Part shown: in pieces, positions 1 to 38,337 of the stretch
How positions within the stretch are numbered: position 1 is the stretch's first letter
How the letters are laid out: each line of letters starts with the position of its first letter
Virus record (IMG/VR): IMGVR_UViG_3300047321_000792
Location: 1-38,337 of that record
Direction: 5' to 3' (one strand)
Source of the DNA: a virus
DNA: 38,337 bases
The notes under the pieces: generated by a model
The model's database searches: none
Seen by the model: only the letters and a program-made list of their open reading frames with translations
Told to the model about the DNA's origin: nothing
Program-made: the position numbers and the translations under genes

Positions 1-270
1 ATGCAGACTGACCAAAACAGACTACTCGCCCTCGCATTGCTGGAGATCAAGATTTTACTTGTTGATTATCTGGGTAGCGTTGTAGACGCCCCGACGAATG
101 TTCGTGTGGCGGCACATATTGCCTATGCACTTCATAACGAGGCGGAGGCTGTTTACACCAATGCTGACTTTGCGCTTGATGGCGCATCCCAAAAAATCGC
201 TGCGATCGATCAAATTTTAGGTGTCACTGACGGCGCCGCGCTATTGAGCAGATTTGATATCGAAACCTGA
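1..270 (+). CDS. Hypothetical small protein, possibly 5'-truncated
   Basis: An 89-residue reading frame begins with ATG at the first base of the window, so its real start and ribosome site may lie outside. The product is mostly alpha-helical in character (Leu/Ala rich), with no signal peptide, transmembrane segment or catalytic motif that I recognise. It resembles the small accessory proteins found beside tRNA genes in Pseudomonas, but I cannot name a family. It lies outside the prophage, on the chromosomal side of the attachment site. Function unknown. Confidence 0.55.
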   Translation: MQTDQNRLLALALLEIKILLVDYLGSVVDAPTNVRVAAHIAYALHNEAEAVYTNADFALDGASQKIAAIDQILGVTDGAALLSRFDIET

Positions 271-303
271 TTCATTCCAGATAATGCTGAGCCAAGATGA
301 CTG

Positions 304-531
304 CTATTGGCCCAATAGCGGTCTGTCGGGCATCATCAAAACCGCAAGCGTCATCTTGATGAACTCTTCGTTTTTGTCGATCGCCCAGAGGGCGCCGCGC
401 ACATTCTCGGTTACATCGGCCGCCCCGCGCTGCTCCACTCAATTCGATAACTCCATGATGACGGCGTCAAGGGCGAGTTGGTTTTCGTTGATCTTGAAGG
501 GCAGGGAAGATAGCAGGTCTGAGTTGGGCAT
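304..531 (-). pseudogene. Small hypothetical gene interrupted by an in-frame TGA
   Basis: A 75-codon frame begins at ATG 529-531, preceded on the minus strand by AAGGGAACACAAA, a good ribosome site. It reads MPNSDLLSSLPFKINENQ and continues to MELSN, where TGA (439-441) occupies codon 31. Beyond it the same frame stays open for 44 codons (VEQRGAADVTENVRGALWAI and on to LLGQ) before TAG at 304-306. Both halves look like one helical protein, and TGG (Trp) to TGA is the simplest change. The alternative is a functional 30-aa peptide, or read-through. It is part of the chromosomal flank. Confidence 0.6.
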
Positions 532-677
532 TTTGTGTTCCCTTAGCAGCTAAAGGAGCAGCGTAGCACCGGGATAAATGAAGAGTGTTTTACGTTTGGC
601 AGGACGCCGGAGAAGAGAGAGAGCAGAGAGTTCTGTAACGCTTCAGCTAGCGCGGCGGAAATCTCAAATGCCAGAAA

Positions 678-709
678 CGACAAAGCCCTGAATAATCAGG
701 GCTTTGTCG
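678..709 (-). terminator. Strong hairpin terminator beside the tRNA attachment site
   Basis: A perfect 14-bp inverted repeat (arms 678-691 and 696-709) with an ATAA loop contains AAAGCCCTGA/TCAGGGCTTT. On the minus strand it lies just beyond the CCA end of the tRNA-Ser fragment and is followed by CGTTTC. It is best read as the original terminator of the tRNA gene, left on the chromosomal side after integration. The symmetry could let it work in both directions. Confidence 0.75.
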
Positions 710-718
710 TATCAAAGA

Positions 719-779
719 TGGCGGAGGCGATGGGATTCGAACTCATGGACCTGTTACAGTCGACGGTTTTCAAGACCGC
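719..779 (-). other. Attachment site: 3' part of tRNA-Ser(UGA)
   Basis: Read on the minus strand this is the anticodon loop CTTGAAA (anticodon UGA), a long class II variable arm, the T-loop GTTCGAATC and the acceptor 3' strand GCCTCCGCCA, ending at 719. The sequence upstream of the anticodon stem (from about 780) does not form a D-arm or 5' acceptor strand, so only the 3' portion of a serine tRNA is present. Integration into tRNA 3' ends by tyrosine recombinases is well known, and an integrase gene lies 120 bp away. The T-stem has an A.C mismatch because base 743 is T where a C would pair, consistent with a relic under no selection. The intact gene should be at the other prophage end. Confidence 0.8.
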
Positions 780-902
780 TATGGAAAGCCGCTGAATACG
801 CGGCCTCAGACGCTTTTTCGTTCCAAAACTTTTGTTTTGCCGCACCTCTACAGACCGCATTCTACAAGGGGCGTGTTTCGAGTTATGGAACGTATTTTTT
901 GC

Positions 903-1952
903 CTATTTTGAGGGTTTGGCGATCGCGCCAACGCGGCGATAAACCCGCTCGGTAATGTCGCCTTTTGTGTGTCCTAGCAGCAGGCTGGCGTCACCGACAT
1001 CGCTGATCTCCGAAGCTGCTTTCGGGCGAATGTCTCGAAATTGGAATTCCCCGATCCGGCCGGCCAGCAGCTCGTCTCCTTGCTCAAGAGCTTCCAGTTT
1101 TGCCTTCTCTCGCGCCGCGTCCCATCGCTTCCTCAGCATCGTCGCAGTCATCCGTTTACCGCTCCGGTTGATGATCAGGTAACTCGAAACGTGCGCGGCG
1201 TTTCGTTCTGTGATCGCCGCGATCAAAACTCCCAGGCTGTTCGCCTCTCCGGCGGTCGTCATCTGAATGCGCAGCTTCTTGTGCGTCTTGTTCTGCTGAA
1301 CAGTCAGATATCCGCCTTCAACATCATCCTTCCGCATAACCAGCACATCTGCCGGCCTTTGCCCGGTCAGATAGGCTAGGTCCATCGCTTCCTTCAGCTC
1401 TTGAGCTGCCTTCTTGTAAACCGCCTCCCAAACCACATCATTCGCGTAATAGTCCCTCGGCGTCTCCTTGTTCTTGCGCACGCCTTGGCAGGGATTTTCC
1501 TTCGTCGTCAGACCCCATTCGCGGGCAATGTTGAAAATGTGGGAGAGGGTGGCTATCTCCCGATTCGCCCGTACCTTGGCCGTCCGTGCGTCCCGGTACC
1601 CGGCAATCGTTGCAGGGGTTATCGAGTCGATCGGGGCGCTGTCGAACATCGGCCGCAGTTGCTTGATCTCCGCCAAGTTGTCCTTCTGAGTGCGGGGCGC
1701 TTTCTTGGGCACCACATCACGGATGTACCGGTCGAAGATCCCTTTCATGGTGCGGAGATCGAGCGGCTTTTCCTTGGCTTCGAGTTCGGCCCACTTCAGT
1801 CTGGCTTTGTCGAGGTCTTTGCCAAGAGGAATATCGTTGCCGAGCAGGTCGCGGTAGTAATACGCGGTCCATGTACTGCCGTTTTTGCGCTTCCGTGAGC
1901 GCTTGTACATTCGAGGGGGAAGGTGTTGGTGCTCGGTCTTGCGGGGGCGCAT
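903..1952 (-). CDS. int: Tyrosine-recombinase integrase
   Basis: This 349-residue site-specific recombinase should integrate and excise the prophage at tRNA-Ser. The N-terminal 60 residues are basic and aromatic, like an arm-type DNA-binding domain; residues 65-150 form the core-binding domain. Catalytic-domain motifs are TGQRPADVL (Arg199), FRDIRPKAAS (Arg309; the usual first His of HxxR is Arg306 here), LLGHTK (His328) and the nucleophile Tyr338 in TERVYRR. Length is normal for phage integrases. The gene ends close to the attachment site and starts one base after the stop of the DUF4224 gene, so the two are probably co-translated. The replaced His is uncommon but seen in active family members. 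Confidence 0.95.
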   Translation of the reverse strand: MRPRKTEHQHLPPRMYKRSRKRKNGSTWTAYYYRDLLGNDIPLGKDLDKARLKWAELEAKEKPLDLRTMKGIFDRYIRDVVPKKAPRTQKDNLAEIKQLRPMFDSAPIDSITPATIAGYRDARTAKVRANREIATLSHIFNIAREWGLTTKENPCQGVRKNKETPRDYYANDVVWEAVYKKAAQELKEAMDLAYLTGQRPADVLVMRKDDVEGGYLTVQQNKTHKKLRIQMTTAGEANSLGVLIAAITERNAAHVSSYLIINRSGKRMTATMLRKRWDAAREKAKLEALEQGDELLAGRIGEFQFRDIRPKAASEISDVGDASLLLGHTKGDITERVYRRVGAIAKPSK

Positions 1953-1953
1953 A

Positions 1954-2196
1954 TCAGTTCACTCGCGAATAATCAGGTGTCCATACCGGTGCGGCTGGCG
2001 GCGGGTTCGGATCGGCAATGGTGGGACTGATCATGCCCAGCTTCATGCGGGCATACATCCGGCCCACCAGCGGGCGCTTACCGCGGCTTTCGACGAACAC
2101 CCACTGGCGATCAATTAGCCAGCGGCGTTGGTAGGCCCTCGCCTTGTAGCCGGTGAGTTCGGTCAGCTCCTCGTCAGAGAGGATTTCGGTTTCCAT
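1954..2196 (-). CDS. DUF4224 family protein, possible excisionase
   Basis: This 80-residue protein starts at ATG 2194-2196, with GGAG nine bases upstream on the minus strand; a second ATG 15 bases further upstream lacks such a site. The sequence LSDEELTELTGYKARAYQRR and the later RPLVGRMYARMKLG match what I know of DUF4224, a short family usually coded immediately before phage integrases in proteobacteria. The N-terminal part resembles a winged-helix DNA-recognition segment, so an excisionase or directionality role is plausible but inferred. The stop abuts the integrase start, implying one transcript. Confidence 0.75.
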   Translation of the reverse strand: METEILSDEELTELTGYKARAYQRRWLIDRQWVFVESRGKRPLVGRMYARMKLGMISPTIADPNPPPAAPVWTPDYSRVN

Positions 2197-2242
2197 GAGG
2201 TATTGCTCCATGCCGCGCTTGGCGGCAGAAGGTGGTGATGGG

Positions 2243-2572
2243 TTAATCCATTTGGTACCAGACGCCACAATCGACGCCTTTGGATTGCAGCGATTTGTGC
2301 ATGGCCTGCACACCGGCATAGCGCCGGTTACCCTGGCCATCAAACGGCGCGCCGAGGTGAAAGGCTCGGGCGTGGTAAGTGCTGGCAGATTGCATCCAGC
2401 CATGAAGGCCGGCATCGTGGAGTGTCTTCTCGCGGACAAGGCCGACGCGGAGATAAACTCGGTCGAGGTTCGCGCTACCGCCATCGTCCGGTGTTGCTGC
2501 TGCTGCGGCCTTACCTGCTTCGAGGGCGCGCGCGACTGCTGCCACCACTTCTGGTAACTGTTCTTTTTTCAT
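2243..2572 (-). CDS. Hypothetical phage protein
   Basis: A 109-residue soluble protein starts at ATG 2570-2572 behind GAGGTGTCCC, a good ribosome site. Residues 5-28 are an Ala-rich helix; the rest is Gly/His/Tyr rich with LDRVYLRVGLV and VDCGVWYQMD at the end. I recognise no catalytic motif and cannot assign a family. It lies 46 bp upstream of the DUF4224 gene, in the leftward operon. Confidence 0.6.
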   Translation of the reverse strand: MKKEQLPEVVAAVARALEAGKAAAAATPDDGGSANLDRVYLRVGLVREKTLHDAGLHGWMQSASTYHARAFHLGAPFDGQGNRRYAGVQAMHKSLQSKGVDCGVWYQMD

Positions 2573-2622
2573 GGGACACCTCGCCCGCCATACACCGGCA
2601 GGCTGTTGAGTTGGGGGAGGGG

Positions 2623-3387
2623 TTACGAGTTGTTCGCTATGTCGGCTTCTGCCATTTCGCAGAAGAACGAGCAGGAGGGGATTTTCTCGTTACGCCGTAC
2701 TGGGCCGTCGCCGAGGTTGCGCAGGGAGAAGCGGATATTGGTGGCGCGATCACGAAACAGATACGAGCCTTCGCCCAATTCGTCTTGGATCGCGCACAAC
2801 TCTTCAAACTGCTCAGGAAAGTCTTCGCGAATGGCTCGGAAGTAGCCTTCGCCACCTTTCACGCAGCCGATGCAGTTGGCATTGTCGTAGCCCAGGCGAT
2901 ACATCAGCGGCAACTCGATTCCCGCACGTTCGACCATTGCCTTGCAGTCGTCCTTCCCCAGTCCGGCATCAATCAAAGGGGCGATTACAGGGCGATCAGT
3001 ATTTCGATCGCGAAAGTCTTCCAAGCGGTCGACCTCTTCAGCGGTGTATCCGAACACCATGACGTCGCCTGGTTGCTTCCAAGAATCGAGCAGCCGGCGC
3101 TTGAGCAGCCTGGTACAAGGTGCGCCGTTGCGGCCTCTCATGAAGCGTTCACGCCGAAACACCTGAGTGATATCGGCGCCGTACTTCTCGTCCCTAAGTT
3201 GCACAATCTCCTGTCCGAACCAATCCTGGCAGTTCTGAAGGAAGCGCCGGTTGTCTGCGTGCTCATTGGCCAGAAACGCATTGATGATTTGCACATCGTG
3301 TGTCGCACCGTACTGCGCCAGTGCCAGCTTGGTCGCCACCGCCGACGCGGCGCCGCAACTGAACTGGCAGACGATCCTGTTGTTCAT
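2623..3387 (-). CDS. PAPS reductase-like PP-loop protein
   Basis: This 254-residue protein is related to the phosphoadenosine-phosphosulfate reductase/PP-loop ATPase group. The start is ATG 3385-3387, behind AAGGGGCCGTGGCG and overlapping the stop of an 18-aa ORF (ATGA). The nucleotide loop CQFSCGAASAVA (residues 7-18) is the phage version of SGGxDS. APCTRLLKRR and the CIGCVKGG pair of Cys suggest substrate and metal contacts. True sulfate assimilation is unlikely. Relatives include DndC-type proteins acting in DNA sulfur modification, and phage members of unknown role. Substrate unknown. It belongs to the coupled gene chain 2623-4409. Confidence 0.8.
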   Translation of the reverse strand: MNNRIVCQFSCGAASAVATKLALAQYGATHDVQIINAFLANEHADNRRFLQNCQDWFGQEIVQLRDEKYGADITQVFRRERFMRGRNGAPCTRLLKRRLLDSWKQPGDVMVFGYTAEEVDRLEDFRDRNTDRPVIAPLIDAGLGKDDCKAMVERAGIELPLMYRLGYDNANCIGCVKGGEGYFRAIREDFPEQFEELCAIQDELGEGSYLFRDRATNIRFSLRNLGDGPVRRNEKIPSCSFFCEMAEADIANNS

Positions 3388-3440
3388 CGCCACGGCCCCT
3401 TGTAGATGAGGTAGGCCATGTAGAGCGGGGCGAAGATCAT
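3384..3440 (-). CDS. 18-aa hydrophobic micro-ORF, coupled on both sides
   Basis: The frame MIFAPLYMAYLIYKGPWR runs from ATG 3438-3440 to TGA 3384-3386. Its ATG overlaps the stop of the 72-aa gene upstream (ATGA), and its stop overlaps the start of the PAPS-reductase-like gene (ATGA). The peptide is hydrophobic with a basic C-terminus, like a short membrane-associated peptide. It may act as a translational relay, as a real micropeptide, or as both. Support is the exact double overlap and the composition; nothing else shows it is translated. Confidence 0.55.
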   Translation of the reverse strand: MIFAPLYMAYLIYKGPWR

Positions 3441-3655
3441 AGTAGGTGCGCTCCTGCTTCAAGTAGGCCGTCGCGGTCTTCGCGCAGTCGCTGGTTCTCG
3501 GCGATCAGGCTCAGCACTACGGCAGGGGTGGCGGCGGCAGCGAAAGCCGCATCCTCTGAATTCAGCCCTATCGCCTCGAAGTCTGGGGCGGATATATACC
3601 CCCCGACCAGATCAGCATCCTCGGCCAATTGTTTTAGTTTTGAATGGTCGCTCAT
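3437..3655 (-). CDS. Small hypothetical phage protein
   Basis: A 72-residue acidic protein begins MSDHSKLKQLAEDADLVGG at ATG 3653-3655. Residues 40-66 (VVLSLIAENQRLREDRDGLL) form a likely coiled coil, as in the small Ead/Ea22-like accessory proteins of lambdoid phages; that resemblance is loose. An upstream extension of the frame is possible but would run antisense-like through the preceding gene. Start and stop each overlap a micro-ORF by ATGA, so translation is likely coupled. Confidence 0.7.
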   Translation of the reverse strand: MSDHSKLKQLAEDADLVGGYISAPDFEAIGLNSEDAAFAAAATPAVVLSLIAENQRLREDRDGLLEAGAHLL

Positions 3656-3732
3656 CCGATCACCGCCTTTATGGTCAGTACCAATGGAAGCCAGAAGAAG
3701 AGGGTGCAGCCGAGTAAGCACTTGGTGATCAT
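3652..3732 (-). CDS. 26-aa single-span membrane micro-ORF
   Basis: The frame starts at ATG 3730-3732, overlapping the TGA of the ASCH-like gene (ATGA), and ends with TGA 3652-3654, overlapping the ATG of the 72-aa gene. The peptide begins MITKCLLGCTLFFWLPLVLT and ends with IKAVIG. About 18 consecutive residues are hydrophobic, enough for one membrane span, with Cys5 and Cys9 near the N-end. It fills the gap between two real genes exactly, which argues for a genuine translated frame. Function unknown. Confidence 0.6.
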   Translation of the reverse strand: MITKCLLGCTLFFWLPLVLTIKAVIG

Positions 3733-4409
3733 GGCTGCACCCGTTTGAACTCGACGACCCAAACCCACGGGTTGGCGTCCCAGTCGCCGCCGGTGGAGTT
3801 CCACAACTCCTTCCAAGCCGCCGGGTACCAGTCTCGGTAATTCGGCGAAACGTCATCACTTGCCTCCGGCGGACACTGCAGGCCTTCCGCCCGGATATCG
3901 GCGCGGCTGATGTCCTGCAACCGCTCGACGCGCACGTCGGTGATCTCCAGCAGGATGCGGCAGGCCCAGCGCGGCATATGGATCGAAGGCCGAATTTTCC
4001 CTGGTTTTATCATCGCGCAACCGGTTTGCCGGAAGTCCCAATCTGCTGGGTAGCGGATAGGCTCGCCATGGCTCAGCTCGCGCGGCGCGACAGAATCCAC
4101 TTGAGCATCAGCTTGCCAAGCCTCGCGTACCCACAGCCGATCGCCGCGACGGCCGTAAGGGCAGGGTGCAAACTCTTCCAGATCCTTGGCGCACTCCGCT
4201 TCAGTCGCTCCGAATACGCCGAAACCGTAGCGTGAGTCGCGCTGAGCAATGGCCATCCAGCGATGACGCTCGCCGGCCGCAACGGATGCGTCTTCAACCG
4301 GAATCTGCCAGCCTTTGACCTGCCGCCGGGTGACCGTCTTGCGGCCATCCAGAATGGCGCGCACCATCGGCGCTGAGAACAGGATGGGGCGTTCCTTTTC
4401 TTGAGACAT
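3729..4409 (-). CDS. ASCH-like phage protein
   Basis: This 226-residue protein opens with RPILFSAPMVRAILDGRKTV followed by TRRQVKG, the signature of the phage ASCH-like family (a beta-barrel fold thought to bind RNA or modified nucleotides). Later segments GDRLWVREAW, IHMPRWACRILLEITDVRVE, DISRADIRAEG and YPAAWKELWNST follow the order seen in such proteins. Biochemical role is unknown. It heads the chain of overlapping genes running to 2623; about 240 bp without a minus-strand gene lie upstream. Confidence 0.8.
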   Translation of the reverse strand: MSQEKERPILFSAPMVRAILDGRKTVTRRQVKGWQIPVEDASVAAGERHRWMAIAQRDSRYGFGVFGATEAECAKDLEEFAPCPYGRRGDRLWVREAWQADAQVDSVAPRELSHGEPIRYPADWDFRQTGCAMIKPGKIRPSIHMPRWACRILLEITDVRVERLQDISRADIRAEGLQCPPEASDDVSPNYRDWYPAAWKELWNSTGGDWDANPWVWVVEFKRVQP

Positions 4410-4565
4410 AGCTTCGCCTTGGCCACATATCGTGGCAGTGAATAGAAGGATGGGTTGCAGATGAGGGTAGTGGCTTTACGGCATCGTCGATGTTGCGTAG
4501 AGTGCGCGAACCCTGAGTCTCCTCAGTCAAGTCAAAATAAGCTTTGCGGGGCATATCCGTAATTT

Positions 4566-4586
4566 CATCTGCCGAATAGGCAGATG
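4566..4586. repeat. 8-bp inverted repeat in the gap before the 23-aa gene
   Basis: CATCTGCC (4566-4573) and GGCAGATG (4579-4586) are perfect inverted arms with a GAATA loop. They lie in the roughly 240-bp gap between the ASCH-like gene and the plus-strand micro-gene. No T-run follows on either strand, so an operator or RNA hairpin is more likely than a terminator. I see no confident promoter pair in the rest of this gap. Confidence 0.4.
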
Positions 4587-4648
4587 CATGAATTACACAG
4601 CGGTCACCCGTTGCGTCGTTCAATTTTGACTAAACCCAGGAGGTTCTT

Positions 4649-4720
4649 ATGCAAATTGAGATTACTATCAGGCTAGACCTGAAGTTCTTGATCGTGCTGC
4701 TGAAATGCGCACTATCTTGA
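4649..4720 (+). CDS. 23-aa hydrophobic peptide gene with strong ribosome site
   Basis: ATG 4649-4651 follows CCCAGGAGGTTCTT, a near-perfect ribosome site. The peptide begins MQIEITIRLDLKFLIVLLKC and ends ALS; the C-terminal half is a strongly hydrophobic helix, the N-terminal half alternates like a beta strand or amphipathic helix. It is on the opposite strand to its neighbours and is followed 12 bases later by a hairpin terminator, so it looks like an independent unit. Small membrane-active peptides (toxins, inhibitors of host division, leader peptides) are possible roles; none is shown. Confidence 0.6.
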   Translation: MQIEITIRLDLKFLIVLLKCALS

Positions 4721-4732
4721 TCTGACGGTTGC

Positions 4733-4760
4733 CCCGGGTTGTAGAGCCGCACCCGGGTTT
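4733..4760 (+). terminator. Terminator after the 23-aa peptide gene
   Basis: CCCGGGT (4733-4739) pairs with ACCCGGG (4751-4757) around an 11-base loop and is followed by TTTCCCTTTCC. The weak T-run is on the plus strand, fitting the micro-gene just upstream. It also separates that gene from the convergent methyltransferase gene, which ends at 4793. Confidence 0.55.
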
Positions 4761-4792
4761 CCCTTTCCTCTCCGAATAATTTTTGGAGAGCA

Positions 4793-6838
4793 TCATGCAG
4801 CCACCGCCCCGCGTTCAGTAATACTCCACGGATCGTTTGCTCGGGCCAGAGCAGCCATCGGCGGCGGGCTGACGCTATTACCGCACATGTGCACCTGCTG
4901 AGTTTTAGTGAACGGCTTACCGTCGGCGCCGTGGCTGATGATGTAGTCGGCGGGGAAGCCCTGAGCCTTGTACAGCTCTGCCGGTTGCAGCATTCGCAGG
5001 CAGATGTCGACGATCACGTAAGGCGTGCCCTTGATGATGACGGTGACCAGACCCAGTCGATCCTTGGTGGTGATGGTTGGCGCTGGCGCGTCGGCGGCGC
5101 TCATGTTCTCGGTGCCGTAGTAGCTGATCAGGAATGCAGCCACGCGTAGCGCTCCGGCCTCAACCTCGGGCGAGAGCTGAAACTCAACCAACGAGCTTTT
5201 TCCGCCACCGCCGGCCGTGATGGTTGGGGCTGGCTCGTCCACACCCTGGCCAACGCTGGTGCCGAACTGGCGTTCCATGAAGGCGGTGACCAGCCCGTGG
5301 TGAGTGCCGCCGGCGCTGATGGTATGCAGCGGATCGGCGGTGTCCCGCGCATCGCAGTTGCCGCGCAGGTGCACCAGATTGGCCGTCACCAGCTGCTGCT
5401 GGCTGCCGGTGTTCGTCACCGTGGTCATCGGGTCCTCGATGCTCTTTGCCGCCGTGGTATTGAAACCGCCATTCATCTGGGCCATGAACACGGTTGAGAT
5501 GCCCATTGCGTGGGCGGCACCGGCCGGGCGCTGATAGTTGCCGCCACTGGTGATGGTCGGCAGCGGCTCGTCGAGTGCTTTGCCTTCATCCGAGAACCGG
5601 AACTTCACCAGGTGAGCCGCGGCGAGCGCGCGGTGACCACGCGTCATCAAAGTGCCGAGGGGCTTATCCGCCGCTACCGGATTTCCGGCATATACCGGGC
5701 CACCGGCGCCGACCAGCACCGGACTGATCAACGTCAGCTCGCCGCGATTCGCACAGGTAACCGTCGGCAGCGGGGCGTGGGGATCGTTGATCCGGTCGCT
5801 GCCCTGATGGGTTGCTGGCGCAATAATTGGGCTCGCCATGGCGAATGATCCGCCGCGCGGCCAGGACGTCACGGTGCGCAGCGGGTCATGCGCAGACTGA
5901 ACGCTTTCACCGGACCAGTTCGCGATCGGCACAATGAACGGGTCAGCGGCATTGATGACGAACTTCTTCATCCCCTTGGCGATTCGGCGCAGGGTGGCAG
6001 GTGCCAGCGGTTTTGCCCGGTCGAAAATGCTTTTGCTCGGGATGGTCCAGTCGATGCACTCGGCGGCGGTGCGCCACTTCTTTTGGCCCTTGGCAGGGTT
6101 CTTCGCGTGGGTTGGCTCAGGCCACACAATCGGCTGGCCGTCGCAACGGGCGATCATGAAGAGTCGTTCACGGCTGGTTGGCGCTCCGAAGTCGCACGCC
6201 TTGATCACCCGGCATTCAACGGCGTAGCCCAGACGCTGCAGCTCGGCGACAAATACGGCCCAAGTCTGCCCGCGACGTTTCGGATCAGGCACCAGGAACT
6301 GCTGGTGAACCGGAACGACTTCGCCTGGCTCGGCAATGGCACCGCCCAACTTCATCACGCGGCCGGTCGACTTGCAGCGCTTGGCAATCAGCGGGCCCCA
6401 CTGGAGGATCTGTTTCACGTTCTCCAAGCTGATGACGCGGGGCTTCTTCTTGCCGGCCCACTTCAGGCCGATCCATGACAGGTTGCGGATCTCGCGCTTG
6501 CGCGGCTGTCCGCCGGCGGCCTGGCTGTGGTGCGTGCAGTCCGGAGACATGTGGAACCAGCCAACGGCCTTGCCGCCGCACTCCGTATCTGGATCACCCT
6601 CGAAGACGTCAGTGGTGTAGTGCACGGCGCCCGGGTGATTCACGGTGTGCATGCTGATCGCCTGGGGACTGTGGTTCTTCGCTACGTTAACCGCGCGGCC
6701 CAGCCCCATCTCCAGCCCGGTACCGGCACCGCCGCCACCGCAAAAGAAGTCGACAACGATCTCATCGTCCTGAGTGCTGAAGCCGAGTCCGTATTGAGTT
6801 TTGAAATCGAAGGGGTGTTTCTTCTGTTGTGCGGACAT
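4793..6838 (-). CDS. C5-cytosine DNA methyltransferase with internal repeats
   Basis: This 681-residue protein should methylate cytosine C5 in DNA using S-adenosylmethionine. Motif I is VVDFFCGGGGAGTGLEMG (28-45). The catalytic Cys101 lies in MSPDCTHHS, where PDC replaces the usual PPC. ENV is at 139-141, SRERLFMIA at 222-230, and motifs IX-X are LQPAELYKAQGFP (617-629) and CGNSVSPP (652-659). Between motifs VIII and IX, about 390 residues replace the usual shorter target-recognition region and carry eight copies of a D/A-x-P-x-x-T-x-T element. The start has GAGG seven bases upstream. Likely roles are protection from restriction or DNA-state marking. Confidence 0.92.
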   Translation of the reverse strand: MSAQQKKHPFDFKTQYGLGFSTQDDEIVVDFFCGGGGAGTGLEMGLGRAVNVAKNHSPQAISMHTVNHPGAVHYTTDVFEGDPDTECGGKAVGWFHMSPDCTHHSQAAGGQPRKREIRNLSWIGLKWAGKKKPRVISLENVKQILQWGPLIAKRCKSTGRVMKLGGAIAEPGEVVPVHQQFLVPDPKRRGQTWAVFVAELQRLGYAVECRVIKACDFGAPTSRERLFMIARCDGQPIVWPEPTHAKNPAKGQKKWRTAAECIDWTIPSKSIFDRAKPLAPATLRRIAKGMKKFVINAADPFIVPIANWSGESVQSAHDPLRTVTSWPRGGSFAMASPIIAPATHQGSDRINDPHAPLPTVTCANRGELTLISPVLVGAGGPVYAGNPVAADKPLGTLMTRGHRALAAAHLVKFRFSDEGKALDEPLPTITSGGNYQRPAGAAHAMGISTVFMAQMNGGFNTTAAKSIEDPMTTVTNTGSQQQLVTANLVHLRGNCDARDTADPLHTISAGGTHHGLVTAFMERQFGTSVGQGVDEPAPTITAGGGGKSSLVEFQLSPEVEAGALRVAAFLISYYGTENMSAADAPAPTITTKDRLGLVTVIIKGTPYVIVDICLRMLQPAELYKAQGFPADYIISHGADGKPFTKTQQVHMCGNSVSPPPMAALARANDPWSITERGAVAA

Positions 6839-6906
6839 AGGGGATCCTCGCCGGCTGGCGTGATTCGTAGAAGTGGGGTATTTGTGGTCGGCCCGGCATG
6901 AGGCTT

Positions 6907-7230
6907 TCAGCGAACAAAATCTGAAATTTCAGCAAGTGCTGAGTCGATAGCCTCTGCTGCCTCGCCCGCAGTCATTTCGCCGTGGTTCTTTAAGAGGTCA
7001 TGAACTCGCTGCATGCATTCCTGCATGTCGTCGGCGGCAGACCCTTCTTCTGCCGCTTCCTCCAACTGCTCTTCAAGTTCGGCGACTTCTTGCTTCAGAG
7101 TGTCGATCTCGCTGAGATACGTCCCTCGAAACGATATCGATCTCCTCGCCATCTCAGCTTGGGCGTCTTCGTCGATTCCAGCGTAATGAATGAGCTCTTC
7201 ATCGGTGAGAGCCGAGACAGGAAGACCCAT
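6907..7230 (-). CDS. Hypothetical coiled-coil phage protein
   Basis: A 107-residue acidic protein starts at ATG 7228-7230, with GGAGATAATCC upstream. Residues 38-65 (YLSEIDTLKQEVAELEEQLE and beyond) form a clear coiled coil, and the C-terminal half is also helical. This type of small protein is common in early regions of Pseudomonas phages but has no known function. It ends about 70 bp before the methyltransferase start, in the same orientation. Confidence 0.7.
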   Translation of the reverse strand: MGLPVSALTDEELIHYAGIDEDAQAEMARRSISFRGTYLSEIDTLKQEVAELEEQLEEAAEEGSAADDMQECMQRVHDLLKNHGEMTAGEAAEAIDSALAEISDFVR

Positions 7231-7336
7231 GGATTATCTCCAGTCAGGCGCCGCCCTCCGTGACCGGTGGTGGCGTAAGTTGTGTTTGTGGTCTATTGCT
7301 TTTCAGCTGGCATGCCGTCGGCACAGGGAGAGCAAA

Positions 7337-7828
7337 ATGGAGCGTTTTACGAAAAGCCTTCGATCGTCTGTAACCCATCAAGACTGGTATGTAGCGCTGG
7401 CGACAGCTCTAACCTTGCCTGATGTGTGTGGTCGCTTGATCAATCCAAAAATCAACAGCGGACCGAGGTATGCAGCATGGTTTGATGGATGGGTAGCCCC
7501 CGGTTACGTTCACGAGCTTCCTCAAATCGGTTTTCACTGCTTTCTTACCGGCGACGATTGTTATGCTCTGCGCTGCAGTTATTTGCACGAAGGCGGCGCG
7601 GATATATCCCAGCAGAAGGCCCGCAAAGCCTTAGATGACTTTCATTTCATCGTGCCGCCCGGTAACGGAAGCACTGTTCACCGCAACAGGATCAACAATA
7701 CGCTCCAGCTGCAGGTCGATAAGTTTTGCATCGAGATAGCAGATGCGGTGGATAAGTGGGCAGCTTCAGTGACTGGCGATAAAGACATCCAAGAAAGGAT
7801 GAAATCGCTACTGATGATTCATAACTAG
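7337..7828 (+). CDS. Hypothetical protein, plus-strand accessory gene
   Basis: A 163-residue soluble protein starts at ATG 7337-7339 behind CAGGGAGAGCAAA; the frame is open further upstream but without a ribosome site. The sequence has Trp- and Cys-rich segments (YVALATALTLPDVCGRL, GFHCFLTGDDCYALRCSYLH) and a helical end. I recognise no domain. It lies opposite to the surrounding leftward operon, as accessory genes often do. Its stop is 24 bp from the end of the convergent gene 7853-8161. Confidence 0.65.
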   Translation: MERFTKSLRSSVTHQDWYVALATALTLPDVCGRLINPKINSGPRYAAWFDGWVAPGYVHELPQIGFHCFLTGDDCYALRCSYLHEGGADISQQKARKALDDFHFIVPPGNGSTVHRNRINNTLQLQVDKFCIEIADAVDKWAASVTGDKDIQERMKSLLMIHN

Positions 7829-7852
7829 GTACCTGGAATCCAGTACAACTAA

Positions 7853-8161
7853 TCATGCCTCTACACCGGTCGCGGCGAACTCTTCTAGCTGCCGCGACCA
7901 CTTTTCCTTAATAACCAATTCCGGTCGCGACATAATCACGAAGCGTTCCGACTCACTAGCCGGCGCTGCGGCCAGATTGATGATGAACGTCGAAACCGTC
8001 TCCTGCCATTCCTCGAAGTCGTGGCGCTCGCCAAGAACATTAAGGGCATCATCCAAAGCCTTCGACACAATCAGCGATCGCTTCTCGGCGCCGATCCGAT
8101 CGAGCAGCGCCTTCTCCTTGGCGCGCTTGTCCTTCTGCAATTGCGCATTGCTCTTGGCCAT
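7853..8161 (-). CDS. Small basic/helical protein, MAKSNA family (first copy)
   Basis: A 102-residue protein begins MAKSNAQLQKDKRAKEKALL, with GAAGAGGTAGGCC as ribosome site. The basic, Ala/Lys-rich N-terminus and following helices suggest a small DNA-binding regulator, but I see no definite helix-turn-helix. Its leader, start codon and first codons (8145-8191) are 45/47 identical to those of the gene at 9273-9509, while the rest of the two proteins differs. Function unknown. Confidence 0.65.
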   Translation of the reverse strand: MAKSNAQLQKDKRAKEKALLDRIGAEKRSLIVSKALDDALNVLGERHDFEEWQETVSTFIINLAAAPASESERFVIMSRPELVIKEKWSRQLEEFAATGVEA

Positions 8162-8191
8162 GGCCTACCTCTTCAATTCCGCTGGCCGGCA
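8145..8191 (-). repeat. 47-bp leader/start-codon repeat, copy 1
   Basis: This stretch spans the ribosome site, ATG and first codons of the minus-strand gene ending its 5' side at 8161. It matches 9493-9539 at 45 of 47 positions, in the same orientation relative to the gene. The similarity ends abruptly in the coding region, as if the leader were a recombination joint. Confidence 0.8.
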
Positions 8192-8242
8192 CGTCACCAG
8201 GTGGTGTATCTATGCCTCAACTCACACTGGCAGGAGGCCGAC

Positions 8243-8431
8243 ATGAGGTTGCAGAGCGATGTAGATGCGCTAGCGGCTATCGAAGAGGACGCTAAAGCGA
8301 TGCTGAAACGGATAGGGCTGCCGGATGACGCAGTGAAGCTGGAGGTGGTCGTGTTCCTTCGCGAGGTGATCGACTTGGCCAGCTACATGGAGTCGGCGCA
8401 TCGGCTGGTTGAAGCACCAAGCGTTGTCTGA
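8243..8431 (+). CDS. Small hypothetical protein
   Basis: A 62-residue protein starts at ATG 8243-8245 directly behind GGCAGGAGGCCGAC, a strong ribosome site. The frame is open upstream, but that part is the reverse strand of the gene ending at 8161. The product is a helical, acidic protein (DVDALAAIEEDAKAMLKRIG). It is divergent from the MAKSNA gene, with 81 bp between them that must hold both promoters. Confidence 0.65.
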   Translation: MRLQSDVDALAAIEEDAKAMLKRIGLPDDAVKLEVVVFLREVIDLASYMESAHRLVEAPSVV

Positions 8432-8498
8432 GCTGGCACATTGCAGGCCGTTGCGGTATTTGTGTTTGGCCCGGCATGGGGCCGGATAGGGAGCGGTA

Positions 8499-9197
8499 AT
8501 GAAGCAAGTCGATTTGAAAGGCCTTGATCCAGATCTTGAGCCTGACAGCGAAAAAGTAAACCGATTGGCACGCATCGGGATAAGTGCATTACCTGTCGTC
8601 GGGGGGCCTCTGGTGGAGATTTTTAATTCCGTTCTGGAGTCCCCGCTGAACAAGCGTCGAACCGAAACAATGATCCGGATCGGTGAGGTCATGAATGAGC
8701 TCATCGAAAAAGGAGTGGTCACTGAGGAGGGGTTACGGGAGAACGAAGCCTTCATCAGCACGGTAGCTGAAGTTTGCTCAATATCTCTTCGAAATCATGA
8801 GGCAGAAAAGCTTGATGCTTTACGCAATGCTGTAAAAAACTCTGCACTACCGAGCTGTCCATCAGACGATTATCGCCAGTTGTTCCTGGGGTTTGTGGAC
8901 GCTTGCACGGTGACTCACATCAAGCTGCTGCATTTGTTTCGTGATCCAAGAGCATGGATCGCCAAACAGGGGAGGGAGGTTCCAGCAAATTGGTATATGG
9001 GGGGACTTACCCAAGTTATTGAGTACTCGATTCCAGAGCTGATTAATCAGAGCACGCTTTACACCCCAATATGGAAAGATCTCTATCAGCGCGGCCTGGT
9101 TACCACTGATAGCCTTGGAACAACGATGGGGGTTGATTCAATGCTGGCTGGAAGAGCGACGCCATTGGGCACCAAATTAATTGAGTTTTTAAGCTGA
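8499..9197 (+). CDS. Hypothetical protein with hydrophobic N-terminal segment
   Basis: A 232-residue protein starts at ATG 8499-8501 behind GGGAGCGGTA. Residues 22-45 (LARIGISALPVVGGPLVEIF) form a Gly/Pro-containing hydrophobic segment, as in some membrane-associated accessory proteins; the rest is predicted helical (for example EKLDALRNAVKNSALPSCPS). I cannot name a family. Its plus-strand position inside a leftward operon suggests a separately expressed accessory gene, perhaps affecting other phages; that is inference from position only. Confidence 0.65.
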   Translation: MKQVDLKGLDPDLEPDSEKVNRLARIGISALPVVGGPLVEIFNSVLESPLNKRRTETMIRIGEVMNELIEKGVVTEEGLRENEAFISTVAEVCSISLRNHEAEKLDALRNAVKNSALPSCPSDDYRQLFLGFVDACTVTHIKLLHLFRDPRAWIAKQGREVPANWYMGGLTQVIEYSIPELINQSTLYTPIWKDLYQRGLVTTDSLGTTMGVDSMLAGRATPLGTKLIEFLS

Positions 9198-9255
9198 GTC
9201 ATTCCTCATGGCGAATGCGCAACTCCTCGCGCTTGTACGCGATAAGTAATCTTGC

Positions 9256-9290
9256 CGACACGTTATCGGGTATCACGTATTCGTGTCGCG
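9256..9290. repeat. Bipartite CGACACG/CGTGTCG inverted repeat, copy A
   Basis: CGACACGTT (9256-9264) and CGTGTCGCG (9282-9290) are inverted half-sites with 19 bases between CGACACG and CGTGTCG. It overlaps the 3' end of the gene at 9273-9509. Related sites at 19954-19991 and 26147-26184 have the same half-sites with an 18-base gap. A dimeric DNA-binding protein is the simplest explanation. Confidence 0.55.
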
Positions 9291-9509
9291 GAGGTGTGAG
9301 CAGGGGAGGGCGCTGCGCGGGCCGAGGCCGTGCAGATGGTGAGTCATCAGGGTGATCGCCTCGCCCCGTTCCTCGATGCCGCTCCAGGCCATCAGCTCAG
9401 CAAGGGCTTGGCGAGTACCGGGCAGGCAGTGCAGCCTGATCTCTTCTACGCCGCGCTCCTTCCTCTTCGCCGCGGCTTTCACTGAGCGATCTGCATTGCT
9501 CTTTGCCAT
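9273..9509 (-). CDS. Small protein of the MAKSNA family (second copy)
   Basis: A 78-residue protein begins MAKSNADRSVKAAAKRKERG, again basic at the N-terminus. The middle part, EIRLHCLPGTRQALAELMAW followed by SGIEERGEAITLMTHHLHG, has the strand-helix-helix pattern of ribbon-helix-helix proteins. A DNA-binding regulator is therefore plausible but unproven. The leader repeats that of 7853-8161. The last codons (RDTNT) are written by half of a bipartite inverted repeat. Confidence 0.65.
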   Translation of the reverse strand: MAKSNADRSVKAAAKRKERGVEEIRLHCLPGTRQALAELMAWSGIEERGEAITLMTHHLHGLGPRSALPCSHLRDTNT

Positions 9510-9539
9510 GGCCTACCTCTTCTATTCCGCTGGCCGGCA
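9493..9539 (-). repeat. 47-bp leader/start-codon repeat, copy 2
   Basis: This covers the ribosome site, ATG (9507-9509) and first codons of the 78-aa gene and matches 8145-8191 at 45 of 47 positions. Shared leaders on otherwise different genes are what recombination-shuffled phage cassettes show. Confidence 0.8.
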
Positions 9540-9584
9540 AGTCCAGCCAGGTCTGTCGTTTGCGTTGTTGGGTGCGAAAACGTC

Positions 9585-10049
9585 TCACGCTGCGACCTTC
9601 ACCTGATGCCAGGCGCCGGCGGCGTAGAACAGCTTCGCGGCTTGGGCTTCATCCATCGAGATCTCGTCGGGAATGGCGATCCAGCCTGACGCGACCAGAT
9701 GGGTAGGGTTCGCGCTGTTGCGCAGCTCCAGGTAGTAATGCTCGATGGCATCGGTCAAGCGCTCGACCTTGTAGATGCCATCCGGCGAGATCTCGACCGA
9801 CTTGATGTACTCGGCGCCGCGCTCATCGCGACACATGGCGCCGAGGTAGATCGTCCATCGATACGAGAAATCGAAGATCGAGTTGGCGATCGCCAGACTG
9901 CGGATCTGCTTGCAGCTCTTCCAGTTCGCCATGATCTGGCTTCCGCTGGGGTCGATGTTTACGACCGCGACGTGGTTGGTGCGCAGCAGCGCCCGGCAAC
10001 TGCGTTCAGCCCGGGCGAAACCGTTGTTGGGTTTGCGCTTCGACTTCAT
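9585..10049 (-). CDS. Hypothetical phage protein
   Basis: A 154-residue soluble protein whose ATG (10047-10049) overlaps the stop of the 80-aa gene (ATGA). The N-terminus is basic (MKSKRKPNNGFARAERSCRA); the rest mixes strands and helices (SYRWTIYLGAMCRDERGAEY). I recognise no motif. Position beside exonuclease and RecT genes suggests a part in early phage DNA metabolism, by context only. Confidence 0.65.
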   Translation of the reverse strand: MKSKRKPNNGFARAERSCRALLRTNHVAVVNIDPSGSQIMANWKSCKQIRSLAIANSIFDFSYRWTIYLGAMCRDERGAEYIKSVEISPDGIYKVERLTDAIEHYYLELRNSANPTHLVASGWIAIPDEISMDEAQAAKLFYAAGAWHQVKVAA

Positions 10050-10288
10050 ATTGCATCCGCCATTTTGCGCAGAGCCCTACGGTCAGCGGCCGATATCGGT
10101 TTCGGGCGCCGCTTGAGGACCGTTTCAGGGTCTACCCAGTCACGCCGCGCAGGCCTTGGCTTCATGCGAGCCGGCGGCAACTCTTTGAAGCTGCCGCCGG
10201 GATGCGCCCAAAAGTGATCCATCGCAGCGGCGATCCGTTCCGACTCAGTCTGCTTTTCACGAACTGCGTTGAGGTTGAGGCTGATCAT
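10046..10288 (-). CDS. Small hypothetical phage protein
   Basis: An 80-residue basic protein with Pro/Arg-rich centre (ELPPARMKPRPARRDWVDPE) and a helical end. Its ATG (10286-10288) overlaps the stop of the exonuclease gene, and its stop overlaps the start of the 154-aa gene, so all three are translationally coupled. Function unknown. Confidence 0.7.
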   Translation of the reverse strand: MISLNLNAVREKQTESERIAAAMDHFWAHPGGSFKELPPARMKPRPARRDWVDPETVLKRRPKPISAADRRALRKMADAI

Positions 10289-11913
10289 GCGGCCACCTTG
10301 ACCAGCCTCACGCCGGCCATGCTGAACTTGGCGCCTTGTTCGGCGACCAGTGCGTCGAGGTTTTCCCAGCTGACGGTCAGCACCGAGATAGGCGCCTGGC
10401 CGTAGGCAACTGCTTTGATCAGCTCTTCCAGATCGAACACTTCGGCCTGCAGGCTCGCCGGCACCGCGGCTGTGGTCGCTGGCTTCGACGCGGACTGAAC
10501 CAGCGCGGCGGCTTTCACCGGTGCCGGGCTGGTGACTGTTGCAGGTTCAACCGGTGCGTTGGCTTTCGCCTCGTCCGCGATTCGCTGCAACTCCTCCTGA
10601 CGAATCTGTTCACGCTGCGCTTCGGCTTTCTGCTCCTCCCCTTTCTGGTGTTCCGAGATCCGCACCTTGATCAGCGCGACCAAGTCGTCGTTCGCTTTCA
10701 TCACCAACTGCTGAACGTCGTTGAACAGGAACATGTAGTCGGCTGCGAGCTCGCCCAGGGTGGCCAAGTTGCTCCGGATGCTGTCGCCGACCTGGCTGGC
10801 GGCAATCTTTGCCCGGGCCAGCTCGGAATCGGCAGAGTCGCGCAGGCTGCTGATCGTCTTTTTGCCTTTGATAGCTCCGGCGAAATCTGCAGGCACCGCC
10901 GGCATGCGCGCTTTGCCGCCCAGTGAAGCATTGATCTGGTCGATGTGGACCTGCAGCGCCTTGGCTGCATCCATGACGATGTCTTCACGGATGCTGAGCT
11001 TTCGGGCTTTCACCAACTTGTCGAGCATCAGGCGTTTGGCGCGCGCCTCGGCGCTGATTTCGTCGATGGTGCGGAACAGCGCGTCGATGCTTTCGGTTTG
11101 GCTCAGTGCGTGCTGCTTGGCAGCTTCCAGCCGCTCCTCGACATCACCGCACCATTTGACCGCTTTCTCAGCGTCGGCGAAATCCTGATCGGTTTCCAGC
11201 TCGGTGTTGATCGAGCCGAAGACAGCCAACGAGTGGGCTTTGAACTGCTCTAAGTTGCTGGCGGTGACCATGCCGGTCACTTCGATGCGCAGCGCTGGCA
11301 ATGACTCCGGCGTTTTGCCGACGGCTTCCGGCACCACCTCGGCCGGAGTGAAGTCCAGCAGGTCAGCTTGGAACTGTTTCCAACCTGCGGCGAGCGTTGC
11401 GGCGCGGCCCGGCACCGGCGAGTATTCCATCGACACGAAGTTTTCCTCGGTGCCGTCGGAGCAGACGAAGATCACCTTTTCGGCGCCGCTCACCAGCAAC
11501 TGCTGTTCGAGCTGCCAGTAGTAGTGCGGATCAAGGTTGCCGGCGCGAACGTCGGCGGCCAGTTGCTCGTTCCACATTTTGTGTTCGAACAGCACGTCGC
11601 CGAGGATCGTGCAGCCATCGAGGGATGCGAGTAGATCACCCTCGGTGCCGACGACGGGAAACAAGTCCTCGCCAATTCGTCCTTCTAGAATCGGCCGTGC
11701 AAGTGCCTCGGCTTGGTGTCCTTTATCGAAGAGGTTTTTCTGCACCCACCACGACACGTCCCGATCGAGCCCGGTCTTTTTCGCATGCAACAGCTCGGTC
11801 CGCTTCATCTGTTTCGATGCGCCCATCATTGCTGGCGCTTCTGACGCAGTGAAGTAGTTGGAGCGGAGCGCATGCCAGGCTTCAGAACCCTGAGCGACAT
11901 TGTGGATTTTCAT
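10285..11913 (-). CDS. YqaJ-type viral exonuclease with long C-terminal extension
   Basis: This 542-residue protein is the nuclease partner of the phage recombination pair. Residues 1-190 are a YqaJ/lambda-Exo fold: FTASEAPAMMG (21-31), KGHQAEA (64-70) and the catalytic set SLDG (Asp99) with LFEHK (Glu110, Lys112). It should resect double-stranded ends to leave single strands for RecT. Residues 200-440 are a long helical, coiled-coil-like region, and 440-542 a Pro/Ala-rich linker plus a small tail, making the protein far longer than the usual 200-350 residues. ATGA overlaps link it to recT upstream and the 80-aa gene downstream. Confidence 0.9.
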   Translation of the reverse strand: MKIHNVAQGSEAWHALRSNYFTASEAPAMMGASKQMKRTELLHAKKTGLDRDVSWWVQKNLFDKGHQAEALARPILEGRIGEDLFPVVGTEGDLLASLDGCTILGDVLFEHKMWNEQLAADVRAGNLDPHYYWQLEQQLLVSGAEKVIFVCSDGTEENFVSMEYSPVPGRAATLAAGWKQFQADLLDFTPAEVVPEAVGKTPESLPALRIEVTGMVTASNLEQFKAHSLAVFGSINTELETDQDFADAEKAVKWCGDVEERLEAAKQHALSQTESIDALFRTIDEISAEARAKRLMLDKLVKARKLSIREDIVMDAAKALQVHIDQINASLGGKARMPAVPADFAGAIKGKKTISSLRDSADSELARAKIAASQVGDSIRSNLATLGELAADYMFLFNDVQQLVMKANDDLVALIKVRISEHQKGEEQKAEAQREQIRQEELQRIADEAKANAPVEPATVTSPAPVKAAALVQSASKPATTAAVPASLQAEVFDLEELIKAVAYGQAPISVLTVSWENLDALVAEQGAKFSMAGVRLVKVAA

Positions 11914-12800
11914 TCGTGGTCTCCTTCAATTGGCGCGAGCGCTTTGATCTTGGCGATCTGCTCTTCGCTCAAGGTGAATTTGCTGCTGACAGTCGCGATC
12001 AGGTGATCAGGGGCGGAGCGGCCCGCGTCGACAGCGATTTGCCATTTGGGCAGGTTTTCCGCGAGCTTCTCGTCGGGGTAGGGCGGAAGTTCCGCTGGTG
12101 CCGCGCCACGCGCCGGTGATACGTCACGAATGGTTGGTGCGGTTTCTTCCAACTCATCCGGGCTGTACACGCCAAGGATCACGTCCGGGCAGTAGAGGCG
12201 CGACCAACGTTTGGTCGCGAGGTACGCCAGTTGCTGGCGAGGATCGTCAGCCCAGAGGGTGCTGTTGCGGGTGCGAGCCTGGGCCAAAAGCAGCTCAAGC
12301 ACGCGCGGCTCGTCTTCGCCACGGAAGGTCGCCCAGACCTTTACGCCCAAACCTTGTTCGTCCTCCAGCTTCCAGCCCGGCTGACGATATTGTTTGCCTT
12401 CGCTATTGGTCTTGATGTCGAACTGGCCGATCACCTTTTCCCAAGCACCGAACCACTCGTAGTGCAGGCGATCCACCACCGGCGCGCAGGTGGTGATCAC
12501 CGCGTTTACCAGTTGAGCCTCGTAGCCCAGCACGCCGTTGACCAAGTGCGTTTTCTGCGCCACGGCGAACGGGTTCATCTTCCACTGCATCGATTGCATG
12601 ACGACCGCCAGACAATCCGCCGGGTTGCCGTTGAAATGCTTCGGAAGTGTGGCTCGGCCGGTGGCCATGACTTCGGCCAGACGCATCATTTTGTCTAGGC
12701 TGTCGCCGTCCAATACCAGAGAACTGGTGCTGGTTGCGGCGTGCGGAAGGACGTGGAGGTTTCGGTCGTGCGCCACTGGCGTCACACTTTGAGCGGACAT
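11910..12800 (-). CDS. recT: RecT-family single-strand annealing protein
   Basis: This 296-residue protein anneals complementary single strands during phage recombination. The core DCLAVVMQSMQWKMNPFAVA, then KTHLVNGVLGYEAQLVNAVI, and later PRQQLAYLATKRWSRLYCPD, is the RecT signature. ATG 12798-12800 has AAGGA at the right distance; the frame is open 22 codons further but with no ribosome site. It is coupled by ATGA to the exonuclease gene, the standard pairing. Confidence 0.93.
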   Translation of the reverse strand: MSAQSVTPVAHDRNLHVLPHAATSTSSLVLDGDSLDKMMRLAEVMATGRATLPKHFNGNPADCLAVVMQSMQWKMNPFAVAQKTHLVNGVLGYEAQLVNAVITTCAPVVDRLHYEWFGAWEKVIGQFDIKTNSEGKQYRQPGWKLEDEQGLGVKVWATFRGEDEPRVLELLLAQARTRNSTLWADDPRQQLAYLATKRWSRLYCPDVILGVYSPDELEETAPTIRDVSPARGAAPAELPPYPDEKLAENLPKWQIAVDAGRSAPDHLIATVSSKFTLSEEQIAKIKALAPIEGDHE

Positions 12801-12843
12801 GATTGTTCCTTGCGGCGCTACGCGCAGCGATTGAATGCGTTGC

Positions 12844-12960
12844 TTACTGAGTGATGTGGTCAGCAAGGGCGCTGAGCAGGATCAGGAAGGTGAAAACGCC
12901 GATGGCGGAGAACGAGCCGCGCCGGATCAGAATGCGGCGGGCAAGCTGGCGACCGGTCAC
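12844..12960 (-). CDS. 38-aa single-span membrane ORF with GTG start
   Basis: GTG 12958-12960 overlaps the TGA of the preceding 64-aa gene (GTGA), and the frame ends at TAA 12844-12846, 43 bp before recT. The peptide is basic first (TGRQLARRILIRRG) and then hydrophobic (SFSAIGVFTFLILLSALADH), like a small inner-membrane protein with its N-terminus inside. Support is the exact overlap and clear amphipathic layout. Function unknown. Confidence 0.5.
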   Translation of the reverse strand: MTGRQLARRILIRRGSFSAIGVFTFLILLSALADHITQ

Positions 12961-13151
12961 GGCCGAACCTTCACTGCAATCCGTTTGCCCTTCATGGACG
13001 GCGCCAGGCGCTGCGGGAGATTAGCGACCAGATCCTCACGCTTGCGACCAATGACTTCGTTGAAGGGAAGGCCAAAGCCGAGCAGGGCGATCTTGTGTTC
13101 GATGTCTTCGAGCTGCTCGTCGATGAGCGATTTAACCGGTGCCGTACTCAT
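12957..13151 (-). CDS. Small hypothetical phage protein
   Basis: A 64-residue protein starts at ATG 13149-13151, overlapping the stop of the 66-aa gene. It is helical at first (VKSLIDEQLEDIEHKIALLG) and ends basic (KGKRIAVKVRP). No known domain is recognised. It sits in the row of coupled small genes upstream of recT. Confidence 0.65.
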   Translation of the reverse strand: MSTAPVKSLIDEQLEDIEHKIALLGFGLPFNEVIGRKREDLVANLPQRLAPSMKGKRIAVKVRP

Positions 13152-13348
13152 GCGTCCTCCTTGCGCCGCTGACAGGTGTCACGCAGGCGTTTGCAGTAGT
13201 GGTTGAACTCGTCGGTGGTGATGGCGCCATCGGTGAAGAGGCGGGTGATCAGTCCCTGCACCAGCAGGCTGATGTCTTCTTCGCCGGCGGGCGCCGACAC
13301 ACCATCAAGGGCTTGGTCGATCAGGATGTGAGGGCTCAAAACCCGCAC
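13148..13348 (-). CDS. Small hypothetical phage protein
   Basis: A 66-residue protein with helical segments (EEDISLLVQGLITRLFTDGA, then ITTDEFNHYCKRLRDTCQRR). The start overlaps the end of the 134-aa gene by 13 bases, and its stop overlaps the next ATG, so it is translated from a polycistronic message. Function unknown. Confidence 0.65.
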   Translation of the reverse strand: MRVLSPHILIDQALDGVSAPAGEEDISLLVQGLITRLFTDGAITTDEFNHYCKRLRDTCQRRKEDA

Positions 13349-13740
13349 TCCCGCTCTACGCGATCGCTTTCGCGCTTGGCATCGCGATATACGTTGGCGT
13401 GCACTGAAACCAGGTCGCCGGCCAGCCTTCGAACAACCAGCGGATCACCGCCGACGGCCTCAACGGCCCACTTGTGGAGCACTCCACCACCCTCGCGGCA
13501 GATCAACTTGATCAGGATCTTCTCGATGTACCGATCGGGATCCGGGTTCGCGGCCATGTGATCCGCCAGCGCCTCCGGTAAGTGGTCAGCGTTGACCAGG
13601 ACCTTGCTTCGACCTACCGGATTTGGTGCCTCCACGTGGCGCCGATAGAGCAGATCGTCGATCGACTCGGTCAGCCATTCCTGACCGGCCTCCGTGTCGA
13701 GAAAGTCGTCTTCCGGGATGGGCTTGCGTAGAGCTGACAT
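13336..13740 (-). CDS. Hypothetical phage protein
   Basis: A 134-residue protein starts at ATG 13738-13740 with GGAG six bases upstream; the frame is open 31 codons further without a ribosome site. It begins MSALRKPIPEDDFLDTEAGQ and contains a helical C-terminal half. No family is recognised. It is the first gene of the recombination cluster and faces away from the secreted-protein gene at 13937. Confidence 0.65.
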   Translation of the reverse strand: MSALRKPIPEDDFLDTEAGQEWLTESIDDLLYRRHVEAPNPVGRSKVLVNADHLPEALADHMAANPDPDRYIEKILIKLICREGGGVLHKWAVEAVGGDPLVVRRLAGDLVSVHANVYRDAKRESDRVERECGF

Positions 13741-13896
13741 GGTCGTCTCCAGAGTGGCGGGGTGTTGATCCAACAAAACTCGGATGCACTCATCCGCTCC
13801 GCTGGTTGCCGTTGGGCGCGGAGGGGAGTGCATTCGGGTGGCGTCGGAGGTGCGCGGCTAAATTGCTAAAGGAACCAGCGAGCTTGGCCGATACGT

Positions 13897-13914
13897 TTTG
13901 GCATTAATGCCAAA
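13897..13914. promoter_or_regulatory. Perfect 18-bp palindrome, probable operator
   Basis: TTTGGCATTAATGCCAAA is a perfect palindrome centred between 13905 and 13906. It ends 22 bases before the start codon of the secreted protein and lies in the 196-bp gap between two divergent genes. The position suits a repressor site for one or both genes. No matching copy is seen elsewhere in the window. Confidence 0.55.
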
Positions 13915-13936
13915 TAATTGAGATCGGGAGATCTGA

Positions 13937-14287
13937 ATGTTTCTAAGTAAAGTTCGCAGTGCTGCAGCCATCGCGGTGATTGCCCTCGCTTATGCTGTTC
14001 CAGCTCCGGCTGCCACAGACGTTGTCGCAGACCACAACACTGCGGTTATGGCTGTAGCATCCATCCAGGCGTGCGCAAAAAAACATCCAGAAGCAGGTAT
14101 CACTTTAGAAAAATTCCTGACGGAGCAGAAAGAGGGTATGACTGACGAGATGGCGAAACACATCCGTGATGTTGCTACAAACCCTAGGTACGAAATGGAG
14201 GTGAAGCAGTCGACTGAGTTTTTCAATTCCAAAGGCGGCCAGGATTTGCTAGACAGCCTCTGTGGTGGATTGATTACTGCGAAGTAA
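13937..14287 (+). CDS. Small secreted protein, accessory gene
   Basis: A 116-residue protein starts at ATG 13937-13939 behind GGGAGATCTGA. Residues 1-26 form a classical Sec signal peptide (basic start, AAAIAVIALAYAVPAPA core, cleavage near PAPAA-T), so the mature protein of about 90 residues should be periplasmic. It is helical and has two Cys (SIQACAKK and DSLCGG) that could form a disulfide. The strand and an operator-like palindrome upstream mark an independently controlled accessory gene. A role in envelope alteration or exclusion is possible; no family is recognised. Confidence 0.75.
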   Translation: MFLSKVRSAAAIAVIALAYAVPAPAATDVVADHNTAVMAVASIQACAKKHPEAGITLEKFLTEQKEGMTDEMAKHIRDVATNPRYEMEVKQSTEFFNSKGGQDLLDSLCGGLITAK

Positions 14288-14359
14288 GTCACTCACTGCT
14301 AAATTTGCTGTGGTTCATACCTTTATGCAGGTGGGCGGTTATAGGCCGCAGTTTCGTCC

Positions 14360-14472
14360 GCATCGGGGTGTGATCTGGCCGGAGCTGATCTCGGCATATG
14401 GGTAGATTATCCCGCTACCCCATCTAGCGGTGTCGTCGCATCAGCCTGCGCATTCAGATCACACCCCGATGC
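14360..14472. ncRNA. 113-nt nested inverted-repeat element, possible structured RNA
   Basis: Three nested pairings share one axis: a perfect 17-bp outer stem (14360-14376 with 14456-14472, GCATCGGGGTGTGATCT), a 6-bp middle stem (GCTGAT 14384-14389 with ATCAGC 14440-14445) and a 6-bp inner hairpin (GGGTAG 14400-14405 with CTACCC 14415-14420). It lies in the 239-bp gap between convergent genes. No T-run follows the outer stem, so a simple terminator is unlikely. A structured RNA or a paired protein-binding site are the alternatives. Confidence 0.5.
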
Positions 14473-14526
14473 GCTCTCATAGAGAGGATCGGGCAGTTAA
14501 CGACAGGCTGTCGTGGCGCTGGTTGT

Positions 14527-15312
14527 TCAGTCGTAGAGTCCGTAACTCAGGTCATCTGGGTCGCAGTCGACCAGCAGAAATGCGTTACCGAAGTACAGGG
14601 ACGCCAACATTCGCTCCCACTTCGAATACACCTGCATGTCGATGGCAATTTTCTTGTCATCCAGCTTGGCGCTGTAGACCTCGCCAAACGCCATGGTTGG
14701 TTTCCAGTGATCGCCGGTTTCGCGCTCGCCCTTGATACTGATGTGCAGCGCGTGTTTCAGGCTGTAGTTGCTGCGCGAGGAAGGCGAGTAGTGGCTACTC
14801 CGGTAACTGTCTTCAGGCTCAGGATCGAAGTAAATGTGCAGCGTCTTGTGGGAGTAACCGCCATCGCCTTCTTCAATGCGAATTTCCGGCCGCTCCCATT
14901 GGCCTTCGGCGGCACTTTCCTTGTGGTGCTCTATGAATTCTCCGAGCAGCGCCTTCAGCGAAACCTCGCCGGCCAGCAGACCCTCGCCGGAAAGCACCTC
15001 AGCTATGGACTTTTCGGCGCGATCCAAGATGAGCGAACCCATGGCCGCTTGTTCCCAGCGCTGGCTCAGGGCGTTGGCGACGAGGGCGTTGTAGCGCTGA
15101 AGCTCGAACATGTCGGTGACGTTGGCGGGCAGTGCAGACTTGACGGCTTCCTTAATTGCTCCGCCGAAGTCGCCGTAGGAGCGAAAGGTGTCACTTACAA
15201 CTTCTTTGAACAGCTTCTCGATGCCCTCGTCGATCAGTTCACGCGGGCGGTCGGACTGGGCGTATGCAGTGACGCGCTCGGCAAGAAGCGCTTGAAGGGT
15301 TTGTTCGCTCAT
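14527..15312 (-). CDS. Hypothetical phage protein, first gene after pL
   Basis: A 261-residue soluble protein begins MSEQTLQALLAERVTAYAQS. The N-terminal half is helical (KLFKEVVSDTFRSYGDFGGA, LQRYNALVANALSQRW); the C-terminal half is strand-rich with LHIYFDPEPEDSYRSS and ends DCDPDDLSYGLYD. Similar proteins occur in early regions of many phages without a known role. It is the first gene downstream of pL, about 340 nt into the transcript, so it should be made very early after infection or induction. Confidence 0.75.
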   Translation of the reverse strand: MSEQTLQALLAERVTAYAQSDRPRELIDEGIEKLFKEVVSDTFRSYGDFGGAIKEAVKSALPANVTDMFELQRYNALVANALSQRWEQAAMGSLILDRAEKSIAEVLSGEGLLAGEVSLKALLGEFIEHHKESAAEGQWERPEIRIEEGDGGYSHKTLHIYFDPEPEDSYRSSHYSPSSRSNYSLKHALHISIKGERETGDHWKPTMAFGEVYSAKLDDKKIAIDMQVYSKWERMLASLYFGNAFLLVDCDPDDLSYGLYD

Positions 15313-15650
15313 TTGATGCTCCGTGCTTGATCGGTTGATTTCCCGTCTGGCCCTGTCGCCAAGGCCAGCCAGTGAAATCTGTTTTTTCTCCGCACCCGCT
15401 TACCAGGTCATTCACTCAGTTAGGTCAACACCTCGTCCGCCGTCGCAGTGGGCTGCGCGTGGGCAGGCTTTCGGGCCTGTCGGATCGCCGGTCGCCGGTA
15501 GAGGCAAGTACGGTTTTGTTCATCGGTTTACTGACCTCCCACCGATGGAGCCGGGAGTGACCTAACCGGACTGACCGGGTAGTCGTTAATGGCGCTGGTT
15601 GTTAAAGAGCGGCGCGGCTTTCGCTGCTGGGCCGGTGGTACGTTGGCTTG
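15313..15650 (-). other. Long leader of the pL transcript with boxA-like sequence
   Basis: No convincing gene is seen here. About 40 nt after the expected pL start, the minus strand reads CGCTCTTTAACAAC (15598-15611), matching the bacterial boxA antitermination core GCTCTTTAACA. Downstream are hairpins: CCGG around a TCAGT loop just after boxA, and CATCGGT/ACCGATG (15521-15527 with 15541-15547). The layout resembles a lambda nut site or an HK022-like put leader. No N-like gene is recognised. Confidence 0.45.
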
Positions 15651-15656
15651 CGAATA

Positions 15657-15685
15657 AAAGTAGCAGTGCTGCTTTTTAAAGTAAA
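15657..15685 (-). promoter_or_regulatory. Early left promoter pL
   Basis: On the minus strand -35 TTTACT (15680-15685) and -10 TACTTT (15657-15662) are 17 bp apart. The spacer TTAAAAAGCAGCACTGC is almost the same as that of the rightward promoter at 19084-19112. An operator-like palindrome lies in the spacer, so the promoter should be off in the lysogen. It would drive the leftward genes from 15312 to the integrase. Confidence 0.7.
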
Positions 15686-15696
15686 TAGCGCTGCTA
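15661..15696. promoter_or_regulatory. Left operator pair OL
   Basis: Two 14-bp sites, TAGCAGTGCTGCTT (15661-15674) and AAATAGCGCTGCTA (15683-15696), match the ideal TAGCAGC-GCTGCTA. Their centres are 22 bp apart, about two helix turns, as expected for cooperating repressor dimers. The first lies between the pL -35 and -10 elements; the second overlaps the -35. Three like sites lie between cI and cro. Confidence 0.7.
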
Positions 15697-15720
15697 ATAA
15701 TAATTTTTGCGGGCGTAAAA

Positions 15721-15741
15721 AAGCCCGCACATGGCGGGCTT
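15721..15741 (-). terminator. Terminator after the superinfection-immunity gene
   Basis: AAGCCCGC (15721-15728) and GCGGGCTT (15734-15741) pair around ACATG. On the minus strand the hairpin is followed by a T6 run (15717-15722), the classic intrinsic terminator. It begins 14 bases after the end of the Imm-like gene and separates its transcript from pL. Confidence 0.85.
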
Positions 15742-15754
15742 GGGAAAAGTGGGT

Positions 15755-16318
15755 TCAGTCAAGAATTGGTGGGTATTTCCCGCTTACGGAATCCCGGTAC
15801 ATGATTTCGCTGAAGAGCCTCGGCTCATTCCGAAGGAGCGCTAAGGCCTGCTTTGCCTCTTCTTTTGTTTCAAACGGGCCGGCACCAATTGCCGTGCCAA
15901 TCATTGGAACAACTGGAAGTCCGAGCGCCTTGATCGCCTCGATGGTGCTTAGCTGCTCCGCACCCTCCTTACAGGGTACGGATGCGACCCACCCGTTCCG
16001 GAGTCGTGGAGACTGAATAGCTTCAACCTCTGCACTGCAGTGCTTGCACTTGATGGCTGCGCTCTTGATCGTTTCGGCGCAGAAAGGGCAGGCACGCTCG
16101 GCGGACGCACCAACTCCTAGCCCCAAACGGTTTTTCGGTTTTTCTGTGTTTGCTGAGGAAGCCCAAACCAATGCGACGACCCATCCCAAAAACGTCCAGC
16201 CAAGAAAAAGATTGACCAGGAAAATCGACGTTCCGTTGAGGTGCTTTCGACTTGAGGCAACAAATGTGGGCAGGAAATAGATTACGAAGCCAACCACCAG
16301 AAACAGAAAGCCAGCCAT
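15755..16318 (-). CDS. Superinfection-immunity (Imm) family protein fused to zinc ribbon
   Basis: A 187-residue membrane protein. Residues 3-52 carry two membrane spans with YFLPTFVASSRKHLNGTSIF followed by LVNLFLGWTFLGWVVALVW, the signature of the Imm_superinfect family (T4 Imm-like proteins that block DNA entry of related phages). Residues 77-94 are a zinc ribbon, CPFCAET...IKCKHC. Residues 108-168 resemble a SPOR-like fold (GPFETKEEAKQALALLRNE). The start at 16316-16318 has GGAAG at the correct distance; an ATG six codons upstream is less well placed. It has its own terminator and lies next to cI, so lysogenic expression is likely. Confidence 0.8.
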   Translation of the reverse strand: MAGFLFLVVGFVIYFLPTFVASSRKHLNGTSIFLVNLFLGWTFLGWVVALVWASSANTEKPKNRLGLGVGASAERACPFCAETIKSAAIKCKHCSAEVEAIQSPRLRNGWVASVPCKEGAEQLSTIEAIKALGLPVVPMIGTAIGAGPFETKEEAKQALALLRNEPRLFSEIMYRDSVSGKYPPILD

Positions 16319-16480
16319 AGGACTTCCACTATCCATATCGTATAACCTGATCCATTGAGGGAGACGCGGATTTTACCATTCGTGGCCGTGCGCCACCATC
16401 TTCTGCACCGTCAGTCGCCGCCACTGAACGGCAGCGCTTTGGGGGGGGCTCTACCGGTGTACCCCCTCCAGGTACTCACT

Positions 16481-16707
16481 ATGAACGACGATGGGAAAGA
16501 GCGGGCCTTGTCCGCCTGGCGCAAGTTACTTGAAGAGCCAGAAATCCGGATGGACGCCGAGGAGCATTACGACTAACTGCTGAAGCTGGCGGACGGGTAC
16601 AACCGCGCGTAATCGACGGTGATGACTGCCGGGAGCAGGCGGAGGAGGCGACTGTCTTTTATGCGCATTCGGTCGAGAGGGCGAGGGGGGGGGCGCAGAG
16701 TTGCTGA
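16481..16707 (+). pseudogene. Small phage gene broken by a stop and a frameshift
   Basis: From ATG 16481 the frame reads MNDDGKERALSAWRKLLEEP up to EEHYD, then meets TAA (16574-16576). It continues past the stop as LLKLADGYNRA. A shift near 16609 opens VIDGDDCREQAEEATVFYAH and onward to TGA 16705-16707. All three pieces are charged, helical and alike in composition, so they look like one small protein of about 75 residues that has decayed by one nonsense and one frameshift change. The homopolymer GGGGGGGGG near its end would also favour slippage. The ribosome site is weak. Confidence 0.55.
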
Positions 16708-16742
16708 GAAAAAACAGCCTGACGTCTCAAAAAACATAATAA

Positions 16743-16765
16743 AAAGCCCCTGCGTCAAGGGCTTT
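16743..16765 (-). terminator. Terminator of the cI-GHKL transcript
   Basis: AAAGCCC (16743-16749) and GGGCTTT (16759-16765) form the outer stem. On the minus strand the inner pairs AGCCCTTG/CAGGGGCT leave a three-base loop and are followed by TTTTTATTATG. It lies about 100 bp beyond the stop of the GHKL/STAS-like gene. Confidence 0.75.
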
Positions 16766-16871
16766 ACTGGGCAAATTTTACCGAGGCCTAACAGCAGATC
16801 TTGATAGATGCATCCTGAAGGATTCGCAGCATCTTATTTTTTATAGCTTGTACTCTGAATGTATGCAAACT

Positions 16872-18209
16872 CTACGTGTTGTCATCCAGAATAAAATCTA
16901 TCGTCTCGCGAATTTCGGGAGTTGCGTTTACAAACTTAATCCGCTTATATGAACTCATGCCCAAGCTTTTAATCGGGGAGGCAAGCAAGGCACTCAGAAA
17001 ACTATGAGGTGAGCTTACAACATTCTCGAAGTTTATCAGGACGTTTTTTCCCTCTTCTATTGCAGGAAAAATTCTTTTATCACGCAGTTTTATTGCGGCC
17101 TCTTTGTCTTCTGCGTATTTTCCGAAAAAATTTTCAATGCCAATTAAAATTGTGGTTGCAGCTTCCTTTGTATCGCCGAATTTCTGCTCTTTGTCAGCGG
17201 CCTCACGGAATTCCTGCATTATTTTGTGCAATACGAAATTCGAGTTTCTTTCCAGGCGGAGAGAGACCAGTACAAGAGTGCCTGGCCATGCTGTTTCCAT
17301 TCGTCTACGCGTTACATCTCTCGGTGATATGTGAACCAGTCCATTTCCTGAAAGTATGTGCATGTCGGCGTTTAAGCGCCTTATAATATTAGATGAGATG
17401 AATAATCCCATGCCTGCGTTATTTTTATTTTTATATGGGTCGTTACGGCCAAAGGTTCCTGAGACTTTTGGACGCAAAGCAAACTCAATTGCCTCTTCGT
17501 CCGTTTCTAATGGTGGAAAGGCTTGCTCTATATGTGCCTTTATGCCAACTCCCAAGTCGGCAATAATGAATTGGATTTCGTTCCGCTGTTTGTACCATGT
17601 GAACTGGACCAGTGATGGTATGCGAACGCTTCTTGGTCCTGAGAAGCAGCTGCCATGTTCCATAGTATTGTATAAAAGCTCGCCCAGAACATAACGCAAA
17701 GTGCTTTCATACTCAACGTTGAATCCATCTGTGTATGATTCTGCTGACTGTATGACTGTCCCGAAATCCTTCGCATCTCTAACTGCGAAAAGCGGTTTAA
17801 AATGATTGCCTTTGAACTGCTGGCCATCATTAAATAACACGGCAAATAAACCTCGCGCCCCCATTGTGCGCCACATTTCGCTGGCCCCAGTGACCTTTTC
17901 ATTTTCTACAAAGGTTACTCGACAGCCTTGAGATTTTAATTTCCAGCCGTAAATGGCAAGCAGGGACAAAGCTTGATAGTTAGCTGTGTGACATCTCGTC
18001 AGGTCGATCTCTACTGGCGAGTCATGAATATTCCAGTTAAAAAAACTAATGAGCCTCTCAAAGTCATAAACATCATGCTCTTTAAAGGAAAATCGTGGGG
18101 GTAGCTGAAGCTTGACCACTCTCTGATCCTCTAGCTCTTTTTTTAACTCTTCGAAACCTTCGTGATACATCGTCAGTCCCTTTACGATTTCAGAATGGTT
18201 TTCAGTCAT
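16872..18209 (-). CDS. GHKL ATPase with STAS-like ends, encoded behind cI
   Basis: This 445-residue protein starts at ATG 18207-18209 with AAAGG close upstream, 28 bp after the cI stop. Residues 30-125 resemble a STAS-like domain (PVEIDLTRCHTANYQALSLL). Residues 165-320 are a GHKL/HATPase domain with all boxes intact: N-box GELLYNTMEHG (Glu177, Asn181, His185), G1 DLGVG (218-222) and G2 NAGMGLFIS (264-272). Residues 365-440 resemble DUF4325, a STAS-like domain (KNVLINFENVVSSPHSFLSA). No kinase phospho-His or receiver domain is seen. STAS and GHKL parts normally work as partner-switching modules. Co-transcription with cI predicts expression in the lysogen; anti-phage defence or host control is inferred. 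Codon use is more AT-rich than in its neighbours, suggesting recent transfer. Confidence 0.8.
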   Translation of the reverse strand: MTENHSEIVKGLTMYHEGFEELKKELEDQRVVKLQLPPRFSFKEHDVYDFERLISFFNWNIHDSPVEIDLTRCHTANYQALSLLAIYGWKLKSQGCRVTFVENEKVTGASEMWRTMGARGLFAVLFNDGQQFKGNHFKPLFAVRDAKDFGTVIQSAESYTDGFNVEYESTLRYVLGELLYNTMEHGSCFSGPRSVRIPSLVQFTWYKQRNEIQFIIADLGVGIKAHIEQAFPPLETDEEAIEFALRPKVSGTFGRNDPYKNKNNAGMGLFISSNIIRRLNADMHILSGNGLVHISPRDVTRRRMETAWPGTLVLVSLRLERNSNFVLHKIMQEFREAADKEQKFGDTKEAATTILIGIENFFGKYAEDKEAAIKLRDKRIFPAIEEGKNVLINFENVVSSPHSFLSALLASPIKSLGMSSYKRIKFVNATPEIRETIDFILDDNT

Positions 18210-18237
18210 GACCTTTACATCATTGTTGGTGTAGTTG

Positions 18238-19026
18238 TCAGCGAGAATACATAGCCCACCAGAACACATGCCCCAAAATCGATATCTGCTGTTCCTGGAT
18301 CTGCTGGAACGTATAGTCCTCGTCCGGATGCTCATCACGGTTGAAGCTGCGCAAGCGAATCCCGATCGGGATGCGGTAGACCTGCTTCACGCGAAGCTGG
18401 CCGTTGTGGTTGATGGCATACATCTCGCCGTCGACGATATCGCTCAGTGAGTTTTTCCCCACGTTCACGCCGACCGTCGCGCCGTCGCGCAGCACAGGCA
18501 CCATGCTGTTGCCGCCGACCTTCACGCACTTGGCGTTGCTGAACTGAACGCCGTTGTGGCGCAGGTCCTTCTTGTTGAAGCGCAGACGCGAGTTGGCGCT
18601 TTCCTCAATCGCGAACCTGCCAGATCCGGCCGCCAGTTCGACTTCATGAAGGAAGGGGACGTAGACCTCATCATCATCGAGCGGAGTTTCGTCGTCCCAA
18701 GTCTCGATGCTTCCTAATTTTACGCTTGGCTGTATGCGGTCCTGCTGCACGCTGGCAACAGTGGATAACAGTCGAGAGCTGACCTCGCTTGCATCGAAGT
18801 TGAGCGCCTTTGCGAGCTTCAGCAGCGCTTCCACATTTAGTGGCACCTTCCCGGTGGCGTATTGGCTGAATGCGCTTTGCCCAGACCATCCGCACGCCTC
18901 TGCAACATCCGCCTGCGTCAGGCTGCGCCCGGCAGCTTTTGCAGCTGATTTCCGCTGTTCGTAGATAGCCTTGAGCCTGGCGCTCTCGGCGACTTCTTCG
19001 GGGGTAAGGGGGCGGCGTATTTTCAT
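18238..19026 (-). CDS. cI: CI-like repressor (S24 self-cleaving)
   Basis: A 262-residue repressor that maintains lysogeny. Residues 35-62 form the helix-turn-helix (LTQADVAEACGWSGQSAFSQ). The C-terminal half is an S24/LexA-like domain with the cleavage site Ala133-Gly134 (ELAAGSGRF), the catalytic Ser174 in GGNSMVPVLRDG and the Lys214 in QLRVKQVYR, so it should self-cleave in the SOS response. The start 19024-19026 lacks a ribosome site and lies 10 bases after TAATAC, so the message may be nearly leaderless, as for lambda cI. It overlaps no gene and is followed by the GHKL gene. Confidence 0.93.
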   Translation of the reverse strand: MKIRRPLTPEEVAESARLKAIYEQRKSAAKAAGRSLTQADVAEACGWSGQSAFSQYATGKVPLNVEALLKLAKALNFDASEVSSRLLSTVASVQQDRIQPSVKLGSIETWDDETPLDDDEVYVPFLHEVELAAGSGRFAIEESANSRLRFNKKDLRHNGVQFSNAKCVKVGGNSMVPVLRDGATVGVNVGKNSLSDIVDGEMYAINHNGQLRVKQVYRIPIGIRLRSFNRDEHPDEDYTFQQIQEQQISILGHVFWWAMYSR

Positions 19027-19040
19027 ACGAACAAGAGTAT

Positions 19041-19112
19041 TAGCAGAGCTGATACTCAAGCAAATAGCACTGCTAGTATTTTGTTGCTGATAAAAAGCAG
19101 CGCTGCTACTAT
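19041..19112. promoter_or_regulatory. Right operator region with pR and pRM
   Basis: Three 14-bp operators lie here: TAGCAGAGCTGATA (19041-19054), AAATAGCACTGCTA (19062-19075) and AAGCAGCGCTGCTA (19095-19108). Centre spacings are 21 and 33 bp. Rightward promoter pR is -35 TTGCTG (19084-19089), a 17-bp spacer and -10 TACTAT (19107-19112); the third operator fills its spacer. Leftward, TAATAC next to the first operator is a likely pRM -10, with a poor -35 (TTTGCT, 16 bp upstream). CI on the right-hand site would shut pR. Confidence 0.75.
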
Positions 19113-19142
19113 CCATGGCAGATATCAAGCCGTGGAAATTCC

Positions 19143-19346
19143 ATGAAAAAGATCCCTTTGAGCAAATACCTAGAAGAGCACGGCACTCAAGCCGCGCTTG
19201 CTGCTGCTCTCGGCGTGAACCAGAGCGCGATCTCGCAAATGGTTCGAGCCGGCAGAAGCATTGAAATCACCCTTTATGACGATGGACGCATTGAGGCGAA
19301 CGAGATTCGCCCGATCCCTGCGCGTCCGAAACGCACAGCAGCTTGA
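19143..19346 (+). CDS. cro: Cro-like repressor
   Basis: A 67-residue DNA-binding protein. Residues 12-35 are the helix-turn-helix (HGTQAALAAALGVNQSAISQ), and EITLYDDGRIEANEIRPIPA is the C-terminal strand of lambda Cro-type dimers. It is the first gene from pR, divergent from cI, and should compete for the same operators to favour lytic growth. The start is preceded by TGGAAATTCC. Confidence 0.9.
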   Translation: MKKIPLSKYLEEHGTQAALAAALGVNQSAISQMVRAGRSIEITLYDDGRIEANEIRPIPARPKRTAA

Positions 19347-19427
19347 AACGTTCATTGCTGACTGCCTGAACAAATGATCGCCCACGCACTGGTAGGGCGC
19401 CACGGAAACAAAATTGAGGTTTTACGA

Positions 19428-19850
19428 ATGGAAGATTTTCTGCGGGCCTGCCAGAGCGCTGTCCTTGATAACGAAGCCAAGACCTTGGCTGCAAAGATGG
19501 GCGTTCCACACGTCGGATTGCTTCAGCGCGCCAACCCGGACAACGACGCACACCACCTGACTGTTGAGCATTTGTTCGGAGTTCTGTTGCACACAGGCGA
19601 CATGCGACCTCTTGCAACACTGGCGAACGAGTTCGGTTTTGACCTCGTAGCGAAAGCTGCACCGGAACCACAAGCGCTGACCAAATCATTGATCAACGTC
19701 GGCAAAGAGGTCGCCGATCTGACCATCGCGGTGCACCAAGCACTGGATGACAACCACGTCAGTGCATTCGAAAAAAACCTCATCCGTCAGGAAATCAACC
19801 ACGTTCGGCAGAGCCTGGACGTGATGGATGCCTCGGTAAAGGCCGCCTGA
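19428..19850 (+). CDS. CII-like phage regulatory protein
   Basis: A 140-residue protein starts at ATG 19428-19430 with GAGG eight bases upstream; the frame is open 18 codons further. It resembles the phage CII regulatory family: MEDFLRACQSAVLDNEAKTL followed by MGVPHVGLLQRANPDNDAHH and HLTVEHLFGVLLHTGDMRPL. In other phages such proteins activate lysogenic promoters. Its place after cro fits. The C-terminal half is helical. Confidence 0.8.
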   Translation: MEDFLRACQSAVLDNEAKTLAAKMGVPHVGLLQRANPDNDAHHLTVEHLFGVLLHTGDMRPLATLANEFGFDLVAKAAPEPQALTKSLINVGKEVADLTIAVHQALDDNHVSAFEKNLIRQEINHVRQSLDVMDASVKAA

Positions 19851-19866
19851 ATCCCGGGCACAAAAA

Positions 19867-19887
19867 AGCCGACGGAGAAGGTCGGCT
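19867..19887. terminator. Hairpin between the CII-like and antirepressor genes
   Basis: AGCCGAC (19867-19873) and GTCGGCT (19881-19887) pair around GGAGAAG. On the plus strand only GATT follows; on the minus strand a T6 run follows. It may attenuate the early right message or stop antisense transcription. Confidence 0.55.
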
Positions 19888-19914
19888 GATTCGCAAAACT
19901 AGAGAGGCCCGATT

Positions 19915-20766
19915 ATGCAGAGCCAGCCAAATTCCAGCAATACCCCGAACAATGTCGCGACACGTTTTAACAAATCGCAAAACGTGTCGCGTACCACCTC
20001 AGTAATTCCTTTCGACTTCGACGGCGGCGCCATCCGCGTCATAACAGATGAACTCGGCGACCCGTGGTTCGTCGCCCGTGATGTTGCCCATGCGCTCGGT
20101 TATGCCAAGCCAGAGAACGCGATTTCCCGTCACTGCAAGGCCGCAACCACTACCCCGAAACAGGGTGGTGGTTTCATGACCGTCATTCCTGAGCGCGATG
20201 TCTACCGACTGGTGATGCGCTCCAAGCTGGTTGGTGCCGAACGCTTCGAAGACTGGGTAGTGGGTGAGGTGTTGCCTAGCATTTGCAAAACCGGAAAGTA
20301 CGAAGCTGCCAGCCCGAGCAGTTCAAAAGTTGTAGGTGAACTGGCACTCATGGAGTGCTACACGCGCTTGTTGAAGCCGTCGCCGTCCAGCCAGGTGATG
20401 ATGCTGGCGAGGATCGCCACCAATAACGGTCTGGAGTCGAGTTTCCTTCCGGGTTACGCCGTGGATGCTGCGCCGGATGCCACTGTCGGCAGTTCGATGC
20501 CGACCAAGGCCATAACCGCGCTGATCAAAGATCACTGCATCGCCAGTACCGCACGCACTTTCAACATTGCACTGGAAGCTCACGGCTTCCTCAAAGTCCT
20601 TCAGCGCAAAAACTCCAAACAAGAGATGGTCGACTTCTGGTCAGTGACTGACAAGGGGCTGGCCTACGGCAAGAACCTCACCAGCCCGCAATGCCCCCGC
20701 GAAACCCAGCCTCACTGGTATGTCGATCGTTTCCCTGAGCTGGCCAAACTGGTCGGGAAGGCCTGA
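19915..20766 (+). CDS. BRO-domain antirepressor
   Basis: A 283-residue protein starts at ATG 19915-19917 behind AGAGAGGCCCGATT. Residues 30-130 are a BRO-N domain (DELGDPWFVARDVAHALGYA, then VIPERDVYRLVMRSKLVGAE), and the C-terminal half is the usual antirepressor partner domain. Such proteins bind DNA or the repressor to trigger lytic growth. The first 28 residues (NNVATRFNKSQNVSR) are unusual because they are written by a 36-bp inverted repeat. Confidence 0.88.
   Translation: MQSQPNSSNTPNNVATRFNKSQNVSRTTSVIPFDFDGGAIRVITDELGDPWFVARDVAHALGYAKPENAISRHCKAATTTPKQGGGFMTVIPERDVYRLVMRSKLVGAERFEDWVVGEVLPSICKTGKYEAASPSSSKVVGELALMECYTRLLKPSPSSQVMMLARIATNNGLESSFLPGYAVDAAPDATVGSSMPTKAITALIKDHCIASTARTFNIALEAHGFLKVLQRKNSKQEMVDFWSVTDKGLAYGKNLTSPQCPRETQPHWYVDRFPELAKLVGKA
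19954..19991. repeat. Bipartite CGACACG/CGTGTCG inverted repeat, copy B
   Basis: Arms CGCGACACGTTTT (19956-19968) and AAAACGTGTCGCG (19979-19991) are a perfect 13-bp inverted repeat with 10 bases between. It sits inside the first codons of the antirepressor gene. A copy with the same 38-bp span is at 26147-26184. It could be an autoregulatory operator or another phage DNA-binding site. Confidence 0.7.
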
Positions 20767-20767
20767 T

Positions 20768-21739
20768 ATGCAATTCACCGTCACGATCAATCAGGTCAAG
20801 GCGTTGGAGTGGGGGCTGAATTCTCAGCAGGCCCTGCTGTTCGCCTTTGTCTACGGCTGCCCGAGCTGGACCAAGCCAATCAAGACTGACGACGGGATCT
20901 TCTTCGCGCTGAGCAAGGCCAAGATCACTGAGGAGCTGCCGCTGCTCACCGACAAGCCGGACACTGCTTATCGCATGCTGAAGGCCCTAGAAGAGGCCGG
21001 TCTGATTGAGCTTTCCAGTACTTCGAACATCACGCTGTTCCGCCTGACCGAGAAGGCGATTGAGTGGAACCAGAAACTGGATGGGTCGGAAAAATATCCG
21101 ACCCCTCCGAAGAACGAAGGTCGGAAAAAAATCCGATCTACATCGGAAAAAAATCCGAGCAAGGTCGGAGATAAATCCGAGCTAGGGTCGGAAAAATCTC
21201 CGACAAATCAGGATACCAATCATCAGGGTACCAATCAGGATCCCAGTCAGGATTTGCAAGGCAGCCCGGACAAGCCGGCCCGCAATCTGGTGCTGGTGGT
21301 TGATCGCACCGATGCGCCGCGGGTTGAGATTCCCGCCGACATGCCAGGCCCCAAAGACCAGTCCTGCAAAACCTTCAAGGTCTGGGCGAACTACGCCATG
21401 GCCTACCGCAAGCGCTACAACACTTGGCCGGTGTGGAACGCCAAGGTCGGTGGCCAGCTTGGTCAACTGGTCGATCGCCTCGGCGCCGATGTTGCTCACC
21501 ACGTCGCTGCTCACTTCCTGAAAACCGCCGATGCTGCCGTCCTGCGCAAGTGCCACAGCCTCAACGAACTACTGGCCAACGCGGAGAGCTACCACACCCA
21601 GTGGGTGACTGGTCAGCGTATCAACGGGACAACTGCCCGCCAGATGGAGCGTACCGAAGCGAACGTCTCTGCTGCAGAGCAAGCCGCTCAGATGGTTCTG
21701 GCCAAGCGCAAAGCAGGGGAGCGAAATGAGTACATTTGA
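20768..21739 (+). CDS. O-like replication initiator
   Basis: A 323-residue protein starts at ATG 20768-20770, one base after the antirepressor stop. Residues 1-100 resemble a winged-helix replication domain (LTDKPDTAYRMLKALEEAGL, IELSSTSNITLFRLTEKAIE). Residues 105-160 are low-complexity and are encoded by the iteron array. The C-terminal 120 residues have FKVWANYAMAYRKRYNTWPV, as in Pseudomonas phage replication proteins. It should bind the iterons inside its own gene and recruit the host helicase. Its end overlaps the next gene by 14 bases. Confidence 0.8.
   Translation: MQFTVTINQVKALEWGLNSQQALLFAFVYGCPSWTKPIKTDDGIFFALSKAKITEELPLLTDKPDTAYRMLKALEEAGLIELSSTSNITLFRLTEKAIEWNQKLDGSEKYPTPPKNEGRKKIRSTSEKNPSKVGDKSELGSEKSPTNQDTNHQGTNQDPSQDLQGSPDKPARNLVLVVDRTDAPRVEIPADMPGPKDQSCKTFKVWANYAMAYRKRYNTWPVWNAKVGGQLGQLVDRLGADVAHHVAAHFLKTADAAVLRKCHSLNELLANAESYHTQWVTGQRINGTTARQMERTEANVSAAEQAAQMVLAKRKAGERNEYI
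21085..21204. repeat. ori: Replication origin: five 18-bp palindromic iterons
   Basis: Five copies of GTCGGA-N6-TCCGAC lie inside the O-like gene at 21085-21102, 21120-21137, 21142-21159, 21164-21181 and 21187-21204, with starts 35, 22, 22 and 23 bp apart. The six central bases are A/T rich (for example AAAATA, AAAAAA, GATAAA). Lambda ori is likewise a set of 18-bp palindromic iterons inside O, so this is the likely initiator binding array. The sequence just downstream (CAAATCAGGATACCAATCAT) is less GC-rich and could unwind. Confidence 0.85.
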
Positions 21740-22523
21740 AATGGATGATCAGCAGGTTGCCAGCCTCGCTGCAGCAATCTGCGCCACTGCCGAGGCCATG
21801 GGACAAGAAATGAACCCAGGTACTGCGGCGATTATGGCTGAGGACCTTTGCGCTTACCCGGTGCCCGTCGTGAAGGCCGCGCTGAAGGCTTGCCGCTTCG
21901 AAGTGAAAGGCAAGTTGGCCATGGCTGACATCCTCCAGCGCGTTCAGGTTGCAGATGGTCGCCCGGGCAAGGACGAAGCATGGGCAATCGCCATGACCAC
22001 GAATGACGAGTTTGAAACCGTGGTGCTGACCGATGAAATCCAGCTCGCGCTGGCAGCCGCGAAACCTGTACTCGATGCCGGCGACAAGGTCGGTGCGCGC
22101 ATGGCGTTCAACAGCGCTTACGAGCGTTTGGTGGGTCAGGCTCGTGAAGACAACAAATACGTCAACTGGCACGTGTCGGTCGGTTTCGACGCCAACCGCC
22201 GCACCCAGGCGATCACCAAGGCCGTGCAGATGCAACGGATCCCACATGAGCGCGGGCAGTTGTACTTGGCTGATTTGAGTGTCGCGCCGGTTACGGAAGA
22301 CGGCCGGGCTGTCGTTGCGCTGCTCACCGGTGAGGTTGCGCGGCCTTCGCCAAAACTGCGCGAGAAGCTCGCCGCGGTGAAGGATTCGATACTCGCCATG
22401 CGCCAAGCGTCGGCTGAGGAGAAAACAGAACTGCGAATTCTGGCAGCCAATGAGCTGGCGGATCGCCGAGCTCTGCTCATTCAACAGGCCGAACAATTGG
22501 AAGCAAGGAGTGCGGCTCAATGA
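21726..22523 (+). CDS. Replication-region protein, possible helicase loader
   Basis: A 265-residue protein whose ATG (21726-21728) lies inside the end of the O-like gene. It starts MSTFEMDDQQVASLAAAICA, with VPVVKAALKACRFEVKGKLA and a helical C-terminus. In lambda the gene after O encodes the helicase loader P. I see no P or DnaB motif, so the assignment rests on position only. Confidence 0.7.
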   Translation: MSTFEMDDQQVASLAAAICATAEAMGQEMNPGTAAIMAEDLCAYPVPVVKAALKACRFEVKGKLAMADILQRVQVADGRPGKDEAWAIAMTTNDEFETVVLTDEIQLALAAAKPVLDAGDKVGARMAFNSAYERLVGQAREDNKYVNWHVSVGFDANRRTQAITKAVQMQRIPHERGQLYLADLSVAPVTEDGRAVVALLTGEVARPSPKLREKLAAVKDSILAMRQASAEEKTELRILAANELADRRALLIQQAEQLEARSAAQ

Positions 22524-22747
22524 GCATCGACAAACAAAAACTCCAGAAGCTGCTGTGGGCCGAAGCTGCGTCATACCGTGCCGACTGCGCAGACTGGAAG
22601 CGCAACACTGAGGCGCTGCAGGAATTCCTCGGGGAGAAAACCGTGGAAGAGGTGGCGCTTGAGTTGCTGGCCGAGAACGAGCGACTGACACAGCAACTCG
22701 GCGAGCTGATCAACGGATTGCCGAACAAGGTGGCCACCCATGGCTGA
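22520..22747 (+). CDS. Small hypothetical phage protein
   Basis: A 75-residue acidic, helical protein (KLQKLLWAEAASYRADCADW, then VEEVALELLAENERLTQQLG). ATGA overlap couples it to the upstream gene, and its end overlaps ninB. Coiled-coil composition suggests an oligomer or accessory factor; function unknown. Confidence 0.7.
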   Translation: MSIDKQKLQKLLWAEAASYRADCADWKRNTEALQEFLGEKTVEEVALELLAENERLTQQLGELINGLPNKVATHG

Positions 22748-23210
22748 CAAAATCTCCGTGAACTGTCAGGCGAAACTCTCCGAGGCCATCACGAAGCTTA
22801 GCGCCATGTACCGCGACAAGAAGTTCGTCGTCGTATCGCTGCGCCCGGGAAAGGACCGCACGCTCGACCAAAACAGGCTGTGGTTCGCGATGTACAAGCG
22901 CATCGCAGAGATGACCCAGATCGGCGACGAGGCCGACGCTCGCCGGTACTGCAAGTTGCACGTCGGCGTGCAGATCCTGCTGAACGAGGATGCCGGGTTT
23001 CAGGCTGAGTGGTACCGCGTCATGCGCCACCTCCCGTACGAGACGAAGCTGGCCATGATGGGCGGCTGCAAACTCTTCGGCCCGGACGGATTCCCGGTAA
23101 CCAGTCTGTTCAACCGCGCACAGGGCGTGGCCTATACCGACCGCATCGTCGCGCGCTTCTCTCAGCAGGGCGTGTACTTCGATGATCTGCTGAGCCAGGA
23201 GGCTGCATGA
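22740..23210 (+). CDS. ninB: NinB-like recombination protein
   Basis: A 156-residue protein of the NinB/lambda Orf family, a mediator of RecA/Red recombination. Recognisable parts are VVVSLRPGKDRTLDQNRLWF (39-58), AMYKRIAEMTQIGDEADARR and YRVMRHLPYETKLAMMGGCK. It precedes ninG with a 4-base overlap (ATGA), the usual lambdoid order. Confidence 0.9.
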   Translation: MADKISVNCQAKLSEAITKLSAMYRDKKFVVVSLRPGKDRTLDQNRLWFAMYKRIAEMTQIGDEADARRYCKLHVGVQILLNEDAGFQAEWYRVMRHLPYETKLAMMGGCKLFGPDGFPVTSLFNRAQGVAYTDRIVARFSQQGVYFDDLLSQEAA

Positions 23211-23788
23211 CGATCGCAAGGAAGCAGCCAAAGCCCAAGAAATGCCGCGTCGCTACCTGCAGGGCCTCATTCGTTCCATCGCGGATGGGGCAGGCGGTTT
23301 GCAGTCCAGCTTGTGCGGCAATTGATGCCCCGCGTCATCAAGAGAAAGCTCGCAAGGCAATCGACCAGTGCGAGCGCCGCGAGATTAAAGTCCGTAAGGA
23401 GAAACTGAAGAGCAGGGCGGAACACATGCGCGAAGCCCAGGCCGCGTTCAACGAGTGGATCCGCCTGCGTGATGCCGATCGCCCTTGCGTGAGCTGCGGT
23501 CGGCACCACGAAGGCCAATATCACGCGGGGCACTACCGCTCTGTGGGGGCGAACCCGGAACTACGATTCGAACCGCTGAACGTTTGGAAGCAGTGCGCGC
23601 CGTGCAACACGCATCTGTCCGGCAACCTGGTGAATTACCGGCTTTCGCTCCTGCAGCTGATTGGCCCGGAAAAGGTCGATTGGCTGGAAGGGCCGCACCC
23701 GGCCTGCAAGCACACCGTCGAAGAAATCAAAACCATCAAGGCCGAATATCGGGCAAAGACCAGAGAACTAAAAAAGGAAGCAGCATGA
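23207..23788 (+). CDS. ninG: NinG-like (Rap) recombination nuclease
   Basis: A 193-residue protein of the NinG/Rap family of Holliday-junction-processing enzymes. Zinc-binding Cys pairs are visible at the N-end (KKCRVATCRASF and QAVCSPACAA) and in the core (CVSCGRHHEGQYHAGHYRS and KQCAPCNTHLSGN, an HNH-like block). It overlaps ninB and the following gene by ATGA. Confidence 0.92.
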   Translation: MTIARKQPKPKKCRVATCRASFVPSRMGQAVCSPACAAIDAPRHQEKARKAIDQCERREIKVRKEKLKSRAEHMREAQAAFNEWIRLRDADRPCVSCGRHHEGQYHAGHYRSVGANPELRFEPLNVWKQCAPCNTHLSGNLVNYRLSLLQLIGPEKVDWLEGPHPACKHTVEEIKTIKAEYRAKTRELKKEAA

Positions 23789-24462
23789 AACTGATCAACG
23801 CAAGGCAGGTATGGACTGAGGCTCAGCACGAATCGAACGCGTCGATCAGCGCTGTGGCAATTGAGCGTGGTGAATCGGCACCGGTGAAGAAGGGCGCCCG
23901 GATGCGCCGGCATGAAGCCGTATTCGCCGCACTTGGTGAAGATAAAGAAGAGCGTATTCAGGTCGTGCGCCAAAGGATCAGTATCAGCGAGACGCGTCGC
24001 ACGCCAGTTGGCCGCTCTACCGCCCGCGCCGCGCACCTGGCGATGATCGGCAAAGTGCTGCGCGCGATCGACACGCTGCCGTTCCAGGTGCAGCAGTTTG
24101 GTCACTACCTGTACCACCCGGCGATGAACATGCGGCACCTGTTGAATGCTGTGCTGCTGATCACCGCCAAGGCGGCATTGCCTGACCTGACTTCGGCCAA
24201 GCGCGTGAAGGCGCAGTACCTGGTTACTCTGGCTCTGCAGTCGTACAAGGGCGAAGTGCAAGGCGCTGCTGAATGGGGACCGGCGCGTGTTGCCGCAGAG
24301 ATGCTGACTTTCTTCGGCGTCACCATCGACCCGAAGAACTGGACTCGAGACTGGTTGGGCCTTTGGGAATCCCTGAAAGAAGTGATAAAGGAAGTGGATA
24401 TTCAGGCTCAGCAACCACTATGGCAGGTGATCCACGCGGAAAAAGATCAAGAGGCGGCATGA
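23785..24462 (+). CDS. Putative late antiterminator (Q position)
   Basis: A 225-residue protein starts at ATG 23785-23787 (ATGA with ninG) behind AAAAAGGAAGCAGC. It begins MKLINARQVWTEAQHESNAS, has a basic segment (KKGARMRRHEAV) and a helical C-terminus (VIKEVDIQAQQPLWQVIHAE). I do not see a clear Q family signature. The place, last in the early operon and just before a strong promoter with an immediate terminator, is where lambdoid phages carry Q. Confidence 0.6.
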   Translation: MKLINARQVWTEAQHESNASISAVAIERGESAPVKKGARMRRHEAVFAALGEDKEERIQVVRQRISISETRRTPVGRSTARAAHLAMIGKVLRAIDTLPFQVQQFGHYLYHPAMNMRHLLNAVLLITAKAALPDLTSAKRVKAQYLVTLALQSYKGEVQGAAEWGPARVAAEMLTFFGVTIDPKNWTRDWLGLWESLKEVIKEVDIQAQQPLWQVIHAEKDQEAA

Positions 24463-24467
24463 TCATA

Positions 24468-24496
24468 TTGACATGACGGGGTTTTGCGCGTACTTT
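24468..24496 (+). promoter_or_regulatory. Late promoter pR'
   Basis: TTGACA (24468-24473), a 17-bp spacer and TACTTT (24491-24496) form a near-consensus sigma-70 promoter. It begins six bases after the Q-position gene. A terminator follows about 40 bases after the expected start, as in lambda, so the late genes would need antitermination. Confidence 0.8.
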
Positions 24497-24540
24497 TCCC
24501 AAAGTGCACAAGTAACGCGAAACGCACACGAAACCCTGAG

Positions 24541-24561
24541 CCCGGCCAAGCGCCGGGTTTT
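24541..24561 (+). terminator. Late-leader terminator (tR'-like)
   Basis: CCCGGC (24541-24546) and GCCGGG (24552-24557) pair around CAAGC and are followed by TTTTC. In the absence of an antiterminator it would end the pR' message as a short leader RNA of about 60 nt. Confidence 0.8.
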
Positions 24562-24667
24562 CATTTCAATGTTTAGTCTCGTGCTTTAACCGTGTAAAAT
24601 CAGCACATAGCCAGGACTCATGCATCTGGCGCCCAGTTTCTGGGGATCGAAAGGTTCAAATCCGGCC

Positions 24668-24880
24668 ATGTCGGCTGCTCAAATGGCAATTCTGTTCGTA
24701 CTTACGGTCTTGATGGCCGTTCTTTACGCCACACCTGAATTGCTGATCGCAACAGTCCAATTTGCGAATGAGGGTAGTCTGATGATGAAAGAAACCATGA
24801 TGCAATATGTACAGCCAGTAGCCACAATGATTGCCGCCATTTGGTGTGGATGCATGGCCAACGGTAAGATCCCCGTTTGA
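24668..24880 (+). CDS. Small two-span membrane protein
   Basis: A 70-residue protein starts at ATG 24668-24670; a start 16 codons upstream is also possible, and neither has a clear ribosome site. Two hydrophobic spans are visible, AILFVLTVLMAVLYATPELL and VQPVATMIAAIWCGCM. As the first late gene, a holin-like or antiholin-like role is possible, but two better holin candidates lie downstream. Terminator 24902-24929 follows directly. Confidence 0.6.
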   Translation: MSAAQMAILFVLTVLMAVLYATPELLIATVQFANEGSLMMKETMMQYVQPVATMIAAIWCGCMANGKIPV

Positions 24881-24901
24881 TACGAGGTAAGACCTCACAT
24901 G

Positions 24902-24929
24902 AAAAACCCGGCCGCCGCGCCGGGTTTTT
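24902..24929. terminator. Bidirectional terminator
   Basis: AAAAACCCGGC (24902-24912) and GCCGGGTTTTT (24919-24929) form an 11-bp stem around a six-base loop. T-runs exist on both strands, so it can end the plus-strand gene at 24880 and, in the other direction, the minus-strand gene that stops at 24935. Confidence 0.9.
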
Positions 24930-24934
24930 TGTTG

Positions 24935-25354
24935 TCAGTGCTTTGAAACACAAATTATGTCTTGGTCATACTGCGGAATTTTTTCGGCAGGTACTTCCAC
25001 CCACTGTGCTCCTATTCCCAGGCCATCGGGAAGGCATTCCAGGCAAATGACGATCCCGTAGGTGCATCGGCCAGCTTGGCCATAAGGGATTGACTCATCT
25101 ACAAGGTGATCAATTTTCCGACCAAGATTGGTATTAAGGGCGCTTTCTATCTTCTCTTCCAGTGTCTTGTCGGAGTTGCCAGGTATCAACGCCCCTTTCA
25201 GGATCTTATTGGCAACGGTGACTTTTTCATTTGATGTTGATCGATTGAAATTGTACATAAAATCGTTTTGGGCTTGCGGAGACATCTCTGCAATCTCCGG
25301 CGCGTAGGGGGCGAAGTAAAATGTTCTAGCGCCGACGTCCTTTTCATTTGCCAT
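24935..25354 (-). CDS. Antisense accessory gene, hypothetical protein
   Basis: A 139-residue soluble protein starts at ATG 25352-25354; the frame is open far upstream but only MANEKDVGARTFYFAPYAPE looks like a natural start. It contains NFNRSTSNEKVTVANKILKG and a C-terminal part with several Cys (RCTYGIVICLECLPDG). It is opposite to the late operon. A promoter is suggested by TTGGAA and TATCAC (minus strand, forward 25407-25412 and 25384-25389, 17 bp apart). Function unknown; lysogenic expression is possible. Confidence 0.65.
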   Translation of the reverse strand: MANEKDVGARTFYFAPYAPEIAEMSPQAQNDFMYNFNRSTSNEKVTVANKILKGALIPGNSDKTLEEKIESALNTNLGRKIDHLVDESIPYGQAGRCTYGIVICLECLPDGLGIGAQWVEVPAEKIPQYDQDIICVSKH

Positions 25355-25410
25355 TATGGGTTCTCTGATTTTTTGAAACCGTAGTGATAGCACCTGAGTG
25401 TTATTTTTCC

Positions 25411-25438
25411 AAGCCCAAGCAATGACTTGGGCTTTTTC
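25411..25438 (+). terminator. Terminator ahead of the holin genes
   Basis: AAGCCCAAG (25411-25419) and CTTGGGCTT (25426-25434) pair around CAATGA and are followed by TTT (25433-25438 region). It would stop the late message just before the holin genes unless transcription is antiterminated. Confidence 0.8.
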
Positions 25439-25463
25439 ATGCCCAGCCCACGGAGTCGAGCGC

Positions 25464-25802
25464 ATGGAGTATCTACAGCGCCTGCTCGACAAGATCGACA
25501 GGTTTGAATTGCTGATCGCAGGACTGGTCGGCGCTGTCGTCGCAAGCTGGTGGCACAAAGACGATCTTGCGGACTGGCGTGCCTGGATGATCTTTCTAGT
25601 CACCGGCATTGCCTGCTCTCTGTACCTGACGAGCATGGTCAGCACCTACTTGGGTGTGACCGAGCCGAAGATAGTCGCGGGCATTGGCTTCCTGCTCGGC
25701 ACCTTCGGCGGATCGCTGCTCGCAGCCATCAACCGAGCCATCAAAGCCGCTGACCTCTGGGCGCTCATTCGCCAGCGGTTCGGGGGAGGCAATCCACCAT
25801 GA
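25464..25802 (+). CDS. Putative holin (first)
   Basis: A 112-residue membrane protein starts at ATG 25464-25466 with GGAG upstream. Three hydrophobic stretches are visible: LLIAGLVGAVVASWW, WMIFLVTGIACSLYLTSMV and IVAGIGFLLGTFGGSLLAAI. Size and position in the early part of the late operon fit a holin. It overlaps the next gene by ATGA; a holin/antiholin or two-protein pair is likely. Confidence 0.7.
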   Translation: MEYLQRLLDKIDRFELLIAGLVGAVVASWWHKDDLADWRAWMIFLVTGIACSLYLTSMVSTYLGVTEPKIVAGIGFLLGTFGGSLLAAINRAIKAADLWALIRQRFGGGNPP

Positions 25803-26146
25803 GTCTTGAACTGATCAACTCCGTCGCCTGCGGCTTGATTGCCTTGTGGGCGACCTGGTGTGTTCTGAGCGGTCGAGTGCGGGACGGCGTCATCGGCAAG
25901 CTGATCTATTCGGCGATTGCCATCAGCGGTTTCGTGGTGATGAGCCGGGAGCAGAACATCTTCATGATGGGGCCGACCACGGCCGGCATCACGCTCCACG
26001 CCTCGCTGGCTCTCGCCGGCATGCGTCACATCTTCATGGTCATCTGGTGGCAGCGGGTGAAGGCCTGGCTGTGCCGAACGCTCAACTGTGAGCACTGCAT
26101 GCGGTGTGATAAGGCGCCGGGCGGGATCGAGCGGCGATCCAAGTAA
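25799..26146 (+). CDS. Putative holin-like membrane protein (second)
   Basis: A 115-residue protein with hydrophobic stretches at residues 5-24 (LINSVACGLIALWATWCVLS), about 35-50 (IYSAIAISGFVVM) and 60-85. The C-terminus is basic with CEHCMRCDKAPGG, possibly a metal site. Translationally coupled to the preceding holin-like gene. No lysozyme gene follows; it may lie beyond the window. Confidence 0.65.
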   Translation: MSLELINSVACGLIALWATWCVLSGRVRDGVIGKLIYSAIAISGFVVMSREQNIFMMGPTTAGITLHASLALAGMRHIFMVIWWQRVKAWLCRTLNCEHCMRCDKAPGGIERRSK

Positions 26147-26184
26147 GTCGCGACACGTTTCGCGAATTGGCAAATTGTGTCGCG
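26147..26184. repeat. Bipartite CGACACG/CGTGTCG inverted repeat, copy C
   Basis: GTCGCGACAC (26147-26156) begins immediately after the stop of the holin-like gene, and GTGTCGCG is at 26177-26184. The span of 38 bp between outer edges is the same as in copy B (19954-19991). It precedes the independent unit at 26281-26793 and could be its operator. Confidence 0.65.
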
Positions 26185-26280
26185 ACACTCAATTCACTTG
26201 GCAGGGCTAAGTCTAAAAAACACTGAAATCGTCTGCATACTATATTTCTAAGCGATAGGTTGAGTATTCCGTGATTTATG

Positions 26281-26339
26281 GTAGTCTGTGCGTGTTCTTT
26301 GCGAACACCCCCCCTCGGTCTTCGGACCGACACGACTAC
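26281..26339 (+). ncRNA. Three-way-junction RNA leader
   Basis: Pairing on the plus strand gives P1 GTAGTC (26281-26286) plus GTG (26288-26290) with CAC (26331-26333) and GACTAC (26334-26339), with one bulged T. P2 is GTGTTC (26292-26297) with GAACAC (26303-26308), and P3 is TCGGTC-TTCG-GACCGA (26315-26330) with a stable UUCG loop. P3 abuts P1, allowing coaxial stacking; a C6 linker joins P2 and P3. It is followed 19 nt later by the gene at 26358, which has no ribosome site. Confidence 0.6.
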
Positions 26340-26357
26340 ACTCAATCGGTATTGATT

Positions 26358-26747
26358 ATGAACAGTCTGAGAAAAAAACTTTCTGCTACAGCGACCGCGC
26401 AGGCACTCCTGGTGAATGCAGAGTCATATGGCATTGAGAAGGATCGGCATGTCAGTCGTTTCCGTCTCACTAAGAACAGCCTTGAAATGATTTCCGGAAG
26501 GGCGTTACTCACTCCGCAGTTCCTCCAAGATACCAACGGTGCTTTGTGGGAAATGAACTGGTCCATGATTGCCCTCCCGGATGGTGACTTCGCTTTTATC
26601 GAGACGAGTAAGATTGGCGTCTGGCCTCGGGTTGGCTGGAGTCGTCTTGAGGCTGCGCTGCGGGCAAGCGATCCAGAGGTAGCTATCGAGGTCGAGTTCA
26701 ATAAGTGTTTTCCTGATTTCAAAGGCGAGCTCAGCTTTGACGATTGA
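26358..26747 (+). CDS. Accessory protein behind the structured leader
   Basis: A 129-residue soluble protein starts at ATG 26358-26360 with no Shine-Dalgarno sequence in the 20 bases before it. It begins MNSLRKKLSATATAQALLVN, has several strand segments (LWEMNWSMIALPDGDFAFIE) and ends acidic. The frame is open upstream through the RNA structure, which would encode a hydrophobic extension, but that is unlikely. Flanked by an RNA structure and a strong terminator, it is an independent unit. Function unknown. Confidence 0.7.
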   Translation: MNSLRKKLSATATAQALLVNAESYGIEKDRHVSRFRLTKNSLEMISGRALLTPQFLQDTNGALWEMNWSMIALPDGDFAFIETSKIGVWPRVGWSRLEAALRASDPEVAIEVEFNKCFPDFKGELSFDD

Positions 26748-26763
26748 TTGCTCAACATGAATG

Positions 26764-26793
26764 AAGACCGCCAGTAGGGCGGTCTTTTTTTTT
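26764..26793 (+). terminator. Strong terminator of the accessory unit
   Basis: AAGACCGCC (26764-26772) and GGCGGTCTT (26778-26786) pair around a five-base loop and are followed by nine T's (26785-26793). It closes the unit that begins near 26281. Confidence 0.9.
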
Positions 26794-26815
26794 GCTCTTG
26801 GTTTGGAGTTTCGAC

Positions 26816-27424
26816 ATGGAGCGACCTCAGCCATCGTCCGATCTACTCGACACATTTTTACTCAGGTTGAGCCCTGCACCTGATGTCTGGATGTGGATTA
26901 GGAGGGAGATCCTCGCCGACACCGGAAGCATCCACAACGAAGACCACGCCCATCTGATCGATGCTGACATTCGTGTGATGTGGGCGTCTGCTGCTTTCAC
27001 GAAGAAGGGGCGCACGGTGGTAGGCCAAGCCGAACAGGTCGCTTTCCGCGCCGGCGGTTGGCAGAAAGCCAGGATGGAACAGCAGATGCTGGATTGGTTC
27101 GGCGATGTGCCGGCCTTCATCATCACGCTGGCTGCTGACTACTGTGCGGATTGCTCAGACGCTGACTTCTGCGCTCTGGTCGAACATGAGCTGTATCACA
27201 TCGCCCAAGCGACCGATAAATACGGTCAGCCAGCCTTCACCCAAGAAGGTCTACCCAAGCTTGAGATGCGCGGACACGACGTTGAAGAGTTCGTCGGTGT
27301 GGTCCGCCGCTACGGTGCGAGTCCTGCGGTGCAGGAGTTGGTGGACGCTGCAAACAATCCTGCTGAGGTGGGGAAAATGAACATATCGAGGGCCTGCGGA
27401 ACCTGTCTGCTCAAGTCGGCCTGA
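26816..27424 (+). CDS. Phage metallopeptidase-like protein
   Basis: A 202-residue protein starts at ATG 26816-26818 behind TTGGAGTTTCGAC. The zinc motif HELYH (His124, Glu125, His128) in CALVEHELYHIAQATDKYGQ is that of the putative phage metallopeptidase family. It ends with Cys (SRACGTCLLKSA). Its place just ahead of the small terminase is usual; the substrate is unknown. Confidence 0.8.
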   Translation: MERPQPSSDLLDTFLLRLSPAPDVWMWIRREILADTGSIHNEDHAHLIDADIRVMWASAAFTKKGRTVVGQAEQVAFRAGGWQKARMEQQMLDWFGDVPAFIITLAADYCADCSDADFCALVEHELYHIAQATDKYGQPAFTQEGLPKLEMRGHDVEEFVGVVRRYGASPAVQELVDAANNPAEVGKMNISRACGTCLLKSA

Positions 27425-27456
27425 TCCTTGACAGGACCTTGACGGAATAAACCCAT

Positions 27457-27918
27457 ATGGCAGCCCTGAAAGATGAGGTGAAGCGCTTCATTGTGCAGGC
27501 GTTGGCCTGCTTTGATACGCCGACTCAGGTAGTGCAGGCGGTCAAGGAAACATTTGGCGTTGAGGTATCTCGCCAGCAGTGCGAGCAGTACGACCCAACG
27601 AAGCATGCCGGCCGTGACCTTGGCGTGAAGTGGAAAGCGGTGTTTGAAGATACCCGCAAGCGCTTCCGCGAGGAGACAGCCGAAATCCCGATCGCGAACC
27701 GAGCGTTCCGCCTTCGTGCGATGAACCGGTTTGTGGAGAAGGCTGAAACGATGAAGAACATCGGCCTGGCCATGCAGATCCTCGAGCAGGCCGCCAAGGA
27801 AGTCGGCGACGTCTACGTCAATCGCAACCGGAAGGACGAGCCAGACGATGAGCCGGCAATCCCGACGCGCATCCAGGTCGACGTAGTGGATGCGAGGAAG
27901 CCGAATGCCGAGCCTTAA
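27457..27918 (+). CDS. Small terminase-like protein (DUF2280)
   Basis: A 153-residue protein with LKDEVKRFIVQALACFDTPT followed by QVVQAVKETFGVEVSRQQCE, the N-terminal helix-turn-helix of the DUF2280 family. It then has a helical arm (RAMNRFVEKAETMKNIGLAM). DUF2280 proteins lie directly before the large terminase, which fits a DNA-recognition role in packaging. It overlaps the large subunit by 14 bases. Confidence 0.85.
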   Translation: MAALKDEVKRFIVQALACFDTPTQVVQAVKETFGVEVSRQQCEQYDPTKHAGRDLGVKWKAVFEDTRKRFREETAEIPIANRAFRLRAMNRFVEKAETMKNIGLAMQILEQAAKEVGDVYVNRNRKDEPDDEPAIPTRIQVDVVDARKPNAEP

Positions 27919-29206
27919 TGTTCCGCAGTCGCAATTCCTTCTGTTGCCCCACAAGTTTCGCGCCTTTGTTGCTGGATTCGGCTCCGGAAAGACCTGGGTC
28001 GGATGCTCAGCACTGAGCAAGCATTTCATGGAGTGGCCCGGCGTCAACGCTGGTTACTTCGCACCGACTTACCCGCAAATCCGAGACATCTTCTATCCCA
28101 CGATGGAGGAGGTTGCATACGACTGGGGGCTGAAGACCAAGATCAACCAGGCGAACCATGAGGTTCACATTTACAGCGGCCGGCAGTATCGCGGCACTGT
28201 GATTTGCCGGTCGATGGAGAAGCCGCAGACCATCGTCGGCTTCAAGATCGGTCACGCATTGGTCGATGAGCTGGACGTGCTGACGTCGATCAAGGCGCAG
28301 CAGGCATGGCGCAAGATCATTGCCCGGATGCGTTACAACCTGCCCGGGCTGAAAAACGGCGTGGACGTAACCACGACGCCGGAGGGCTTCAAGTTCGTCT
28401 TCCTCCAGTTCGTGAAGCAGTTGCGCGACAAGCCAGCGCTGAAGGAGATGTACGGCCTGATCCAGGCCAGCACCTTCGACAACGAGTTGAACCTGCCTGA
28501 CGACTACATCGCCTCGCTGATGGAGTCGTACCCCGAGCAGTTGATCCGCGCGTACCTAAATGGCCAGTTCGTCAACCTGACGTCGGGATCGATCTACCAC
28601 GCCTACGACCGCAAGCTGAACCAGTGCTTCGATACTGTACAGCCTGGTGAGCCGCTGTTTATCGGCATGGACTTCAACGTCGGCAAGATGGCGGCGATCA
28701 CTCACGTCAAACGAGATCAGGGTCTACCGCGCGCCGTGGATGAGCTGATGGATGGCTACGACACACCGGACATGATCCGTCGGATCAAAGAGCGGTACTG
28801 GGAACACACCGGCAACGACTACAAGAAGATCTGCGAGATCCGGATCTACCCGGACGCCTCCGGCGATTCGCGCAAGTCGGTCAATGCCAGCCTCACCGAT
28901 ATCGCCATGCTCAAGCAGGCTGGCTTCACAGTCATCGCGCCGGCGGCCAACCCGCCGGTGAAGGATCGGATCAACGCCATGAACGCCATGTTCTGCAATG
29001 CGCAGGGCGAGCGGCGTTACCTGGTTAATCCGTTTACATGTCCGACCTATGCCGATGGCCTGGAACAGCAGATCTGGGCGCCCAATGGCGAGCCAGATAA
29101 GAGCCAAGGAAACGACCACGCCAACGACGGCGGCGGTTACTTCATTCACCGCGAGTACCCGATCATCAAACCGGTCACCGCTATCAAAATGGGATACGCC
29201 CGATGA
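27905..29206 (+). CDS. Terminase large subunit
   Basis: A 433-residue ATPase-nuclease that packages DNA. The start ATG 27905-27907 has GAGGAAGCCGA upstream. The Walker A is GFGSGKT (24-30) and Walker B LVDELD (119-124, Glu122 catalytic). The nuclease acids are Asp256 (IGMDFNVGK), Asp317 (IYPDASGDS) and Asp404/408 (NDHANDGGG). Order and length are complete. ATGA overlap with the portal gene. Confidence 0.95.
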   Translation: MPSLNVPQSQFLLLPHKFRAFVAGFGSGKTWVGCSALSKHFMEWPGVNAGYFAPTYPQIRDIFYPTMEEVAYDWGLKTKINQANHEVHIYSGRQYRGTVICRSMEKPQTIVGFKIGHALVDELDVLTSIKAQQAWRKIIARMRYNLPGLKNGVDVTTTPEGFKFVFLQFVKQLRDKPALKEMYGLIQASTFDNELNLPDDYIASLMESYPEQLIRAYLNGQFVNLTSGSIYHAYDRKLNQCFDTVQPGEPLFIGMDFNVGKMAAITHVKRDQGLPRAVDELMDGYDTPDMIRRIKERYWEHTGNDYKKICEIRIYPDASGDSRKSVNASLTDIAMLKQAGFTVIAPAANPPVKDRINAMNAMFCNAQGERRYLVNPFTCPTYADGLEQQIWAPNGEPDKSQGNDHANDGGGYFIHREYPIIKPVTAIKMGYAR

Positions 29207-30621
29207 GCAACGACGTCTCCTTCAAGCGGGCGGACTACATCGAAGTGCTGGATCGCTGGGCAACCGTGCGCGATGTTTGCGCGGGACAGCACAGGGTTGT
29301 CGACCGACTGCCGTACATAAACGCTCACGACAAATCTCAAGAGAACGTAGACCGAAACAAGACCTATCGCGAACGGGCGGTGTTCAAGAACGCTACCGGT
29401 CACACGCGCAATGGGCTACTCGGCTTGGCCTTCCATAAAGACCCGACGCTGTCGGTCGCCAAGAAGCTGGAGTACCTGCAGGACAATGCCAACGGCTCCG
29501 GTGTGAGCATCTATCAGCATTCGCAAGGCACGCTGGAAAAGGTGCTTGAGGCTGGACGGCATGGTCTGTACGTCGACTATCACCAAGACGCCGGCACCGG
29601 TGGCCACTCCGTGATCCTGTCCTACTGCGCCGAAGACATCATCAACTGGCGCACGGGCATGGTGAACGGTCACAGCGTGCTGACCCTGGTGGTGCTGCGC
29701 GAATCGCCGGAAATCGAAGACGGTTTCGGTTTCAAGGTGGTCGAGCAATATCGGGAGCTAGCGTTAGAGGGCGACGGCTTCGTCTGCCGCGTTTGGCGCC
29801 GGTCCGGGCCGAAAGGTGGCGGGCCGCTGGCCGTTGTTCAGGAATTCAAACCCACCGGCGCCGCCGGACGCCTGAAGGAGATCCCGTTCACCTTCGTCGG
29901 CGCGCAGAACAACGATCCGAGCATTGACGAGTCGCCGCTCTACGACATCGCCATGATCAACCTAGGCCATTACCGGAACAGCGCCGACTACGAAGATAGC
30001 GTCTTCTGGTGTGGCCAGGCTCAGCCATGGATTTCCGGTCTGGATGAACAGTGGCGCGACTGGATGGAGAAGAGCGGCGTCTACGTTGGTTCCCGCGCAC
30101 CGATGATGCTGCCTGCCGGCGGACAGTTCGGCTATGCCCAGCCACTGCCGAACACGCTGGTGAAGGAGGCCATGGCGGACAAGAACCAGATGATGATCGA
30201 ACTCGGTGCCCGGATGGTCGTGGCTTCTCTCTCGTCCAAGACGGCGACCGAAGCACGCGGCGATCAGTCCGCATCAACGTCAGTGCTCGCCGGCTGCGTG
30301 GCCAACGTCAGCGAGGCCTATACCCGGGCGATCATGTGGTGCTGCATCTACATGGGCGTCGACGACGCGAAGGTCGCTTACCAGATCAACCAGGAGTTCG
30401 TGGAACTGACGGCAGATCCGCAAATGATCACCGCACTGGTGGGCCTCTGGCAGAACGGTGGATTCGCCAAAGCGGATTTGCGTGCCTACCTTCGCAAACT
30501 TGGCCTGATCGCGCCCGAGCGCACAGACCAGCAAATCGACGGTGAGCTGGCAGAGCAGGGCGACGGCTTGGGTCTGGATGACGAGGACAAAGTAGATGGC
30601 GGCAAACCAAGCAATCCTTGA
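29203..30621 (+). CDS. Portal protein (DUF4055)
   Basis: A 472-residue protein starting MSNDVSFKRADYIEVLDRWA, with RAVFKNATGHTRNGLLGLAF and later MVVASLSSKTATEARGDQSA, characteristic of DUF4055 portal proteins. It forms the ring at the capsid vertex. The C-terminal part overlaps the head gene by 26 bases. No oddities are seen. Confidence 0.85.
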   Translation: MSNDVSFKRADYIEVLDRWATVRDVCAGQHRVVDRLPYINAHDKSQENVDRNKTYRERAVFKNATGHTRNGLLGLAFHKDPTLSVAKKLEYLQDNANGSGVSIYQHSQGTLEKVLEAGRHGLYVDYHQDAGTGGHSVILSYCAEDIINWRTGMVNGHSVLTLVVLRESPEIEDGFGFKVVEQYRELALEGDGFVCRVWRRSGPKGGGPLAVVQEFKPTGAAGRLKEIPFTFVGAQNNDPSIDESPLYDIAMINLGHYRNSADYEDSVFWCGQAQPWISGLDEQWRDWMEKSGVYVGSRAPMMLPAGGQFGYAQPLPNTLVKEAMADKNQMMIELGARMVVASLSSKTATEARGDQSASTSVLAGCVANVSEAYTRAIMWCCIYMGVDDAKVAYQINQEFVELTADPQMITALVGLWQNGGFAKADLRAYLRKLGLIAPERTDQQIDGELAEQGDGLGLDDEDKVDGGKPSNP

Positions 30622-31681
30622 CGCCACGATTCGGCACGCGGTCTTCCTCGAAAAGCTGAAGGCAGGGGAGGTCGGCAAGTTCGCCCCCTTCCTGAAAGAG
30701 ATCGACCGCTCGATCCGCGACCGGCTCACCCAATCGGATCTGACCGAGTACAACGTGAAGCGGCTGGAGGCGCTGCTGAAAGAGGTTGATAGCTTGCTGC
30801 TGGGCATTTTCGACCGCTACAGCGCGCAACTGAACCTCGACCTGATCGACATCGCCAACTACGAGGCTGAGTTTGAAGCGTCGAGCTTGGCCCGGTCGGC
30901 GCCGGTTGGTGTTTCGCTGGATGTGGTCGCGCCAACGGCAGCGGCTATCCGCACGGCGGTGCTGACCAATCCTCTCAGTCTGCGCGGCACCGGCGGCGGT
31001 AAGCTGCTGAAATCGTTCATCAAGGGCTGGACCAGTGCCGAGCGCGAGCGCGTCACCGGCACCATCCGGCAGGGTTTCTTCGAAGGGCAAACGAACTTCC
31101 AGATCATCCGCAACATTCGCGGCACCAAGGCTGCCGGTTACAAAGACGGCATTCTCGCTACCACCAACCGCAATGCCAGTACGGTCGTGCACACAGCTAT
31201 TCAGCATGTGTCGTCCCAGGCACGGATGGAGGTGGCCAAGGCCAACACGGACATCGTGTCTGAAGTAGAGATGGTGGCCACACTGGACAGCAAGACCAGT
31301 CAGCAGTGTCGGTCGATGGATAAACGACGGTTTCCGGTCGACTCTGGCCTGCGGCCGCCTTTTCACCCGAATTGCCGGACCACGTTCGTCCTGCTTACCA
31401 AGCTCAGCGAGATGTTCGCCAAGGGCGCTACCCGGGCTTCGGTGGGCGCAGATGGAGCCGGGCAGGTCAGTGCGAGCCTCGACTATTACCACTGGCTTCA
31501 GCAGCAGCCGGCGTCGTTTCAGGACGTGGCAATCGGGCCGGTGCGGGCAAAGTTGTTTCGCAAAGGAGGTCTGACCATCGAGCGCTTCGCGGAGCTGCAG
31601 CTTGATCGCAACTTCGCGCCGTTGACCTTGGCTCAAATGAAGAGACTGGAACCTCTGGCATTCGAGCGTGCAGGAATGTGA
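30596..31681 (+). CDS. Minor head protein, Mu F-like
   Basis: A 361-residue head-morphogenesis protein. The central region (NASTVVHTAIQHVSSQARME, then WVSEVEMVATLD-like STLD and TSQQCRSMDKRRFPV) and the ending GLRPPFHPNCRTTFVLL are the Mu gpF/SPP1 gp7 signature. It should be made with the portal and packaged in few copies. The start lies inside the portal end. Confidence 0.88.
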   Translation: MAANQAILDATIRHAVFLEKLKAGEVGKFAPFLKEIDRSIRDRLTQSDLTEYNVKRLEALLKEVDSLLLGIFDRYSAQLNLDLIDIANYEAEFEASSLARSAPVGVSLDVVAPTAAAIRTAVLTNPLSLRGTGGGKLLKSFIKGWTSAERERVTGTIRQGFFEGQTNFQIIRNIRGTKAAGYKDGILATTNRNASTVVHTAIQHVSSQARMEVAKANTDIVSEVEMVATLDSKTSQQCRSMDKRRFPVDSGLRPPFHPNCRTTFVLLTKLSEMFAKGATRASVGADGAGQVSASLDYYHWLQQQPASFQDVAIGPVRAKLFRKGGLTIERFAELQLDRNFAPLTLAQMKRLEPLAFERAGM

Positions 31682-31685
31682 TAGC

Positions 31686-32201
31686 TCAGCAATCTTTTCG
31701 CTGAGTGTCTAGTTCTGACATGTATTCGTAGTAGGCGTCTTTCCAGTCTGTGACGAGCTTTTCGTATTCCTCTTTAATGAACTCTGGCCTTTCAAAGGAT
31801 TTGTAGTCCGAAACACGAATGGTCATCCAGTCGGTGAGCTCACCGGATTTTTCTCCGAGTTTTGAGTTGTTCAACAGCATCAATGAGTAACCAGCACTCG
31901 AGAAAGCTTGTACGTAATTGGGCTTTTTCTCTTGAAATCCTGGAGACGCACTTCCGGTCGCTAGTGTTGCTAGCGAAACGATAAAAGCATCACTTTTGAT
32001 TCGGGCGGACTCTTCCCTTTTGTCTAGCCGACTTATGCAACTGAGTTTTTCACTAGACCTCGTTGTTTGCGCGCTGCTTATCCAGGACGTGACGCTGGCC
32101 GCAAGTACGCCAGTGAGTGTCAGTGCGGAGGATAAAACTGCAATCTTTAACGCATTCTTCAGATTCTTTTGTGTTTCATATCTTGATGCCCTTGACGCCA
32201 T
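31686..32201 (-). CDS. Antisense membrane-anchored accessory protein
   Basis: A 171-residue protein begins with a basic segment followed by one membrane span (LKIAVLSSALTLTGVLAASV, residues 18-40). The rest is a soluble domain probably in the periplasm, ending with YMSELDTQRKDC. ATG 32199-32201 has AGGAGACAAATAAAA upstream. It is inserted between the minor head and scaffold genes on the opposite strand. Exclusion of other phages is a reasonable guess for such an anchored accessory gene; none is shown. Confidence 0.75.
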   Translation of the reverse strand: MASRASRYETQKNLKNALKIAVLSSALTLTGVLAASVTSWISSAQTTRSSEKLSCISRLDKREESARIKSDAFIVSLATLATGSASPGFQEKKPNYVQAFSSAGYSLMLLNNSKLGEKSGELTDWMTIRVSDYKSFERPEFIKEEYEKLVTDWKDAYYEYMSELDTQRKDC

Positions 32202-32260
32202 TTTTATTTGTCTCCTAAAAGGCCGGCATTGAAATGGATCAGCACTGGAAACGCAACGTC

Positions 32261-32282
32261 ACCCGCTCAGGCGGGTTTTTTT
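32261..32282 (+). terminator. Plus-strand terminator beside the antisense accessory gene
   Basis: ACCCGC (32261-32266) and GCGGGT (32271-32276) pair around TCAG and are followed by an eight-base T-run ending at 32282. It would interrupt the late message before the scaffold gene unless antiterminated. Confidence 0.8.
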
Positions 32283-32325
32283 ACGCCTGTAAAGCGGGCA
32301 ACACATACCCAAGGGGTGCATCACC

Positions 32326-33054
32326 GTGGCAGAAGAAAACGAAATCGACCTGGAAAACCCGGCAATCAAGGCCGCAATCGCGACTGCCGTTGAAGCATCC
32401 GTTTCCGGTCTGAAAACCAAGAACTCGGAACTGCTGGGCAAGCTGAAGGAAACCTCCGGCAAGCTGACTCAGTTCGAAACCCAGTTTGAAGGCATCGATA
32501 TCGACGCTGTCAAAGGTTTGCTCAGTCGCGCAGGCCAGGACGAAGAAACCAAGCTGCTGACAGAGGGCAAGGTGGATGAAGTCTTCAATCGCCGAACCGA
32601 ACGCCTGCGCGCAGATACCGACAAGCAATTGAAGGCAATCACCGCACGCGCAGAGAAGGCTGAAGCTTTCGCTGCGAGGTTTCAGGGCAAAGTCCTGGGC
32701 GACTCGGTGCGCGGCGCAGCGCTGAAAGCCGGCGCGCTGCCGGAAGCAACCGACGACATCATCCTGCGCGCCAAGGGCGTGTTCTCACTGAACGAAGAGG
32801 GCGAAGCGATCGCCGTCGATGAATCTGGCGAGACCATCCTCGGCAAAGACGGCAAGACCCCTCTGACCCCGCTCGAATGGGCGGAATCACTGCGCGAAAG
32901 CGCGCCTCACCTGTGGCCAAGGGCTTCAGGTACACAAGCCCCGGGCGGGGGTGGCGGCCAGGCTGCATTCAAGCGCTCCGAAATGACCTCCGAGCAAAAG
33001 CGCGATTACCAGCGCAAGCACGGCCAAACCGCATACCTGCAATTGCCCAAATAA
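32326..33054 (+). CDS. Scaffold protein
   Basis: A 242-residue acidic, helical protein with coiled coil (SGLKTKNSELLGKLKETSGK and further to about residue 55). It starts at GTG 32326-32328, with AAGGGG ten bases upstream; no ATG is available nearby. The C-terminal end (EMTSEQKRDYQRKHGQTAYL) is basic, as scaffolds need for contact with the coat. Directly before the major capsid gene. Confidence 0.82.
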   Translation: MAEENEIDLENPAIKAAIATAVEASVSGLKTKNSELLGKLKETSGKLTQFETQFEGIDIDAVKGLLSRAGQDEETKLLTEGKVDEVFNRRTERLRADTDKQLKAITARAEKAEAFAARFQGKVLGDSVRGAALKAGALPEATDDIILRAKGVFSLNEEGEAIAVDESGETILGKDGKTPLTPLEWAESLRESAPHLWPRASGTQAPGGGGGQAAFKRSEMTSEQKRDYQRKHGQTAYLQLPK

Positions 33055-33066
33055 GGGGATCCACCC

Positions 33067-34029
33067 ATGGCAACGACTGTTAACAGCGACCTGATCATCT
33101 ACAACGATGAGGCGCAAACCGCATACCTGGAGCGTGTCCAAGACAACCTCGATGTGTTCAACGCATCGTCCAATGGTGCGATCGTGCTCGACAACGAGCT
33201 GATCGAAGGCGACTTCCGCAGGCGCTCGTTCTACAAGATCGGCGGTTCGCTGGAACATCGCGACGTCAACTCCACCGGCAAAGTGACCGCGAAGAAGATC
33301 GGTGCTGGTGAGGCCGTTGGCGTCAAGGCACCGTGGAAGTACGGCCCGTACCAGACTACCGAAGAGGCGTTCAAGCGCCGTGGTCGTCCGGTCGATGAGT
33401 TCTCCCAGATCATCGGTGCCGACGTTGCTGACGCCACTCTGGAAGGTTTCATCCAGTACGCCACTGCTGCGCTGCGCGCCTCGATCAGCTCCAACGCTGA
33501 CATGGTAGTTTCGGCCAACATTGAGACCGACGGCAAGAAGACCCTCACCCGCGGCATGCGTAAGTTCGGCGACAAGTTCGGCCGAATTGCTCTGTGGGTC
33601 ATGCACTCCAGTGCTTACTTCGACATTGTCGACGAGGCGATTGCGAACAAGGTGTACGAAGAGGCGGGTGTCGTCATCTATGGCGGCCTGCCAGGCACAC
33701 TCGGCAAGCCGGTGCTGGTCACCGACACCGCGCCCGCAGATGTGATCTTCGGCCTGCTGCCAAACGCCGTGGTGATCACCGAGTCTCAGGCGCCCGGTTT
33801 CCGTTCGTACGCGGTGAACGACGAAGAGAACCTTGGTATCGGCTACCGCGCTGAAGGCACCGTCAACATTGATGTTCTCGGCTACAGCTGGAAGGAAACC
33901 GCTGGCGGTGCGAACCCAACGCTTGCCGCCGTGGGTTCGGCTGCGAACTGGGTCAAACATTCCAACAGCAACAAAGTGACTGCTGGTGTGCTGATCACTC
34001 TGACCACCACGCCACCAGCCGGCGGCTGA
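33067..34029 (+). CDS. Major capsid protein
   Basis: A 320-residue coat protein starting MATTVNSDLIIYNDEAQTAY behind AAGGGG. It includes YKIGGSLEHRDVNSTGKVTA, KKIGAGEAVGVKAPWKYGPY and VVIYGGLPGTLGKPVLVTDT, as in coat proteins of F116-like phages. Highly biased for frequent codons, as expected for abundant proteins. A hairpin follows it. Confidence 0.88.
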   Translation: MATTVNSDLIIYNDEAQTAYLERVQDNLDVFNASSNGAIVLDNELIEGDFRRRSFYKIGGSLEHRDVNSTGKVTAKKIGAGEAVGVKAPWKYGPYQTTEEAFKRRGRPVDEFSQIIGADVADATLEGFIQYATAALRASISSNADMVVSANIETDGKKTLTRGMRKFGDKFGRIALWVMHSSAYFDIVDEAIANKVYEEAGVVIYGGLPGTLGKPVLVTDTAPADVIFGLLPNAVVITESQAPGFRSYAVNDEENLGIGYRAEGTVNIDVLGYSWKETAGGANPTLAAVGSAANWVKHSNSNKVTAGVLITLTTTPPAGG

Positions 34030-34043
34030 TACTGGCCCTGACA

Positions 34044-34061
34044 GCGGCCAGCGATGGCCGC
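34044..34061. other. Hairpin after the capsid gene
   Basis: GCGGCCA (34044-34050) and TGGCCGC (34055-34061) form a 7-bp stem with a GCGA loop, 15 bases after the capsid stop. There is no T-run, so it probably protects the capsid message or lowers downstream expression rather than terminating it. Confidence 0.6.
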
Positions 34062-34074
34062 TACGGAGACTTTT

Positions 34075-34665
34075 ATGGAACTGGTTTACTCCACTCAGAA
34101 TTCGGACTTCGATCCGGAAAAGCGGTACCGCAATCCAGCGCATTTTGATCGGCCGGAAGCGGGCGTGACCCATGTAGTGGTAATCGGTGACTGGCCGAAG
34201 GTGGTCGACGCCTATGAGAAGTTGGGCGTCGAAGTTTCGGTGACGATGCCTTTGATCAGCCAGCGTGTTGATTCGGACTGCTCCGACGCCATTTCTAGCC
34301 TGGAACAGGACAACGACACCCTCCGCGCTGAGCGTGACGGCATCCTTCGACTGATCGAAGCCGCCGAGGGGCAATCGGAACTGGAACATCCGGGCGCGGG
34401 CGAACTGCCGATCCGCCTGTTCGGTGCGCTGAAAGCCATTCATGAGGGATTCGAAACCCTTACGGGTGAACGTGACAACTTGGCGGGCGAGGTTGAATCT
34501 CTCCGCGCTGAAGTCGAACGCCTCAAGGCACCAGCGGAACCGGTCGACAATGCCGAGAAGATCACTGGTCTGAAAGCGAAGCTCGACGCCGCCAATGTGC
34601 CGTATCGAGCAAATGCTTCGGTTGAGTCACTGGAAAAGGCGGTCTCTGAGCTTCCGAACGCGTAA
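34075..34665 (+). CDS. Head-region coiled-coil protein
   Basis: A 196-residue protein starts at ATG 34075-34077 behind ACGGAGACTTTT. The first 60 residues form a compact fold (VTHVVVIGDWPKVVDAYEKL), residues 75-170 are coiled coil (SSLEQDNDTLRAERDGILRL), and the C-terminus is a short HeH/SAP-like tail (ITGLKAKLDAANVPYRANAS). A head or head-connection role is likely by position; I cannot assign a family. Confidence 0.72.
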   Translation: MELVYSTQNSDFDPEKRYRNPAHFDRPEAGVTHVVVIGDWPKVVDAYEKLGVEVSVTMPLISQRVDSDCSDAISSLEQDNDTLRAERDGILRLIEAAEGQSELEHPGAGELPIRLFGALKAIHEGFETLTGERDNLAGEVESLRAEVERLKAPAEPVDNAEKITGLKAKLDAANVPYRANASVESLEKAVSELPNA

Positions 34666-34721
34666 TAATCCGGGTGCGCATTCATTGGTGCCCGATTCAA
34701 AAAAACACAGCGAGCTGATTC

Positions 34722-35225
34722 ATGACTCTCATCATCGAGGACGGTACCGGCAAGCCTGACGCCGAAAGCTACGCATCTGCCGAAGATCTGGCCATGTACG
34801 CCGTGAAGTTCGGTGTGACCATTCCGACGGAAGTGCCAGCACAGGAAGCATTGCTGCGCCGGGCTGCGCTGGCAATGGACGGTATGGCGTGGAAAGGGCG
34901 AAAGTCCAACAGCGAGCAAGCGTTGTCCTGGCCGCGCCGAGGCGTTGAGTTGGACTACGAAATCAAGCCTGACAACTACCTGCCGGCGCGAATTCAGTAC
35001 GGCCAGATGGCGCTGGCTGCCGAGATCCACACCGACGATGTCGACCCGATCGATAAGCGCAAAGGTGCGGTGACGCTTGAGCGTGTCGAGGGCGCGGTAA
35101 CCCGCGAATACGCGACCATCCCAAACACCAGTGGCCGACTGTTGCCGGCTGCGCCTGATCGGCCGAGCGCCACTCAGTTTGCTGATTACCTCCAGAAAAG
35201 GGGGCTGTTTGCGGTGCGGGCATGA
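34722..35225 (+). CDS. DnaT-like/head-tail adaptor protein
   Basis: A 167-residue protein with MTLIIEDGTGKPDAESYASA and ALLRRAALAMDGMAWKGRKS, then LSWPRRGVELDYEI, as in the family often labelled DnaT-like single-strand-binding. In this place it is better understood as a head-tail adaptor (gp6-like). Structure of the family is consistent with an adaptor role; function here is inferred from position. Confidence 0.75.
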   Translation: MTLIIEDGTGKPDAESYASAEDLAMYAVKFGVTIPTEVPAQEALLRRAALAMDGMAWKGRKSNSEQALSWPRRGVELDYEIKPDNYLPARIQYGQMALAAEIHTDDVDPIDKRKGAVTLERVEGAVTREYATIPNTSGRLLPAAPDRPSATQFADYLQKRGLFAVRA

Positions 35226-35265
35226 TCGAGCGTAGGCTTACGACTCCATCAAAAAGGAAGTCGAT

Positions 35266-35490
35266 ATGGCAGAGCATCAGATAGTTAGAAAACACCCGAC
35301 TCAGGATGAAAAAGACGCTTGGGATGCTTATGCCAGCGCTGCTCTTTCCTCGCTTGTTGCTATAGGAAGCGAGCCAAATAAACTGGCGGCTTCAAAGGCC
35401 GCACAGTTCGCTACTCTGCTACTCAACGAGCGGAGAGAGTTGTTCCCAGAGAAAAAGGCGACGGCTCGAAGCGTGCCTCTCAAGCTTTAA
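35266..35490 (+). CDS. Small accessory protein in the head-tail region
   Basis: A 74-residue helical, basic-ended protein starts at ATG 35266-35268 behind AAAAAGGAAGTCGAT. Its sequence (HPTQDEKDAWDAYASAALSS, then LLLNERRELFPEKKATARSV) is unlike structural proteins. It is followed by its own terminator, so it looks like a plus-strand accessory insertion between adaptor and connector genes. Function unknown. Confidence 0.65.
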   Translation: MAEHQIVRKHPTQDEKDAWDAYASAALSSLVAIGSEPNKLAASKAAQFATLLLNERRELFPEKKATARSVPLKL

Positions 35491-35498
35491 CTCAAACT

Positions 35499-35522
35499 GC
35501 CCAGCCATCGAGCTGGGCTTTT
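35499..35522 (+). terminator. Terminator after the small accessory gene
   Basis: GCCCAGC (35499-35505) and GCTGGGC (35512-35518) pair around CATCGA and are followed by TTTTC. It lies inside the late operon. Confidence 0.75.
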
Positions 35523-35538
35523 CACATCTGGAGCCACA

Positions 35539-35907
35539 ATGGCCTTCTACGACGAAATGGCCGTTATGGCTCTGGAGATGATCACAGAGTTCGGCCAGCC
35601 CGTGACCATCAGCAAAACGGCTCCGGGCGAATACGACCCTGAGACCGGAGGCGAGTCACCGGGCGCCACCATTGAGCAGAGAGCCCAAGGCATCCTGATC
35701 GACTTCACCGGTCAGGAATTCCAGAACAACAGCCTCATCAAGCAGGGCGACAAGAAGCTGAAAATCGCCGCGCAGGGGCTGTACTGGGTTCCGGATCTGC
35801 TGAACAAAGTGATCATTCAGGGGCGCACCTGGTCCATCGTGCCGCCGCTGAAAGAGGTGAATCCCGCCGGGACACCGATCCTTTACGAGCTGCAGGTGCG
35901 GGCATGA
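35539..35907 (+). CDS. Head-closure/connector protein
   Basis: A 122-residue strand-rich protein with ALEMITEFGQPVTISKTAPG, GILIDFTGQEFQNNSLIKQG and VIIQGRTWSIVPPLKEVNPA, the pattern of phage head-closure proteins that seal the neck. The spacing and order before a gp10-like gene support this. Overlaps the next gene by ATGA. Confidence 0.72.
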   Translation: MAFYDEMAVMALEMITEFGQPVTISKTAPGEYDPETGGESPGATIEQRAQGILIDFTGQEFQNNSLIKQGDKKLKIAAQGLYWVPDLLNKVIIQGRTWSIVPPLKEVNPAGTPILYELQVRA

Positions 35908-36500
35908 ACCGCGCAGGCGCTGGTCAGTCCGGCAGCTTCGCTCTGAGCCTTGCCGAGTTTGCCGCCCAGACAAGCGAAGCCATCGACGCCAGTGTGCGCG
36001 AGATCATCATCGAGGTCGGCAGCAGTCTGATCCGCATGTCTCCAGTGGGTAACCCGGAGATCTGGGCGCAGAACGCTGTAGCGACTCAGTACAACCAAGC
36101 CGTCGACGCCCACAACAGCGCGTTGCGCAGCGATCCGGCCAACCTCACCAAGGGCGGCAGGCTCAAGAAAGGCCGCAAGCTCAACGACGGCATGGACATC
36201 GTCGCACCGGAAGGCTACGTGGGCGGCCGGTTCCGCGCGAACTGGCACATCTCTCTCGGCTTGGTCGAGAGCGTCACCTTCGACGAGGTTGACCCGAGCG
36301 GCGCCGAGACTGTCGCGGCTTTGGTCGCCGCGATGAGCGACTTCACCGCCGGCCAAATGGCTTACATCATCAACAACTTGCCCTATGCGATTCCGCTGGA
36401 ATTCGGTCATTCGACCCAGGCCCCCGGCGGCATGGTTCGGGTCACCGTAGCTCGCTTCCAGCAAATCGTGCAGGAGGCCATCAGGAACAATCAGGTATGA
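35904..36500 (+). CDS. HK97 gp10-like neck protein
   Basis: A 198-residue protein with SVREIIIEVGSSLIRMSPVG, GGRFRANWHISLGLVESVTF and LPYAIPLEFGHSTQAPGGMV, typical of the gp10-like neck or tail-completion family. It is coupled on both sides by ATGA overlaps. Confidence 0.8.
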   Translation: MNRAGAGQSGSFALSLAEFAAQTSEAIDASVREIIIEVGSSLIRMSPVGNPEIWAQNAVATQYNQAVDAHNSALRSDPANLTKGGRLKKGRKLNDGMDIVAPEGYVGGRFRANWHISLGLVESVTFDEVDPSGAETVAALVAAMSDFTAGQMAYIINNLPYAIPLEFGHSTQAPGGMVRVTVARFQQIVQEAIRNNQV

Positions 36501-36925
36501 GTCACGCACGCGCCCGTCAGGCCATCGAAACGAAGCTGGCCGCATGGTCGGCTGCGCGCCCAATACGAGTGGCCTACTCGAGTCAGCCATTTACACCGGG
36601 TCCATCTGAAACCTATCTGCGGGCCTTCCAGCTACCAGCCAGCACCACCTGCCGTTATCTCGGCGGGGACGCCTACGAGTACGTCGGCGTTTATCAGATC
36701 AGCATCGTCTGTCCATCTGCCCAGGCCATGGCTACCGCAGAGACACTTGTTGAAGAGCTGACTCAACTCTTTCGCGTCGACACACCGCTGGCCCGAAACG
36801 GGTTCGACGGGCTCATCACTGAGCCAGTAGATCAAGGGCCAACCATCACTGAATCGGCGACCTATACGGTCCCGACCAGCTTCACCTATGCAGGTGTCGC
36901 AGAACAACCGCCCGCTGGGGCATAA
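36497..36925 (+). CDS. Tail terminator (DUF4128)
   Basis: A 142-residue protein with RARQAIETKLAAWSAARPIR, YLRAFQLPASTTCRYLGGDA and YVGVYQISIVCPS, the DUF4128 pattern of tail-terminator proteins that cap the tail tube. It lies immediately before the tube gene. Confidence 0.82.
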   Translation: MSHARARQAIETKLAAWSAARPIRVAYSSQPFTPGPSETYLRAFQLPASTTCRYLGGDAYEYVGVYQISIVCPSAQAMATAETLVEELTQLFRVDTPLARNGFDGLITEPVDQGPTITESATYTVPTSFTYAGVAEQPPAGA

Positions 36926-36964
36926 CCTACCGCCGTCAGGCGGGCACTCAAGAGGAAACACACC

Positions 36965-37624
36965 ATGGCCGCACGCTTCCCGCTGCCGAACGGCGCTGTG
37001 CTGGAGATCGCCAGTATTATGGGATCCGCCGTCGCTTTCACTGCTTTGACCAATGCGAAACCGCCGGTTGCCGCCTCTGTAGGGCACGACATTGAAAACG
37101 GTGACGTTTTGCTGATCAACTCCGGTTGGGCGCTGATCAATGACCGCGCAGTAAAGGCGTCCGGCGTTACTGCTGATGCTTTCGCCTTGGCCGGTCTCAA
37201 TACCACCAACACCGACAAATTCACCGTAGGCGCGGGTTCCGGCTCAGTGATCCCGGTGTCCGGATGGACGCAAATCTCGAAAGTTACGTCCTTCACATCC
37301 TCCGGCGGTGAGCAGCAATACCAAACTGTCGGCTATCTGGAGGATGACGACGACAAGCAGTTTCCAACCAACCGCAACCCGACCACGATCACCATCGTGG
37401 TGGAAGATCAGCCGACCGCTCAATACGTCGAGACTGTCGAAGGCTTCGACGACACCAAGGAGCTGGCTGTCGTGCGCATGAAGTTGCGTAACGGTGATCA
37501 GATCCTCTATCCGGGTTATGTGAGCATCACTCCTGATCCGACCATGGAGCGAAACAACGTCATGACGCGCACCATCAGCATCGGGCTTTCTGCTCGTTCG
37601 CTCCGTTACTTGGCCGGCGCATAA
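36965..37624 (+). CDS. Tail tube protein
   Basis: A 219-residue protein with FPLPNGAVLEIASIMGSAVA, WTQISKVTSFTSSGGEQQYQ and VEDQPTAQYVETVEGFDDTK, as in siphovirus tail-tube proteins. A small hairpin, CCGCC/GGCGG (36930-36943), and AGAGGAAACACACC precede the start. Expected to be abundant. Confidence 0.85.
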   Translation: MAARFPLPNGAVLEIASIMGSAVAFTALTNAKPPVAASVGHDIENGDVLLINSGWALINDRAVKASGVTADAFALAGLNTTNTDKFTVGAGSGSVIPVSGWTQISKVTSFTSSGGEQQYQTVGYLEDDDDKQFPTNRNPTTITIVVEDQPTAQYVETVEGFDDTKELAVVRMKLRNGDQILYPGYVSITPDPTMERNNVMTRTISIGLSARSLRYLAGA

Positions 37625-37633
37625 GGAGTTCCC

Positions 37634-38014
37634 ATGGCAAAGATCAGGATCGCCCAGAACCCTACGTTCAAGGCTCTCGTGCACATACCCATCGTCGGGT
37701 GTGAGCCCGAGGCAATCGAGTTCACCTTCAAGTATCGCGATCGCCCGGCACTCGCCGCTCTGTTCGACGAGTGGAACCTCAAGGCGAAGGAAATGCGCGA
37801 GGGATTTGGGGACGGCACCACATTGTCAGAGGTCGTTGCCGCCGAAACCGAGTATCAGGTGCAGCAGATCAAGGATCTGGTCGCGGGCTGGGGCTTCGAT
37901 GACAAGTTCGACGACAAGAGCGTCCTTGCCCTTGTGAAGTCATGCCAGGGTACTGCCGAAGCGGTAGTGAATGCCTATCAGAGCGCATTCAATCAGGCCC
38001 GCCTGGGAAACTGA
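37634..38014 (+). CDS. Tail assembly chaperone (gpG-like)
   Basis: A 126-residue protein beginning MAKIRIAQNPTFKALVHIPI, with KYRDRPALAALFDEWNLKAK and a helical remainder. It occupies the place and has the size of lambda gpG. Its last codons form a slippery GGGAAAC directly before the TGA, so some ribosomes should continue in the -1 frame to give a longer G-T-like protein. Confidence 0.82.
   Translation: MAKIRIAQNPTFKALVHIPIVGCEPEAIEFTFKYRDRPALAALFDEWNLKAKEMREGFGDGTTLSEVVAAETEYQVQQIKDLVAGWGFDDKFDDKSVLALVKSCQGTAEAVVNAYQSAFNQARLGN
38005..38011 (+). promoter_or_regulatory. Slippery site for -1 frameshift
   Basis: G GGA AAC is in the correct phase (GGA 38006-38008, AAC 38009-38011), with TGA next at 38012. 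This is the X-XXY-YYZ pattern used in lambda (GGGAAAG). A hairpin that begins about eight bases later, GCAG-CCGC with GCGG and CTGC (38020-38027 and 38042-38054), could help stall the ribosome. Confidence 0.75.
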
Positions 38015-38337
38015 GGGAAGCAGCCGCGGCGTTGTACGAAAGCGGGCCATCTGCTGAACAGTTGGCCATCCTCGGGCTGACGGCTGCCGATATGTCGGGT
38101 GACGATGTAGAGGTCTGGCCATGCAACTGGCCGGCCTTCCTCCTATTCAACCGGATGTCCACGCAGTGGCGGGTCGGCACCGGTAGCGCCATCGGCCTGG
38201 ATTACAACTGCATCCGAGACGTTGCCGGCTTCCTCGGCATCAAGAAAAAGAAACTCGCTGAAATCTTTCCTGACCTGCAGGTGCTGGAAGGTGAAGCCCT
38301 GCGCGTTATGGCGGAGGAAAGGGAAAACAGCCCGTAA
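38011..38337 (+). CDS. DUF1799-like extension of the tail chaperone (-1 frame)
   Basis: Read from the C at 38011 after the shift, the frame gives 108 residues: LREAAAALYESGPSAEQLAI, then DDVEVWPCNWPAFLLFNRMS and GSAIGLDYNCIRDVAGFLGI, matching the DUF1799 family. Joined to the upstream protein it would give a chaperone of 234 residues. An independent start inside the upstream gene (ATG 37942) has no good ribosome site, so the frameshift product is more likely. The frame ends exactly at the end of the window. Confidence 0.8.
   Translation: MREAAAALYESGPSAEQLAILGLTAADMSGDDVEVWPCNWPAFLLFNRMSTQWRVGTGSAIGLDYNCIRDVAGFLGIKKKKLAEIFPDLQVLEGEALRVMAEERENSP

Follow-up and report, generated by a model that had tools for sequence, protein, structure and literature searches.

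Both micro-ORFs examined here, of 18 and 26 codons, are members of conserved DNA units that stand at hundreds of gene joints in Pseudomonas phages and prophages. Each unit consists of an SD sequence, a hydrophobic micro-ORF, and an ATGA start/stop overlap; such units lie between many unrelated gene pairs and come in several interchangeable kinds, and at a single joint the unit may be present, replaced, or absent. We think it probable that the two micro-ORFs represent two kinds of a portable adapter for translational coupling, which temperate phages of Pseudomonas employ in their accessory early region. The window (the whole stretch of DNA that was analysed, 38,337 nt of an IMG/VR virus record) is itself assigned to a temperate phage because it carries integrase, excisionase, RecT, YqaJ recombinase, terminase, and portal genes.

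The first-pass annotation had described a relay of five genes joined by ATGA, and all four overlaps are indeed exact and on the minus strand (3732-3729, 3655-3652, 3440-3437, and 3387-3384), with the body of the PAPS-reductase-like gene falling outside the range 3384-4409 that it had given. In their order along the minus strand, the features are:

3729..4409, minus strand: ASCH-like gene (226 aa, PHROG 874), the upstream gene of the relay
3733..3742, minus strand: GGGTGCAGCC, the SD-type sequence before the 26-aa micro-ORF (anti-SD duplex -6.2 kcal/mol)
3652..3732, minus strand: 26-aa micro-ORF MITKCLLGCTLFFWLPLVLTIKAVIG, the K26 adapter (77 nt from its own ATG to the ATGA of the 72-aa gene)
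3658..3669, minus strand: AAGGCGGTGATC inside the 26-aa micro-ORF, the SD of the 72-aa gene (-13.7 kcal/mol)
3437..3655, minus strand: 72-aa gene (PHROG 4029, weak Ead/Ea22 similarity)
3441..3455, minus strand: AGGAGCGCACCTACT, the 3' end of the 72-aa gene with the SD of the 18-aa micro-ORF (-6.6 kcal/mol)
3384..3440, minus strand: 18-aa micro-ORF MIFAPLYMAYLIYKGPWR, the F-type adapter (53 nt from its own ATG to the next ATGA)
3396..3401, minus strand: AAGGGG (codons Lys-Gly) in the 18-aa micro-ORF, the SD of the PAPS-reductase-like gene (-7.7 kcal/mol)
2623..3387, minus strand: PAPS-reductase-like protein (254 aa, PHROG 424, moron category), the downstream gene

The PAPS-reductase label is borne out by the match to PHROG 424 (E 1e-48); the ASCH label is weak, with PF04266 below the cut-off (E 0.014) and PHROG 874 listed as function unknown. 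The sequence GGGTGCAGCC makes up the last codons (RVQP) of the ASCH-like gene, a place where most copies have GGTGACGCC. The tail of K26, AAGGCGGTGATC, is a near-complete complement of the 16S 3' end, one base off the full complement AAGGAGGTGATC, and columns 62-74 of K26 are ~0.91-1.00 identical between copies. The AAGGGG of the 18-aa micro-ORF sits 8 nt before the ATG of the PAPS-reductase-like gene, and AGGAGCGCACCTACT also adjoins other adapters on their left side.

Lone ATGA-bridged micro-ORFs do occur by chance in spurious frames, where we see many unrelated singletons. For the two micro-ORFs of the window, which had been judged unlikely to bridge their gaps by chance, that judgement holds: their sequences turn up again in unrelated settings, flanked by ATGA on either side, and this recurrence rules out a chance overlap. 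The ASCH-like protein, used as a query, led to 80 viral loci, and in many of them its stop is followed, via the same ATGA, by one of three ORFs: that of 18 aa, spelled in several ways, that of 26 aa, or one of 25 aa, MMLKAAAISACLWGLIFLSVAAVTS; the genes behind these three ORFs differ from locus to locus. Degenerate pattern scans returned 72 stretches of the F type (MIFAPLYMAYLIYKGPWR), 46 of the K type (26 aa), and at least 120 of a W type (MIATLWFAYVFIYKGPRP and MIALAWFAYVYCYKGPR). ATGA is found at both ends in 68 of 70 F (18-aa) copies and 39 of 45 K (26-aa) copies; for W the figure is 71 of 134, and most of the remaining W copies end in TGATG or without coupling. When the F pattern was run over 84,980 species, 13 genomes matched, all of them Pseudomonas. 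W-like units occur in 58 of 399 sampled Pseudomonas genomes (E <= 1e-5) and F-like units in 73 (E <= 1e-4), with a W- or F-like copy in ~108 (the union counted by hand), and a sample of the order gave matches in 4 of 294 genomes, all four also in the genus sample. A tblastn search of phage records with the 26-aa peptide found nothing better than E = 5, and blastn with the DNA of the 26-aa ORF found no match. Loci hold one copy (256) or two (60) and never more, and the pairs in two-copy loci whose positions were inspected sit at separate joints. That such ORFs escape automatic annotation was confirmed in the one record checked, phiAH14a, where a micro-ORF-sized gap lies exactly between two annotated genes. 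For Pseudomonas phages, we found no earlier description of such units in the openly available literature.

Alignments anchored on the micro-ORF start (94-115 copies for W1 and F, 89 for W2, and 66 for K) delimit the unit. Pairwise identity is ~0.30-0.38 upstream to position -10, jumps at -9, where GGTGACGCC starts, stays at ~0.9 or higher through most of the micro-ORF, and drops to ~0.3-0.4, or 0.56 in K, one base past the shared ATGA; the aligned copies have the consensus GGTGACGCC-ATGATC.... These edges are not imposed by the way in which copies were selected, because the search patterns left out the left flank and the right-hand end. The unit is an SD plus a micro-ORF plus ATGA, ~66 nt long in F and W and ~90 nt in K. 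Intact copies include length variants of 16-22 aa, in frame. Common frameshifts, which the first-pass annotation had named as evidence against its reading, were found to a slight extent: 31 of 136 copies are broken or uncoupled (a tally that includes at least one copy that is actually intact), few of them through a frameshift, and about a fifth are without a downstream overlap. In L256, L008, L378, and L406/L407, no downstream gene is coupled to the end of the micro-ORF, and the sequence that follows is non-coding.

The neighbours of the units are diverse. At 298 intact sites, 37 upstream families and 45 downstream families meet in 157 pairings. The ASCH-like family by itself pairs with 19 partners downstream of it; a DNA methyltransferase family, which W, F, and K units all precede, pairs with 11 upstream. 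An adapter that travels with its upstream or its downstream gene is ruled out, all kinds having been found with the same families. The joint between the ASCH-like gene and the 72-aa gene occurs with no insert (L033), with K26 (the window, L302, L082, and L151), and with the unrelated 25-aa micro-ORF (L021 and L059), which has an SD-like GCGGTGACC close to its end. With the unit taken out, L302 aligns with L033 over 400 nt at 90%, gapless, and the presence or absence of K26 amounts to exactly 77 nt from one ATG to the other.

Precise presence/absence at a start codon, no association with either neighbour, and the existence of uncoupled and decayed copies could also be the marks of a selfish or neutral mobile repeat that inserts at ATGA starts and is tolerated since downstream coupling is kept. 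This is the published view of MIRUs, which a 2025 review describes as mobile mycobacterial repeats inserting at start codons, with an ORF coupled at -4 nt spacing (PMC12548453, where the description is traced to Supply 1997). The likeness is considerable: both are short dispersed repeats whose small ORF overlaps the gene at the insertion site (-4 nt), and both are apparently mobile while the downstream gene stays expressed, as the sequences suggest for the units here. The ORF start and stop overlap both neighbours by 4 nt in the proportions given above for F, K, and W, and the units are dispersed among unrelated genes with precise presence/absence at start codons (157 pairings; L033 versus L302 and the window). 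Typed MIRU loci carry tandem, variable-number copies at one site. Among the 256 one-copy and 60 two-copy loci, in contrast, we saw no tandem arrays of units, which moreover come in several interchangeable kinds and are found in Pseudomonas phages and prophages rather than in mycobacterial genomes. By description, the units appear to work like MIRUs; we do not class them as MIRUs, since host, sequence, and the missing tandem arrays differ. That they are nothing but such a repeat seems improbable to us, as there are at most two copies per locus, only one kind of phage region is occupied, and the 3' SD is almost always retained.

This SD stands out in the intact genome copies. Its energy is below -4 kcal/mol in the 15 nt before the downstream start in 102 of 105 copies, and pairing with the 16S 3' end there averages -7.1 kcal/mol versus -4.2 kcal/mol for shuffled sequence. 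The micro-ORF start has an SD better than -4 kcal/mol in 90 of 105 copies (mean -6.8), and the micro-ORF body has almost no SD (mean about -1.3 kcal/mol). The tail spellings AAGGGG, AGGGGG, CGAGGG, ACGGGG, and TCGGGG are varied, yet purine-rich at the right spacing. The unit body is 68% pyrimidine, which through the genetic code leads to hydrophobic residues. Alifold gave no conserved fold of the RNA (z 0.1 and -0.2), no Rfam family matched, and on these two grounds a structured RNA or riboswitch is ruled out.

An SD before the micro-ORF and another inside its last codons, exact overlaps, and swaps between unrelated genes all speak for the earlier suggestion that such ORFs may be relays for translation. 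In a coupling adapter, ribosomes that finish the upstream gene, or that load at the SD in its 3' end, would translate the micro-ORF and terminate at a TGA that coincides with the next start codon; the SD within the last micro-ORF codons would then position the ribosome at the downstream start. The advantage of the adapter may be that the downstream gene would gain a standard start signal regardless of its own 5' sequence; the peptide would chiefly be what a purine-poor leader free of structure happens to encode. Gene pairs overlapped by ATGA or TGATG are associated with translational coupling by termination-reinitiation (PMC6728339), and the overlap geometry is the same here, although theirs joins two real genes and here a separate short unit lies in between. 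Engineered bicistronic designs, cited for the same principle in the MIRU review (PMC12548453), likewise have a short first cistron that holds the SD of cistron 2, with a stop-start overlap; their purpose is context-independent translation, and they are engineered, whereas the units here are natural and shuffled. Phage accessory regions turn over fast, and newcomers need immediate expression within a polycistronic message. A transferable coupler exactly at mosaic joints would explain instant expression and would be a natural counterpart of synthetic bicistronic design, and the units would offer ready-made, Pseudomonas-adapted coupling elements open to direct reporter testing.

Adapters coincide with mosaic breakpoints. 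Among same-strand gene pairs in these loci, those homologous on one side of an adapter are non-homologous on the other in 95-96% of cases (96% of the U-homologous pairs), versus 55-57% at direct ATGA joints; the ratio is indicative, as the sampling of the two sets differs somewhat. Since many joints share the same 55-90 nt, phage annealing recombination could swap genes there, which would make the adapters both expression couplers and sites of cassette change. The window carries a phage RecT along with YqaJ, and lambda Red recombines genes that are 22% diverged efficiently and with high yield (PMC2327257). The same facts could be read to mean that the units are chiefly DNA linkers for module exchange via phage annealing recombinases, with incidental translation signals, and the W type, in which identity peaks in the body and declines toward both ends, would agree with this. 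We consider it very unlikely, given that the 3' SD outlasts sequence replacement (AAGGGG, AGGGGG, CGAGG, ACGGGG) and that exact ATGA/TGATG joints, needless for a bare homology arm, persist. W-type bodies are nevertheless more conserved than their own SD tails, a degree of conservation that exceeds the needs of a pure coupler and could be explained by recent spread or by homology use.

The first-pass annotation had also proposed that the micro-ORFs may encode membrane micropeptides, for which it expected synonymous bias in the two peptide frames. We calculated dN/dS from genome copies found by blastn, excluding the W, F, and K copies found by pattern, since the patterns fix amino acids. Against the consensus, with decayed copies mixed in, dN/dS was ~1; restricted to intact copies, it was 0.33-0.89 by subfamily, with p for a synonymous excess of 0.045-0.54 (0.045 in one subset), and nearest-neighbour events gave 0.72-0.73 (p about 0.25). 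In the same loci, dN/dS was ~0.09-0.23 for the ASCH and PAPS genes (0.68 for one very close ASCH pair) and 0.18-0.48 for the 72-aa gene. The codon-unbiased copies have no robust synonymous excess, and a conserved peptide gene is unsupported. Intact W copies have Asp or Arg in the hydrophobic stretch, and 5 of 18 nonsynonymous events in W introduce such residues versus 9% expected for DEKR; F/A copies have DEKR in none of 21 nonsynonymous changes (expected 10%, p 0.11), and F/A bodies with differing N-termini remain free of DEKR. Judged from these substitutions, selection on the peptide appears weak at most, and a constraint on hydrophobicity in the F/A group is possible.

Genuine membrane micropeptides under selection, with overlaps that only reflect phage gene packing, would account for the DEKR-free F/A bodies, for the in-frame length variants, and for the hydrophobicity of all kinds (W, F/A, K, and the unrelated 25-aa one), which the adapter idea explains only partly because the 25-aa micro-ORF is not purine-poor. 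We nonetheless regard them as unlikely: besides the dN/dS values, charged residues enter the W stretch at or above expectation, an unrelated peptide or none may occupy the same joint, and the DNA edges match start signals and not the ORF alone. The preferred reading as coupling adapters would account for a class of very small hydrophobic ORFs that a survey of small proteins might take for functional membrane peptides.

Other start linkers are present in these phages. The window has two hairpin-SD linkers, TGCCGGTGTATGGCGGGCGAGGTGTCCC-ATG before a 109-aa ORF (2600-2573, minus strand) and CTGCCGCCAAGCGCGGCATGGAGCAATACCTC-ATG before the excisionase (2228-2190, minus strand), and these hairpin-plus-SD motifs occur in 91 and 163 fetched loci, respectively, before many different genes. 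A further hairpin-SD element, CCGCTATAGCGGCAAGGA...ATG, is absent from the window and occurs 330 times in 321 fetched loci, before ~140 different downstream sequences. Hairpin-SD linkers make up another class of standard start linker and recall the ESAS of mycobacteriophages. The SAS and ESAS of cluster K mycobacteriophages are repeated start sequences without micro-ORFs (PMC3203893). Like them, the micro-ORF units are repeated SD-containing sequences that precede the starts of several gene families within a single group of phages; unlike them, the units are not 13-bp sequences and have a micro-ORF and a double overlap. The 13-bp GGGATAGGAGCCC-type sequence is not at the starts of the aligned copies, which have the consensus given above instead, and the hairpin-SD linkers of the window resemble ESAS more than the micro-ORF units do. 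More tentatively, start linkers, micro-ORF couplers, and hairpin-SD elements might form a small kit of Pseudomonas temperate phages that serves both as sockets for expression and as sites for recombination. Whatever gene arrives would then be expressed immediately, and the kit would amount to a plug-in platform for accessory genes, integron-like but integrase-free.

The sequence GGTGACGCC-ATGA (V-T-P-stop) ends unrelated upstream genes at many joints and also links them to different genes directly, with no micro-ORF in between, for example after the ASCH-like gene in L045, L057, and L019; it therefore seems to be the minimal linker. Finally, a small ORF, MQIEITIRLDLKFLIVLLKCALS, with AGGAGG upstream (CCCAGGAGGTTCTT-ATG), lies at 4649-4720 on the plus strand of the window, in the divergent region that separates the ASCH-like gene from the DNA methylase.

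Follow-up and report, generated by a model that had tools for sequence, protein, structure and literature searches.

GOLLD and ROOL are RNAs of phages and go together with tRNA arrays. The 6S RNA of lambda is made between the late promoter pR' and its terminator, a region from which other phage small RNAs (sRNAs) also arise. In the laboratory, a 'tRNA scaffold' serves as a means of displaying RNA. PMC13192938 describes PasD and STnc100 as having a common structure and different seeds, and places PasD near Q and lysis genes. According to PMC5331693, copies of STnc100 are expressed, and Northern blotting has verified one of them in EHEC. Skipping-rope RNA is presented in PMC7779021 and PMC8501573 as a phage RNA with a covarying pseudoknot. 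The locus considered here belongs to a family of putative phage RNAs for which we use the name class-2 tRNA-bodied RNA (model R1).

The window, that is the whole stretch of 38,337 nucleotides of viral DNA that was analysed, is judged from its protein families to be a lambdoid temperate phage, with an integrase, RecE/RecT, a CI-like repressor, a CII-like activator, an anti-repressor, an O-like replication protein, NinB, NinG and a large terminase. By the CI gene, 16872–18338 (minus strand) encodes a 488-residue protein with a STAS-like DUF4325 domain and a weak match to histidine-kinase-type ATPases, and 15755–16336 (minus) encodes a superinfection immunity protein (PF14373). The feature of interest is a perfect 19-bp inverted repeat, 14359–14377 with 14455–14473, enclosing 77 nt. 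The preliminary description had reported a perfect outer stem of 17 bp; the stem is real, but its ends had been set one base short on each side. It had also judged such a repeat very unlikely by chance; by arithmetic, 38 kb should contain about 3e-5 perfect inverted repeats of 19 nt with both arms inside 200 nt. Both of the further 6-bp stems that it listed can be read in the sequence. GCTGAT/ATCAGC represents a complementarity between a D loop and a T loop. For GGGTAG/CTACCC there is a competing hairpin, CCGCTA/TAGCGG, on the opposite strand. The folding comparison with shuffled sequence that it had proposed gave, for 14340–14500, z = −5.2 on the plus and −4.1 on the minus strand, with none of 200 shuffles as stable.

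The genes around the repeat are convergent, as had been stated. To the left lies an ORF of 116 aa (13937–14287, plus) without PHROG or Pfam match, and to the right an ORF of PHROG 2600, function unknown (14527–15312, minus). The left ORF has a signal-peptide-like start, runs against the direction of the left operon and looks like an accessory gene. The absence of a terminator from the repeat was likewise confirmed: the terminator scan found its only site at 13781–13796, and a short GC stem followed by a T run is lacking at the repeat. The Rfam scan of the window at the gathering cut-off returned no family there; STnc100 was absent at its gathering score and, for 14200–14650, at E 5, and no tRNA was called at the repeat by RF00005 at the gathering cut-off or by ARAGORN at default settings. 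With loosened thresholds ARAGORN made hundreds of calls in the window, which were discarded as noise. Skipping-rope RNA (RF02924) was rejected as a candidate: its model did not reach the cut-off anywhere in 15 records, and the window gave no match.

Relatives of the repeat, most commonly in Pseudomonas phages, share a frame that reads on the window's minus strand as an arm, AATGCGCAGGCTGATGCGC, a variable stretch, GCCGGAGATCAGCACCGGC and the complementary arm. BLAST in phages yielded a 27-nt stretch common to Hafnia, P1, IME207 and other phages; scanning IMG/VR for a 19-mer of this stretch returned at least 120 stretches, and one scan of genome contigs for the family at least 118 matches. Closing arms were found in 245 of 271 D-motif matches (272 unique, one incomplete and left out). 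At least 10 of the 26 that failed look like chance coding matches in genomes; those inspected outside the proteobacteria are chance coding matches that lack the frame, and several matches of the arms-only scans are of the same kind. Alignment A1, the basis of R1, comprises 45 of 82 short-cargo frames, hand-picked for variety. As the search fixed the D motif in most loci, variation in the D stem comes mainly from arms-only loci. One frame finder demanded standard pairs in the 7-bp stem, and the claims on strand and stem length therefore rest on a pairing-free location of the arms, in which the 3' arm was placed from the T-arm sequence alone and 42 of the 271 elements, in which this rule placed no 3' arm, were dropped.

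Among 142 distinct arm pairs located in this way, Watson–Crick pairs number 139, 125, 131, 133, 136, 135 and 128 at positions 1 to 7, then 81, 48 and 28 at positions 8 to 10. Since pairing drops after position 7, the stem measures 7 bp, as does the acceptor stem of a tRNA. Positions 1–7 hold 30 G–U against 8 A–C cells (partner-shuffled means 79 and 57), an excess which fixes the RNA strand, minus in the window. A D-like stem of 4 bp follows after a 3-nt linker, and a T-like stem of 5 bp is joined to the acceptor strand without linker. Over the 45 aligned elements, 98.0% of 990 cells are paired (shuffles 87.0%), 11 of 22 pairs show double changes (shuffles 5.4) and covariation is 0.326 (shuffles 0.113), values which none of 500 shuffles reached; slid controls are 30–48% paired. 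RNAalifold returned the same three helices with no structure supplied. The D stem takes the forms GCGC/GCGC, GCAC/GTGC, GCCC/GGGC, GCAA/TTGC, GCGA/TCGC and GCGT/ACGC, and the arms-only loci, in which D and T were free, contribute GCAC/GTGC, GCCC/GGGC, GCAA/TTGC and GCGA/TCGC. CAGC, the complement of GCTG in the D loop, occurs in the T loops of 217 of 243 relatives. The complementarity of the two loops is strict, and a D-loop/T-loop contact is likely, although less well proved than the stems because, in the 45-element alignment, both sides of it are changed in locus L439 alone. A predicted tRNA-like body in which the anticodon arm is replaced by another segment, the cargo, is well supported by these data.

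The preliminary description had offered a structured RNA or a binding site for a pair of proteins, and had pointed to a homologue search with covariation. That search revealed compensatory changes in all three helices, which argues for the RNA; the preference for G–U over A–C speaks against a protein-pair DNA site, which would not favour G–U. Relatives keeping the flanks and losing the pairing were not observed: in these loci, which were selected on their arms, both are kept and the inside is exchanged. The minus-strand sense, the tRNA-like frame and the exchange of cargo had not figured in that description.

In the window, R1, here built from 45 relatives with the window left out, matches 14371–14461 on the minus strand with 54.6 bits (E 5.2e-14; next best 11.5 bits). 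This 91-nt core, R1 positions 1–90, contains an acceptor-like stem, a D-like arm, the cargo and a T-like arm. The 5' strand of the 7-bp stem (TGATCTG, 14455–14461) and its 3' strand (CAGATCA, 14371–14377), the latter joined directly to the T-like arm, are defined by the repeat and R1, and their length by the 142 arm pairs. The inverted repeat adds 12 bp of leader:trailer pairing (14462–14473 on the leader side, 14359–14370 on the trailer side), which places this copy among those with the longest arms: arms are 7–10 bp in 239 of 246 relatives and 19 bp in five, including L166, L250 and, with different sequence, L212. The D-like arm, GCGC-AGGCTGAT-GCGA (14436–14451), and the T-like arm, GCCGA-GATCAGCT-CCGGC (14378–14395, located by R1), form helices backed by double changes in the family, and AATGCGCAGGCTGATGCG is matched exactly at 14437–14454. 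ATCAGC in the T-arm loop complements GCTGAT in the D loop. A 7-bp acceptor, a D arm and a linkerless 5-bp T arm are thus found in the family and also here, with two imperfect pairs in this copy, a G–A at the foot of the D arm (D1) and an A–C innermost, at the top of the T stem (T5). The copy may be decaying, as these two pairs suggest. The cargo, 40 nt at the position of the anticodon arm (14396–14435), contains a hairpin, CCGCTA-GATGGGG-TAGCGG (14412–14430, minus), and occurs otherwise, within IMG/VR, only in locus L021. Just 5' of the stem lies a small hairpin, CTCTCTATGAGAG (14474–14486, minus), that is conserved in relatives and, with its flanks, could pair with the same strand as the trailer; further upstream, a palindrome, ACGACAGGCTGTCGT (14500–14514), is conserved in relatives with the same frame.

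Links to genuine tRNA are seen in several phages. Cargo cluster 1, present in HK620 and others, also matches 33–34 nt in Ackermannviridae phages. In PhaxI the match lies inside a gene annotated tRNA-OTHER, which has a canonical acceptor stem, a D arm and a TTCGAAT T arm, the cargo replacing the anticodon arm; the unannotated counterpart in CBA120 ends in ACCA. The tRNA-OTHER genes of Kuttervirus and Agtrevirus (L484:678-763, L485, L486:678-766) have complete tRNA bodies with a conserved arm that is not an anticodon arm and adjoin tRNA-Ser; CCA was seen in those of L485 and L486. Real tRNA D and T arms occur within the GTTGTGGTG frame in L372, and in L488:993-1136 the D arm is class-2-like and the T arm canonical. 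ARAGORN tRNAs lie within 1 kb of 30 of 245 elements, on the same strand as the assumed RNA in 28 of the 30. CCA stands one base past the stem in 26 of 158 distinct relatives and not in the window, where there is also no anticodon arm or TTCRANY T loop; its T loop is GATCAGCT and its hairpin loop GATGGGG, without U33.

The cargo is highly diverse. That of 243 elements falls into 161 blastn clusters, 126 of them single, and several clusters occur with more than one set of arms; the largest, of 12 members, has at least six. The window cargo itself recurs in IMG/VR in another frame, in L021. At the window's slot, compared in IMG/VR loci selected on their arms (53 of 54 with enough flank), the 70 nt upstream are 90–99% identical to the window in 18 of the 53, and in 12 of those 18 the 60 nt downstream are 75–90% identical. 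The inner part is 52–59% identical, against an average of 48% and a maximum of 60% for shuffled window inserts. By our own reading, some of these inserts keep the D/T complementarity in other letters, for example GCCAA with TTGGC. The sequences show that the cargo is exchanged between phages, frame and flanks staying in place. The stability of the cargo is weakly above that of shuffled sequence (mean z −0.55; z below −2 in 8 of 148), and k-mer enrichment gave no clear motif. Tandem arrays of strict acceptor/T-arm frames are rare, with one same-strand neighbour within 300 nt over 240 loci.

In some relatives, the cargo is a copy of helix 11 of 16S rRNA. The cargo of L426 and L467 is identical to E. 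coli 16S 246–282 at 35 of 37 positions, and that of L119 and L130 to 243–282 at 32 of 40, an exchange of TA..TA for AT..AT in the latter pair keeping the helix paired. The helix-11 core was found in 76 IMG/VR viral contigs. Alignment to E. coli 16S exceeds 150 nt in none of them, and the scaffolds of the core comprise class-2 frames, GATTGGATG frames and an AATG-TTTTGG..CCAAAGCATT slot closed by GCTGGC/GCCAGC. Unlike the helix in rRNA genes, these are isolated copies of 37–40 nt, set in other scaffolds and bearing compensatory changes. Helix-11-like stretches in L523, L524, L525 and L531 have quite different flanks, followed by promoter-like TTGACA sequences; L523/L524 and L525/L531 may be longer rRNA copies from other taxa, or the four may belong to another phage RNA, whose similarity to 16S extends further. 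Imitation of rRNA by cargo in general was rejected: in shuffles and controls helix 11 alone was decisive, no other cargo gave a decisive match, and the window cargo showed no rRNA similarity in the shuffle test (z 0.8). At a score of at least 29 over 663 stretches, rRNA matches form, by our own grouping, about 8 sense groups, about 3 antisense groups when own-strand duplicates are excluded, none for reversed sequence and 3 for the complement. Class-8 inserts were rejected as copies of the 23S 3' end (z 0.3), as was cargo cluster 1 as the 16S decoding region, its best rRNA match lying in 23S with an indecisive score of 25.

Class-2 elements occupy varied genomic positions. The HK620 element follows the annotated late promoter pR' with qut and precedes the terminator tQ, and it has the orientation of the transcript. 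The leftward operon has an element near its start in Orimi01 and in Hafnia phage yong1, and P1 and IME207 have elements within tRNA clusters. P1 has a second class-2 element, L010:999-1096(-), with D stem GCAC/GTGC, besides the one adjoining tRNA genes. Upstream of the element in L012, L013 and L487 is a second module, GGTAAGAGCA .. TGCTCTTTCC, which stands ahead of many enterobacterial copies; its 3' strand resembles boxA and could pair in either direction. A terminator-like hairpin follows within 180 nt in 34 of 220 distinct elements (15%, versus 3% at random positions). Among 5426 complete E. coli genomes, 851 contain matches to a 161-nt P1 query, and the 10 matches listed are unannotated. 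Of 149 Pseudomonas genomes sampled, 17 hold an R1 match. Putative tRNA-shaped RNAs with an exchangeable segment are widespread in proteobacterial phages.

We propose, with a probability of about 60%, that the window specifies a minus-strand RNA with a tRNA body which is excised and whose exchangeable cargo works in trans, its most likely role being that of decoy or ligand. The RNA would be transcribed leftward with the early left operon of the lambdoid Pseudomonas phage and cut from the transcript by RNase III in the long stem, by tRNA-processing enzymes acting on the body, or by both. Its tRNA-like fold would keep it stable, and the cargo would act on a host RNA-binding factor. Body and cargo exchange can be read directly in the genomes compared; excision and stability are what we infer from them. 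Such a stable RNA would probably display its payload as a decoy, and the helix-11 copies in some relatives are the best hint at a decoy or ligand role. Weighing against the proposal are the two imperfect pairs of the window copy, the lack of rRNA similarity in its cargo and of any match for most other cargo, the slight advantage in stability of cargo over shuffled sequence, and the single double change in the D/T loop contact of class 2. A wider proposal is tentative and somewhat doubtful, namely that proteobacterial phages carry modular RNA decoys, each recognised and stabilised as a tRNA is and presenting a domain that imitates host RNA, swapped by recombination in a kind of arms race and titrating ribosome- or tRNA-directed host factors or defences. 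The imitated RNA would include parts of tRNA, with helix 11 of 16S rRNA as the clearest case.

The main rival, which we regard as unlikely, is a base-pairing sRNA of the STnc100/PasD kind, whose frame would be a stabilising handle and whose cargo would hold the seed for mRNAs. Both models recognise one P1 element, L010:715-835(-): STnc100 with 33.9 bits, which is under its gathering score, and R1 with 22.1 bits (E 0.001). The element has a 7-bp stem with an adjoining T-like arm; since it fits both models and has the same stem and T-like hairpin, the two families may be related. A common structure with different seeds, and a location by Q and lysis genes for PasD, would also suit this rival (PMC13192938), as would the Northern-verified STnc100 of EHEC (PMC5331693). 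However, R1 does not detect the STnc100 annotated in Klebsiella phage P01, and the STnc100 model at E 0.1 finds no class-2 element in HK620, IME207 or ep3. Moreover, helix-11 cargo with compensatory changes points to a structure and not to a seed. More unlikely again is a cis-acting intercistronic element, in which stem and body would separate, process or regulate the messages of neighbouring accessory genes. An ORF start with a Shine–Dalgarno sequence stands within 120 nt downstream of 93 of 220 elements (42%, versus 26% at random positions), which fits a cis role and counts against one in trans, and varied genes closely follow the CCAAAGCATT slot. Yet the HK620 element is followed by the annotated tQ, the next gene in the sense of the window RNA (13336–13833) lies past a convergent gene, and variety of cargo would be useless in a plain spacer.

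It is very improbable that the elements are put-like RNAs which, at the beginning of an early operon, make RNA polymerase insensitive to terminators. The elements of Orimi01 and Hafnia phage yong1 do have such a place, where lambda has N and HK022 has put, a resemblance of position only; against this, elements also occur within tRNA clusters in P1 and IME207 and ahead of a terminator in the late leader of HK620, and their hypervariable cargo is unlike put. Least probable, and already disfavoured, is a DNA element, whether a site of recombination or replication or an inverted repeat of the MITE type. A perfect 19-bp inverted repeat and cassette-like exchange would be expected of it, but the stem's 30:8 ratio of G–U to A–C, the double changes inside the arms, the fixed 7-4-5 geometry and the occurrence of D and T arms of tRNA within this frame are not, and no target-site duplication was seen by eye around the elements.

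Should these RNAs be produced, the tRNA scaffold of the laboratory would have a natural counterpart that evolved in phages. The exchangeable part, together with the copied rRNA helix, would offer a direct route to the host factor that the phage must bind or fool. P1 and HK620, both laboratory phages, carry copies. Despite the matches in E. coli and Pseudomonas genomes, neither an Rfam family nor an open-access paper was found for class-2 RNAs: Rfam gave no family at cut-off across 11 loci, nor at E 2 across nine, and the open-access literature yielded no paper with the core 14-/15-mers or the family.

A number of parallels can be drawn with described RNAs. GOLLD and ROOL are far larger and have no Rfam match here. 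Skipping-rope RNA is, like class 2, a phage RNA, but its model gives no match over the cut-off in the records scanned. STnc100/PasD (RF02076) is also a phage RNA, often by Q and lysis genes. The STnc100 or STnc100-like RNAs of P1 and Klebsiella phage P01, which lie downstream of class-2 elements, share with these a stem of 7 to 8 bp and a T-like hairpin directly on its 3' strand, whereas the D and T loops differ, and the accessible part of PMC13192938 describes no exchange of cargo. Phage tRNAs and the tRNA-OTHER genes of Kuttervirus have the same 7-bp acceptor, 4-bp D arm and linkerless 5-bp T arm, and the latter carry the same cargo at the anticodon position. Class 2 differs from tRNA in its T loop, AGAUCAGCA in place of UUCRANY, in its 3-nt linker between acceptor and D arm and in its usual lack of an anticodon arm, and it escapes both ARAGORN and the tRNA model. 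Class-2 RNA is rated here as a variant of tRNA-like RNA or phage sRNA; the decoy reading would make it more than that.
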